A program made the translations under genes and the position numbers. Positions 1-46,376 of a DNA stretch of 46,376 nt are shown one piece after another. The notes under the pieces are model-generated. The model saw only the letters and a program-made list of their open reading frames with translations. It was not told the origin of the DNA and searched no databases. The stretch comes from Actinomycetota bacterium (GTDB taxonomy: Bacteria; Actinomycetota; Actinomycetes; Nanopelagicales; Nanopelagicaceae), in the NCBI GenBank assembly GCA_009726135.1, contig WLIQ01000006.1:1-46376 (forward strand), read 5' to 3'. Each line of letters begins with the position of its first letter. Positions within the stretch are counted from its first letter, which is position 1.

Positions 1-92
1 ACGGCAGGAACCAAACCATCGCGACGTGCACGACGTGATGCGCCCTTACCAAATTCGGTACGACGTACGCCGTTGATGCTGATTTCTGCCAT
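1..92 (-). CDS. rplY: 50S ribosomal protein L25 (Ctc type), 5' end only
   Basis: The first 30 codons read MAEISINGVRRTEFGKGASR..., the usual N-terminus of the L25/Ctc family, which binds 5S rRNA in the large ribosomal subunit. The rest lies beyond the left edge. The ATG at 90-92 is preceded by a strong ribosome binding site (AGAGGAG about 7 nt upstream). rplY follows prs in the conserved actinobacterial block, as here. Family call from the motif RTEFGKGASRRARRDG; partial gene, so length cannot be judged. Confidence 0.85.
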   Translation of the reverse strand, partial: MAEISINGVRRTEFGKGASRRARRDGLVPA

Positions 93-154
93 TTTAAATC
101 TCCTCTAGGTATCTTTCGGTTACTTCACAAAAGTCCCAGCAGGAAAACTAACCC

Positions 155-220
155 ACACCGTCGATTACGGAAGTAAATTCTTACCCTCGCCGGAACAGTG
201 GCAAGGGTATAAGACGGTGT
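155..220. repeat. nested inverted repeats between prs and rplY
   Basis: Two nested inverted repeats fill the 149-nt prs-rplY gap. The outer arms ACACCGTC (155-162) and GACGGTGT (213-220) match perfectly. The inner arms TACCCTCGCC (182-191) and GGCAAGGGTA (200-209) pair with one mismatch. In the transcribed (minus) direction no convincing U-tract follows, so this is not a standard intrinsic terminator. It could be an RNA leader structure for rplY or a weak transcript end for prs. Confidence 0.5.
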
Positions 221-241
221 TCAAATTAAGCAAATCCCTGC

Positions 242-1222
242 TTACGAATGCCCGTCAAAGAGGCTGGTGACTGACCCGTCTTCGAATACTTCGCGGATGG
301 CGCGGGCTAGAAGTGGAGCAATTGAAAGGACGGTCAATCCATCAAACTTTTGATCCTCAGAGATCGGCAGAGTATTTGTAACAACGACTTCTGATGCGCG
401 AGAAGACTTGAGACGTTCTACTGCTGGACCAGAAAGAACTGCATGTGTTGCAGCCATGATGACATCGGCAGCACCAGCATCAAAGAGAGCCTCTACTGCT
501 TTGGTAATTGTTCCGGCGGTATCGATCATGTCATCGATTACTACACATGTTTGGCCCTGCACGTCACCAACTACTCGCCCAGTTGTCGATTCATTAGGGA
601 TGCGTGGATCACGAGTTTTATGAATAAATGCAATTGGGCAACCACCTAGTAAATCTGACCAACGCTCTGCCACTCGAACACGACCTGAGTCTGGCGAAAC
701 AATTGTTAAGCGAGTGCGATCAACTTTGCTGCCAACATAGTTAGCCAACATTGGAAGTGCAAAGAGATGATCTACAGGACCATCAAAGAAACCTTGAATT
801 TGCGATGTATGTAAATCAACGCACATCAAACGATCTGCGCCAGCTGTTTTGAAAAGATCTGCCATAAGGCGCGCAGTAATTGGTTCACGCCCGCGGCTCT
901 TTTTATCTTGACGTGCATAACCATAAAACGGTGCGACAACAGTGATTCGTTTTGCAGAAGCGCGCTTAAGTGCATCGACCATGATGAGTTGTTCCATGAT
1001 CTGCTTATTGACAGGAGCTGTGTGGCTTTGTATTACGAAGGCATCACAACCACGAACTGATTCTTCGAAGCGAACAAAGATTTCGCCATTAGCAAAGTCA
1101 TATGCAGATGTTGGTGTGAGTGGAATGCCAAGCTCTGATGCAACCTCTTCGGCTAATTCTGGAAATCCGCGGCCTGCAAAAAGGCGTAATTTCTTTTCAG
1201 AAGTTAAACGGATCTCGCTCAT
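242..1222 (-). CDS. prs: ribose-phosphate pyrophosphokinase
   Basis: Makes PRPP from ribose 5-phosphate and ATP for nucleotide, histidine, tryptophan and NAD synthesis; cytosolic. The 326-aa length is normal for class I enzymes. Visible are the flexible-loop region YGYARQDKKSRGREP (about 100-114), the active-site segment VDLHTSQIQGFFDGP with His138, and the PRPP-binding loop VVIDDMIDTAGTI (about 227-239). The ATG at 1220-1222 lies 3 nt after the glmU stop, so the two are translationally close, the order seen across Actinomycetota. Nothing odd seen. Confidence 0.97.
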   Translation of the reverse strand: MSEIRLTSEKKLRLFAGRGFPELAEEVASELGIPLTPTSAYDFANGEIFVRFEESVRGCDAFVIQSHTAPVNKQIMEQLIMVDALKRASAKRITVVAPFYGYARQDKKSRGREPITARLMADLFKTAGADRLMCVDLHTSQIQGFFDGPVDHLFALPMLANYVGSKVDRTRLTIVSPDSGRVRVAERWSDLLGGCPIAFIHKTRDPRIPNESTTGRVVGDVQGQTCVVIDDMIDTAGTITKAVEALFDAGAADVIMAATHAVLSGPAVERLKSSRASEVVVTNTLPISEDQKFDGLTVLSIAPLLARAIREVFEDGSVTSLFDGHS

Positions 1223-1225
1223 TTA

Positions 1226-2644
1226 TTAGCCTTTCTTCTCTTTAGCTTCGGCGGCTTGTGCTGATTTAGATCCGGCACGCTTGCGCATGACCCAACCTAA
1301 TACATTTTTCTGCTTAGCTCGGCCAACACCAATAGCTCCGGCCGGAACATTTTCAGTAATGACAGAACCTGCAGCGGTGTATGCCCCATCTCCCACAGTA
1401 ATTGGCGCTACCAACATTGTGTCGCTACCGATTCGGACATGGTCCCCGATCGTGGTGTGATGCTTTTCTTCACCGTCATAGTTAACAAAGATTGTTGCTG
1501 CGCCGATATTGCTGCCTTCTCCGATTGTGGCATCGCCTACATATGAAAGATGTGGAACTTTTGAACCTGTACCAACTGTTGCATTTTTCATTTCAACAAA
1601 TGCTCCGGCTTTAGTTGCATCTCCAAGGACTGTTCCTGCGCGTAAATAAGTAAATGGACCAACACTTGAGCCTTCACCAATAACGCTATCTATGGCTATC
1701 GATTCAAGGACTGATGCACCTTCTTTTACTTGGCAGTTGGTAAGAGTCGTGCGAGGGCCAATGACTGCCCCAGATGCGATTGAAGTAGTTCCATAAATTG
1801 CGCTACCTGGGTGAATAGTTACATCGTTTGAAATCGAAGCAGTTGCATCTATCCAAGTTGTAGTTGGATCAATAATTGTCACACCGGCTTGCATCCAGTA
1901 ATCGTTGATTCGATCGCGTAACAATGCAGCAGACTCAGCTAATTGAACTCGGTCATTCACGCCCAGAATTTCAGTGAAATCATCGAGCATGATTGCTGCA
2001 ACTGATGCACCTTCGGCCTTTAAAATTCCAATAACATCAGTTAAATACAGCTCTCCTTGAGCATTTGAATTATTGAGTTTGCCAATTGAGGCTGCTAAGG
2101 CAGCGCCATCAAAGGCATAAACGCCTGAGTTAATTTCAAAGATAAAACGCTGTTCATCTGTGGCATCTTTTTCTTCAACAATCATTAATAATTCATCAGC
2201 ATCATCACGAATGATGCGACCGTAGCCTGTTGGATCTGGATGCTCTGCGGTTAAAACAGATGCGGTGAATTTTCCTGCATTATGTGCAGCTACAAAGGCG
2301 GCAAGTGATTCACCAGTGAGCATTGGTGTGTCACCGGCTAAAACTAATACGGTTCCCTTCGGACTAGAACCTGCGAGCGCTAATTGCGCAGCATGACCGG
2401 TTCCACCACGGTGTTCTTGAAAAACAGTTGAGGCTTTTGGTGCGATTAAAGTTATGTGTTCTTCAACTGCGGTGCGATCTGAACCGACAACTATACGAAC
2501 TTCTTTAGCGTTCAATTCATTGACTGCGTTGACAACGTGTCCGAGTAATGAACGTCCTGCAACGCTATGGAGAACTTTGGCTTTAGCCGATTTCATCCGT
2601 GTGCCTTCGCCAGCTGCGAGAACGATCACGGTTTCTACGGTCAC
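1226..2644 (-). CDS. glmU: bifunctional UDP-N-acetylglucosamine pyrophosphorylase / glucosamine-1-phosphate N-acetyltransferase
   Basis: Acetylates glucosamine-1-phosphate and couples it to UTP, giving UDP-GlcNAc for peptidoglycan. The N-terminal nucleotidyltransferase domain starts with LAAGEGTRMKS (9-19). The C-terminal half is a left-handed beta-helix of hexapeptide repeats (from about 260). It also has the acetyltransferase-site region LRAGTVLGDATKAGAFVEMK and the later segment LSYVGDATIGEGSNIGAATI. Length 472 aa fits the family. The start is GTG (2642-2644), with AGGA about 10 nt upstream. It lies between tRNA-Gln and prs, as in mycobacteria. Confidence 0.96.
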   Translation of the reverse strand: MTVETVIVLAAGEGTRMKSAKAKVLHSVAGRSLLGHVVNAVNELNAKEVRIVVGSDRTAVEEHITLIAPKASTVFQEHRGGTGHAAQLALAGSSPKGTVLVLAGDTPMLTGESLAAFVAAHNAGKFTASVLTAEHPDPTGYGRIIRDDADELLMIVEEKDATDEQRFIFEINSGVYAFDGAALAASIGKLNNSNAQGELYLTDVIGILKAEGASVAAIMLDDFTEILGVNDRVQLAESAALLRDRINDYWMQAGVTIIDPTTTWIDATASISNDVTIHPGSAIYGTTSIASGAVIGPRTTLTNCQVKEGASVLESIAIDSVIGEGSSVGPFTYLRAGTVLGDATKAGAFVEMKNATVGTGSKVPHLSYVGDATIGEGSNIGAATIFVNYDGEEKHHTTIGDHVRIGSDTMLVAPITVGDGAYTAAGSVITENVPAGAIGVGRAKQKNVLGWVMRKRAGSKSAQAAEAKEKKG

Positions 2645-2694
2645 GAGTGAATCCTATCGGTGGCTCCGCCTTTTTCTTTCGGCTTCGCTTGTCG

Positions 2695-2766
2695 CTCCGC
2701 CACCAGGTATCGATCCTGGACCCTGGGCTTCAAAGGCCCATGTGCTAGCCACTACACAATGGCGGA
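2695..2766 (-). tRNA. tRNA-Gln(UUG)
   Basis: Read on the minus strand, a 72-nt cloverleaf folds fully: acceptor TCCGCCA/TGGCGGA, D-stem GTGT/GCAC, anticodon stem TGGGC/GCCCA with loop CTTTGAA (anticodon TTG), 4-nt variable loop, T-stem CCAGG/CCTGG and discriminator G. CCA is not encoded. Oddity: the T-loop reads ATCGATA, with A at position 54 where nearly all bacterial elongator tRNAs have U. It sits between ispE and glmU in the same direction, a common actinobacterial arrangement. Confidence 0.95.
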
Positions 2767-2818
2767 ACACGTATTCTCCCTCATAAATGGGGATGGTTGT
2801 GACCACATCGCCTGTCCT

Positions 2819-3733
2819 TTACGAGATTACTTTTGCCCCTGGAACTGGGCCAATTGCGCGTACAACGCTGCCAACTACTCCACTCGCCGTCAGTGCCACT
2901 GTTAAATCCAGGCTTGCTTCTTCGTCTGCGACAAGAAAAGCAACGGTTGGCCCTGATCCTGAAACTAACGCCCCGAGTGCTCCATATTCCTGTCCAACAT
3001 CTAAAACTAAACGAAGTGCTGGGCGCAGTGAACATGCCGCTGGTTGTAAATCATTGACTAAAGCCGCACCAACAGATTCTGCATCTGCAGCCAACAACGC
3101 CTGCATCAACGCTTCATTAGTTTGAGGTTCAACAATTTCTAGACCCGTTCGTAAGCGATCACATTCTGCATAAACCGCTGGTGTTGATAATCCATGAGAG
3201 GAAAGAGCTAGAACCCAATGATAAGTACCTCTGGATAGCGCTGATGTTAATTGATCGCCATGACCTGTTCCAATTGCAGTTCCGCCATTGAGCATGAAGG
3301 GAACATCGCTACCTAACCTTGCGGCCATATCCGACATTTCTTCACGGCTCATATTCAGTGAATATAAATAATCAATTGCAACAATTGTTCCTGCTGCATC
3401 TGCGCTTCCTCCGGCCATTCCTCCAGCAACTGGAATTGATTTCCTTATCTCTAGGTGTGCATCGATTTCAATATCATATTCTTTTGCCATTAATGCGGCA
3501 GCTTGGGCAGCTAGGTTACTGGCATCGGATGGAACCCCATGTATCTGATCGCCAGTGATTGAAACAGTGAGTCCAGATTTTGGTTCTGCCAAAGTTAATG
3601 TGATTTCATCAAAGATAGAAATTGCCTGAAAAACTGAAACCAAATTGTGAAAGCCATCTTCTTCACGTGGGCCAACCGAGAGTTGCAAATTGACCTTTGC
3701 AGGTGTCCGCACAGTTACGGTTTTTATTGGCAT
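2819..3733 (-). CDS. ispE: 4-(cytidine 5'-diphospho)-2-C-methyl-D-erythritol kinase
   Basis: Phosphorylates CDP-methylerythritol in the non-mevalonate (MEP) isoprenoid pathway. It is a GHMP kinase of usual length (304 aa): the N-terminal segment TPAKVNLQL carries Lys13, the ATP-binding loop PVAGGMAGGSADAAG spans about 101-115, and the GSDVPF segment carries Asp143. A C-terminal glycine motif, LVSGSGPTVAFLV, is also present. It lies 21 nt downstream of rsmA in the same direction, the standard actinobacterial order. Confidence 0.95.
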   Translation of the reverse strand: MPIKTVTVRTPAKVNLQLSVGPREEDGFHNLVSVFQAISIFDEITLTLAEPKSGLTVSITGDQIHGVPSDASNLAAQAAALMAKEYDIEIDAHLEIRKSIPVAGGMAGGSADAAGTIVAIDYLYSLNMSREEMSDMAARLGSDVPFMLNGGTAIGTGHGDQLTSALSRGTYHWVLALSSHGLSTPAVYAECDRLRTGLEIVEPQTNEALMQALLAADAESVGAALVNDLQPAACSLRPALRLVLDVGQEYGALGALVSGSGPTVAFLVADEEASLDLTVALTASGVVGSVVRAIGPVPGAKVIS

Positions 3734-3754
3734 GAATTGACCTTAATGTGTTGG

Positions 3755-4597
3755 CTAGAAAATGTCAGGTGCAACTGCAGCGATGGCGCAAAATCCGCCA
3801 ATTTCTAATGCTTCACCGCGAAGCGTTGGATCGATATGTGCACGGTTAAGAATCTCTTCGGCTGCAGACGAGGAGCCATATAGGCCAGATAGGGCTGAGC
3901 GCAGCATCTTTCGGCGCTGGGCAAAAGCAGAATCAATAATCGTGAAAACTTTGCGACGAAGATCTTCATCTCCGGGAGTTTGACGGCGCGTAAATGAAAC
4001 TAATTTTGAATCAACATTAGGGGCTGGCCAAAATACTGAGCGCGAAACTGAGCCGGCTCCCTTTACTTCGGCCCACCATGCCGCTTTTACCGATGGAATT
4101 CCATAATCTTTCGTGCCCGGTTTTGCAGCTAATCGATCGGCAACTTCGGCTTGAACCATTACAACACCTGTACGCAAACTTTGGAATTTTTCTAACATGT
4201 GCAACAAGACTGGAACCGAGACGTTATATGGCAAATTTGCAACTAGAACCGTTGGCTGTACGGGCAGGGTTTGAATTGTTAACGCATCTTTGTTAAGTAC
4301 GGTTAGATTTTCTGGATATTCGAAGAGGTTAGCAACCGTCTTCGGTAGTTGTTCGGCTAAACGCGAATCTATTTCGACCGCCACAACCATTGCAGCGCTT
4401 TCCAATAAAGCTAACGTAAGTGAACCTAATCCAGGGCCTATCTCAAGTGCAATATCTGTTGGACCAACGGCTGCGGTGCGAACAATCTTTGTACAGACGT
4501 TAGAGTCAATAACAAAGTTTTGTCCAAGAGATTTAGATGGTTTCAAATCTAGTGCTGCTGCAAGTTCACGGATTTGTGCCGCACCTAATAACGTCAT
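3755..4597 (-). CDS. rsmA: 16S rRNA (adenine1518/1519-N6)-dimethyltransferase
   Basis: Dimethylates two adjacent adenines in the helix 45 loop of 16S rRNA during small-subunit maturation (KsgA). SAM-binding motif I is EIGPGLGSLT (52-61), catalytic motif IV is NLPY (121-124), and the family signature SLGQNF is at 23-28. Length 280 aa is normal. Its ATG overlaps the tatD stop by 4 nt (ATGA), implying translational coupling. In most actinobacteria rpfB lies between tatD and rsmA; here nothing does. Confidence 0.96.
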   Translation of the reverse strand: MTLLGAAQIRELAAALDLKPSKSLGQNFVIDSNVCTKIVRTAAVGPTDIALEIGPGLGSLTLALLESAAMVVAVEIDSRLAEQLPKTVANLFEYPENLTVLNKDALTIQTLPVQPTVLVANLPYNVSVPVLLHMLEKFQSLRTGVVMVQAEVADRLAAKPGTKDYGIPSVKAAWWAEVKGAGSVSRSVFWPAPNVDSKLVSFTRRQTPGDEDLRRKVFTIIDSAFAQRRKMLRSALSGLYGSSSAAEEILNRAHIDPTLRGEALEIGGFCAIAAVAPDIF

Positions 4598-5454
4598 GAG
4601 GCAAAAGAACCAAATAAGCGTTCAGCGTTGTTACCAAGGGCGGTGGCTAATTCACCAAGGTCAGCATTTCGTTCAATCGCCATTGCCCGAACGATATTTG
4701 CAATTTGGGCTGGAGTATTAAGTGCGCCTCGATGTGGCATGGGTGCTAAAAATGGTGAATCGGTTTCAACCAACAATTGCTCAATCGGTACAATTTTTAC
4801 GGCCTCACGCAGGGCAGGTGCATTTTTAAATGTCATGGTGCCCGCAAAAGAAAGCACATAGCCGCGTTCAACGCAGAGCTTTGCCATCTCTAAATCGCCA
4901 GAAAAGCAATGAAAGATAGTCTTTTCGGGAGCACCGACTTCAAGTAAAACTGAAAGAACATCATCATGTGAATCACGATCATGAATTACTAACGCCTTAT
5001 TTGTTTTCTTAGCTAGTTCAATATGCCATTTAAAGGATTCTTGCTGACGTGCACGTAGTTCTGGAGGAGTACGAAAATAATCTAGGCCAGTTTCACCAAT
5101 AGCCCTTACGCGAGGGTGCTGCGCTAATTTTTCTATAACCGCCCAATCAGCTTCTAAATCCTTAACTACTGGAGCTTCATTGGGATGCAGCGCTACTGCA
5201 GCCAAAACTGATGTATTCCATTTTTCTGCAGCAGCAACGCACCAAGCAGATTGTTCTGCCGAATATCCCACCTGAACGATGCGATCAACGTTTACTGATT
5301 TTGCTTCGGCAATTACTTGGCCCACTTCAACTGAATCTGGCGCAGTGTCAGTGATGATCTCCATGTGGGCATGTGCATCAACAGTTGGAGCAGGTAAAGG
5401 CTCTGGTAGCGGTGCGCGCGGACGATCAATATCGCGATTGTGGCGATCAGCCAT
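4594..5454 (-). CDS. tatD: TatD family metal-dependent deoxyribonuclease
   Basis: Amidohydrolase-fold nuclease; family members act as 3'-5' exonucleases or AP endonucleases in DNA repair. The metal ligands expected for the family are visible: HAH (28-30), Glu121 in GETGLDY, His158 in VIHDRDSHDD, His182 in FHCFSG and Asp232 in ETDSPFL. Length is 286 aa including a proline- and arginine-rich leader of about 20 residues. It is placed 5 nt after metG and overlaps rsmA. No sign of export. Confidence 0.92.
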   Translation of the reverse strand: MADRHNRDIDRPRAPLPEPLPAPTVDAHAHMEIITDTAPDSVEVGQVIAEAKSVNVDRIVQVGYSAEQSAWCVAAAEKWNTSVLAAVALHPNEAPVVKDLEADWAVIEKLAQHPRVRAIGETGLDYFRTPPELRARQQESFKWHIELAKKTNKALVIHDRDSHDDVLSVLLEVGAPEKTIFHCFSGDLEMAKLCVERGYVLSFAGTMTFKNAPALREAVKIVPIEQLLVETDSPFLAPMPHRGALNTPAQIANIVRAMAIERNADLGELATALGNNAERLFGSFAS

Positions 5455-5459
5455 ATGTC

Positions 5460-7025
5460 TTAAGCGTTTGTTTCTAACCGTGGGAACAAAACTGGTGTCT
5501 TAGTAACCGTTGCACCAGGTTGCAACTGCCCCCATGTTGCTACAGCACTAATTTTCTGTGCTCCAAGATCGCCAAGAGCGGCTTGTGCACCAAGGCTCTC
5601 CCACAAAATCTCGCAGGTATGGGGCATTACCGCGTTGAGTAAAACTGCAAGTGCGCGTAGAGATTCTGCGGTGTTATACAAAATATCTTCAAGAACTTGT
5701 TGGTTAGCTGGATCTTTAGCAAGAATCCATGGCTCTTTTTCAGTTACATACCCATTTACTTTTTTACAGAAATCCATAATTGCAAGGATTCCGCCTTGAA
5801 AATCTAACTGGCAAATTGCTGCATCAGCTTTTTCAGCCGCAGTTTTAAGCGCCTCTTCAAGGCCAGCATCACTACTTTTTGCCGGCAAAACTCCCCCGCA
5901 ATATTTTTCAATCATTGCCGCTGAACGTGAAGCCAAATTACCAAAGTCATTTGCTAGCTCTGAAGTATATCTAGCGCTCATGTCTTCCCATGAAAAAGAT
6001 CCATCATTACCAAATGGAATTGCGCGCAGAAAGTAGTAACGGAAAGCATCTACACCAAAGTGATCAGTAATGTCTTTGGGTGCAATTCCGGTTAACTTGC
6101 TTTTACTCATCTTCTCGCCACCAACTAGTAGCCAACCGTGAGCAAAAACTTTCTTAGGAACAGCTAACCCTGCCGCCATCAACATCGCCGGCCAGATCAC
6201 TGCGTGAAAACGTAAAATATCTTTTCCAACTAAATGAACATCGGCAGGCCAAGTCTGGGCAAATTTCTTGCCACCTTCTGACTCTGGTTCATCAGTTAAT
6301 CCAACGGCTGTTGCATAGTTAAGCAAAGCATCAAACCAAACATAAACAACTTGATCTGTATCCCATGGAACCGGAATACCCCAGTCAAAAGTTGAACGAG
6401 AAATTGAAAGATCGGTGACTCCACCTTCTAAAAATGATACAACTTCATTTCGCGCACTTTCGGGTTGGCAGGCATCTGGGTTATTGCGATAGTGCTCAAG
6501 TAAAGGTTGCACAAAAGCTGAAAGTTTGAAGAACCAGTTATTTTCATTAACAAGTTCGATGGGCTTGCTGTGAATTGGGCAGCACTTATTGCCATCGATA
6601 TCAATTAAATCGCCAGGAAGTTTGAACTCTTCACAGCCAACGCAGTACGGGCCCTCGTACTTGCCTGCATAAATATGACCAGAATCTTTAAGCGACTGCA
6701 AAAACTTTTGAACGCGTTGCATGTGACGCGGTTCGGTCGTGCGAATAAAATCATCGTTAGCGATATTGAGTGCTTGCCAATTAGGTTTCCACGCTTCTTC
6801 AACTAAACGATCCACCCACGCTTGTGGAGCGGCGTTGTTGTCCTGCGCAGTGCGCATCACTTTTTGGCCATGTTCATCGGTTCCCGTTAAGAACCAGACA
6901 GATTCACCTTTTTGACGGTGCCAACGTGTTAAGACATCGCCAGCTACCGTTGTGTAGGCATGGCCAATGTGCGGGGCATCGTTGACGTAATAAATCGGCG
7001 TCGTGAGATAAAAGGATTTAGTCAC
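5460..7025 (-). CDS. metG: methionyl-tRNA synthetase
   Basis: Charges tRNA-Met. Class I signatures are intact: HIGH at 19-22 and KMSKS at 305-309. The inserted zinc knuckle has Cys128, Cys131, Cys149 and His152 as probable ligands, i.e. a single knuckle. The 521-aa length means it lacks the C-terminal dimerisation/tRNA-binding appendix of long MetG forms, normal for actinobacteria. Its ATG overlaps the rsmI stop by 4 nt, so rsmI-metG-tatD-rsmA are tightly packed. Confidence 0.97.
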   Translation of the reverse strand: MTKSFYLTTPIYYVNDAPHIGHAYTTVAGDVLTRWHRQKGESVWFLTGTDEHGQKVMRTAQDNNAAPQAWVDRLVEEAWKPNWQALNIANDDFIRTTEPRHMQRVQKFLQSLKDSGHIYAGKYEGPYCVGCEEFKLPGDLIDIDGNKCCPIHSKPIELVNENNWFFKLSAFVQPLLEHYRNNPDACQPESARNEVVSFLEGGVTDLSISRSTFDWGIPVPWDTDQVVYVWFDALLNYATAVGLTDEPESEGGKKFAQTWPADVHLVGKDILRFHAVIWPAMLMAAGLAVPKKVFAHGWLLVGGEKMSKSKLTGIAPKDITDHFGVDAFRYYFLRAIPFGNDGSFSWEDMSARYTSELANDFGNLASRSAAMIEKYCGGVLPAKSSDAGLEEALKTAAEKADAAICQLDFQGGILAIMDFCKKVNGYVTEKEPWILAKDPANQQVLEDILYNTAESLRALAVLLNAVMPHTCEILWESLGAQAALGDLGAQKISAVATWGQLQPGATVTKTPVLFPRLETNA

Positions 7026-7864
7026 TTGCTCATCTTATTCGCATCAACGACTGCGGCGTAAACCAACCGCTTTGCTATCCCAAATTCTGCTGCGACGGAG
7101 GCGATTGCACCTTTGCGATCCATTCCAGCGGCTTCAAATTCACGGACACGGGCCACCATTTCATCAGCCGTTAGTGATGCAGAATCTAAGACAGCGCCTG
7201 CAACGACAAGAGTTATTTCGCCGAGCACTTCATTGGCATCTGCCCAGGATGAGAGATCGGATAACGAGCCACGAATAGTTTCTTCATAATGCTTGGTCAT
7301 TTCGCGACAGATTGCGCCACGTCGATCTGGGCCAAAAACAGATTGCGCATCGGATAAACAATCTCCCAGTCGGTGTGGTGCTTCAAAGAAAACCATGGTG
7401 CGCTCTTCGTGTCGAAGTTTTTCAAATATTGCTACTCGTGCACCTGCCGTACGAGGTGGAAAGCCTTCAAAAGTAAATCGATCAGTTGGAAGACCCGATA
7501 ATGCAACGGCCATTGTTACCGCGCTAGGGCCTGGAATAACAGATACTTCTAGTCCGCGTGCAATTGCTTCGCGCATTAATCGAAATCCTGGATCACTAAT
7601 CGTGGGCATACCAGCATCTGAAACAACTAATACATGTGATCCTGATTCAAGTTCTGCTAATAGCTCTTGCGTGCGTTCATCTTCATTTCCTTCAAAGAAG
7701 GAAAGCACACGGGCAGTGAAAGTGACGCCGATATCTGAACATAATCGATGAAACCTTCTGGAATCCTCGGCGGCGATAATGGTGGCATCTTCAATGGCAG
7801 ATTTCAGGCGCGCACTTGCATCTGCTGGGTTGCCCAGCGGGGTTGCTGCCAATATCAATGCCAC
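7022..7864 (-). CDS. rsmI: 16S rRNA (cytidine1402-2'-O)-methyltransferase
   Basis: Adds the 2'-O-methyl group to C1402 in the ribosomal P site, using SAM. Tetrapyrrole-methylase-fold motifs are clear: ATPLGNPADASAR near the N-terminus, AAEDSRR (about 34-40), SDAGMPTISDPG and PGPSAVTMAVALSG. Length 280 aa is typical. First gene of the minus-strand block, divergent from pmt with 51 nt between start codons, as in mycobacteria. Confidence 0.95.
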   Translation of the reverse strand: MALILAATPLGNPADASARLKSAIEDATIIAAEDSRRFHRLCSDIGVTFTARVLSFFEGNEDERTQELLAELESGSHVLVVSDAGMPTISDPGFRLMREAIARGLEVSVIPGPSAVTMAVALSGLPTDRFTFEGFPPRTAGARVAIFEKLRHEERTMVFFEAPHRLGDCLSDAQSVFGPDRRGAICREMTKHYEETIRGSLSDLSSWADANEVLGEITLVVAGAVLDSASLTADEMVARVREFEAAGMDRKGAIASVAAEFGIAKRLVYAAVVDANKMSK

Positions 7865-7879
7865 GGGTCCATCATCTCA

Positions 7880-7908
7880 GTTATTTCTTAACTAATTGCG
7901 CATACGAT
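7880..7908 (+). promoter_or_regulatory. possible promoter for leaderless pmt mRNA
   Basis: A good -10 element TACGAT (7903-7908) ends 7 nt before the pmt ATG, so transcription would begin at or next to the start codon. No Shine-Dalgarno sequence is present. The -35 region at 17-nt spacing (GTTATT, 7880-7885) is weak. Inference from spacing only. Confidence 0.35.
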
Positions 7909-7915
7909 TACACAC

Positions 7916-9190
7916 ATGATTGCCGCCATCGCCCCGATTCTCATAGCGATTGCATCCCTTGCGATTCGGTTAATTAATCTGGCAACCCCCAAGGGCTTTG
8001 TCTTCGACGAGGTCTATTACGTTGATGGTGCCAAAGATTTTCTAAAATACGGTGTCGAAGTTGCTGGTAGCAAGCCCGAATTTATTGTCCATCCACCAGT
8101 TGGAAAATGGTTAATTGCCTCAGGAATCAAACTATTCGGAAGTAATGAATTCGGCTGGCGTTTTGCTACCGCGATCTTTGGAACGCTCCTGATCCTGCTC
8201 TTTGCCCGACTAGTACATATTCTTTTTTATTCACCCTTGCTCACTGCTATTGGTGCCTTGCTCATGGCTTGTGATGGATTAGTACTTGTTCATTCACGAA
8301 CTGCATTGCTCGATCTATTTTTGACGTTTTTTGTTTTATTGGCGGTTTATCTCTGGGCGCAAGAAAGACATTGGTTGGCTGCAATCGCAATTGGCTTGGC
8401 AATGGGCACTAAATGGAGCGCACTCTATTACTTGGTTGTTTTACTTTTTATTTCGTTATACAGAATATTCTCAAAGCATCCCTCACGAGATTTACTCAAA
8501 CCAACTATAATTAAATTTATTCAATACGGATTTCTTCCTTTTTTTATCTACGTCGGCACATGGACTGGTTGGTTTATTAGTAATCGTGGATGGGATCGAC
8601 AGTGGTCCTCGAACACTCTCTTCTCGTGGATCCACTATCACGCAGAGATGCTCAACTTTCATACCGGATTAACTGAGAAACATTCTTACCAAGCTAATCC
8701 TTGGAGCTGGATGATCATGGGACGTCCAACATCTTTTTTCTATGCTTCTCCGAAAAACTGTGGGAGCGATAATTGTGCTCAAGAAGTTCTTGCTATAGGG
8801 ACGCCATTATTATGGTGGGCTGGAGTATTCGCAGTCGCAGTTGTTATTGGTTTTTGGTTTCGGGCTCTTGCCAAGCGAACAACTGAGCCCGCGCTCAACT
8901 TAGTTGTTCTTGGAATCACTGCAGGATATTTGCCATGGTTCTTTTTTCAGCAGCGCACGGTATTTACTTTTTATGCAGTAATTTTTGAACCATTCATGAT
9001 TCTTGCAATCATCTATTGCATTAAATTACTTCTTGATAGTTCTTTAAATTCAGGCCTCAGACAAGGCCTTGTTGCTGCATTTGTTGTAATCATTTTCTTG
9101 AATTTTATCTATTTCTTGCCTTTATTTACCGGTGAGGTAATCACATACGATGCATGGTTGCAACGCATGTGGATGAGTTCGTGGATCTAG
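7916..9190 (+). CDS. pmt: protein O-mannosyltransferase (dolichyl/polyprenyl-phosphate-mannose type, GT39)
   Basis: Polytopic membrane enzyme that transfers mannose from polyprenyl-phosphate-mannose to Ser/Thr of exported proteins during Sec export. The catalytic acidic pair is in FDEVYYVDGAK (Asp31, Glu32), followed by VHPPVGKWLI and the HSRTALLDLFL and GTKWSALYY segments typical of GT39. Many transmembrane helices span the 424 aa; mycobacterial homologues are longer. It diverges from rsmI, as in other actinobacteria. ATG start; no ribosome binding site is visible. Confidence 0.92.
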   Translation: MIAAIAPILIAIASLAIRLINLATPKGFVFDEVYYVDGAKDFLKYGVEVAGSKPEFIVHPPVGKWLIASGIKLFGSNEFGWRFATAIFGTLLILLFARLVHILFYSPLLTAIGALLMACDGLVLVHSRTALLDLFLTFFVLLAVYLWAQERHWLAAIAIGLAMGTKWSALYYLVVLLFISLYRIFSKHPSRDLLKPTIIKFIQYGFLPFFIYVGTWTGWFISNRGWDRQWSSNTLFSWIHYHAEMLNFHTGLTEKHSYQANPWSWMIMGRPTSFFYASPKNCGSDNCAQEVLAIGTPLLWWAGVFAVAVVIGFWFRALAKRTTEPALNLVVLGITAGYLPWFFFQQRTVFTFYAVIFEPFMILAIIYCIKLLLDSSLNSGLRQGLVAAFVVIIFLNFIYFLPLFTGEVITYDAWLQRMWMSSWI

Positions 9191-9967
9191 TTATTCGTTA
9201 GAAGCGCGGGCTTGATTTAACCGAGCAACTGCTTCATCCGCGAGTTGTTGATCAAAGATTTCATCACGTGAAGGTGAAGCCGCTGCCAGGGCTTGTCTCT
9301 CAAGCAGTTCTTGCTCTTCACTCCATGCACCAGGAATTGTTAAATCAATAACTCTCTTTGGAATAATCGCTTTTGGCGCACTTACATAAGTAGGTGTTGG
9401 AACTTCTGCTGGCTCCCAAGTTTGGCGTTGAGCAGCAGAACCCTTAGGAAGAAGTACAACTCCTTTAAGTTCACGTTGTGACAAAGGAATCCAATGCTCT
9501 TGTGATGGCTTTGGTGTTACTACTTCTGACAAGTTTGTTGCTGAAACTCCGGCTGTACGGCGATGGAGTTGTTGAACTCGACGATATTGAACTTTATCGG
9601 CGATAGTTTGTCGACGTACATTTGCAATATAAATTAAAATTCCAGTCGTAGGAACTAGTGCGTAAATAAATGGCATCGTATTCATGAACCCACCTACAAG
9701 TGTTGTTGTTAGAGAACCTATAAGGATGAAAAACATTATTCTTCGGCGCATTAAGAGCTGTGCAACTTTTGCTTCACGATCTAGATCTATATGTATTGCT
9801 CCGCTTCCAGATGCTCCATGAGGTGATGAGCTGGCAACAACAATGAGTGCACTCTTAAATCGCTCAACAGATTTTCCAGAAAATTCGTTGCGGTCATGGA
9901 TCCAGCGGGGTGCAAAATATGCGACCCACATACCGATGATCGCAACATAAATAAGTCCGGAAGTCAT
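9191..9967 (-). CDS. SepX/GlpR-like divisome membrane protein
   Basis: From the ATG at 9965-9967 the protein begins MTSGLIYVAIIGMWVAYFAP, closely resembling Streptomyces SepX (also called GlpR in corynebacteria), which has the same N-terminal helix and following basic/acidic segment. I count three hydrophobic segments: one at the N-terminus and a pair near residues 75-120. A long, probably disordered cytosolic tail follows. An upstream TTG (9974-9976) would add three residues. SepX helps stabilise septal FtsZ; GlpR is the membrane receptor for the gephyrin-like protein Glp. Synteny with the MoeA-like gene and rimJ supports this strongly. Its stop adjoins the pmt stop. Confidence 0.8.
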   Translation of the reverse strand: MTSGLIYVAIIGMWVAYFAPRWIHDRNEFSGKSVERFKSALIVVASSSPHGASGSGAIHIDLDREAKVAQLLMRRRIMFFILIGSLTTTLVGGFMNTMPFIYALVPTTGILIYIANVRRQTIADKVQYRRVQQLHRRTAGVSATNLSEVVTPKPSQEHWIPLSQRELKGVVLLPKGSAAQRQTWEPAEVPTPTYVSAPKAIIPKRVIDLTIPGAWSEEQELLERQALAAASPSRDEIFDQQLADEAVARLNQARASNE

Positions 9968-10015
9968 GATGAGCAAAGATAAAGGATTTCGCGTGAATTT
10001 CTTGGGATTTAGAGC

Positions 10016-10588
10016 CTACTTAATGGAGGGATTTTCTTTAACAAATACGACGTGGTCTCTCCAGGCACCGCCGATGTGCAAATACCGCGGCCTTTCGCCT
10101 TCAAAAATGTAGTCAGCTTTTTCAGCCACTCGCCGCGACGCTGCGTTCTCAGGGCGTATGTTGATTTCGATTCTATGCAGATTGAGGGCTGAAAATGAAT
10201 ACTCTGTAAGTGCACTCACCGCTTGGGTAGTAAATCCCCGATTGGCATAGTTTTTATCAATCCAATAGCCAATATGACCGCCCCGCAGAGCTCCATAAAT
10301 TACTCCGCCCAGTGAAATTTGGCCGATTAAATTGCGCTCATGCCAAATGGCAAATGAAAATGAGCGGTTTTGCCTAGCTTCAGAGTTAAGCGTTCGGACC
10401 ATTTCAAAAAATGAAGGAAGCGGATTGGATTCCTCTACTTCGGAAATAATGGGAATTGTTGCTTCCCATGGCGCTAACCATTCACGATTTTCACTTCGGA
10501 CATTATTCCAGTGAGTTCGATCTCGAAACCTAAGGGCTTGCAGACGCAGATCTGGGGTTTTAATAACTACTGGCCAAGTGCTCATCAT
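10016..10588 (-). CDS. RimJ-like GNAT N-acetyltransferase
   Basis: A 190-aa GNAT protein of the RimJ/RimL type. The acetyl-CoA region contains LIGQISLGGVIYGALRGGHIGYWIDK split by the usual beta4-alpha3 turn, and LTEYSFSALNLHRIEINIRP matches the family core. The family acetylates N-termini of ribosomal or other proteins; the target is unknown. Two adjacent ATGs open the gene (10586-10588 is the first). It sits between the MoeA-like gene and the SepX-like gene, a position kept from Streptomyces to Mycobacterium (compare Rv0994-Rv0996), so a division-related role is possible. Confidence 0.85.
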   Translation of the reverse strand: MMSTWPVVIKTPDLRLQALRFRDRTHWNNVRSENREWLAPWEATIPIISEVEESNPLPSFFEMVRTLNSEARQNRSFSFAIWHERNLIGQISLGGVIYGALRGGHIGYWIDKNYANRGFTTQAVSALTEYSFSALNLHRIEINIRPENAASRRVAEKADYIFEGERPRYLHIGGAWRDHVVFVKENPSIK

Positions 10589-10595
10589 CGCGAAC

Positions 10596-11507
10596 CTAAA
10601 TGTATCTGCGCTCTAAGACTACGACTGTAACTTCATCGCCAGCCTTGAAGTGAGTCTCTTTTTCGCCTACTGCTATGAAAGCATTGGCATCAGAGAGTGA
10701 GGAAATTTCTTCCTGATGTTCTAATGGGAGTACAGATTTTCCATTCTCAGAAAGTGAAGCTCGAATATATGAGCGCATTCCCTTTGATGACTCTATTGCC
10801 TTTTCTAATTTCGCTTTAACACTTGGGCGGTGAATTGTTGCGGCACCGAGCATCGTGCGAATCATAGGACGAACAAAAAGTTCAAAAGAAATATAAGAAG
10901 CAATCGGATCTCCTGGCAGAGTCACTACAGGAGTTTTATCTGGACCAATAAGGCCAAAATTATGGCGCCCACTCATTTCAATCGCTAAATCTACAGTTGT
11001 AATTTCCCCCATATTTGAAATTGTCCGTGTGATTAAATCAAATGAATCATCATGGCGTTCACCTGAAATGATTATTAAATCTGCCCGTACTAATTGATCC
11101 TCAATCAGATTCTGTAACTGTGCTTCATCATCTGGAATTGAATGCACCCGGTATGCAACTGCGCCGACTTCACGCACAGCAGTTGTGAGCATCCATGAAT
11201 TAGTTTCATACTCTTCGTCATCTTTGAGCGTTTTACCAGGTTCAACTAAATCTGGTCCAGCTGACATAACTACTACACGTGGGTGCGGTCTAGTTGGCAA
11301 GTGGTCTCGCCCAATCGATGCGGCTAAGCCAATTTGTGTGGAACGTATGCGGCTGCCTGCCTTCATTACTAATCGCTCACCAGCATAAATATCTTCGGAC
11401 AAGGTTGCTCCGTGTGCATCCAACAGCGGCATCTCAAAGGAATCAAGTGGTTTACAGATCGCCAAAAGTGAAGTCAAAAACTCATCAACCCTCGTGTGCT
11501 CTGCCAT
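10596..11507 (-). CDS. shortened MoeA-like protein, probable gephyrin-like division protein Glp
   Basis: MoeA/gephyrin-related protein of only 303 aa; MoeA is usually about 400. The N-terminal piece (to about residue 45) runs directly into KAGSRIRSTQIGLAASIGR, so the FDNSAMDGYA region and all of domain II are missing. The MogA-like domain III (about 75-220) and domain IV (about 225-303) remain, including LPGDPIASYISF. The molybdate-insertion loop, normally SGGxSxGxxD, reads SGERHDDSFD. I infer loss of cofactor synthesis and a structural role as Glp, which binds FtsZ and GlpR in corynebacteria. A GTG at 11511-11513 is an alternative start. A TATGGT box 6 nt before the ATG suggests a leaderless mRNA. 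Confidence 0.78.
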   Translation of the reverse strand: MAEHTRVDEFLTSLLAICKPLDSFEMPLLDAHGATLSEDIYAGERLVMKAGSRIRSTQIGLAASIGRDHLPTRPHPRVVVMSAGPDLVEPGKTLKDDEEYETNSWMLTTAVREVGAVAYRVHSIPDDEAQLQNLIEDQLVRADLIIISGERHDDSFDLITRTISNMGEITTVDLAIEMSGRHNFGLIGPDKTPVVTLPGDPIASYISFELFVRPMIRTMLGAATIHRPSVKAKLEKAIESSKGMRSYIRASLSENGKSVLPLEHQEEISSLSDANAFIAVGEKETHFKAGDEVTVVVLERRYI

Positions 11508-11574
11508 AATCACACCATACTGTTTGCAGTTAGGAATCTTGGGGATTTAGGCGTGGAAATATGAAGGGGCATCA

Positions 11575-12123
11575 ATGAATCAGAACACACTCAAAAAACA
11601 GATGCGGGAACGCTACCGTCGCGAACGGATTCAAAAATTCATGCCTTCCAACTTCAATGTTATTTTGAAATGCCCAGAAATCGTAGCTGCTAGGACTATC
11701 TGCTCATATTTTTCATATGACGAAGAGCCAAGCACGACCGAGATTAATCAGGCATTTTTGAAAGATGGAAAAAAACTTCTATTGCCGCGTGTTATAGGTT
11801 CAGAGATCGAATGGGTTCAGTGGAATGGCGATGAAAGTGCGTTAAAGATTACAAAGAAATTAACTGAACCAATCGGACCAGCAGTTTCAGATACTAGTGA
11901 TGTTGGCGCAGTTGTCACTCCTGCGCTTCGAATTGATCAAGAAGGATTTCGAATGGGACAAGGTGGTGGCTTCTATGATCGCGCTCTACCTACTTTACCG
12001 GGATGGAAAATTGGCTTAGTTCATGCGGGTGAATTAACAAGTGAAACACTGCCACGCGAATCGCATGACATCGCATTAGACGCTGCGGCAACGCCATCGC
12101 TGGTTATTCGATTTAATCGTTAG
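11575..12123 (+). CDS. 5-formyltetrahydrofolate cyclo-ligase
   Basis: Converts 5-formyl-THF to 5,10-methenyl-THF with ATP, recycling a folate dead-end product. The conserved C-terminal signature RMGQGGGFYDR is present, with TPALRIDQEG just before it. The N-terminus has the basic substrate-binding start LKKQMRERYRRER. Length 182 aa is normal. The ATG has GAAGGGG 5 nt upstream. It diverges from the MoeA-like gene, as the mycobacterial homologue does. The 3' end overlaps the convergent acyl-CoA dehydrogenase gene by 11 nt. Confidence 0.93.
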   Translation: MNQNTLKKQMRERYRRERIQKFMPSNFNVILKCPEIVAARTICSYFSYDEEPSTTEINQAFLKDGKKLLLPRVIGSEIEWVQWNGDESALKITKKLTEPIGPAVSDTSDVGAVVTPALRIDQEGFRMGQGGGFYDRALPTLPGWKIGLVHAGELTSETLPRESHDIALDAAATPSLVIRFNR

Positions 12124-13258
12124 GTAAATTACGCGCCATAACAATGCGTTGAATTTGATTTGTTCCTTCATAAATTTGAGTCAACTTTGCATCGCGCATC
12201 ATTCGTTCAACTGGATAATCTGAAACATAACCATACCCACCCAAAATCTGGACAGCGTCAGTTGTTACTTTCATCGCAGTGTCACTAGCGAAACATTTGC
12301 TTGCTGCCGAGAAGAAACGCAAATCCTTTTCACCGCTTTCACTCTTTGATGCGGCCACATAAGTCAATTGGCGGGCAGCTTCAATGTTCATCGCCATATC
12401 TGCCAACATAAATTGAATACCTTGAAAATCGAAGATCTCTTTACCGAACTGTTTACGCTCATGAGCATACTGCGTGGCAATATCTAATGCTCCTTGAGCA
12501 ATACCGACTGCTTGAGCTGCAATAGTGATGCGTGTGTGATCAAGGGTGTTCATGGCTAGCATAAATCCCTCACCGACTTCACTGATTCGTCGATCATCTG
12601 CCAATTTCACATTGTCGAAATAAACTTCACGCGTTGGAGATCCTCTAAATCCCATCTTCTTTTCTGGTGCACCAAATGAAACTCCCGAATCTGATTTTTC
12701 AACCACAAAAGCAGTTATTCCTTTTGAACCTAGTGAGGCATCGCCTTGAGCAATAACAGTGTAAAACTCGGATACGCCAGCGTTTGAAATCCACTTCTTG
12801 CTGCCATTGAGAATCCATCCATCACCATCGCGTTCTACTTTCGTGCGAAGTGCAGATGCATCAGAGCCTGCGTCAGATTCTGATAAACAATAAGAAAAGC
12901 CTTTGCCTTGCGCTAACTGTGATAACCAACGTTGCTTTTGCTCTTTATTACCACCAAGAATTAAGGGAAGTGAACCAAGTTTATTCACTGCAGGTATTAA
13001 TGATGCAGCAGCACAAACGCGTGCAACTTCTTCGATGATGATTACTACCGCTAAAGCATCTGCGCCATCGCCACCAAATTCAGTAGGTACGTGCGCGGCA
13101 GATAGACCTGCTTTATTTAGTGCATCGGACGCTTCCTGCGGGAATCGATGGTCTTCGTCAACTGCTTTAGCAAATGGCGCGATTTCTTTCTCAGCTAAGG
13201 CTCGCACACTTGCGCGCAAGTCTCTGTATTCACTTGGAATATCAAAAAGTTTTTCCAT
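12113..13258 (-). CDS. acyl-CoA dehydrogenase
   Basis: FAD enzyme that oxidises acyl-CoA to 2-enoyl-CoA in fatty-acid or branched-chain amino-acid breakdown. Family motifs are clear: CLSESDAGSDASAL, NGSKKWISNAG, HERKQFGKEIFDFQ and the C-terminal QIYEGTNQIQRIV, where Glu364 is the likely catalytic base. Length 381 aa is usual for short-/medium-chain types; the substrate cannot be read from sequence. Its ATG shares one base with the stop of the upstream copD-ctaG gene (TAATG), so it is cotranscribed with a copper/oxidase assembly pair, an unexpected partner. Confidence 0.93.
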   Translation of the reverse strand: MEKLFDIPSEYRDLRASVRALAEKEIAPFAKAVDEDHRFPQEASDALNKAGLSAAHVPTEFGGDGADALAVVIIIEEVARVCAAASLIPAVNKLGSLPLILGGNKEQKQRWLSQLAQGKGFSYCLSESDAGSDASALRTKVERDGDGWILNGSKKWISNAGVSEFYTVIAQGDASLGSKGITAFVVEKSDSGVSFGAPEKKMGFRGSPTREVYFDNVKLADDRRISEVGEGFMLAMNTLDHTRITIAAQAVGIAQGALDIATQYAHERKQFGKEIFDFQGIQFMLADMAMNIEAARQLTYVAASKSESGEKDLRFFSAASKCFASDTAMKVTTDAVQILGGYGYVSDYPVERMMRDAKLTQIYEGTNQIQRIVMARNLPND

Positions 13259-15105
13259 TAGTTCTCACTCCTATCGCGTTGTGCTAAATCTTGTAAATAC
13301 TTGTTATACGTTGCTAAATCATCGGGCTGACCCATCGCCGCAGCCCGCTCTGTATTCTTGTCGATTCTCTTTGTTTCGCGCGAATCATCGCGCATCCAAC
13401 TAATGAAGGTTGCAACTAACGCTAGCAAAATCGGAATTTCACCCATTGCCCAGGCTATTGAGGCTCCGATGCGCTGGTCTGCTAAAAGATCAGTGAGCCA
13501 TGGAGACTTGAGTGATGCAAAATATCCTCCATCGATAAGCGTTGACTCAGACATCAGGGCTATCGAGAAGAATGCATGAATGCTCATTGCTGCAAATAAA
13601 ATCACAATGCGAACTAAATGTGGAACTCGACGAGGATTTGGATCTATCCCAATAATTACATGGAAGAAAAGGATTCCAGCAAGTAGAAAATGAATGTTCA
13701 TAAAGAGATGGCCCACGTGGGACTGCATGAGTGAACCAAAAAGATTGGTGAAGTAAAGAACAAATAATGATCCGTCAAAGAATGCTAGAGCTACTAACGG
13801 ATTGGTATAAAAAACGGCTAACTTAGAGTGCAAAGCGGCAAGCAGTGAACCTCTTACCCCACGTTCATCAGTATTTCTTGCTTGGGGCAAAGTGCGTAAG
13901 GCCAAAGTAATAGGTGCACCTAGGACTATTCCAATTGGTGCGATCATTCCTAGAATCATGTGCGCCACCATGTGATAAGAAAATGCAAAATGTGCGTATA
14001 AACCAAGACCACCACTAGTTGCAAAATCTATTGCTGCAATTGCCAGTGAAAAAGAAACTGTGCGACCAACTGGCCATTTATCACCACGTTTAGTGAGCAC
14101 AACAACACCTTTTATATACAGGGCAACTGCGGTGATAAGTAAGCCAATCATTAAAGCATCTGGCTCATACCCAAGAAAAATTCGGCTCCACGTTGGCGCA
14201 GGCGGTGAAGCAATACCTGCAACTGATAACGCCGGATCGAACTTTGGACGCTCTGGACGAATTGGCGCTTGATTTGATGACAACCACGCACCCATTGCAA
14301 CTGTCACTACCATGACAAGGCTTTCTGCAAATATTAAACGCGCAAAGCCTTTCCAATCGATTGAATCTCGTACTGCTAAATTCTTGCGATGCAAATACCC
14401 AATAAAAATCAAAATAATTGTTAGCACTACTTTTCCAATAACTACCCAGGCATAAGTCGTATTCCATGCTTGTTTGAAATCTAATCTCGCCCAAGCATTA
14501 ACCGTTCCACTTGCGACAACAGCAATGGCTGCCCAAAGGGCTAAAACGCTAAAACGGGGAACTGCTACAGGGCGATCTTCTGGATCAAGTATTGCAAGAG
14601 TTATGACGCCACCAACCCATAAGGAAAGTGCAACAACATGGATAAATAGAGATCCAATTGCCAAGGAGTGCGAACCACTAGAGGCTGAGTGACTCTGAAA
14701 AATTGGGGCGGTTAATCCGATTAATGTAAGTATAAGTAGAACAATTACGGTTAACACCTTGTTTATTCTGGTTGAGACTGCCGTTACAAATAAGGCAACA
14801 ATGGATTGAAATAGTAAGTACTGGCCAAGAGTTACTTGTGTAATGAATGAACGCAATACTGTTGAATCTAGGGCTACCGAAAGTGGTTGATCTAAAATTA
14901 TTGCAAGAGTAAAAACAATTGTTCCAACGCTTCCTATAAACCAAGTCAGTCCTGATATCCACAACATTGTGCGCAGTTTTTGGGATGAAGTTGAAAGTTT
15001 TCCATGGGCATCAAGAAGCAAAAAGCCCATTGCCAGAAGTGTTCCAACTACTGCAAAACTACCGATAAGGGATAGATATTTAAAAACTGTGCTTAAAGCA
15101 ATCAT
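13258..15105 (-). CDS. fused CopD copper-import domain and CtaG cytochrome c oxidase assembly domain
   Basis: A 615-aa polytopic membrane protein. Roughly residues 1-300 form a CopD-type domain (helices with SLFIHVVALSLWVGGVITL and ASGTVNAWARL). About 310-570 form a caa3-type CtaG domain rich in histidines in membrane segments (FAFSYHMVAHMILGMIAP, VGHLFMNIHFLLAG, HVIIGIDPNPRR). The tail is charged and cytosolic. The family is thought to move copper across the membrane and supply it to cytochrome c oxidase. Its start overlaps the CopC-like stop by 4 nt, and its stop overlaps the acyl-CoA dehydrogenase start. Confidence 0.9.
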   Translation of the reverse strand: MIALSTVFKYLSLIGSFAVVGTLLAMGFLLLDAHGKLSTSSQKLRTMLWISGLTWFIGSVGTIVFTLAIILDQPLSVALDSTVLRSFITQVTLGQYLLFQSIVALFVTAVSTRINKVLTVIVLLILTLIGLTAPIFQSHSASSGSHSLAIGSLFIHVVALSLWVGGVITLAILDPEDRPVAVPRFSVLALWAAIAVVASGTVNAWARLDFKQAWNTTYAWVVIGKVVLTIILIFIGYLHRKNLAVRDSIDWKGFARLIFAESLVMVVTVAMGAWLSSNQAPIRPERPKFDPALSVAGIASPPAPTWSRIFLGYEPDALMIGLLITAVALYIKGVVVLTKRGDKWPVGRTVSFSLAIAAIDFATSGGLGLYAHFAFSYHMVAHMILGMIAPIGIVLGAPITLALRTLPQARNTDERGVRGSLLAALHSKLAVFYTNPLVALAFFDGSLFVLYFTNLFGSLMQSHVGHLFMNIHFLLAGILFFHVIIGIDPNPRRVPHLVRIVILFAAMSIHAFFSIALMSESTLIDGGYFASLKSPWLTDLLADQRIGASIAWAMGEIPILLALVATFISWMRDDSRETKRIDKNTERAAAMGQPDDLATYNKYLQDLAQRDRSEN

Positions 15106-15632
15106 CGGTCCCTAAATAGTTTTCTTGCATACAGTACAAGTCCAATGAGGACAAAAAAAGCGACTACTAGAATAAAAATGATAAATACATTAGTACCCCA
15201 GCTACTACTTGCCGGAGTTTGTGATTGCGTAGGAGTCGGGGAAGGCTCATTGGGAGTAATCACACTTGGGGCAGAAAAATTAAATGTAAATGAACCCTCT
15301 AATGGAACATCTCCCTCTGAATATAAAACATAAGAAACGCGATAAATTCCTGAATCGGCTAATGATTTTAATCCAATGGTTGCAGTTACATCATTAACAG
15401 TGAGAGTTCCATCATCAACTCGAACACCGGCTGGATCTGTCACAACTATTTCATTTGCATCAGGTAGAAGTGCCAGTTGAGATGTGAGAGTGATGGAAGT
15501 GGGGGCTGTTGTGACTGTTGATCCACTTATTGGTGATGTAGTAATAAGAGAATTAGCGTTAGCCGATGAAATGCCAATAAAGCCGAATAGGGCTAAAGCC
15601 GCAAATAATCGTGTGGTTCGTGTGATCTTCAC
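15102..15632 (-). CDS. CopC-like secreted, membrane-anchored protein lacking copper ligands
   Basis: 176 aa: signal peptide (1-25, cleavage after SSANA), a beta-sandwich domain of the CopC family (about 26-120: TTSPISGSTVTTAPTSITLT, GIYRVSYVLYSEGD, GSFTFNF), a Pro/Ser/Thr linker and a C-terminal helix (about 147-168). Canonical CopC binds Cu(II) through the mature N-terminal His and the Asp/His of SADGHPV. Here the mature N-terminus is Asn-Ser, the second site reads SEGDVPL, and the whole protein has no His or Cys. Classical copper binding is therefore unlikely. It may only partner CopD, whose gene it overlaps by 4 nt. Confidence 0.85.
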   Translation of the reverse strand: MKITRTTRLFAALALFGFIGISSANANSLITTSPISGSTVTTAPTSITLTSQLALLPDANEIVVTDPAGVRVDDGTLTVNDVTATIGLKSLADSGIYRVSYVLYSEGDVPLEGSFTFNFSAPSVITPNEPSPTPTQSQTPASSSWGTNVFIIFILVVAFFVLIGLVLYARKLFRDR

Positions 15633-15736
15633 TTAGCTTCCCCTTCGTAGCTTGGCTCTAAATTCGCGCCAATCGTCTCACTTCTTTAGACTTGGCATCT
15701 ACCCTTTTTGGGTCACAATTATGAATCGGAGGGTCA

Positions 15737-15985
15737 GTGCCTACATATCAATATGCATGTAACGCCTGTGCCCACGAATTTGAAGCTTTTCAATCTTTCA
15801 GTGATGCCTCTTTAACCCAATGCCCTGAGTGCAAAGGTGAAATTCGAAAGGTTTACTCCGCGGTCGGAGTAGTTTTTAAAGGCTCAGGATTTTATAAAAC
15901 TGATTCAGCAAAAAAGACAACTGCAAGTGAACCCGTTAAAACAGAACCTGCGCCTGCTGCACCGGCAGCGCCTAAGGCAGATTAA
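15737..15985 (+). CDS. FmdB-family zinc ribbon protein, Ruc-like
   Basis: 82 aa starting at GTG (15737), with GGAGGG about 6 nt upstream. The N-terminal zinc ribbon has Cys8, Cys11, Cys29 and Cys32, followed by AVGVVFKGSGFYKTDS and a disordered Pro/Ala/Lys tail. This closely matches Mycobacterium Rv0991c (Ruc), a redox-activated chaperone with the same layout and a locus also near 5-FCL, moeA and rimJ. Zinc release under oxidation is plausible but inferred. Confidence 0.85.
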   Translation: MPTYQYACNACAHEFEAFQSFSDASLTQCPECKGEIRKVYSAVGVVFKGSGFYKTDSAKKTTASEPVKTEPAPAAPAAPKAD

Positions 15986-16098
15986 TCCTCGTGATGTGGC
16001 GGCTTATCTGATTTCATCTCTTCTTCGCGCCGTAGTTGTTCTGCAGCGGCTTCAGGATCAATCTCATCTGAAGTCGTTTTAGGAAAGAGTTCGCTCAC
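15982..16098 (-). CDS. hypothetical 38-aa charged peptide
   Basis: The gap between the fmdB-like gene and the MMPL gene holds an ORF on the minus strand from GTG (16096-16098). The product begins VSELFPKTTSDEIDPEAAAE and ends in KSDKPPHHED, rich in Glu, Lys and Asp. AGAGGT about 12 nt upstream could serve as a ribosome binding site. The stop overlaps the fmdB stop by 4 nt (shared TTAA), the tight convergent packing seen elsewhere here. No family recognised; amphipathic or disordered, no membrane segment. Confidence 0.5.
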   Translation of the reverse strand: MSELFPKTTSDEIDPEAAAEQLRREEEMKSDKPPHHED

Positions 16099-16131
16099 AA
16101 GTTTAAGTCTACCTCTAAAGGAGTATGTAAC

Positions 16132-18240
16132 GTGTTTGAGAAGCTTGGAAAGTTTATTGTTAAGCGCAGCAAGCTAGTTCTTCTTAGCTTTGTAATTGCC
16201 ACGATTGTCGCTGGCGCAGTTGGATCCTTGTCTTTTGGCCGTCTTGATTCAGGTGGCTACTCAGACCTTAATAGCGATTCTGCAAAGGCTGCTAAATATG
16301 TTGTAGATGTATTCGGTGCCGAAGAACCAGTTGCAGTGATGGTTGTGGACTCTGCAACTTCTACAATTGATGATCCAGCTGTGGCAAGTACAGCAACTGA
16401 AATTGAAAAGAAGATTCAAGGCCATAAAGGAACCTCCAAAACTTACTCCTACTGGTCAACCGGTGGATCACCAACCATGAAGTCCAAAGATGGAAAAGCA
16501 GGCTTCATCTTGGTGTATTCAGATCTTGATGCTTTTGATTGGGATGGGCTTAGCTCACTAGGAGCATCATTGCAAGAAGAGTTTGATGGTAAGTATAAGA
16601 ACGTACATATTTACGCATCTGGCGCCGGGGTGATTACATATGCAATTAACCATAAGATTGAAAAAGACTTGATTCTTGCTGAATCAATTGCCATTCCTCT
16701 TACATTTCTCCTTCTTGTCTTTGTTTTTGGTGCTCTTGTCGCATCAGCAACACCACTATTTGTTGGTGTAACAGCGATTCTTGGATCTTTCTTTATCATT
16801 TACTTATTGACGCTATTCACGAACGTCAGCGTTTTTGCTCTCAATCTCATTACAGGTCTGGGGCTAGGGCTTGGCATCGACTATGCGTTGCTCATGGTGA
16901 ATCGATTCCGCGAAGAACTTCACAACGGACATAGCGTTGAAGAATCTGTCGTCACAACTGTTGCTACAGCAGGTAAGACAGTTTTCTACTCAGGGCTTAC
17001 TGTTTTTGTCACCATGGCATCACTGCTCTTCTTCCCACTTGAGTTCTTGAAATCATTTGGTTACGCAGGTGTTGCTGTCATTACATTTGCAGTCATCGGT
17101 GCCGTGATTGCTCTTCCTGCACTACTTGCTGTGCTTGGTCAAAAAGTTGATAAGGGCGTTGTGCGAAAGAGTGCAATAACCCCTAAAGAAGATGGACGTT
17201 GGGCACATACCGCACGCAATGTTATGCAACGTCCCGTTCCAGTTGTTCTTGCTTGTTTAGTTGTTTTAGGAATATTTGCTGCACCAGTTACTAGTATTTC
17301 TTTCGCGCAGGTCGACTCCAGGGTGTTACCTGCATCAAATCCAGCTGCAATTGCATCCCAAATAGTTGACACTCGCTTTGACGGATTAATTGGAAGTCCG
17401 ATTGAAGTTGTTGTGCCAAATGGTGTTGGACGAGAAAGTGAAATTACTACTTTCTTGGATAAGGTTAAAAAGGTCGACGGAATCGTTCGAGTTGGCGCAA
17501 TTGAGACCTACAAACAAGATATTCGAGTTCAGGTTATTTCCTCAGTGCCATCTCGAAGCACTGATTCATTACAGGTCATTCACGACATTAGAAGTCTAGA
17601 AAAACCTACTGGAACACTCATTGGTGGAGCAGCAGCTGATTTCACTGACTCGCAAGATGGAATTGCTAGAACGCTACCTCTTGCTTTGGGATGGATTGCA
17701 CTTACTGTTTTGATCCTTATCTTCGTATTTACTGGTTCAATAATTTTGCCGATTAAAGCGGTAATTTTAAATGCGCTTTCATTAGTTGCCACCCTTGGTG
17801 CAATTACTTGGATATTTATCGATGGCCATTTGAAGTGGTTGGTAGGTGATTTCACAGTCACTGGAACGTTAGATACCGGTTCAGTGATTCTTGTAGCTGT
17901 AGTCGTGTTTGGACTTTCAATGGACTACGAGCTCTTCTTGCTCTCACGTATCCGTGAAGAACATTTAAGTGGCAAGAGCAATGTTGAATCAGTAGCGGTC
18001 GGTTTACAACGTTCTGCTCGAATCATCACTGCTGCTGCACTTCTGCTGGCTGTAGTTTTCGCTGCCTTTATGACAAGTGGTGTCACATCAATCAAGATGT
18101 TGGGTTTTGGAGTTTCACTGGCTGTCATCTTGGATGCAACATTAGTTCGAGCATTATTGGTACCTGCATTGATGCGCTTATTCGGTGAACGTAACTGGTG
18201 GTCTCCAAAATGGATGCAAAAATTTACTCTTAGGCACTAA
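16132..18240 (+). CDS. MMPL-family RND-type membrane transporter
   Basis: 702 aa with the two-fold RND plan: one helix, an extracytoplasmic loop, five or six helices, then the same again. Signature segments are GLGLGIDYALLMVNRFREEL (about 241-260) and FGLSMDYELFLLSRIREEHL (about 598-617), each with the Asp-Tyr pair that carries protons in MmpL proteins. The start is GTG (16132), with AAAGGAG 9 nt upstream. MmpL-like proteins export lipids or small molecules using the proton gradient; the substrate here is unknown. It is the last chromosomal gene before the tRNA-Arg island. Confidence 0.9.
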   Translation: MFEKLGKFIVKRSKLVLLSFVIATIVAGAVGSLSFGRLDSGGYSDLNSDSAKAAKYVVDVFGAEEPVAVMVVDSATSTIDDPAVASTATEIEKKIQGHKGTSKTYSYWSTGGSPTMKSKDGKAGFILVYSDLDAFDWDGLSSLGASLQEEFDGKYKNVHIYASGAGVITYAINHKIEKDLILAESIAIPLTFLLLVFVFGALVASATPLFVGVTAILGSFFIIYLLTLFTNVSVFALNLITGLGLGLGIDYALLMVNRFREELHNGHSVEESVVTTVATAGKTVFYSGLTVFVTMASLLFFPLEFLKSFGYAGVAVITFAVIGAVIALPALLAVLGQKVDKGVVRKSAITPKEDGRWAHTARNVMQRPVPVVLACLVVLGIFAAPVTSISFAQVDSRVLPASNPAAIASQIVDTRFDGLIGSPIEVVVPNGVGRESEITTFLDKVKKVDGIVRVGAIETYKQDIRVQVISSVPSRSTDSLQVIHDIRSLEKPTGTLIGGAAADFTDSQDGIARTLPLALGWIALTVLILIFVFTGSIILPIKAVILNALSLVATLGAITWIFIDGHLKWLVGDFTVTGTLDTGSVILVAVVVFGLSMDYELFLLSRIREEHLSGKSNVESVAVGLQRSARIITAAALLLAVVFAAFMTSGVTSIKMLGFGVSLAVILDATLVRALLVPALMRLFGERNWWSPKWMQKFTLRH

Positions 18241-18249
18241 TTTAAGAAC

Positions 18250-18297
18250 GTGTCCCCGGCGGGAGTTGAACCTGCGACCTACCGCTTAGGAGGCGGT
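18250..18297 (-). repeat. distal attachment site: orphan 3' fragment of tRNA-Arg
   Basis: 48 bp identical to 24348-24395. It contains tRNA nucleotides 27-73 (anticodon arm, variable loop, T-arm, 3' acceptor strand) plus one flanking base. The 5' part of the tRNA is missing, so it cannot make a working tRNA. Bases on both sides differ from the other copy, which fixes the repeat limits. Confidence 0.92.
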
Positions 18298-18401
18298 AGG
18301 AAAAACATCAATTCTTAGCTAGTTTGAATAGAAATCTTACGTTTCACGCTTAAATAGTGGCAAAAGTGAAAATCTCAATTACCACTATGTATCGCTTTGT
18401 T

Positions 18402-18477
18402 CATGGGAATCTATGGGAAAACTACCCTCACCCAAAGAATTTCTCCCCCGAAAGATAGCAGTTATGGGAATTCCCAT
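18402..18477. repeat. left-end ATGGGAA repeats, probable recombinase arm sites
   Basis: ATGGGAA occurs at 18403-18409 and 18413-18419 (10-bp phase, the second within CTATGGGAAAA). It occurs again at 18464-18470, where it forms a perfect palindrome ATGGGAATTCCCAT (18464-18477). The same CTATGGGAAAA string is found twice inside the other island end. Short repeats in helical phase beside the core site are typical arm-type sites for tyrosine integrases. The rest of 18298-18560 shows no gene. Confidence 0.6.
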
Positions 18478-18560
18478 GACTATTTATTTCTTTGTGATTT
18501 TTAGACAACGGGAATTAAAAATGCTTGGGTAAGGGCCTATCCAATAAACCTACATTGAGT

Positions 18561-19592
18561 TCACTTGTTGGAATCTGTCGATGGCCTGTCGAGCAGACGA
18601 CGTGGGTTGTGTACCAATAATTGCTGGATAACTTCCTCTGAGAAGTTGTATTCACTCTTAAGTGAAGGAACTACACGGCGTAACAGATGTTCATAACCCA
18701 TACCGCCGTAGTGTCGCAGTTGCGCTTTGGTCCAAACGTCGCAAGCGATAAGAAGGCTGGAGGCCCAACCTTCGTTGACGAGTGCCGCAAGGTGTTCAAA
18801 GCGCTCAAGGTCGCTAGGTGCTTTGAATATACCTAAATAGAATTCTTCTCCGAACGTGTCGTACTCAACCACGGCTCCAGCTTGGAGCACCGACCGGTGA
18901 TAACCGAGGTCTAGACGCTCGTCCATGTGGCTGAAGATAACGCGATCAGGTGCAACACCGTGCTCCGTGAGGAGAGAGAGGATGTCGAGTGCGTGTTCGC
19001 CTCGCGCATCAAGGTGCACATTGACTGCTGCACCGGTGTGCTGTGCGGCTATTCCAGCGGCATGCAGAACCTTTATTTCGCGAGAAGTTATGGGGCTGCC
19101 AGTACCAATTTCACCAATAAGTGCTGATTTAATCCCTGTTTCACCAACACCAATAGTGAGTTCTCTTATTAATCCGTGTGCCAACTCATCCACGGTGGAT
19201 GTATCCACGAAAGCTGGATGTGCATCATGTACGTAATAACCAGTTCCGGCCATAATGTGGAGACCTGTCCGCTCCGAGATTTCAACTAGTTGCTCGACTC
19301 TTCGTCCGAACCCCTCACTGGTCAAGTCGACGAGGCCAGTTCCTCCCATCGCAGCGAATCGATTCAGTTCGGTCACTGCAATCTCAGGATCATCGATTAT
19401 TAGGTTGTCACGAAGACTCAGCAGATTCCATCTGACAAAACCGAGGTTTTCCATGGTGACCATCGGGTCATCCGGGTAGGGCTCGCGAGGTGGAGTCAGC
19501 CAAACTGTTGCATCAACAAAGACATGCTCATGCATGCTAGTAACGCCAAGGGTGTCGGCTTCAATGGGGCCGAGAACTGTCTGTATGGGCAT
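18561..19592 (-). CDS. phosphotriesterase-family (PTER/Php-type) binuclear metal hydrolase
   Basis: 343-aa amidohydrolase-fold enzyme. All metal ligands are visible: HEH (His21, His23), bridging Glu161 in IGEIGTGSP, His193 in NVHLD, His222 in FSHMDE and Asp285 in ACDVW. Glu rather than carboxylated Lys as bridge puts it with PTER/Php-type proteins, not with true phosphotriesterases or PLL lactonases. Mammalian PTER has been reported to hydrolyse N-acetyltaurine; bacterial members are mostly uncharacterised. Cytosolic; no signal peptide. It lies 12 nt after the M24 gene and is last in the island operon. The substrate is unknown; a small N-acyl amine, ester or lactone is possible. Confidence 0.85.
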   Translation of the reverse strand: MPIQTVLGPIEADTLGVTSMHEHVFVDATVWLTPPREPYPDDPMVTMENLGFVRWNLLSLRDNLIIDDPEIAVTELNRFAAMGGTGLVDLTSEGFGRRVEQLVEISERTGLHIMAGTGYYVHDAHPAFVDTSTVDELAHGLIRELTIGVGETGIKSALIGEIGTGSPITSREIKVLHAAGIAAQHTGAAVNVHLDARGEHALDILSLLTEHGVAPDRVIFSHMDERLDLGYHRSVLQAGAVVEYDTFGEEFYLGIFKAPSDLERFEHLAALVNEGWASSLLIACDVWTKAQLRHYGGMGYEHLLRRVVPSLKSEYNFSEEVIQQLLVHNPRRLLDRPSTDSNK

Positions 19593-19604
19593 TTTTCTAT
19601 CTCT

Positions 19605-20798
19605 CTATTCGATGATTATTAATGGTTCGTCATACGCAGGTGGCACCAGTGAACGTGCACCACCCGGCTCTATAACAAAATTATCTTCAAGCTTAAGGAC
19701 ATATGTACCTTCGGCCGTTGTCACTCGTGTCTCTGGCTCTAGAGAAATTACATTTCCAATCTCGAGAACTTTGTCATCGTCCATGAGGTGACCTCGGTAA
19801 ACAGTCGGGACCTCACAGGAACGAAGGCCAATACCATGGCCCATTGAGTAAGGAGTTCCAGGCAAACCATGAGATATTAAGTAGCTATTCACCGCAGAAT
19901 CAATTAGAGAAACTCTTACTCCAGCATTAGCAATTTCTTGGCCAATGCGAAGAGCATCTTGAAGAACTTTATAAGCAGCACTTACTGTGGTGTCTGGTTC
20001 GCCAACGAAGCAAGTGCGAGTCAAGTCTGAGGCGTAGCCGCCCACTCCATAACAACCTACATCGATAAAGAATGCACCCCGTGGACCTACTTCTACCCCC
20101 TGTGGAAACCAACTTTCGGATCCTCGAACATTACACATAGAGTGCGTGAATGCTTCCGCCCCACCAGATAGTTGTCCGGCTGCAATCTGTCCAAGAATCC
20201 ATGCGTCTGTGTTGTGCTTAGAAGCCTGACTGAAAGCTTTGTGAATAGTGTCGATATTTAATTCGCCCGCCAACTCGAGAAGGCGAATCTCCACCTTCTC
20301 CTTCACTGCGCGCAATTCGAAAAGCTCTTTCTCAACGCCAACTATTTCAATGTCTGGAAACTTTTCAGTTAATCCCTGAAGTATGTTCCAGGGAATCCGA
20401 TCAAATCCCACGCGCTTTGCTCGCCCTCGAAGGAGTTCGAAACCGATATGTTCTATCCAATAGTGCGGGTGCAGCGAGGCGGGAGACCAAGAAGGCACGG
20501 GCACACGTCTCAGAATTGGTTTGTTCTGCCCATCAAGTAATTCTTCTTGATCTACATCAGGCACGAGCATTACGCCTTCTGCCTCGCGACTGAAAACTAG
20601 TGCGCACCAGTCATTAGCCTCGGAAACTAGCAAACTGCGGTAGTCGGTGGCGTAGCGAATCTGGTCGTGCCCTGTAAGAATCAGGTGATCGAGATTTAGA
20701 TTGTTCATTAACTCTACGACGCGAGAGGTTCGAGATCGTCGCATGCTCTGCAGATCAATGAGTGAAGGTTCGTTGAGACTCTTCCTGATAGAAGTCAC
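19605..20798 (-). CDS. M24 metallopeptidase (Xaa-Pro dipeptidase/aminopeptidase-like)
   Basis: 397 aa with a creatinase-type N-terminal domain (about 20-155) and a pita-bread catalytic domain (about 165-385). All five metal ligands are present: Asp246 (FFIDVG), Asp258 (YASDLTRT), His321 (GHGIG), Glu354 (SLEPE) and Glu371 (KLEDNF). It should thus be a dinuclear metal hydrolase rather than a metal-free creatinase. The start is GTG (20796-20798) without a good ribosome binding site; an internal ATG 18 codons later is an alternative. It is placed between the permease and the PTE-like enzyme, fitting cleavage of an imported dipeptide-like compound. Cytosolic. Confidence 0.87.
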   Translation of the reverse strand: MTSIRKSLNEPSLIDLQSMRRSRTSRVVELMNNLNLDHLILTGHDQIRYATDYRSLLVSEANDWCALVFSREAEGVMLVPDVDQEELLDGQNKPILRRVPVPSWSPASLHPHYWIEHIGFELLRGRAKRVGFDRIPWNILQGLTEKFPDIEIVGVEKELFELRAVKEKVEIRLLELAGELNIDTIHKAFSQASKHNTDAWILGQIAAGQLSGGAEAFTHSMCNVRGSESWFPQGVEVGPRGAFFIDVGCYGVGGYASDLTRTCFVGEPDTTVSAAYKVLQDALRIGQEIANAGVRVSLIDSAVNSYLISHGLPGTPYSMGHGIGLRSCEVPTVYRGHLMDDDKVLEIGNVISLEPETRVTTAEGTYVLKLEDNFVIEPGGARSLVPPAYDEPLIIIE

Positions 20799-20880
20799 AC
20801 TAATGACTCAAATCTATCTGGCGGTGTATTCATGACCGCCCCAGTTGTCCAGTTAAGGATCTGGCTGCGTTCACGAAGTA

Positions 20881-22293
20881 TCACTTGTGTCGTGTAGCTA
20901 GAACGCTCTTTCTAACAATCACACCTAGAACAAGCACAATAGCCCAACCTGTAAACGCGCCCCAGTTTTGCCACCATGGAATGTCTGGCGTTCTAGGCCA
21001 TAAAATGACCGGAATCATGAAAATGAGCCACAAAAGAGCGGCTGCATTCACCGACGAATGCCATCGAGGCAACTCGTTCTTATCAATTACGTTACCGCGG
21101 CGACGCGCGATCATGGTTCCCACAACTGGGAAGAAGAAGACTATGTAATATCCTGCAGTTGCCAAAGCCAGCAACATGATGTAAATGCCCGAACCAGTAA
21201 AGACGAATAACGCTGAAGAGATCACACCAGTCACTAGGACCGCGTTCACCGGCATCTGAGTATTACTCATCTTGACTAGGAAGGCCGACTTCGGGAGGTC
21301 GTTATCTCGCGCAAAAGCCCAGATCATGCGTGCCGCTGCCGCTTGGACAGCAACAAGACACGCTACGAACGCAATCGTGAAATCAAACAATACGGCATTG
21401 ACTAACCATGATGGCCAGATTGCCGACAATGTAAAGACGATAGGATCGGCGACTTTCCCAGCCACAACTTCTTGAAGGTTTGGGATAGCCAAGATAAATG
21501 CAAAGCCCGCATATGCCACAGTGATTCCGACGGCAATTAGGGATAGTAAAATTCCTCTAGGAACATCCCGGTGAGGGTTTTTAACCTCTTCTGCGATTGA
21601 GGCGGCACTGTCGAAACCAATCAGACCCCATGCGGCATAGGCCATGGCGATCACAATCGGCGCATACATTAAATGCGACCATCCAGGGAAGCTCAGCCCT
21701 TGGCTAAATACACTGAGATCGTTCTTACGATAAAAGAACAATAAAACTGTACCAAGACCCAAAGAGCCAACGACCTCAGCCCAAACACACAAGGTCACGA
21801 AGATATGCAAAACCCTCTTCCCCCAAGCGTTAGCAATCGTAGAGAACATAATCAAAACTAGAGAGGAGATGACAAGTTGAGTCTGGCTTGCCCCCTTTAT
21901 GCCAAGCAAAGGCAAAGTAAACTGTGAGGCCTGCAAGGCAATAATTGATAGAGCTACAACCATTGTCACGATGTAGATCCAGCCATGGAACCAGCCCCAT
22001 CCTTCACTGACCAGACGTCTGGACCACTGGTAGCTACTACCCTCGAAAGGCCATCGGCGAGCAAGGGGGAAGAAGCTCAGTGCAACCAATGATTGACCTA
22101 ACAGTGTGATTACGAAGCCCCACCAGAACCCAGGGCCTACTGTTGTTAGCCCCAGAGCTAGAACTCCAAAGAGGGCCACAATTGGCGAGATAAAAGCAAA
22201 ACCTAACGCGAAGGAGTTCCAGAGTGTGAGGTCGCGCTTGAGTCGCGGATCGTCCTGCTCGTTTAGGCCGGAAGAGCTTTGGTGAGTAGACAT
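20881..22293 (-). CDS. APC-superfamily amino acid/amine permease
   Basis: 470 aa with about 12 transmembrane helices. The first helix region NSFALGFAFISPIVALFGVL and the segment GLIGFDSAASIAEEVKNPHRDVPRG are characteristic of the amino acid/choline (ACT) branch, which includes GABA permeases such as yeast Uga4 and bacterial relatives. It probably imports an amino acid, amine or dipeptide-like solute by proton or sodium symport. AAGGGGAA lies about 9 nt before the ATG. First gene of the island operon; a CRP-type palindrome lies about 120 bp upstream. 82 nt separate it from the M24 gene. Confidence 0.88.
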   Translation of the reverse strand: MSTHQSSSGLNEQDDPRLKRDLTLWNSFALGFAFISPIVALFGVLALGLTTVGPGFWWGFVITLLGQSLVALSFFPLARRWPFEGSSYQWSRRLVSEGWGWFHGWIYIVTMVVALSIIALQASQFTLPLLGIKGASQTQLVISSLVLIMFSTIANAWGKRVLHIFVTLCVWAEVVGSLGLGTVLLFFYRKNDLSVFSQGLSFPGWSHLMYAPIVIAMAYAAWGLIGFDSAASIAEEVKNPHRDVPRGILLSLIAVGITVAYAGFAFILAIPNLQEVVAGKVADPIVFTLSAIWPSWLVNAVLFDFTIAFVACLVAVQAAAARMIWAFARDNDLPKSAFLVKMSNTQMPVNAVLVTGVISSALFVFTGSGIYIMLLALATAGYYIVFFFPVVGTMIARRRGNVIDKNELPRWHSSVNAAALLWLIFMIPVILWPRTPDIPWWQNWGAFTGWAIVLVLGVIVRKSVLATRHK

Positions 22294-22376
22294 TTGTTTA
22301 TTCCCCTTAATCCTGGTTTCAAGAAACTCGTTCCAACCAAAGGCTATGGATGAGCCTGTGAAATAAAACGCTTTAA

Positions 22377-22400
22377 CTATAACGCCCCACTAAGTTATAG
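22377..22400. repeat. inverted repeat CTATAAC-N10-GTTATAG
   Basis: Perfect 7-bp arms, CTATAAC (22377-22383) and GTTATAG (22394-22400), about 85-105 bp before the permease start. Read on the minus strand, TATAAC at 22399-22394 is a good -10 element, so the repeat may be an operator overlapping the permease promoter. Confidence 0.4.
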
Positions 22401-22410
22401 CAATCAAGGA

Positions 22411-22432
22411 TAATGTGATTTGCGTCACATTA
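22411..22432. promoter_or_regulatory. CRP/GlxR-type binding site
   Basis: Perfect palindrome TAATGTGA-N6-TCACATTA (spacer TTTGCG) containing the full cAMP-receptor-protein consensus TGTGA-N6-TCACA, also the GlxR consensus in actinobacteria. It lies just upstream of the proposed permease -10 element, fitting activation of the minus-strand operon. It is about 300 bp from the S12 start. Confidence 0.75.
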
Positions 22433-22696
22433 AATGTATTTTTCCTACTGGCTTATTTTCTACTCACATACGTGACCTCTACAAAGGTATTCCGCTTCGC
22501 TCCCTAGATGCCAGATCTCGCAACAAATTCATCCACTTCTCTGGATACGTGTGCGCATCTCCAAACCTACCTAATCCTTACCTATAAGCTTTCAAAAAGA
22601 ATCTCCGCAAGGCTTCGTGCATGAAATTACCTCCTGAAATTAGCGGGAATACCCAATTCAAATTGAAAAAGAATTTGTGTCCCTAACAGATAGGCA

Positions 22697-22725
22697 TTGA
22701 AAACTGCTTGATAGGCCACTAACCT
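22697..22725 (+). promoter_or_regulatory. promoter of the S12 hydrolase gene (leaderless)
   Basis: TTGAAA (22697-22702), a 17-nt spacer and TAACCT (22720-22725), then 6 nt to the ATG. Spacing is ideal for a housekeeping sigma factor, with transcription starting at about the first base of the start codon. No ribosome binding site is present, which agrees with leaderless translation. Confidence 0.6.
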
Positions 22726-22731
22726 TCTAAA

Positions 22732-24117
22732 ATGTCTCATCAAGAAATAATTCAATTTTCCTTAAATGAATTTGAAAACCTCAAGTCTGAGAAAAAAATC
22801 CCTGGTATTGCTTTTGGTTTAATGCACGACGGAAAACTTATCTATTCATCTGGATTGGGCGAAAGTGTTATTGGGAGTGGGAGTCAACCGACTTCAGATA
22901 CAGTTTTTCGCATCGCCTCTATGACTAAGAGTTTCACAGCCAAGGCCATCTTACTTTTACGCGATAGAGGCTTATTGCAACTTGACACATCAATAACTAC
23001 ATATCTTCCTTGGACTGCAACGATCGGGTTACCTGTTGATTCTGCTCCAATAACTATACGCAATCTTTTAACCATGGGGGCTGGACTTCCATACGACGAT
23101 CCATGGGGAGATAGGCAAGAAAGCTTACCGGTCTCTGATTTTGATGAAATCGTTAAAAAAGGGTTGGCATTCAATAGGAAAGTTAACACTGGATTCGAAT
23201 ATTCAAATTTGGGATATGCGCTACTTGGCAGAATCATCTCAATGGTGGCTGGAGAAGATTTTGAACAGTTTATGAAGCGAGAAATTATTGATCCATTGGA
23301 AATGAAGGCTTCGACTTACATAACAGAGGCCGTGCAAGATGAATTCCGCGCAATGGGTTATGCAAAGTTTGCTTCAGGACTAAGTCCTGAAGCACCAACT
23401 AAAAATGGTGCTTTTACCCCTATGGGTGGATTGCACAGCAGCGTGAATGATTTAGCAAAGTGGGTTTCCACATTTCAACTAAACAACAAAACAGAGGAAC
23501 AAACTCCTTATCGGTATTCTCATTCCGTAGTGGCAAAAGCACTAAATGGGCACCCAGAAAGAATAATTGTAAGTTCATACGGATTTGGATTATTTATCGA
23601 TGATGACACAGAACTTGGTCGATTTGTTTACCACTCTGGAGGTTATCCGGGTTTTGGTTCTCACATGCGATGGCATCCAGAGTCCGGTTGGGCAATCATC
23701 GCTTTAGGAAATCTGACTTATGCACCTATGAGTATTGCCTCTACAAATATCATGAATTATTGTGCTGAAATACACATGAAAACTAGTAAACCAAAGATTG
23801 ATATTGGCGCTTATACACAAGCGGCCATGATTTCTGTTAATACGCTAATAAACGATTGGGATGATTCTGTTGCAGACAAGTGGTTTGCTGTAAATATGGA
23901 TTTGGATCAACCGCGTGAGGAGCGGATTGCGGCACTAAGGATATTGACATCTGGAAATTCTAATTGGAAACCGGTGGAAGATTCACTCACTACACCCACC
24001 ATATCTTTCGCAAAATGGAAGATGGAAAACGACGGAGGCATCATTGAAGTGGAGATGCTTATGAGTCCTGAGAAATTCCCTAAGATTCAGAGATTAATTT
24101 TTTTGCCAGCCCATTGA
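22732..24117 (+). CDS. serine hydrolase of the beta-lactamase/S12 family
   Basis: 461 aa, class-C-beta-lactamase fold. The nucleophile motif SMTK (Ser63, Lys66), the second motif Y157-S-N159 and the third motif His301-Ser-Gly are in the right order and spacing. No signal peptide, so it is cytosolic and not a classical secreted beta-lactamase; relatives include D-aminopeptidases, esterases and amide hydrolases. A lipocalin-like or extra C-terminal domain (about 355-461) follows the catalytic part. It stands alone on the plus strand, divergent from the permease operon. Its AT-rich composition differs from that operon, suggesting separate acquisition. Confidence 0.88.
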   Translation: MSHQEIIQFSLNEFENLKSEKKIPGIAFGLMHDGKLIYSSGLGESVIGSGSQPTSDTVFRIASMTKSFTAKAILLLRDRGLLQLDTSITTYLPWTATIGLPVDSAPITIRNLLTMGAGLPYDDPWGDRQESLPVSDFDEIVKKGLAFNRKVNTGFEYSNLGYALLGRIISMVAGEDFEQFMKREIIDPLEMKASTYITEAVQDEFRAMGYAKFASGLSPEAPTKNGAFTPMGGLHSSVNDLAKWVSTFQLNNKTEEQTPYRYSHSVVAKALNGHPERIIVSSYGFGLFIDDDTELGRFVYHSGGYPGFGSHMRWHPESGWAIIALGNLTYAPMSIASTNIMNYCAEIHMKTSKPKIDIGAYTQAAMISVNTLINDWDDSVADKWFAVNMDLDQPREERIAALRILTSGNSNWKPVEDSLTTPTISFAKWKMENDGGIIEVEMLMSPEKFPKIQRLIFLPAH

Positions 24118-24270
24118 ATGTAGCTCTTGAATGTCGACAGTTTTGCTTTGTATTTCGTTCGTGTGTGTTCATATTATTTAACTGTGCGCGGGCAGATGAT
24201 TGGCGCACTCGATTTAGCAATAATTTATGAACATTCTGATACAACTTGGTAGAACTTGACATATTGCGGT

Positions 24271-24292
24271 CTATGGGAAAATCTATGGGAAA
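24271..24292. repeat. right-end ATGGGAA repeats, probable recombinase arm sites
   Basis: CTATGGGAAAA at 24271-24281 and again at 24283-24293 in near-tandem (12-bp period), about 55 bp inside the right attachment site. The same motif occurs at the left end. An 8-bp inverted repeat TCTTCGCG/CGCGAAGA (24295-24302, 24336-24343) lies between it and the tRNA. No gene seen in 24118-24347. Confidence 0.6.
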
Positions 24293-24347
24293 AATCTTCG
24301 CGGTTGCTTGCATTTTCAATAACTCCGTTATTTCACGCGAAGAATAA

Positions 24348-24395
24348 GTGTCCCCGGCGGGAGTTGAACCTGCGACCTACCGCTTAGGAGGCGGT
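24348..24395 (-). repeat. tRNA-proximal attachment site
   Basis: Second copy of the 48-bp repeat, forming nucleotides 27-73 of the intact tRNA-Arg plus one base. The left limit falls just outside the tRNA 3' end and the right limit at the start of the anticodon stem. Strand exchange therefore probably occurred in the anticodon arm, a common site for tyrosine integrases. Confidence 0.9.
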
Positions 24396-24421
24396 TGCTC
24401 TATCCACTGAGCTACGGGGAC
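24349..24421 (-). tRNA. tRNA-Arg(CCU)
   Basis: 73-nt cloverleaf on the minus strand: acceptor GTCCCCG/CGGGGAC, D-stem GCTC/GAGC, anticodon stem ACCGC/GCGGT with loop CTCCTAA (anticodon CCT), 5-nt variable loop, discriminator A, no encoded CCA. The T-stem GCAGG/CCCGC has one A-C mismatch (51/63), present in both copies of the attachment repeat. The 3' part was rebuilt by the island's attachment sequence, so the tRNA should still work. Confidence 0.95.
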
Positions 24422-24513
24422 TTGGACATGGACAATCTTGTCATGAATTATTGGCAGGGCTAGACTGTTAAAAACAATCGAAAAGGATGTTATTTCCTCA
24501 TGAGGGGCCAGCA

Positions 24514-25725
24514 ATGAAGGCGCTAGTAATAGGCGCGGGAGGTGTTGGCAGAGCTATTGTCAATATCGCATCACGCAAATCATTTATTTCTTCCATGGTT
24601 ATTGCAGACCGCGAACTATCGCGCGCAGAGCAAGCCGTAATCCGCGTTAAGGACTCTAGGTTTTCAGCAGCTGAAGTAAATGCTGCAGAGCTAGAAGATA
24701 TCCGTGCTCTTATTCGTAAAGTAAAACCTGATGTTGTTATTAACGCAGTGGATCCACGTTTTGTTATGCCGATTTTCTTGGCATGTGAAATTGAAAGCAC
24801 CAACTACATTGATATGGCGATGTCTTTGTCGCGCCCACATGCGCATTATCCAAACTCTGAAACTGGTGTGAAGCTTGGCGATGAACAGTTTGCCCGTGAC
24901 TGGAACTGGAAAGAGCGCGATATCTATGCCCTCGTTGGTATGGGTATTGAGCCGGGCATGAGCGATGTATTTGCGCGCTATGCCTCCGATTATCTCTTCT
25001 CAGTTATTGATTCCATCACAATTATGGATGGATCCAACTTAACCGTTGAAGGTTATGAATTTGCACCTTCATTTTCAATTTGGACAACAATTGAAGAGTG
25101 CTTGAACCCTCCAATTGTTTGGGAAGATGGCCGCGGTTGGTACACAACAGAACCATTTAGTGAGATTGAAACCTTTGATTTCCCTGAAGGAATCGGACCT
25201 GTTGAGTGCGTAAACGTCGAACATGAAGAAGTTATTTTGATCCCACAGAAAGTTGATGCCAAGAAAGTTAATTTCAAATATGGTCTTGGTGCACAGTTCA
25301 TTACGACTTTAAAAACTATTCACATGTTAGGACTAGATCGTAAAGATCACGTTGATGTCCAAGGTATTTCAGTCTCACCTCGCGACTTACTTGCGGCATC
25401 ACTTCCAGATCCAGCAACGCTTGGTTCACGCATGAAGGGAAAAACTTGTGCAGGAGCACTTGTTAAGGGCCTTGATAAAGATGGAAAGCCGTACGCTTGT
25501 TATATGTACAACGTCGTGGACAATGAATGGTCGATGAGTGAATATGGCGATCAAGCAGTTGTGTGGCAGACGGCAGTTAATCCTGTAATCGCAATGGAGT
25601 TGATCCATAAAGGCATTTGGAAACCTGAAGGTGTTGCAGGCCCAGAATGGTTTGATGCTAAGCCATTCCTTGATTCACTTGAATCCTATGGAACTGAGTG
25701 GAAAATTCGTGAAGAAAACATTTGA
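24514..25725 (+). CDS. saccharopine dehydrogenase family protein
   Basis: From the ATG at 24514 (403 aa, GAGGGG about 7 nt upstream) the protein opens with the NAD(P)-binding motif MKALVIGAGGVGRAIVNIA and continues with VINAVDPRFVMPIFLACEI and GMGIEPGMSDVFARYA, typical of Lys9/carboxynorspermidine-dehydrogenase-like reductases. An upstream in-frame ATG (24487) would add nine residues. Such enzymes join or split an amino acid and an oxo acid through a secondary amine; the substrate is unknown (lysine catabolism or polyamine synthesis are options). First gene of a unit with the GMC oxidoreductase, whose start it overlaps by 17 nt. Confidence 0.82.
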   Translation: MKALVIGAGGVGRAIVNIASRKSFISSMVIADRELSRAEQAVIRVKDSRFSAAEVNAAELEDIRALIRKVKPDVVINAVDPRFVMPIFLACEIESTNYIDMAMSLSRPHAHYPNSETGVKLGDEQFARDWNWKERDIYALVGMGIEPGMSDVFARYASDYLFSVIDSITIMDGSNLTVEGYEFAPSFSIWTTIEECLNPPIVWEDGRGWYTTEPFSEIETFDFPEGIGPVECVNVEHEEVILIPQKVDAKKVNFKYGLGAQFITTLKTIHMLGLDRKDHVDVQGISVSPRDLLAASLPDPATLGSRMKGKTCAGALVKGLDKDGKPYACYMYNVVDNEWSMSEYGDQAVVWQTAVNPVIAMELIHKGIWKPEGVAGPEWFDAKPFLDSLESYGTEWKIREENI

Positions 25726-27385
25726 TGTTGTAGTCATCGGATCTGGTTTTGGTGGGTCTGTTTCTGCGCTCCGCCTACGGGAAAAAGGCTACAGCGTTGC
25801 GGTCCTAGAGGCAGGAAAGCGTTTTCGCGACAAAGACTTTCCGAAGACTTCTTGGCGAATAAATAAATTTCTATTTGCACCTGGGCTAGGTCTCTATGGC
25901 ATTCAACGCATTCATGTCTTGCCGGATGTATTGGTATTAGCTGGTGCAGGTGTTGGTGGAGGATCACTGGTCTATGCAAATACTTTGTATCAACCAGGTG
26001 ATCAATATTTTACGGACAAACAGTGGGCTTCAATAACTAACTGGAAAGAGGAGTTAGAGCCTTGGTATGACCAAGCGCGCAGAATGTTAGGCGTTGCCGA
26101 AAATCCATATTTTTCAAATAGCGACCAAGCGATGAAAGATGCGGCTGAAGAAATGGGAGTTGGTCACACATTTAAAATGGCACCTCTCGGAATCTATTTC
26201 GGTGACGGCAAAGGTGCACTAAGCAAAGATCCTTTCTTTGGTGGAGTTGGGCCCGACCGCAATGGATGCATGCAGTGTGGTGCCTGTATGACTGGATGCC
26301 GACACAATGCTAAAAATACTCTGCCAAAAAACTACTTGGGCTTAGCTGAAAAAGCAGGCGCAGAAGTATTCCCAATGACTACTGCTACAAAAATTGAGAA
26401 GTTAGCTTCGGACCAATGGAAGATCTCAACCCGTAAAACCGATGACTGGTTAGGTGAAAAAGGAACTGTCTTTTTTGCCAACGATGTCATTGTTGCCGCT
26501 GGAACATTTAATACTCAAAAATTGCTCCACAAAATGAAAGACTCGCAAACCTTGCCCGAACTTTCAGATCGATTGGGTGATCTGTCACGAACTAATAGTG
26601 AAGCTTTAACTGGTGCATTAATGCCAAATACTGATATTGACTACAGCGATGGAAGCGCGATTACTTCGTCATTTTTCCCTGACGAACACACGCATATCGA
26701 GCCCGTGCGCTATGGCAAAGGATCAAACTTGATGGGTTTATTGCAGACAATCATGACTGATGGTTTCTCTTCACAAGAGCGACGCAAGCAATGGTGGAAG
26801 CAGTTTGTGGCCAATCCAAAACTGCTGCAAAAGATTTTGAATGTGCGCCAATGGAGTGAGCGAACCGTCATCGCATTAACGATGCAAAACGTGGATTCCT
26901 CAGTGTCTGTACGCGGAAAGAAATCAATATTTGGATGGCATCTAACTTCTACCAACGATCCACAACATCCGAATGCAACATATATTCCTGCCGCAAACGA
27001 GGTTGTAAAGCGGATTGCCAATAAACATGGCGGAATTTCAGGTGGTCATATTGGTGATTTGATTGATGCACCATTTACGGCTCACTTTGTTGGTGGGTGC
27101 GTGATTGGCAGTGATGTCAATGCCGGAGTTATCGATCCCTATCATCGAGTATGGAACTACCCAACACTTCATATCGTTGATGGTTCAACAATTACTGCAA
27201 ATCTTGGCGTGAACCCTTCTCTAACAATTACTGCACAAGCAGAACGTGCACTATCTTTTTGGCCTAACAAAGGTGAGGCCGATTCAAGACCTTCGCAAGA
27301 TCAGCCCTACAGGAGATTACCGGCAGTCGCACCACACGCAGCCTTTGTCCCAATTGGGGCAATCGGTGAACTTAAGAGTAATTAG
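25709..27385 (+). CDS. GMC-family FAD oxidoreductase, ChoD-like
   Basis: From GTG 25709 the product starts with the FAD motif TFDVVVIGSGFGGSVSALRL (558 aa). Longer in-frame starts would lie deep inside the preceding gene. It resembles mycobacterial ChoD along its length, with LAGAGVGGGSLVYANTLY, GCMQCGACMTGCRHNAKN (a cysteine-rich strip), EPVRYGKGSNLMGLLQT, TAHFVGGCVIGSD and the C-terminal NLGVNPSLTITAQAERA. ChoD is annotated as cholesterol oxidase, but its true substrate is debated, and a streamlined aquatic cell need not meet sterols. Cytosolic or peripheral. It overlaps the upstream gene and precedes an SDR by 9 nt. Confidence 0.85.
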   Translation: MKKTFDVVVIGSGFGGSVSALRLREKGYSVAVLEAGKRFRDKDFPKTSWRINKFLFAPGLGLYGIQRIHVLPDVLVLAGAGVGGGSLVYANTLYQPGDQYFTDKQWASITNWKEELEPWYDQARRMLGVAENPYFSNSDQAMKDAAEEMGVGHTFKMAPLGIYFGDGKGALSKDPFFGGVGPDRNGCMQCGACMTGCRHNAKNTLPKNYLGLAEKAGAEVFPMTTATKIEKLASDQWKISTRKTDDWLGEKGTVFFANDVIVAAGTFNTQKLLHKMKDSQTLPELSDRLGDLSRTNSEALTGALMPNTDIDYSDGSAITSSFFPDEHTHIEPVRYGKGSNLMGLLQTIMTDGFSSQERRKQWWKQFVANPKLLQKILNVRQWSERTVIALTMQNVDSSVSVRGKKSIFGWHLTSTNDPQHPNATYIPAANEVVKRIANKHGGISGGHIGDLIDAPFTAHFVGGCVIGSDVNAGVIDPYHRVWNYPTLHIVDGSTITANLGVNPSLTITAQAERALSFWPNKGEADSRPSQDQPYRRLPAVAPHAAFVPIGAIGELKSN

Positions 27386-27394
27386 GAGTTTTAT

Positions 27395-28168
27395 ATGGAA
27401 TCTTGGGCCTTAGTTACTGGTGCTACAGCTGGAATTGGTGAGAGTTTTACTCGCCTGCTTGCACAAAATGGCTATAACTTAATTTTAGTTGCTCGAGATT
27501 TACCAAGACTTCAAGAGCGGGCGGCTGCACTTGAAGCAATGTTTGGAATTTCAACAAAAACTATTCAGGCAGATCTTTCAACTGATGCAGGGTGCAAGAG
27601 CATTGAGGATTACATTTCGAGCAATCAGATCGAAGTCTTAATAAATAATGCTGGATTTGGAATCAATAAGGCTTTTACTCTTAGCCAACTAGATGCTGAA
27701 CAAGCTCTTCTAGATGTTCTTGTGCGGACCCCAATGCGCTTGATGCATCAGGTATTGCCCGGAATGAAAGCACGCAACAAAGGTGTCATTATTAATGTTT
27801 CCTCCGTTGCAGGCTGGATTGCGGGTGGAACTTATAGTGCGTCAAAGTCATATCTCACAGTTTTATCCGAATCACTTCACACTGAACTTGCATCTACAAA
27901 TGTGAAAGTATCTGCGTTATGCCCCGGCTTTACTCGAACTGAATTTCATGAACGCGGACGCATGTCGATGAAAGGTCTACCAGCATTTATGTGGCTGAAC
28001 TCTGACAAACTCGTGGCTACCGCCTGGAAACAGGCTTTAGCTGGAAAGGCCGTCAGTGTTCCCGGATGGCAATATCAACTGCTTACTTTTGTTATGCGCA
28101 ACGCCCCTCGTCCAATGGTGCGAAAGATTGGCATGAATGTGCGGATCAAACAACGCGGCAAAAAGTAA
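27395..28168 (+). CDS. short-chain dehydrogenase/reductase
   Basis: 257-aa Rossmann protein of the classical SDR type. It has the cofactor motif TGATAGIG near the N-terminus, NNAGFG, the catalytic Ser in NVSSVAGW, and YSASK with catalytic Tyr and Lys. Arg33-Asp after the second strand (LVARDLPRL) suggests NADP preference. It probably reduces or oxidises an alcohol/ketone linked to the neighbouring GMC oxidoreductase. AGGAG lies about 6 nt before the ATG. Last gene of the three-gene unit. Confidence 0.88.
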   Translation: MESWALVTGATAGIGESFTRLLAQNGYNLILVARDLPRLQERAAALEAMFGISTKTIQADLSTDAGCKSIEDYISSNQIEVLINNAGFGINKAFTLSQLDAEQALLDVLVRTPMRLMHQVLPGMKARNKGVIINVSSVAGWIAGGTYSASKSYLTVLSESLHTELASTNVKVSALCPGFTRTEFHERGRMSMKGLPAFMWLNSDKLVATAWKQALAGKAVSVPGWQYQLLTFVMRNAPRPMVRKIGMNVRIKQRGKK

Positions 28169-28264
28169 CTTCACAGCGAATTCAATGGCTTACCGGGCGG
28201 GTTATCAGGAGATTTTCTGGTTGGGCTGGCTACGATTAGCCCATATTCAATGGAGGTTTTTCTG

Positions 28265-28873
28265 ATGCGTAAATTCGCTTCTATCACTATCGCACTTATA
28301 GTCGCTGCCGGCGTAATGGTTGCACTTCCCGCCGACGCCGCAGCCAAGGTTTCAAACGGTGTTGCTTGCACAAAACTCAATGCAACAACATCTGTTAGCG
28401 GTAGCAAATACAAGTGTTCAAAAAATCCATTGTCAACGAGCAAGAAACTTACGTGGCTATCCATCGACTGCCTAAATTCCGCAGCTGCGTATACAAAATC
28501 TCAAAAAGATTCACTTGTTCTAATCGCAAACTTAACCGCACAAATTCCAGTCATTGATCTTGGAATCACCACTGAGACAGCAAACAAAGCAGAAGCTCAG
28601 AAAAAAGTTGATGAAACTAATCTGCGTCTCACCGCAGCTAAAGCCAAGCTCGCGGCAGCTACTATTCCTGCTGATAAAGCGGCATACACATCAGCCGTAG
28701 CAGCATGGACATCTGCTGCTCGCCTGTATACAAGTCAAGTCAACAAAATCACTCTCAATATCCGCAAACTCGAAGCTGCAAAATTAGCTGCAACGACTCA
28801 ACCTGATCAACTTAAGTCTGATGTTGAAAACACAAAGTCGAATGCACAGTTAATTTGTACTAAGGGCTTCTAA
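28265..28873 (+). CDS. secreted coiled-coil protein of unknown function
   Basis: The start is the ATG at 28265: a GGAGG box lies 8 nt upstream, whereas the earlier in-frame ATG (28250) contains that box. 202 aa: signal peptide (about 1-26, LPADAAA), a small N-terminal module with paired cysteines (GVACTKLNATTSVSGSKYKC, then a Trp and SIDC), and a long Ala/Lys-rich helical part (about 85-190) likely to form a coiled coil. A last Cys stands four residues from the end (four cysteines in all). No family recognised. Monocistronic, with its own terminator. Confidence 0.75.
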   Translation: MRKFASITIALIVAAGVMVALPADAAAKVSNGVACTKLNATTSVSGSKYKCSKNPLSTSKKLTWLSIDCLNSAAAYTKSQKDSLVLIANLTAQIPVIDLGITTETANKAEAQKKVDETNLRLTAAKAKLAAATIPADKAAYTSAVAAWTSAARLYTSQVNKITLNIRKLEAAKLAATTQPDQLKSDVENTKSNAQLICTKGF

Positions 28874-28894
28874 AGCCACTCTCAGCATTACTAG

Positions 28895-28922
28895 AAAGCC
28901 CCGTTAGAAATAACGGGGCTTT
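28895..28922 (+). terminator. intrinsic terminator after the secreted-protein gene
   Basis: Perfect 12-bp hairpin AAAGCCCCGTTA / TAACGGGGCTTT with a GAAA tetraloop. The U-run is short and within the stem end. It starts 21 nt after the stop at 28873 and separates this gene from the GGDEF gene. Confidence 0.85.
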
Positions 28923-28963
28923 CCCTATACCTAAAGCCAACTCCCCTGACTTAGATTGAGTAA

Positions 28964-30331
28964 ATGCCGGCTCGACTCTTTCGCATTATTGGGCCTGTTT
29001 TACTTCTTCTGCATTTTCTTTCGCATTTCACAGTTTTCGGTAAAAGTAGATGGAGCGAGCTCTATCTCTACAACCTCATTCCTTTTTTTGCGATATTAGT
29101 AATTGTTTTAGCAGATCGAATCATCGATCCACTTTCCAAGCCATTACTCATTACTGCAATCTCTTTATGGTTTATTGGCTCACTTTTGGCTAGTGCAGCC
29201 TCGTTTTATCATTTATCCATTCCTGCACAATTGTTCTCAAACGTTGCTTATCTTCTTTTTTATCCGTGCGCCATTATTGCTCTACCCCGCCTCATCAGTT
29301 CGAGCCAAAAATCAACGGTCCTGGAAGTATTTGATGCCTCGATTGTCGGGCTTGGGTTAGGTGTTCTTGGAACAGTTTTTGTACTCAATCCCGTCTTGCC
29401 ACATTTTGGAGGAAAACTTACTGATGCAATCTTTGCGCTAGCTTTTCCAATTTGCGATTTGATTCTAATATCACTCACATTGGCAACAATTGTTGCGCAT
29501 GGTTTTTCACAGAGAAATCTTTTCATGTCTGCTGGAATTATTGCTTTCACGCTTACTGATTTTCTATTTCTCTGGCAGCACATTAACGGAATCTATACAT
29601 TTGGCTCGATAGTAGATGACGGTTGGCTCCTAGGGCTTTTACTCATTTCAGAAAGCAGTTGGCGCTCTAGCCGAGATGATCAAAATGGATCATCAGTAAA
29701 TCCAATCTTTATTGCTCTGTCAGTTTTTTTGAGCGCAACTTTGTTAGCACTGAGCGCTCTAAGGCCTGGATCTTTTCCTACTTACATCTTGTTTCCAGCG
29801 ATTAGTACATTGATGCTGGCTTTTATCCGCATGACAATCGCGCTTAAGCAAGCTAAAAATATTGGGCAGGAAAGAATTTTAGCGAGAACAGATGAGTTGA
29901 CTGGTCTTCCAAATCGCAGGCGTTTAATTAGTGAGATTGAAGGTTTTATTGGTAAAAACGGTGCACTTTTATTGTTAGATCTTGATGGATTTAAACCCGT
30001 TAATGATCTGCATGGACATGAGACTGGGGATAGAGTTTTACAGCAGGCCTCAATGCGTTTTATGCGTGCCTTGCCTCATGGGGCTTTGCTAGCTCGATTA
30101 GGTGGGGATGAGTTTGGGGTTTTAATTGAAGGTGACTACGAACATGCAATGGATATCGCACTAGCGCTGCGGGCAACATTGAGTTACCCATTTAATATAG
30201 ATAGCCACCACATCACAATTGGAGTCAGTATTGGTTTAGCCGAAAATACAGGTTCACCTGATTTACTTCGGCGCGCAGATGATGCGATGTATCGGGCTAA
30301 GCGCGAGGGTCTAGGGGTTTGTCGGCTTTAA
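28964..30331 (+). CDS. membrane-bound GGDEF diguanylate cyclase
   Basis: 455 aa. The first 295 residues form about nine transmembrane helices without a recognisable sensor family. The GGDEF domain follows (about 305-455): DELTGLPNRRRL, LDLDGFKPVND and an intact active-site RLGGDEF (378-384). It should make c-di-GMP. The RxxD inhibitory site, expected five residues before GGDEF, is absent (the four residues there are PHGA), so product feedback is unlikely. The 3' end overlaps the convergent photolyase gene by 35 nt. c-di-GMP signalling is not expected to be extensive in a streamlined planktonic cell. Confidence 0.9.
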   Translation: MPARLFRIIGPVLLLLHFLSHFTVFGKSRWSELYLYNLIPFFAILVIVLADRIIDPLSKPLLITAISLWFIGSLLASAASFYHLSIPAQLFSNVAYLLFYPCAIIALPRLISSSQKSTVLEVFDASIVGLGLGVLGTVFVLNPVLPHFGGKLTDAIFALAFPICDLILISLTLATIVAHGFSQRNLFMSAGIIAFTLTDFLFLWQHINGIYTFGSIVDDGWLLGLLLISESSWRSSRDDQNGSSVNPIFIALSVFLSATLLALSALRPGSFPTYILFPAISTLMLAFIRMTIALKQAKNIGQERILARTDELTGLPNRRRLISEIEGFIGKNGALLLLDLDGFKPVNDLHGHETGDRVLQQASMRFMRALPHGALLARLGGDEFGVLIEGDYEHAMDIALALRATLSYPFNIDSHHITIGVSIGLAENTGSPDLLRRADDAMYRAKREGLGVCRL

Positions 30332-31667
30332 TCTCTTTCAAACGCTCAAGTGATTCTATGCGCTCAACTGCGTGGTCGACTATCCGCTCAGAATATCCCT
30401 TGCTGTAACCATCTAAGTAAAGCCACGGTTCATGGATTTCTGCAGCCGATAAATGTGCAAGTTCTGGCACATATTTTCTAATGTAATCACCATTTTCATC
30501 GAAACGTTTGCCTTGTTCAATCGGATTAAAAACGCGGTAATAAGGCGATGCATCAGTACCGGTACCTGCAGTCCACTGCCACCCATGTGCATTAGAAGCA
30601 ACGTCAAAATCAACTAAATGCTCCATAAAGAAATCAGCGCCTAACTGCCACTCTAAATGCAGATCTTTGACTAAAAAGGAGGCAACAACCATGCGCGTGC
30701 GGTTATGCATCCAACCTTCGTGGACTAGTTGTCGCATAGCTGCGTCAACGAATGGATAACCAGTTTTACCAGCCTTCCATGCATCAAAGTGAGCATCCGG
30801 TTTGTTGTAACGCATGTGGGCAAATTTGGGTGAGTAATAATCATTTTCGGTATGTGGATTATTAAAGAGAACATCAGCATAAAACTCACGCCAAGCAATT
30901 TCCTTTCGGAATGTGTCATGAGCTTTACTTTCACCTAACTGTGCAAGGAGTGTTCGGGGGTGAATTTCTCCCCACTTTAAATGCGCACTCAGTTTGCTGG
31001 TGCCATCAATTCCAGCCATATTGCGAGCTTCGTCGTAATTATCGAGACCTTTTTTCTGAAAAAACTTCCAACGCTCAAGTGCAGCTTTCTCGCCAGCAGC
31101 CGAAATTTGAACACCTTCTGGCATTGGCCAATCTGGAAAATTACGATCAGTAGATGAAGGCTTGACTGCATTAATTTTTTTAGGTACTTCTACGGGTTTG
31201 CGCCATCCATGCAGACACCAAGCTCGATAGAAAGGTGTGTACACCTTGTAAGGTGTTGCATCACTTGGTTTTAGTACTCGACCAGGTGCAACTGCATAAG
31301 GACTCCCCGTTCTGGTTAATGTAATTCCAGCTGCTTCTATTCGGGCATCACGTGCTGCGCCATATGGTTCATACTCAGCACTTATATGAACAGAAGTTGC
31401 GCCGTATCGTTTCATTAACTCAGTAAGAACTTCTACTTGATCCCCCACCATTACGTGCAAGTTATTATTAAGTGATTCATCTAAAGCGCGAAGTGATTGA
31501 CCCAAATATGCTAGACGCTTGCTTCCTGTTGCATCGATGAGTTTTTTATCCAAAATAAACACTGGAATAATTTCATCGCCCGATGCAATAGCTTCTAATA
31601 GCGCTGGGTTATCCCCGATACGTAAATCTCGGCGAAACCACGCAATGCTTCGTTTAGGCGCAGACAT
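30297..31667 (-). CDS. phr: deoxyribodipyrimidine photolyase
   Basis: Light-driven repair of UV-induced pyrimidine dimers. 456 aa, usual length for class I CPD photolyase: N-terminal antenna domain (AWFRRDLRIGDNPAL at 9-23) and C-terminal FAD domain with KLSAHLKWGEIHPR, FRKEIAWREFYADVLF, GYPFVDAAMRQL, WMHNRTRMVVASFLVK and the active-site region DFDVASNAHGWQW. A surface-water lifestyle would explain its value. It is divergent from the esterase gene with only 17 bp between start codons. Confidence 0.95.
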   Translation of the reverse strand: MSAPKRSIAWFRRDLRIGDNPALLEAIASGDEIIPVFILDKKLIDATGSKRLAYLGQSLRALDESLNNNLHVMVGDQVEVLTELMKRYGATSVHISAEYEPYGAARDARIEAAGITLTRTGSPYAVAPGRVLKPSDATPYKVYTPFYRAWCLHGWRKPVEVPKKINAVKPSSTDRNFPDWPMPEGVQISAAGEKAALERWKFFQKKGLDNYDEARNMAGIDGTSKLSAHLKWGEIHPRTLLAQLGESKAHDTFRKEIAWREFYADVLFNNPHTENDYYSPKFAHMRYNKPDAHFDAWKAGKTGYPFVDAAMRQLVHEGWMHNRTRMVVASFLVKDLHLEWQLGADFFMEHLVDFDVASNAHGWQWTAGTGTDASPYYRVFNPIEQGKRFDENGDYIRKYVPELAHLSAAEIHEPWLYLDGYSKGYSERIVDHAVERIESLERLKEIKADKPLDPRA

Positions 31668-31684
31668 GGGTAGATTTAACCAGT

Positions 31685-32494
31685 ATGAAAGAGATAAAGC
31701 GCTTCCAAATCCGCGGCGTTGCCGGCGACGTTAAGCGCGTGGATTTTGAAGGCCGAATCGTGGACTACTGGCTACCTAAAGAACGAGCGACCCACTTACT
31801 CATCGCACATGACGGGCAAAATGTATTTGATGGACGCACATCTACCCACCGTGGACAAACATGGAAGATGGCGCAATCGGCCAACCGTGTCAGCAAAGAA
31901 CTAGGCATCACACCCCCAGCAATAATCGGGGTATGGCACAGCAGCACAAAAGAAAATCCTTGGGGCAGGGGCAAAGATTTAGTTCCCCAAAAATACTTTC
32001 AAGATGGAATTCCAGTGCATAAAGATTTTGCGCAAGTTTTCCAGCCAGAACTACTGCAGTCTGATTCATATCTTCGCGACATATTTGAAAAATATGTTCC
32101 ATCGATTGCATCGGGTATTTCTGCTTCTAATACCGCAATGATTGGTTCGTCTATGGGCGGACTTGCAACTCTCTACGCTCTTGCTCAAATGCCTGAAAAA
32201 TTCTCTACTGCACTTGCCCTTTCAACGCACTGGCCCTTTGGTGGAGATGCATTAGTAGAACGAACAATCAATTCTTTACCTAAACCTGGAACCCATAAAA
32301 TCTGGATGAGTCATGGAACTAAAGGTTTAGATCGTGAATATGCGCCATTTCAACATCTAGCTGACACGTTAATGCATGGGCGCGGTTATACCCAACATAA
32401 TTTCATCAGCAAGGTTTATGAACATAGCGGTCACAATGAACGATCTTGGGCTAAGTACTTAGATCAGCCAATACGATTTTGGCTCAATACTTAA
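31685..32494 (+). CDS. putative esterase, alpha/beta hydrolase (esterase D/Fes-like)
   Basis: 269 aa. LLIAHDGQNVFD, the nucleophile elbow GSSMGG (Ser about 155) and a late EHSGHNERSW with the probable catalytic His match the putative-esterase family, which includes enterochelin esterases and S-formylglutathione hydrolases. No signal peptide, so cytosolic. The substrate is unknown; the neighbouring alpha-glucan operon is convergent and the ends overlap by 11 nt, which does not prove a link. The start is fixed by the divergent photolyase gene. Confidence 0.82.
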   Translation: MKEIKRFQIRGVAGDVKRVDFEGRIVDYWLPKERATHLLIAHDGQNVFDGRTSTHRGQTWKMAQSANRVSKELGITPPAIIGVWHSSTKENPWGRGKDLVPQKYFQDGIPVHKDFAQVFQPELLQSDSYLRDIFEKYVPSIASGISASNTAMIGSSMGGLATLYALAQMPEKFSTALALSTHWPFGGDALVERTINSLPKPGTHKIWMSHGTKGLDREYAPFQHLADTLMHGRGYTQHNFISKVYEHSGHNERSWAKYLDQPIRFWLNT

Positions 32495-34589
32495 CGGTGT
32501 ACTTAATTACTTTCGAAACCAATTTTTCACCTTTAGAATTTGTAGCGATTGCGACTAAATCAAAAGTAGTGCCTGACTTATAAAGTCGATTGTGGATAAA
32601 AACTCGATGTAATCCAGCGGCAATATAGTCATCTTTAGTCGTGCGGTGATCTGAAGTTCCAAGAACTTTCCAAACCTTGCCGCTTTGGCGGACGGCAAAA
32701 GTCACTTGCACAAAGTCATCACCAGGTACTTTGGCAGTGATCGCAGACCATCCAGGGGTGCGGTAATCAGGCTTTGGTGCGTTTAAATTGATCGCCAAAG
32801 GAGTAGTTGATTCAAATGCACTATCTGCTTTTAGAATAACCCAACTGCGCGGTGCCAACTTTAGATCGATGGTTGATGTGCGGGCAGTAACTTGTGCTGC
32901 ACCAGAAATAGCGGTCCATCCAGAATCCTTAGTTGAGACAGGAATTGTTGCTTCTTGTGCCTCATCATTTGAGTTAAATGCAATAAGAAACTCTTGGTTA
33001 TCGGCAAAACGGCTAACTGCAAGCACGCTACCGAATCCATACCTCACTTGTTGTGTACCAGATTTTAGTGCCGGATACTTTTTATAAAGCCCCTGTAGCT
33101 CAGCTATATTTTCTTCAAGTGGATTCTTAACATCAAAAGCACTTGCACCGCCAATCGGAGCGCCTCCAATACGAACCTCTGATTTCCAATCTTCCACTTG
33201 CGTAGCAAACATGTCTTGACGAGCTAACTGGTCCCCCCCATTACCAGTCATGCCTTTTTCATCTCCGTAGTAGAGAACGGGACCACCGCGTAAAGTAAAT
33301 AGAAGTGCGTTAGCCAATTTCGCCCGTTCCAACAAAATTTGTTGTCCATCACTGCCACTTAAAATTTCAATGAAATGGCCGATGCGTCCCATGTCATGAT
33401 TGCCTAAAAATGTTGCAAGCGAGTAAGCACTTGTAGTTGGTGAAGTATAGAAATCATCGGTGTTGAAAAGGTCTGCAACATCACTTGCTCCACCACCAGC
33501 CTTTGCAAAGCGTGAAACCTTGGCTTGGAATGGGAAATCTAAAACCCCAGGGAAATTCTGCTCTGTAACAAAGGATGCCAAGAAAGGAATATCCGCATCT
33601 GCTACTTCACCAAAAATCGGAAAGTTTTCTTTCCTAGCAGCTTTTGCAGTAGCAATAATCTTAGGTAGAAATGCTTTCCAAAACTCAGGGTTAACGTGTT
33701 TTGCTGTATCGATTCGGTATCCATCAATATCAAAGCGTGTGATCCAGCTAGACCACAGATCTGTCATGCCCTTTACTACAGCTGGCTTTTCAGTAAAAAT
33801 GTCATCTAGGCCAACGAAATCGCCTTGAGTAACTGAGGATCCGGACCAGATTGAGTCACCACGGTTGTGATAGTTAGTTAGATCGTTGAGAAAACCTGGC
33901 TTCTTGATGTTCTTATCGTATGAGGAAGTGCGTGGAACGTAAGCAAATGATTTATCAGCACACAGCTTAGGAAAGCTTGCCAAACCTGCAACTTTTCCTG
34001 GATCAAAGATCTTGCCTGCGCAATTTTTATATGGAAAATCTGATGGCTCGCGGTATGAAGTTGAACCAATCGTGTATTTCACAACGTCAGCTGTATGGTT
34101 CACGACGATGTCCACAATGACTTTCATTCCTAATTTGTGTGACGCCGCTACGAAATCTTTGAAATCTTGCTCAGTGCCAAGGTGAGGATCAATTGTTGTG
34201 AAATCAACTGCCCAATAACCATGGTAACCAGCAGAACCTTGTTGAACATATTGGTTCTTAACTGGAGGCGTAATCCAAATTGAGTTAAAACCTAAATCTT
34301 TTATGTACTGCAAATGATTAGTTAACCCTTTGAAATCTCCACCGTGGTAATAGCCAATATCAGTTGGATCATCGCCACCACCAAGTCGGCCGCCAGTTAA
34401 GCCCCCGCCATCATTGTTTGTATCACCGTTTGCAAATCGATCAGTCATTACAAAATAAACTGAATCACCTGCCAATGGCCCACGTGCAACTGGTCGAGCT
34501 AGGGCTGCCAAATTTTCAGCGGCTCCAGATGATGTAGCAATCAGTGAAAAAGCGATAGATAGTGCTAGAGCCGCAGAGAGTTTTTTCAT
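32484..34589 (-). CDS. secreted GH13 alpha-amylase
   Basis: 701 aa with a signal peptide (about 1-23). The GH13 barrel starts at SVYFVMTDRFANGDTNND and has the catalytic triad Asp294 (GYRIDTAKH), Glu328 (FGEVAD) and Asp399 (GNHD), plus DIVVNHTADV. A beta-sandwich C domain (about 500-590) and an extra C-terminal beta domain (about 600-701) follow, probably for glucan contact. It should cut extracellular starch or glycogen into maltodextrins for the adjacent transporter. Last gene of the operon; it overlaps the cytosolic GH13 gene by 4 nt. Confidence 0.92.
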   Translation of the reverse strand: MKKLSAALALSIAFSLIATSSGAAENLAALARPVARGPLAGDSVYFVMTDRFANGDTNNDGGGLTGGRLGGGDDPTDIGYYHGGDFKGLTNHLQYIKDLGFNSIWITPPVKNQYVQQGSAGYHGYWAVDFTTIDPHLGTEQDFKDFVAASHKLGMKVIVDIVVNHTADVVKYTIGSTSYREPSDFPYKNCAGKIFDPGKVAGLASFPKLCADKSFAYVPRTSSYDKNIKKPGFLNDLTNYHNRGDSIWSGSSVTQGDFVGLDDIFTEKPAVVKGMTDLWSSWITRFDIDGYRIDTAKHVNPEFWKAFLPKIIATAKAARKENFPIFGEVADADIPFLASFVTEQNFPGVLDFPFQAKVSRFAKAGGGASDVADLFNTDDFYTSPTTSAYSLATFLGNHDMGRIGHFIEILSGSDGQQILLERAKLANALLFTLRGGPVLYYGDEKGMTGNGGDQLARQDMFATQVEDWKSEVRIGGAPIGGASAFDVKNPLEENIAELQGLYKKYPALKSGTQQVRYGFGSVLAVSRFADNQEFLIAFNSNDEAQEATIPVSTKDSGWTAISGAAQVTARTSTIDLKLAPRSWVILKADSAFESTTPLAINLNAPKPDYRTPGWSAITAKVPGDDFVQVTFAVRQSGKVWKVLGTSDHRTTKDDYIAAGLHRVFIHNRLYKSGTTFDLVAIATNSKGEKLVSKVIKYTVKY

Positions 34590-36391
34590 TCTACGATCCA
34601 GACTCCCTGTGTCGCTTGATCTGAATCGACAGTGAAATTCTTACCCTTGGCTAGCCGACCATAAAGAGTCTTAGTGACTGTGTATCCAAAGCTACTTAGA
34701 TCAATTGTTGTTTTAACCGGACCACGGGATATAAACACAAGAACTGATTGTTTTTTAGATTCACGCAAATAGACCAAATAATCGTCTTCAACAGCTACCC
34801 AACGTAATCCGCCATTTATAAGGGCGTCTTGAGTTCGCCTTAGCTTTACAAGCTCCTTAACTTGTGCGAAAAACTCTAAATCCCATCCGCTCTTATCGTT
34901 CCAATTAATCGTGCGCCGCGCGTCTTCACCCCAGGAACCTTCAAGCCCAATTTCATCCCCAGCAAATATTGATGGGACGCCTGGATAAGTAAGCATCATA
35001 GTCATTGCAGCTACGTGTGCCGTTTTATCACCCATCACCACTGTTCTAAATCGCGCAGTATCGTGGGAATCTAAAAGCATCATTGATGCAGTCAATGAAC
35101 GCCAAGGAATTGATGAGTTGAACTCTTTCATCGATGCAACTAATTGCTTTCCAGTAATCTTTGGCATTGCAAATGGAAGACCTTGAAAGCCACCTGTTAT
35201 TTCTGGGTTGCGGTTAATCCAATTCCAGAATGGCCTCATAAACCCCTGGTAGTTCATGGCTCCTTGCCAACCTAAACCATTGAGATCGCTTGCCTCAAAA
35301 TCACCGTTTTCGGCAACCAGCCATGTTTGCGGATTAACTTCAGTCATAGCATTTCGAATTCCTTGCATGACTTCAATATGATGATTTTCAGACCCTTGAC
35401 GGCCAGTCATATTGCCTACGTCAATACGCCAGCCTGCCATTCCATATTTTGGCGAAATCCATTTCTTAACAATTGAATTCTTACCTTCATACATAACTTT
35501 TCGCAGTGCCTTTGATGAGAAATTTAATTTTGGTAATGATTCCAAGCCGAACCATCCTACGTATCCCCATTCAATGGATTTATCCCAATAGAAGTAGGAG
35601 CGCTCTTTTGATTTCTTATCTTTCTTTGCCTTCGTCAACCACACGTGCCCAGCACCGCAGTGATTAGAGGTTAGATCGCCAAGGATACGGATGTCCTTCT
35701 TTTTCGCAGATTTAATTAGAGATTTGAACGCTTCATTACCACCGAGAATCGGGTCAATAACATCAAAACTTGAGGCATCGTAGCGATGGTTTGAACGCGC
35801 AGGAAAAAGTGGTGTGAAATAAATACCATTCACACCTAAATCAGTGATGTGGTCTAAGTGCTCAGATACCCCATATAAATCGCCGCCATAGAGCTCTTGA
35901 CCAGTGTATTTTCCTCGCCCTTGTGGCAATAAGTTCCACTCTCTCGGATGAGCCCAATCTGGCACGATTTCAACTTTGCCAGAGCGGGCAAATCGATCGG
36001 GGAAAATCTGATAAAAAACAGATGACTTGATCCATCCTGGGTTATCCGCAATTGCGACTAGCTGAAAATCATTGTTACTGTGAACATCGTGATCAAATAA
36101 TCCTTTTGCGTTGAGCCATTCATATTTACCTTTGCCTATAAATGCAAACCGGTAATAGTTTTGCAAATTGAGAATCTCTATAGTGACTTGGTACCAAGTT
36201 TCAACCGCGTTCTTTTTTGTTTCTTTCATTTCAAATATACGAGGCTCACCATCGTGGTAGATACGAAGCATTGCCTTTTCGAAAAGATAGTCATTCGGGG
36301 TTCGAATTTTGAAAGTTACTTTTTCACCAATCTCTGGAGCAATATTGCTGACATAGATTTCACTACCATCGTGATGTGGTTGATTTTTCAT
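34586..36391 (-). CDS. cytosolic GH13 maltodextrin hydrolase (neopullulanase/cyclomaltodextrinase type)
   Basis: 601 aa, no signal peptide. An N-terminal beta domain (1-115) as in GH13_20-like enzymes precedes the barrel (SSVFYQIFPDRFARSG). Catalytic residues are Asp324 (GWRIDVGN), Glu361 (WLVAEN) and Asp444 (LLDSHDTAR). It probably degrades imported maltodextrins or cyclodextrins to glucose and maltose. Its ATG shares one base with the malG stop (TAATG), and its stop overlaps the secreted amylase start, so outside and inside steps are coupled in one mRNA. Confidence 0.92.
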   Translation of the reverse strand: MKNQPHHDGSEIYVSNIAPEIGEKVTFKIRTPNDYLFEKAMLRIYHDGEPRIFEMKETKKNAVETWYQVTIEILNLQNYYRFAFIGKGKYEWLNAKGLFDHDVHSNNDFQLVAIADNPGWIKSSVFYQIFPDRFARSGKVEIVPDWAHPREWNLLPQGRGKYTGQELYGGDLYGVSEHLDHITDLGVNGIYFTPLFPARSNHRYDASSFDVIDPILGGNEAFKSLIKSAKKKDIRILGDLTSNHCGAGHVWLTKAKKDKKSKERSYFYWDKSIEWGYVGWFGLESLPKLNFSSKALRKVMYEGKNSIVKKWISPKYGMAGWRIDVGNMTGRQGSENHHIEVMQGIRNAMTEVNPQTWLVAENGDFEASDLNGLGWQGAMNYQGFMRPFWNWINRNPEITGGFQGLPFAMPKITGKQLVASMKEFNSSIPWRSLTASMMLLDSHDTARFRTVVMGDKTAHVAAMTMMLTYPGVPSIFAGDEIGLEGSWGEDARRTINWNDKSGWDLEFFAQVKELVKLRRTQDALINGGLRWVAVEDDYLVYLRESKKQSVLVFISRGPVKTTIDLSSFGYTVTKTLYGRLAKGKNFTVDSDQATQGVWIVE

Positions 36392-37284
36392 TAGCCTTTA
36401 TTAGCTCCCGCGGTTAAACCTGCAACTACGTGTTTCTGTAAGTATAAGAACAAGATCATTACTGGTACTGAAGCAATAAGTGCACCAGCGGCGAATGGGC
36501 CCCAGTGGGCGCTGTATTGACCATCAATATATTGCTGCATACCAACGGCTAGCGTCAATGATTTCTGATTTCCACCTAAAATTACCGATGTAATCAAAAA
36601 CTCATTCATCGTTCCGATAAATGAGAGCAATGTAATCACTGCCAAGACGGGTCTGGCTAGTGGCAGAATAATTCTGAAATAGATCTGTGCATGTGATGCG
36701 CCATCAACCTTGGCTGATTCATCGATTTCAGCTGGAATCGTGTCATAAAAACCTTTAAGCATCCAAGCATTAATTCCAAGAGCACCACCTGCAAAAACAA
36801 TGATGAGTGCCGAGGTCTGACCCAAAGCTAAGAAGGGGATACTTTTGCCCAGATCAGCCAACATCAAAAATATTGAAGTTGCAGCTAGTAACTGAGGAAA
36901 CATCTGTACTACCAAAATGGTCATTAAAGTCAGCTTGCGTCCTTTGAATCTAAAGCGACTAAGGGCATAAGCAGCAGTCGCGCCGATAAACATCTGCAAA
37001 ACAGCATTGGCGGAGGAAATAATTATGGAGTTCTTAAGCCAGGTTAAATACGGCTGATCTGGATTGCCAAATAGGGTTCTAAAATTTTCTAGGCCAGGAT
37101 TATTTGGAATTAGTTTTTGTGCGCTAAGTGAGCCAATTGTGTCAAAGGATGCGCTAATCATCCAAACAAGTGGGAACAATGCAAAAGCGACAGCAAATAT
37201 ACCAACAGCATGCCGCCAAGCAATTCTCTTGGTCCATTGCGCAGCCGTGAGCGGCTTCTGACGCACTAACTCATTAACAATCAT
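36391..37284 (-). CDS. malG: maltodextrin ABC transporter permease MalG-like
   Basis: 297 aa, six transmembrane helices, with the EAA loop IDESAKVDGASHAQIYFRII that contacts the ATPase. The N-terminus has the MalG-like RIAWRHAVGIFAVAFALFPL. It pairs with the MalF-like subunit, whose stop it overlaps by 4 nt. No ATPase gene is in the operon; actinobacteria commonly energise several sugar transporters with one MsiK-type ATPase. Substrate inferred from the two GH13 enzymes. Confidence 0.93.
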   Translation of the reverse strand: MIVNELVRQKPLTAAQWTKRIAWRHAVGIFAVAFALFPLVWMISASFDTIGSLSAQKLIPNNPGLENFRTLFGNPDQPYLTWLKNSIIISSANAVLQMFIGATAAYALSRFRFKGRKLTLMTILVVQMFPQLLAATSIFLMLADLGKSIPFLALGQTSALIIVFAGGALGINAWMLKGFYDTIPAEIDESAKVDGASHAQIYFRIILPLARPVLAVITLLSFIGTMNEFLITSVILGGNQKSLTLAVGMQQYIDGQYSAHWGPFAAGALIASVPVMILFLYLQKHVVAGLTAGANKG

Positions 37285-38816
37285 GTCATGTTCTCGATTG
37301 TTCGTGACTTTTTGAAACTATAAATAGACATTGAAGCTACGAGTAAAAAGTTGAAGAATGAGACTGCACTTGCAAGTCCGTAGTCATTTCCTTTGCCCGC
37401 AGCAAATGCCATTTTGTATGTATAAGAAATCAAAATATCCGTGTGTCCTGCAATTCCTCCAGATGAAATAATTGTTGGACCGCCACCAGTAAGTAGGTAT
37501 ATCGCGCCAAAGTTTGAGAAGTTATAGGCATAACTTGCAATAAGGAGCGGCGCTAGTGTCATAAGAACAAGTGGCAATTTTATCTTAGAGAAAAGTTGAC
37601 GAGGTGAAGCACCGTCGACCTGTGCAGCTTCGATAACTTCACTTGGTAAGGATTGAATTGCGCCTGTACAAATTAAGAACATATAAGGTGTTCCAGCCCA
37701 TAACTGAACCAAAAGCACTGCGAATTTCGCCAGCCACGGATCGGATAACCAAGGGATTGGGCTACCCAAAACTCTGTTAATAATTCCGTTATCTTGATTA
37801 AACATTCCTGCCCAAACAAGGGTGGAAAGTACTGAAGGCATTGCATAAGGAACAATCAAAAGTGTGCGATAAATCTTCTTCGATTTCATTCTGGGGTGAT
37901 TGAGTACCAAAGCTAACAAGAACCCAAGAAAGAAAGTAGAGAGCACAACTAAGCCAGCATAAATAAAGGTCCAAGCCAATACTTGAAGCATTGGGCCTCG
38001 ATAGCGTTCATCATTAATAACTTTAGAGAAGTTTCTCCAACCAACGGTTGTAGTCCAACCTGGTTCAATTTCCTCACCTGCTGCACTGATCATGGAGCCG
38101 TTATTATTTGGCGAATAAATGGTGCCAGTTAAAATGTCTGTAACTTGATCCTTAGTTGCATCGTAACTTAAATTCTGCTCGACTAGCTCAACCGCATTAA
38201 TGTCAGTTACTGAAAAGAATTTACTGTTCCCAATCGGGACTTTAAAATCATTAAACTGATCGAGAATTGCGAACACTTCATCATCTGAAAGTGTTCTAAA
38301 ACCTGTTACTTTCATGATTCGTCCATCTGAACTAAGTGTTACATCAGAGTCTGGGAGTGGCCTAAATACATCACGCGTTCCAGCACCAAAAGTACCATCG
38401 TCGTTCTTGATGATTAAGGTGGTCTTTCCATTGAGGTTATCTTCAGCTACTTGCATATAATTTGTAGTGTTGCCAACAGGTGCAAATGAGTTAGAAACCA
38501 TCACGCTAATGGCTGTTTCTTTATCTAAGAAGTGTCCGTTGGAATAGTTCGTAAACGCTACATACCCTGTAAAGATTGCGGGATAAACTTGGAACATTAG
38601 TAGCAAAATAGTTCCAGGAACTATGTATTTGGTAGCGATTCGCTTCTTACTCAAGAAAACATAATCAAGTATTAAAGTTGAAATTGTGAAATAGATTGCA
38701 AATAACCAAGTTTTGTTCGAAATTAGAATCGGTACACACCATACCGTGAAGGCATTTAGCGCACCCAGAAGCATTATCTTGGCGATTAATGCCGGTGTCT
38801 TATTGCCAAACTTCAC
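37281..38816 (-). CDS. malF: maltodextrin ABC transporter permease MalF-like
   Basis: The start chosen is GTG (38814-38816), because GGGAG lies 8 nt upstream; an upstream TTG (38831) would overlap that box. 511 aa, near the size of E. coli MalF. After three helices comes a large extracytoplasmic domain (about 95-270), equivalent to the E. coli P2 loop that grips the binding protein. The permease core follows, with the EAA loop VIEAAQVDGASPRQLFSKIK. It is separated from malE by a strong hairpin. Confidence 0.92.
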   Translation of the reverse strand: MKFGNKTPALIAKIMLLGALNAFTVWCVPILISNKTWLFAIYFTISTLILDYVFLSKKRIATKYIVPGTILLLMFQVYPAIFTGYVAFTNYSNGHFLDKETAISVMVSNSFAPVGNTTNYMQVAEDNLNGKTTLIIKNDDGTFGAGTRDVFRPLPDSDVTLSSDGRIMKVTGFRTLSDDEVFAILDQFNDFKVPIGNSKFFSVTDINAVELVEQNLSYDATKDQVTDILTGTIYSPNNNGSMISAAGEEIEPGWTTTVGWRNFSKVINDERYRGPMLQVLAWTFIYAGLVVLSTFFLGFLLALVLNHPRMKSKKIYRTLLIVPYAMPSVLSTLVWAGMFNQDNGIINRVLGSPIPWLSDPWLAKFAVLLVQLWAGTPYMFLICTGAIQSLPSEVIEAAQVDGASPRQLFSKIKLPLVLMTLAPLLIASYAYNFSNFGAIYLLTGGGPTIISSGGIAGHTDILISYTYKMAFAAGKGNDYGLASAVSFFNFLLVASMSIYSFKKSRTIENMT

Positions 38817-38845
38817 AGTTAATTCTCCCAAAGATAATTAAAAGA

Positions 38846-38875
38846 GGTAAGGGCGCCGCAAAGGGCGCCCTTACC
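38846..38875 (-). terminator. malE-malF intercistronic hairpin (attenuator or mRNA-end stabiliser)
   Basis: Perfect 12-bp stem GGTAAGGGCGCC / GGCGCCCTTACC with a 6-nt loop, in the 60-odd nt between malE and malF. On the transcribed strand TCTTTTAATTAT follows, a partial U-tract. A second smaller hairpin (CTAACTA/TAGTTAG, 38878-38895) overlaps the malE stop. It probably lets only part of the transcripts continue into malFG, giving excess binding protein. Confidence 0.75.
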
Positions 38876-38891
38876 GACTAACTATTATTAG

Positions 38892-40088
38892 TTAGCTAAT
38901 TGCCTTTTTGATGTTAGTTGCTGCTTGAGCAAAGGCTGCTGCTGCAGTTTGCTTTCCATCAGCAACGTTCTTCCAAGCATTGCCCCATGAATCCCATACT
39001 GAGTTCATCTGAGGAATGTTTGGCATAGGAGTACCGATTGCACCGTATGCACCGAAAGCTGCTACATCTGGGTTATTTGTAACCTTTGCTGCTGCAGTCT
39101 TAAGTGCTGGTAGGCGATCTCCGAGCTTGTAAAGAGCTAATTGGAAGTCATCTGACGCAGCCACCTGTGTAAGGAACTGACGTGCGACAATCTTGTTAGC
39201 TGCGAACTTGCTCATCATGAAGCCGTTAACGCCTACGAATGGACGTGAAAGAGTTCCACCAACTGCTGGTACTGATGCAATTGCATATGAAATTCCTGAC
39301 TTCTTAATGTTTGCAAGGTTCCATGGACCGGTGATCATGTATGGAGCCTTACCTGCGTACCACTGTACGAAGTCGTAGTTCGAAGATTTGCTAATCAAGC
39401 CACTTGAATAATAGCCATCTAGCTTTGATGCGTTAGAAGCAAAAGTCTTTGAATAAATTCCAAGATCCTTTGCATTAATACCGCCAGCACCAACTCCAAA
39501 TACATATCCGCCAAGACCTGAGAACAATGGCATGTTGTGATATGAATCGCCGTAAGGCACTTCAATACCGACCTTAGCTGTTCCAGCTGCCTTCAATGTT
39601 GCCCATGTCTTTTCTACGTCAGCAAAAGTTGCAGGGATTGTTGGAGAAAGCTTTGTGTTGACGATTAATGCAATGTTTTCAACGTTGTAAGGAAGTCCAT
39701 ACAGAAGTCCCTTATAAGAGAATCCTTGAATTCCTGATGCTGCATATGCACTCTTATCGATGTTAACCATACGATCAAGAACACCTGATGCTGCAAGCTG
39801 ACCAACCCAGTCATGTGGACCAACGAGTAGGTCTGGACCTAAGCCCTTTGGAGCTGCAGTAATTAATTCATCTTTGACTTTACCAAAGTCTTTGATAACA
39901 ACGGTAAGAGTTACACCATTTTTAGCCGCCCATGACGCTCCAGCTTCGCGAAGAGTCTTTGCACGGTTTTCATCTGACCAAATAACAAGTGTCTTACCAG
40001 CAGCAGTTGCTGATGGAACAACAAGTGTTGAAACTGCGACGGCTACAGCGGTGATTACACCGAGTATGCCTAAGCGCTTTTTATTCAT
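38892..40088 (-). CDS. malE: maltodextrin ABC transporter substrate-binding protein MalE-like
   Basis: 398 aa with a signal peptide (about 1-30, ending ATA-AGKT) and a two-lobed family-1 binding protein: KTLVIWSDENRAKTLREAG, DLLVGPHDWVGQLAASGVLD and YGLPYNVENIALIVNTKL resemble MalE. There is no lipobox cysteine, unusual for a binding protein in a one-membrane cell, so it may be free or tethered through MalF. GGAGGATAT immediately precedes the ATG, a strong ribosome binding site fitting high expression. First gene of the operon. Confidence 0.92.
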   Translation of the reverse strand: MNKKRLGILGVITAVAVAVSTLVVPSATAAGKTLVIWSDENRAKTLREAGASWAAKNGVTLTVVIKDFGKVKDELITAAPKGLGPDLLVGPHDWVGQLAASGVLDRMVNIDKSAYAASGIQGFSYKGLLYGLPYNVENIALIVNTKLSPTIPATFADVEKTWATLKAAGTAKVGIEVPYGDSYHNMPLFSGLGGYVFGVGAGGINAKDLGIYSKTFASNASKLDGYYSSGLISKSSNYDFVQWYAGKAPYMITGPWNLANIKKSGISYAIASVPAVGGTLSRPFVGVNGFMMSKFAANKIVARQFLTQVAASDDFQLALYKLGDRLPALKTAAAKVTNNPDVAAFGAYGAIGTPMPNIPQMNSVWDSWGNAWKNVADGKQTAAAAFAQAATNIKKAIS

Positions 40089-40112
40089 CTATATCCTCCA
40101 TGGATGGAATTC

Positions 40113-40132
40113 ACGCATGCGAGGGCATGCGT
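40113..40132. repeat. inverted repeat in the malE leader
   Basis: Perfect 8-bp arms ACGCATGC (40113-40120) and GCATGCGT (40125-40132) with a GAGG loop, 25 nt upstream of the malE start. It could be a LacI-type operator within the transcribed leader or an mRNA hairpin next to the ribosome binding site. Confidence 0.5.
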
Positions 40133-40218
40133 TATTAGGGCTATTCCACACGTGAAAGCCTGCGTAATCAAATTAGTGAGGCTGAATTAGCACTCAAAAA
40201 GCCCAGTTTTATCCGATT

Positions 40219-40254
40219 GTTATAAAGGATTCCCCTTGCAGGCTGGACTTGCAG
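40219..40254 (-). promoter_or_regulatory. candidate malE promoter with CTTGCAG direct repeats
   Basis: CTTGCAG occurs twice on the plus strand (40235-40241 and 40248-40254; 13-bp period). On the minus strand TATAAC (40224-40219) is a plausible -10 element just downstream, so the repeats would cover the -20 to -40 region. From memory, CTTGCAG direct repeats occur in Streptomyces amylase/maltose promoters controlled by MalR/Reg1; that parallel is inference. The right repeat lies just beyond the citrate synthase stop. Confidence 0.45.
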
Positions 40255-40256
40255 TC

Positions 40257-41372
40257 TTACTTATGGAGCTGCTCTACCGAGCCATCCCAGCCCTTAACGG
40301 CTTCAGGTTTGCGCGGAGCCTTGCCAATGTAGCGAGCAGATGGACGAATCAAACGACCAGTGCGCTTTTCTTCCAAGATGTGTGCAGACCAACCTGCAGT
40401 GCGCGCGGCGGTAAACATTGAAGTGAACAGGTGCGAAGGAACTTCTGCGAAGTCCAAAATAATTGCGGCCCAAAACTCAACATTAGTTTCTAGAACACGA
40501 TCTGGTTGACGTTCGCGAAGTTCCTTAAGTGCTGCTTGCTCAAGTGCTTCAGCAACTGCATAACGAGGTGCATTCAATTCTTTAGCTGTGCGGCGCAATG
40601 TGCGGGCACGTGGATCTTCTGCGCGATAAACGCGGTGACCAAATCCCATGAGACGTTCTTTGCGATCTAGCAATCCCTTTACATATGCCGTTGCATCGCC
40701 AGTCTTTTCAACTTCTTCAATCATGTGTAGCACGCGTGATGGTGCACCACCATGAAGTGGGCCTGACATTGCACCGATTGCACCTGATAATGCAGCTGCA
40801 ACATCTGCGCCAGTAGATGCAATAACGCGAGCTGTAAATGTTGAAGCATTCATTCCGTGCTCTGCAGCAGAAACAAAATATGCATCAATTGCGCGGACGT
40901 GTGCTGGATCCGGTTCCCCGCGCCAGCGAATCATCATGCGCTCTACAACAGTATGTGCCTTATCAATTTCAGATTCTGGAACTATTGGCGCGATCTGCCC
41001 GCGTGCAGCTTGTGCTAAATATGAAAGCACCATAACTGATGCACGTGCAAGATTACTGCGGGCTTCTGCGTCATCGATATCTAGAAGCGGTTTAAATCCC
41101 CACGCTGGTGCCAACATAGAAATCGCTGCTTGAACATCTACACGCACATCACCTGAGTGCACTGGTAAAGGAAACTTTTCGGCATTTGGAAGTCCTGGAT
41201 TAAATTCATCATCAACTAATAGTCCCCATACGTTTCCAAATGAAACTCGGCCAACTAGGTCTTCAATATCTACTCCGCGATAGCGAAGAGAACTACCTTC
41301 TTTATCTGGCTCTGCAATTTCAGATTCAAAGGCAATTACACCTTCAAGGCCTGGCTTGAAATCATCTGACAC
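40257..41372 (-). CDS. citrate synthase (actinobacterial type 2)
   Basis: Condenses oxaloacetate and acetyl-CoA to start the TCA cycle. 371 aa. Catalytic histidines are His207 (GPLHGGAPS) and His246 (GFGHRVY). The usual catalytic Asp of NVDF is Glu299 (NVEFWAAIIL), a change I recall in other actinobacterial type-2 citrate synthases. The C-terminus has WSAHILEEKRTGRLIRPSAR, conserved in the family. AAAGGAGC lies about 5 nt before the ATG. Divergent from pdxH, as in Streptomyces; 105 bp separate the genes. Confidence 0.92.
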   Translation of the reverse strand: MSDDFKPGLEGVIAFESEIAEPDKEGSSLRYRGVDIEDLVGRVSFGNVWGLLVDDEFNPGLPNAEKFPLPVHSGDVRVDVQAAISMLAPAWGFKPLLDIDDAEARSNLARASVMVLSYLAQAARGQIAPIVPESEIDKAHTVVERMMIRWRGEPDPAHVRAIDAYFVSAAEHGMNASTFTARVIASTGADVAAALSGAIGAMSGPLHGGAPSRVLHMIEEVEKTGDATAYVKGLLDRKERLMGFGHRVYRAEDPRARTLRRTAKELNAPRYAVAEALEQAALKELRERQPDRVLETNVEFWAAIILDFAEVPSHLFTSMFTAARTAGWSAHILEEKRTGRLIRPSARYIGKAPRKPEAVKGWDGSVEQLHK

Positions 41373-41494
41373 GAGGAGCTCCTTTTAACCGAAGTAAAGT
41401 TTCTACGGCGCTAATTCTGCCCCCAAATCAGGGGTGCTGACGACCACCCTCATAAGAGGATGCACTCAAGGCTAAAGTGAGGTTCGATACATCC

Positions 41495-42160
41495 ATGGCC
41501 GAAAATCAATTTTCCCGCGAAGAGATCCGAGCGATGCGCCGCTCCTACGGTGAGGCTGGACTGACTTCATTAGATGCCGACCCCTTTGTAGCTTTTACCC
41601 AATGGCTACAGCAGGCTCATGAGAACCCAATGATTGTTGAAGCTAATGCAATGGTGCTTTCAACTCTAGGTGCTGATCAAGGAATTAGCACTCGCACGGT
41701 TTTACTAAAAGATATTTCTGAAGGTGGATTTACTTTCTTCACAAATTATTCATCACGCAAAGCACACGCTATGGAAAATAATGAGCAAGTAAGTTTGTTG
41801 TTTCCTTGGTATGCAATGGAACGTCAAGTTGCAATCACTGGTATTTCTGCAAAGGTTTCACAACAAGAGTCAGAAGAATATTTCGCTTCTCGCCCATGGG
41901 GTTCTCAAATTGGTGCATGGGCAAGTCATCAATCATCACCTCTTGCATCACGTGAAGAGTTAGAGCAGCGCTACGAAGGTGCAGCAAAGAAATGGCCTGA
42001 AGGAACAACCGTTCCTTGCCCTTCGCATTGGGGAGGTTTTCGTGTGGAACCGCTATCAATTGAATTTTGGCAGGGGCGTTATTCCAGATTGCATGATCGA
42101 TTGCGCTATGAGAGGGCTAACACAGATGGCGATTGGGGGTTGAATAGGTACTACCCATAG
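41495..42160 (+). CDS. pdxH: pyridoxamine 5'-phosphate oxidase
   Basis: Oxidises PNP/PMP to pyridoxal phosphate using FMN. Starting at ATG 41495 gives 221 aa, the family norm; a GTG at 41477 would add six residues and is a real alternative. Motifs: RTVLLKDI, FTNYSSRKAHAMENN, LLFPWYAMERQVAITG, RPWGSQIGAWASHQSS and the C-terminal EFWQGRYSRLHDRLRYER, all typical FMN/PLP-binding segments. It lies 9 nt upstream of serC, a PLP enzyme, a fitting pair. Confidence 0.94.
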   Translation: MAENQFSREEIRAMRRSYGEAGLTSLDADPFVAFTQWLQQAHENPMIVEANAMVLSTLGADQGISTRTVLLKDISEGGFTFFTNYSSRKAHAMENNEQVSLLFPWYAMERQVAITGISAKVSQQESEEYFASRPWGSQIGAWASHQSSPLASREELEQRYEGAAKKWPEGTTVPCPSHWGGFRVEPLSIEFWQGRYSRLHDRLRYERANTDGDWGLNRYYP

Positions 42161-43288
<1,128 letters not shown>

Positions 43289-43294
43289 TACACC

Positions 43295-44449
43295 GTGCCT
43301 AAAACTTTTCAGCGAGATCGTTTTTTTTGGATAGTCGCTACCCAAACTGCGATTGTTAATTTTTACTTGGGTGGATTTGGCCCAGCGCAATCACTCCTGC
43401 GCGCCGATCAAGGAACTTCTCTGACTCTTGCAGGTTTGCATGGCACAGCTATGGGAGTTGCATCAATTGCCGCCGGATATGCCAACCCACATTTAGCTCA
43501 TAGATTTGGTCGTGCAAAGTCACAATGGATCGGCTTGGGAATCTTCCTTCTGGGACTTTTCCTTTTTGTTATCTCACCACCAATCATTCTTACCATCCCT
43601 GCAACTTTGATAACTGGCTTTGGTACATCGATAGTAATTAACACCATGCTCACTTCTATGTCCCACCATTATGGAAAAGCTGCTGAGGTTGCAATACCCC
43701 AGGCAAATGGAATCGCTTCTATCGGTTTCGTAATTGGAACCGCGCTCATTGGAACAATTGCATCACTCTATCGAGATTTTTGGCGCTTAGGCTTATTACT
43801 AGCTCTCCCAGTTGCATTGATTCTAGTTCTGTTAGGCCGCACTAAAGAAGTTGAAGATCACGTACCTGATGAAAGTGGCCCACAAAGTGGAAAGATGTCA
43901 ACAAAGTTTTGGTTAGCTTGGTTGAGTTTCGTTGCTTGTATCTCATCCGAATTTGCAACTTCCTTTTGGTCAGCAGCTCTTCTCAAGGACCGAGTAGGTT
44001 CAACGGCTGCTATTTCAACTGTTGCAGTCGTGGCACTTGGTGTTGGAATGGGAATCGGTCGTTGGTTTGGTGGATTAGTTTTGAAAAACTTCAAACTTGA
44101 TACCCAACTCTTGGGATTAATTTCGCTTCAGTTTATTGGCTTTAGTGCATTCTGGCTATCTCATTCGATGATCATTAGTTTGGTCTGCTTATTCATCATT
44201 GGTATGGGAATTTCTATGCAGTTCGCTTTATCTGCAATTCGCTTAGTGGGCTTTAGTGATAACCGTCCAGATCTAGCCGTAGGGCACTCATCATTGGCTG
44301 CTGGTATCGCCATTGCTGGCGCACCATTTTTACTAGGTTTCCTCGGAGATAATTTTGGAATCTCACGTGCTTACATCATGGTCCCAGTTTTAATTGCAAT
44401 CGCCTTTATACTCATTAAGTTGACACCATCTCAGAGCGTAAAGGCGTAA
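43295..44449 (+). CDS. MFS transporter
   Basis: 384 aa, 12 predicted helices. Typical MFS features are present: LAHRFGRAKSQWIGLGIF after helix 2 and a long central cytosolic loop (about 185-205). GTG start (43295), six bases after serC, so probably cotranscribed with pdxH and serC. The substrate is unknown; no motif points to a particular drug or metabolite. Confidence 0.85.
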   Translation: MPKTFQRDRFFWIVATQTAIVNFYLGGFGPAQSLLRADQGTSLTLAGLHGTAMGVASIAAGYANPHLAHRFGRAKSQWIGLGIFLLGLFLFVISPPIILTIPATLITGFGTSIVINTMLTSMSHHYGKAAEVAIPQANGIASIGFVIGTALIGTIASLYRDFWRLGLLLALPVALILVLLGRTKEVEDHVPDESGPQSGKMSTKFWLAWLSFVACISSEFATSFWSAALLKDRVGSTAAISTVAVVALGVGMGIGRWFGGLVLKNFKLDTQLLGLISLQFIGFSAFWLSHSMIISLVCLFIIGMGISMQFALSAIRLVGFSDNRPDLAVGHSSLAAGIAIAGAPFLLGFLGDNFGISRAYIMVPVLIAIAFILIKLTPSQSVKA

Positions 44450-44452
44450 ACA

Positions 44453-44533
44453 ATGAGCTATAAAGTTCGACGCATCGTCACTTTAGTTGTGCTCATTGGT
44501 CTCATTGTTTTAATTGCTATTAGTGGGCTTTAA
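44453..44533 (+). CDS. 26-aa single-helix membrane peptide
   Basis: An ATG ORF just 3 nt after the MFS stop encodes MSYKVRRIVTLVVLIGLIVL plus six residues: a basic N-terminus and one hydrophobic helix. Small basic-then-hydrophobic peptides are often real in actinobacteria. A weak AAAGGCG box lies about 7 nt upstream. The last 24 nt overlap the convergent MFS gene. Orientation would be N-in. No family known to me. Confidence 0.5.
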   Translation: MSYKVRRIVTLVVLIGLIVLIAISGL

Positions 44534-45775
44534 TACTGCCTCAATTGAAATATCGGCTGGTACCCCAACTTTATCCTTGTACTTCAACCAAATAAAAGCA
44601 GTCGCAAAAAGTGAGATAGTTCCACACGCAGCAATTGTTGATCGAATTCCTATTACCTCTGCCATGATTCCAATGAGTGGAGAACCAACTGGTGTGCCAC
44701 CCATAAAAATCAATAGGTAAATTCCCATTACACGGCCGCGTATGGCTTGATCACTATTAACTTGGACGATTGAATTGGCCGTAATCATTGTTGTAAGCGC
44801 AGTTACACCACAAAAGGGCAGAAAAATTGCATAGGACGTATATGTAGGCATTAAAGATAAAACGATGATCGTTATTGAAAATGCCCCTGATCCTAAGATA
44901 ACAAAGCGAGTTTTACGAAATCTTTCAAGGCGAGCTGATGCAATCGCTCCTGAAAAAGAGCCAATTGCAATAAAGGTTCCAAGCAAACCATAAGAGGCTG
45001 GGCCTTTACCAAACTCTTTCGTTGCCATCAGTGCATTAAAGATTTGAAAGTTCAGTCCAAAAGTTCCCATAAAGAAAACGATTAACATAACAACGTAAAT
45101 ATCTGGGCGGGCTAATGCATAGCGCATACCTTCACGAACATTAGTCATTGATTTTGGATGATCCTGGTGGAAAAACTCCTTTTCATTCATGGCCATTAAA
45201 GCGCCGATCGCGAAAAGATAAGAGATTCCATTAACGATAAATGAAGGACCAGTCCCAAAAGCAGCGATAAGTAAGCCTGAAAGCGCTGGGCCAACTAAAC
45301 GGCCAGCATTAAAGTTTGCAGAGTTCAGACTTACGGCATTGGGCAAATCATCGTGACCAACTATTTCAGCGGCAAAAGCTTGGCGTACTGGCGCATCAAG
45401 TGCGGTAGATATTCCAAGAACTGCCGCTAATACAAATACATGCCATAGCGCTATGTGATTTGACATCACTAACGCTCCCAGCATTAAGGCAGAGAAGGCA
45501 CCGAGTGCATTTGTGCCCATGAGAAGTTTTCGTTTATTGAAACGGTCAGCTAAAGCACCACCGTGCATAGAGAAAAAAAGAACAGGGGTAAATTGAATCG
45601 CAGTAACAATTCCTAAGTATGTTCCACTATGTGTGAGTTCAAGGACGAGCCAATCTTGGGCTACTCGTTGAGCCCAGCTGCCAATGTTTGAAATCGTGTT
45701 GGCAGGAAAAAGTATTCGGTAATTACGGTGTCTAAATGAACGCCAGTTACCATCAACTTTTACCGTAAATTCCAT
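44510..45775 (-). CDS. MFS exporter (EntS/MFS_3-like)
   Basis: 421 aa, about 12 helices. SFRHRNYRILFPANTISNIGS, WAQRVAQDWLVLELTHSG, GGALADRFNKRKLL and ALDAPVRQAFAAEIVGHDDL match the MFS_3 group that contains the enterobactin exporter EntS. The substrate is unknown. AGAAGAG before the ATG lies inside the 12-bp gap to the divergent DUF2530 gene and that gene's first codons. Confidence 0.88.
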   Translation of the reverse strand: MEFTVKVDGNWRSFRHRNYRILFPANTISNIGSWAQRVAQDWLVLELTHSGTYLGIVTAIQFTPVLFFSMHGGALADRFNKRKLLMGTNALGAFSALMLGALVMSNHIALWHVFVLAAVLGISTALDAPVRQAFAAEIVGHDDLPNAVSLNSANFNAGRLVGPALSGLLIAAFGTGPSFIVNGISYLFAIGALMAMNEKEFFHQDHPKSMTNVREGMRYALARPDIYVVMLIVFFMGTFGLNFQIFNALMATKEFGKGPASYGLLGTFIAIGSFSGAIASARLERFRKTRFVILGSGAFSITIIVLSLMPTYTSYAIFLPFCGVTALTTMITANSIVQVNSDQAIRGRVMGIYLLIFMGGTPVGSPLIGIMAEVIGIRSTIAACGTISLFATAFIWLKYKDKVGVPADISIEAVLKPTNSN

Positions 45776-45787
45776 TACTCTTCTCTC

Positions 45788-45976
45788 ATGGCATCAAATA
45801 TTCGCTCGGTTGTAACCTTAGTGTCAATTGGAGTTATCTGCTGGTGTATTGCACTTGTTGTTGCCCTAGCCGCAGGCGCTGATGCAAAAATCATTTGGAC
45901 TTGTATCTTTGGCGCAGGCCTAGGTTTAACTGGTATTCGTTATTCAATTCGCCGCAATAAACGCAGCGGAATTTAA
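45788..45976 (+). CDS. DUF2530 family small membrane protein
   Basis: 62 aa, two transmembrane helices (about 8-30 and 35-53) and a basic tail RYSIRRNKRSGI. The WTCIFGAGLGLTGI segment fits DUF2530, a small actinobacterial family of unknown function usually found beside an MFS transporter and a cold-shock protein, exactly the context here. It starts 12 bp from the divergent MFS gene; the stop overlaps the cold-shock gene by 4 nt. Confidence 0.8.
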   Translation: MASNIRSVVTLVSIGVICWCIALVVALAAGADAKIIWTCIFGAGLGLTGIRYSIRRNKRSGI

Positions 45977-46356
45977 GCCTCTAGAGCCGTAGCGATACCG
46001 CGTAATACGCGGCCCAAACGCTCTGCTTCAACTGACGATGGATGACGTCCTTGACGCAAACCATTTCCAACGCGATCTAAAATCTTGATGGTGTCTTCAA
46101 TCATTGCAGCTAAGTCATCTGGATTAGCACGTGAATTTTCTGCAAGTGATGGCGGCGCATCAATTACGTGAACTGATAATGCTTGTGGTCCACGACGTGA
46201 ATCGGCAATGCTGAATTCAAGCTTTGTACCAGGCTTTACTGTTGCAATTCCTTCTGGAAGAGATGAAGCGGCAAGATAAACATCTTCGCCTTCATCATTT
46301 GCAATAAAACCAAAACCCTTTTCTAGGGAGAACCATTTAACGCGTCCTGTAGGCAT
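45973..46356 (-). CDS. cold-shock-domain protein with helical C-terminal extension
   Basis: 127 aa. The cold-shock domain (1-65) opens MPTGRVKWFSLEKGFGFIA with an intact RNP1 (KGFGFI). RNP2, normally VFVHxS, reads VYLAASSL, so the Phe and His that stack on RNA bases are replaced. About 60 further residues (NPDDLAAMIEDTIKILDRVG and on) form helices, as in the long actinobacterial CSD proteins. AAGGAG lies about 10 nt before the ATG, near the right window edge. Probably an RNA or single-stranded DNA binder. Confidence 0.9.
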   Translation of the reverse strand: MPTGRVKWFSLEKGFGFIANDEGEDVYLAASSLPEGIATVKPGTKLEFSIADSRRGPQALSVHVIDAPPSLAENSRANPDDLAAMIEDTIKILDRVGNGLRQGRHPSSVEAERLGRVLRGIATALEA

Positions 46357-46376
46357 GGGGAGGGCTCCTTGATTAT

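Follow-up and report, generated by a model that had tools for sequence, protein, structure and literature searches.

The block 18250–24395 of the window (the whole stretch of DNA that was analysed, 46,376 nt, from a genome of the Nanopelagicaceae) is probably a non-autonomous cargo island of the CIME (cis-mobilizable element) kind, which was integrated at a tRNA-Arg(CCU) gene in trans by a helper integrase. The preliminary description of this DNA stood as to the repeat, the tRNA and the acquisition; it had missed that the island carries no integrase, that conserved attachment modules lie at its termini and that it belongs to a mobile family extending over several genera. Streamlined aquatic bacteria possess few recognisable mobile elements, yet their flexible genes differ strongly, and a short searchable att signature reveals precise insertions at one tRNA gene.

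The island is bounded by a direct repeat (18250–18297 and 24348–24395, both minus strand; 48/48 identical, spacing 6098, 6.1 kb enclosed) as described previously; a perfect repeat of 48 bp cannot have arisen by chance, and no third copy was found in the own assembly with up to 3 mismatches allowed. An intact tRNA-Arg with anticodon CCT was called by both ARAGORN and Rfam at 24348–24421 (minus strand). The right copy of the core corresponds to nt 27–74 of this tRNA and thus begins at nucleotide 27 and completes the gene, both of which had been claimed. The left copy is, as had also been claimed, an orphan 3' half of tRNA-Arg(CCU), the 5' half being absent there; on the perfect repeat, the missing 5' half and the empty sites of relatives, it was taken to be the end of the original host-side attachment site (attB) that was displaced, and the intact gene to be a tRNA restored by the incoming 3' half. 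The intact tRNA at one end and the displaced tRNA fragment at the other are the features by which a tRNA-integrated genomic island is recognised.

Occupancy of the site was determined in the genus: the repeat was scanned in 135 genomes, and the surrounding loci were then compared. A locus was taken as empty when one intact tRNA-Arg followed within 80 bp of the stop codon of the MMPL gene, or of the PurU gene that comes after it in many species of the genus. Empty sites accounted for 66 of the 88 loci judgeable on both sides, and 22, the window included, were filled. The genes outside the island, an MMPL transporter on the left (16132–18240, plus strand) and a saccharopine-dehydrogenase-like gene of the carboxynorspermidine synthase family on the right (24487–25725, plus strand), are syntenic in relatives. 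Joined over one core copy, the two flanks could be aligned across the junction in 21 genomes, best in G071, the nearest relative (91.4% over 806 bp); none of the four island genes was found at this site in the other genomes of the genus whose loci were compared. The comparison from the MMPL gene to the saccharopine-dehydrogenase-like gene had been proposed beforehand as the check on acquisition, to be decided against it if every close relative had this gene content and the two repeats as well; with 66 loci holding a single intact tRNA-Arg near MMPL or PurU, the opposite was observed, and it is near certain that the 6.1 kb are acquired DNA. Integration looks recent, since the cores are identical, the arm sites are intact and the close relatives are all empty.

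Cargo of the island: an APC-family amino-acid permease (20881–22293, minus strand), an M24 metallopeptidase of the Xaa-Pro dipeptidase/aminopeptidase type (19605–20798, minus strand) and a phosphotriesterase-family amidohydrolase (PF02126; 18561–19592, minus strand; GC 51%) all run in one direction, separated by 12 and 82 bp, and the permease is the first gene of this probable operon; a serine hydrolase with the class C beta-lactamase/esterase fold (PF00144; GC 41%) lies at 22732–24117 on the plus strand. The M24 protein is nearest to Xaa-Pro dipeptidases and aminopeptidase P, and the phosphotriesterase-like protein to the phosphotriesterase-related proteins 3k2g and 9efa. The cargo may plausibly serve to take up and hydrolyse peptides or N-acyl amino acids, as would suit an oligotroph. 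The three operon genes have GC 48–51% and GC3 0.43–0.52 (permease 0.52) vs about 44% and about 0.36 in the flanks, and the serine hydrolase is host-like (GC 41%, GC3 0.34); the cargo is therefore probably a mosaic. No other copy of the M24 gene was found in 296 family genomes or in a 297-genome sample of the class, and no donor of the cargo among the latter. Relatives of the M24 gene were absent from IMG/VR and from the plasmid collection, and those of P0001 from IMG/VR; neither a packaged nor a plasmid form thus came to light.

No recombinase is encoded by the open reading frames of the island. When the two integrase types, the two excisionases and the ATPase were used as queries, no credible match to a relic was obtained (best E 0.11), and no conjugation or transfer module was found; the combination of own integrase and relaxase/transfer genes that characterises an ICE or IME is thus not present. 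The tyrosine recombinases of the own assembly are XerC, XerD and one small enzyme (L081:1220–1987), all on other contigs. The small integrase adjoins a different tRNA 3' fragment (CACCGGGTCGGGGGTTCGAGTCCCTCACCACCCAC; L081 1080–1987, contig C12) with no TGGGAAA sites near it, and this region is probably a second tRNA-targeted element of the genome.

Both ends of the island bear an attachment module composed of tandem TGGGAA sites, the palindrome TGGGAATTCCCA and tandem TCTATGGGAAAA sites. The left module (subtype W; 18298–18480, plus strand), delimited from the core flank to the palindrome by alignment with islands of three other genera (G274, G152, G253), contains a pair of putative arm-type sites, TGGGAA TCTA TGGGAAAA (18404–18421, plus strand; 10-bp period; layout kept in 10 genomes), and terminates at the palindrome TATGGGAATTCCCATG (18463–18478; TGGGAATTCCCA at 18465), where the conserved module ends and the cargo starts. 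The right pair of putative arm-type sites, twice TCTATGGGAAAA (24270–24293, plus strand; 12-bp period), recurs in G003, G026, G258 and G226 with position and period unchanged; between it and the core lies an inverted repeat, TCTTCGCG...CGCGAAGA (24295–24343), whose place is occupied by a different hairpin in G026 and G003. The 46-kb window contains exactly three copies of TCTATGGGAAAA (18410, 24270, 24282), all within the island and at most 165 bp from a core repeat; a second, partial site at 18404 forms the left tandem pair with that at 18410. In 2000 dinucleotide-preserving shuffles of the island neither the left pair, the right pair nor the palindrome arose in place (0/2000). attL and attR are thus both kept, each with putative arm sites, and TCTATGGGAAAA and TCTTTGGGAAAG are candidate arm-type sequences of an integrase.

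The core followed after 94–124 nt by tandem TGGGAA gave ten matches in four genera among the 296 family genomes (reversed control: 0); in these ten genomes the layout is found at tRNA-Arg(CCU), and the cargo is unrelated between genomes. Distances from the core are near constant (pairs at about 96–120 nt, palindrome at 168–180 nt). The right-end tandem pattern TGGGAAAN{2,3}TWTGGGAAA was found at nine places in the family genomes, eight of them at tRNA-Arg(CCU) islands. TGGGAAA pairs recurring in a conserved coding gene (G062, G063, G064, G095, G058, G078) were unrelated and were set aside; scans of the whole collection with the patterns returned mostly chance matches, just two G258 contigs being recognisably real.

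Two sequence subtypes are well sampled, A (G003, G026, G107, G143) and W (the window, G274, G152, G253). Members of each have the left module in common, with the closest agreement between arm pair and palindrome, and unrelated cargo beyond; in subtype W the modules are near identical from TTTGTTCATGGG to the palindrome and unrelated after it, that of G152 being compared only as far as its contig goes, which stops before the palindrome. G152 and G253, of different genera, share 139 of 140 bases, which marks recent movement of nutrient and defence genes across genera by a common module. The right ends of the G274, G152 and G253 islands were not found, the islands running off their contigs. Cargo elsewhere in the family: a Gabija-like pair of OLD-nuclease and UvrD-helicase genes in the subtype-A island of G107 (L104 80–3431); type I restriction-modification (HsdM, HsdS, HsdR) in a 17.9-kb relative in G226 that also has an integrase and an AlpA protein (L174 370–18222); a 715-aa protein without Pfam or PADLOC match in G003 (L106 3972–6119), the sole large gene of a 3-kb island. 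The G003 island is a second complete integrase-less one, on a single contig with identical core repeats; its xis is reduced to the first 22 codons, which lie beside the right arms. Four islands have both ends on one contig, and an integrase is present in G226 and G258 C38 and absent from G003 and the window; with two of four lacking it, integrase-based island finders would miss such insertions.

In G026 an AlpA-type excisionase and a 414-aa tyrosine integrase lie directly inside the right arms, with a TrwB-like ATPase beyond; G258 likewise has an integrase and a TrwB-like ATPase. The sole relatives of the G026 integrase in the 296 genomes are those of G258 (76% and 41% identity), G226 (41%) and G249 (54%, fragment). 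The integrases adjoin tandem TGGGAAA sites at the tRNA-Arg gene in G258 (both copies) and in G226, where the tRNA is interrupted by unresolved bases of the assembly: the 76% relative, which belongs to a different genus, has these sites and tRNA-Arg(CCU) next to it, and the 41% relatives beside such sites are those of G258 C38 and G226. The four full-length integrases all have the residues R231, H358, R361, H385 and Y395, which make up the catalytic set R..HxxR..H..Y. The N-terminal 70 residues were predicted as beta-beta-beta-alpha, a three-stranded sheet and a helix (pLDDT 78.5; the full-length model, pLDDT 34.6, was unusable). Matches to the model of this domain include AP2 and the DNA-binding domains of P4-like, Tn916 and lambda integrases at modest Z of only 3.7–6.5; 3rmp (4.5), 1bb8 (4.4) and 1z1b (3.7) are all within the range of a common arrangement.

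The location of the crossover in the anticodon arm, proposed earlier from the repeat boundary, gained independent support from the sister element in G026. Its tRNA (L103 2998–3073) is a hybrid of a host-type 5' half (GTCCCCG) and a foreign 3' half ending in CGAGGAC, with a C-A mismatch in the acceptor stem that could affect tRNA function, and the orphan copy is the host version; the foreign half matches genus g12 (G258) but for one base. The two copies agree only over a stretch holding the anticodon stem-loop, therefore strand exchange is placed there.

Proposed course of integration: a circular molecule carrying the 3' half of tRNA-Arg(CCU) would recombine with the host tRNA-Arg gene inside the anticodon arm; the exchange would restore the tRNA at 24348–24421 and push the old 3' half to 18250–18297. 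The recombinase would be a lambda-type tyrosine integrase binding the core and the flanking TGGGAAA arm sites (left pair, palindrome, right pair). Since the island holds no integrase gene, the enzyme would have been supplied in trans, to which recent integration in its absence likewise points; the helper would be an autonomous relative like those in G026, G258 and G226, which combine integrase, AlpA-type excisionase and arm sites at this tRNA. The ends would then constitute a reusable att module, and the interior would be cargo open to exchange, in the present case a serine hydrolase and a putative operon for uptake and hydrolysis of amino acids or peptides. No helper integrase with the att subtype of the window (TATGGGAAA arms) was found in the genomes searched, of which the own one is an 84% complete draft of 77 contigs, so that a helper could escape notice there. 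The W-subtype hosts G274, G152 and G253 showed XerC and XerD alone, but an integrase could sit in the unassembled part of their islands, the contigs ending inside them.

The chief alternative, rather improbable but of some weight, is that the island is a CIME in the strict sense, the stranded remainder of an autonomous element that had its own integrase and excisionase and lost them afterwards with any transfer genes. CIMEs are documented as decayed ICEs or IMEs (PMC5704250), and the 22-codon xis stub beside the right arms in G003 indicates that at least one member of the family came from an autonomous parent. In the window, however, no int, xis or ATPase relic was detected, and the pristine repeats and arm sites, with the closest relatives all empty, leave little time for so clean a loss. 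Integration by a recombinase resident in the host (XerC/XerD or the small L081 integrase) is very unlikely: these are the sole tyrosine recombinases of the own assembly, and in the W-subtype hosts Xer enzymes alone were shown; but Xer elements use dif-like sites and not tRNA cores with distant arm sites, and the small integrase is associated with its own, different tRNA fragment and no TGGGAAA sites.

An assembly chimera, or homologous exchange at the 48-bp repeat instead of site-specific integration, is the least credible reading. The assembly is a draft of many contigs and the G107 contig ends exactly at the repeat, but at each end of the island, independently of the other, the arm sites have the right orientation and spacing, in agreement with nine further genomes, and the same structure lies within a single contig in G003.

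Integration in trans may tentatively be extended for subtype W: its members might be stably integrase-less cargo islands that spread between streamlined freshwater actinobacterial genera purely in trans. Two att modules, one with core, arm pair and palindrome and the other with arm pair and core, would move as a pair, and the cargo would be swapped at the sharp palindrome boundary; this would amount to a MITE-like or CALIN-like system served by a tRNA-targeting tyrosine integrase.

Relation to known elements: a CIME keeps attL and attR and lacks integration and transfer genes (PMC5704250), and by this definition the island fits, with decay as a possible origin; it differs in standing alone, not in tandem with a helper, in the lack of decay relics, and in an att module that recurs in islands of other genera with unrelated cargo. 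In its way of working the island resembles the tycheposons of Prochlorococcus, reported also in Methylopumilus (PMC10872708), which are likewise tRNA-bounded with nutrient-related cargo in a streamlined aquatic host, whereas here no tyrosine recombinase is present and tRNA and host phylum are different. The tRNA-targeted islands of Islander (PMC4383910) share the restored tRNA at one end and the displaced fragment at the other, but autonomous members usually have an internal integrase gene, which this island lacks. As in P4-like integrase/AlpA systems, the tRNA-adjacent pair of genes in the autonomous relatives encodes a tyrosine integrase and an AlpA-type excisionase, and the modelled N-domain of that integrase resembles the P4-like attP-binding domain 3rmp (Z 4.5); the sequence is distant, and cargo and host are unrelated. 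The kind of element is known and the family new; no paper on this att-module family was found in a literature search that had most subscription journals outside its coverage.

Further observations at the same tRNA: single-gene inserts of 1.0–1.2 kb (L047 351–1435, L041 268–1510, L148 7639–8685) are bounded by 48-bp repeats or by two full tRNA copies and are without TGGGAAA arm sites; either their ends have decayed or a different mechanism was at work. In the genus, the tRNA-Arg genes at L129 1842 (G111) and L043 1444 (G031) are variants whose T-arm differs (GGCCGGAGTTGAACCGGC), and are possibly further cases of 3'-half replacement.
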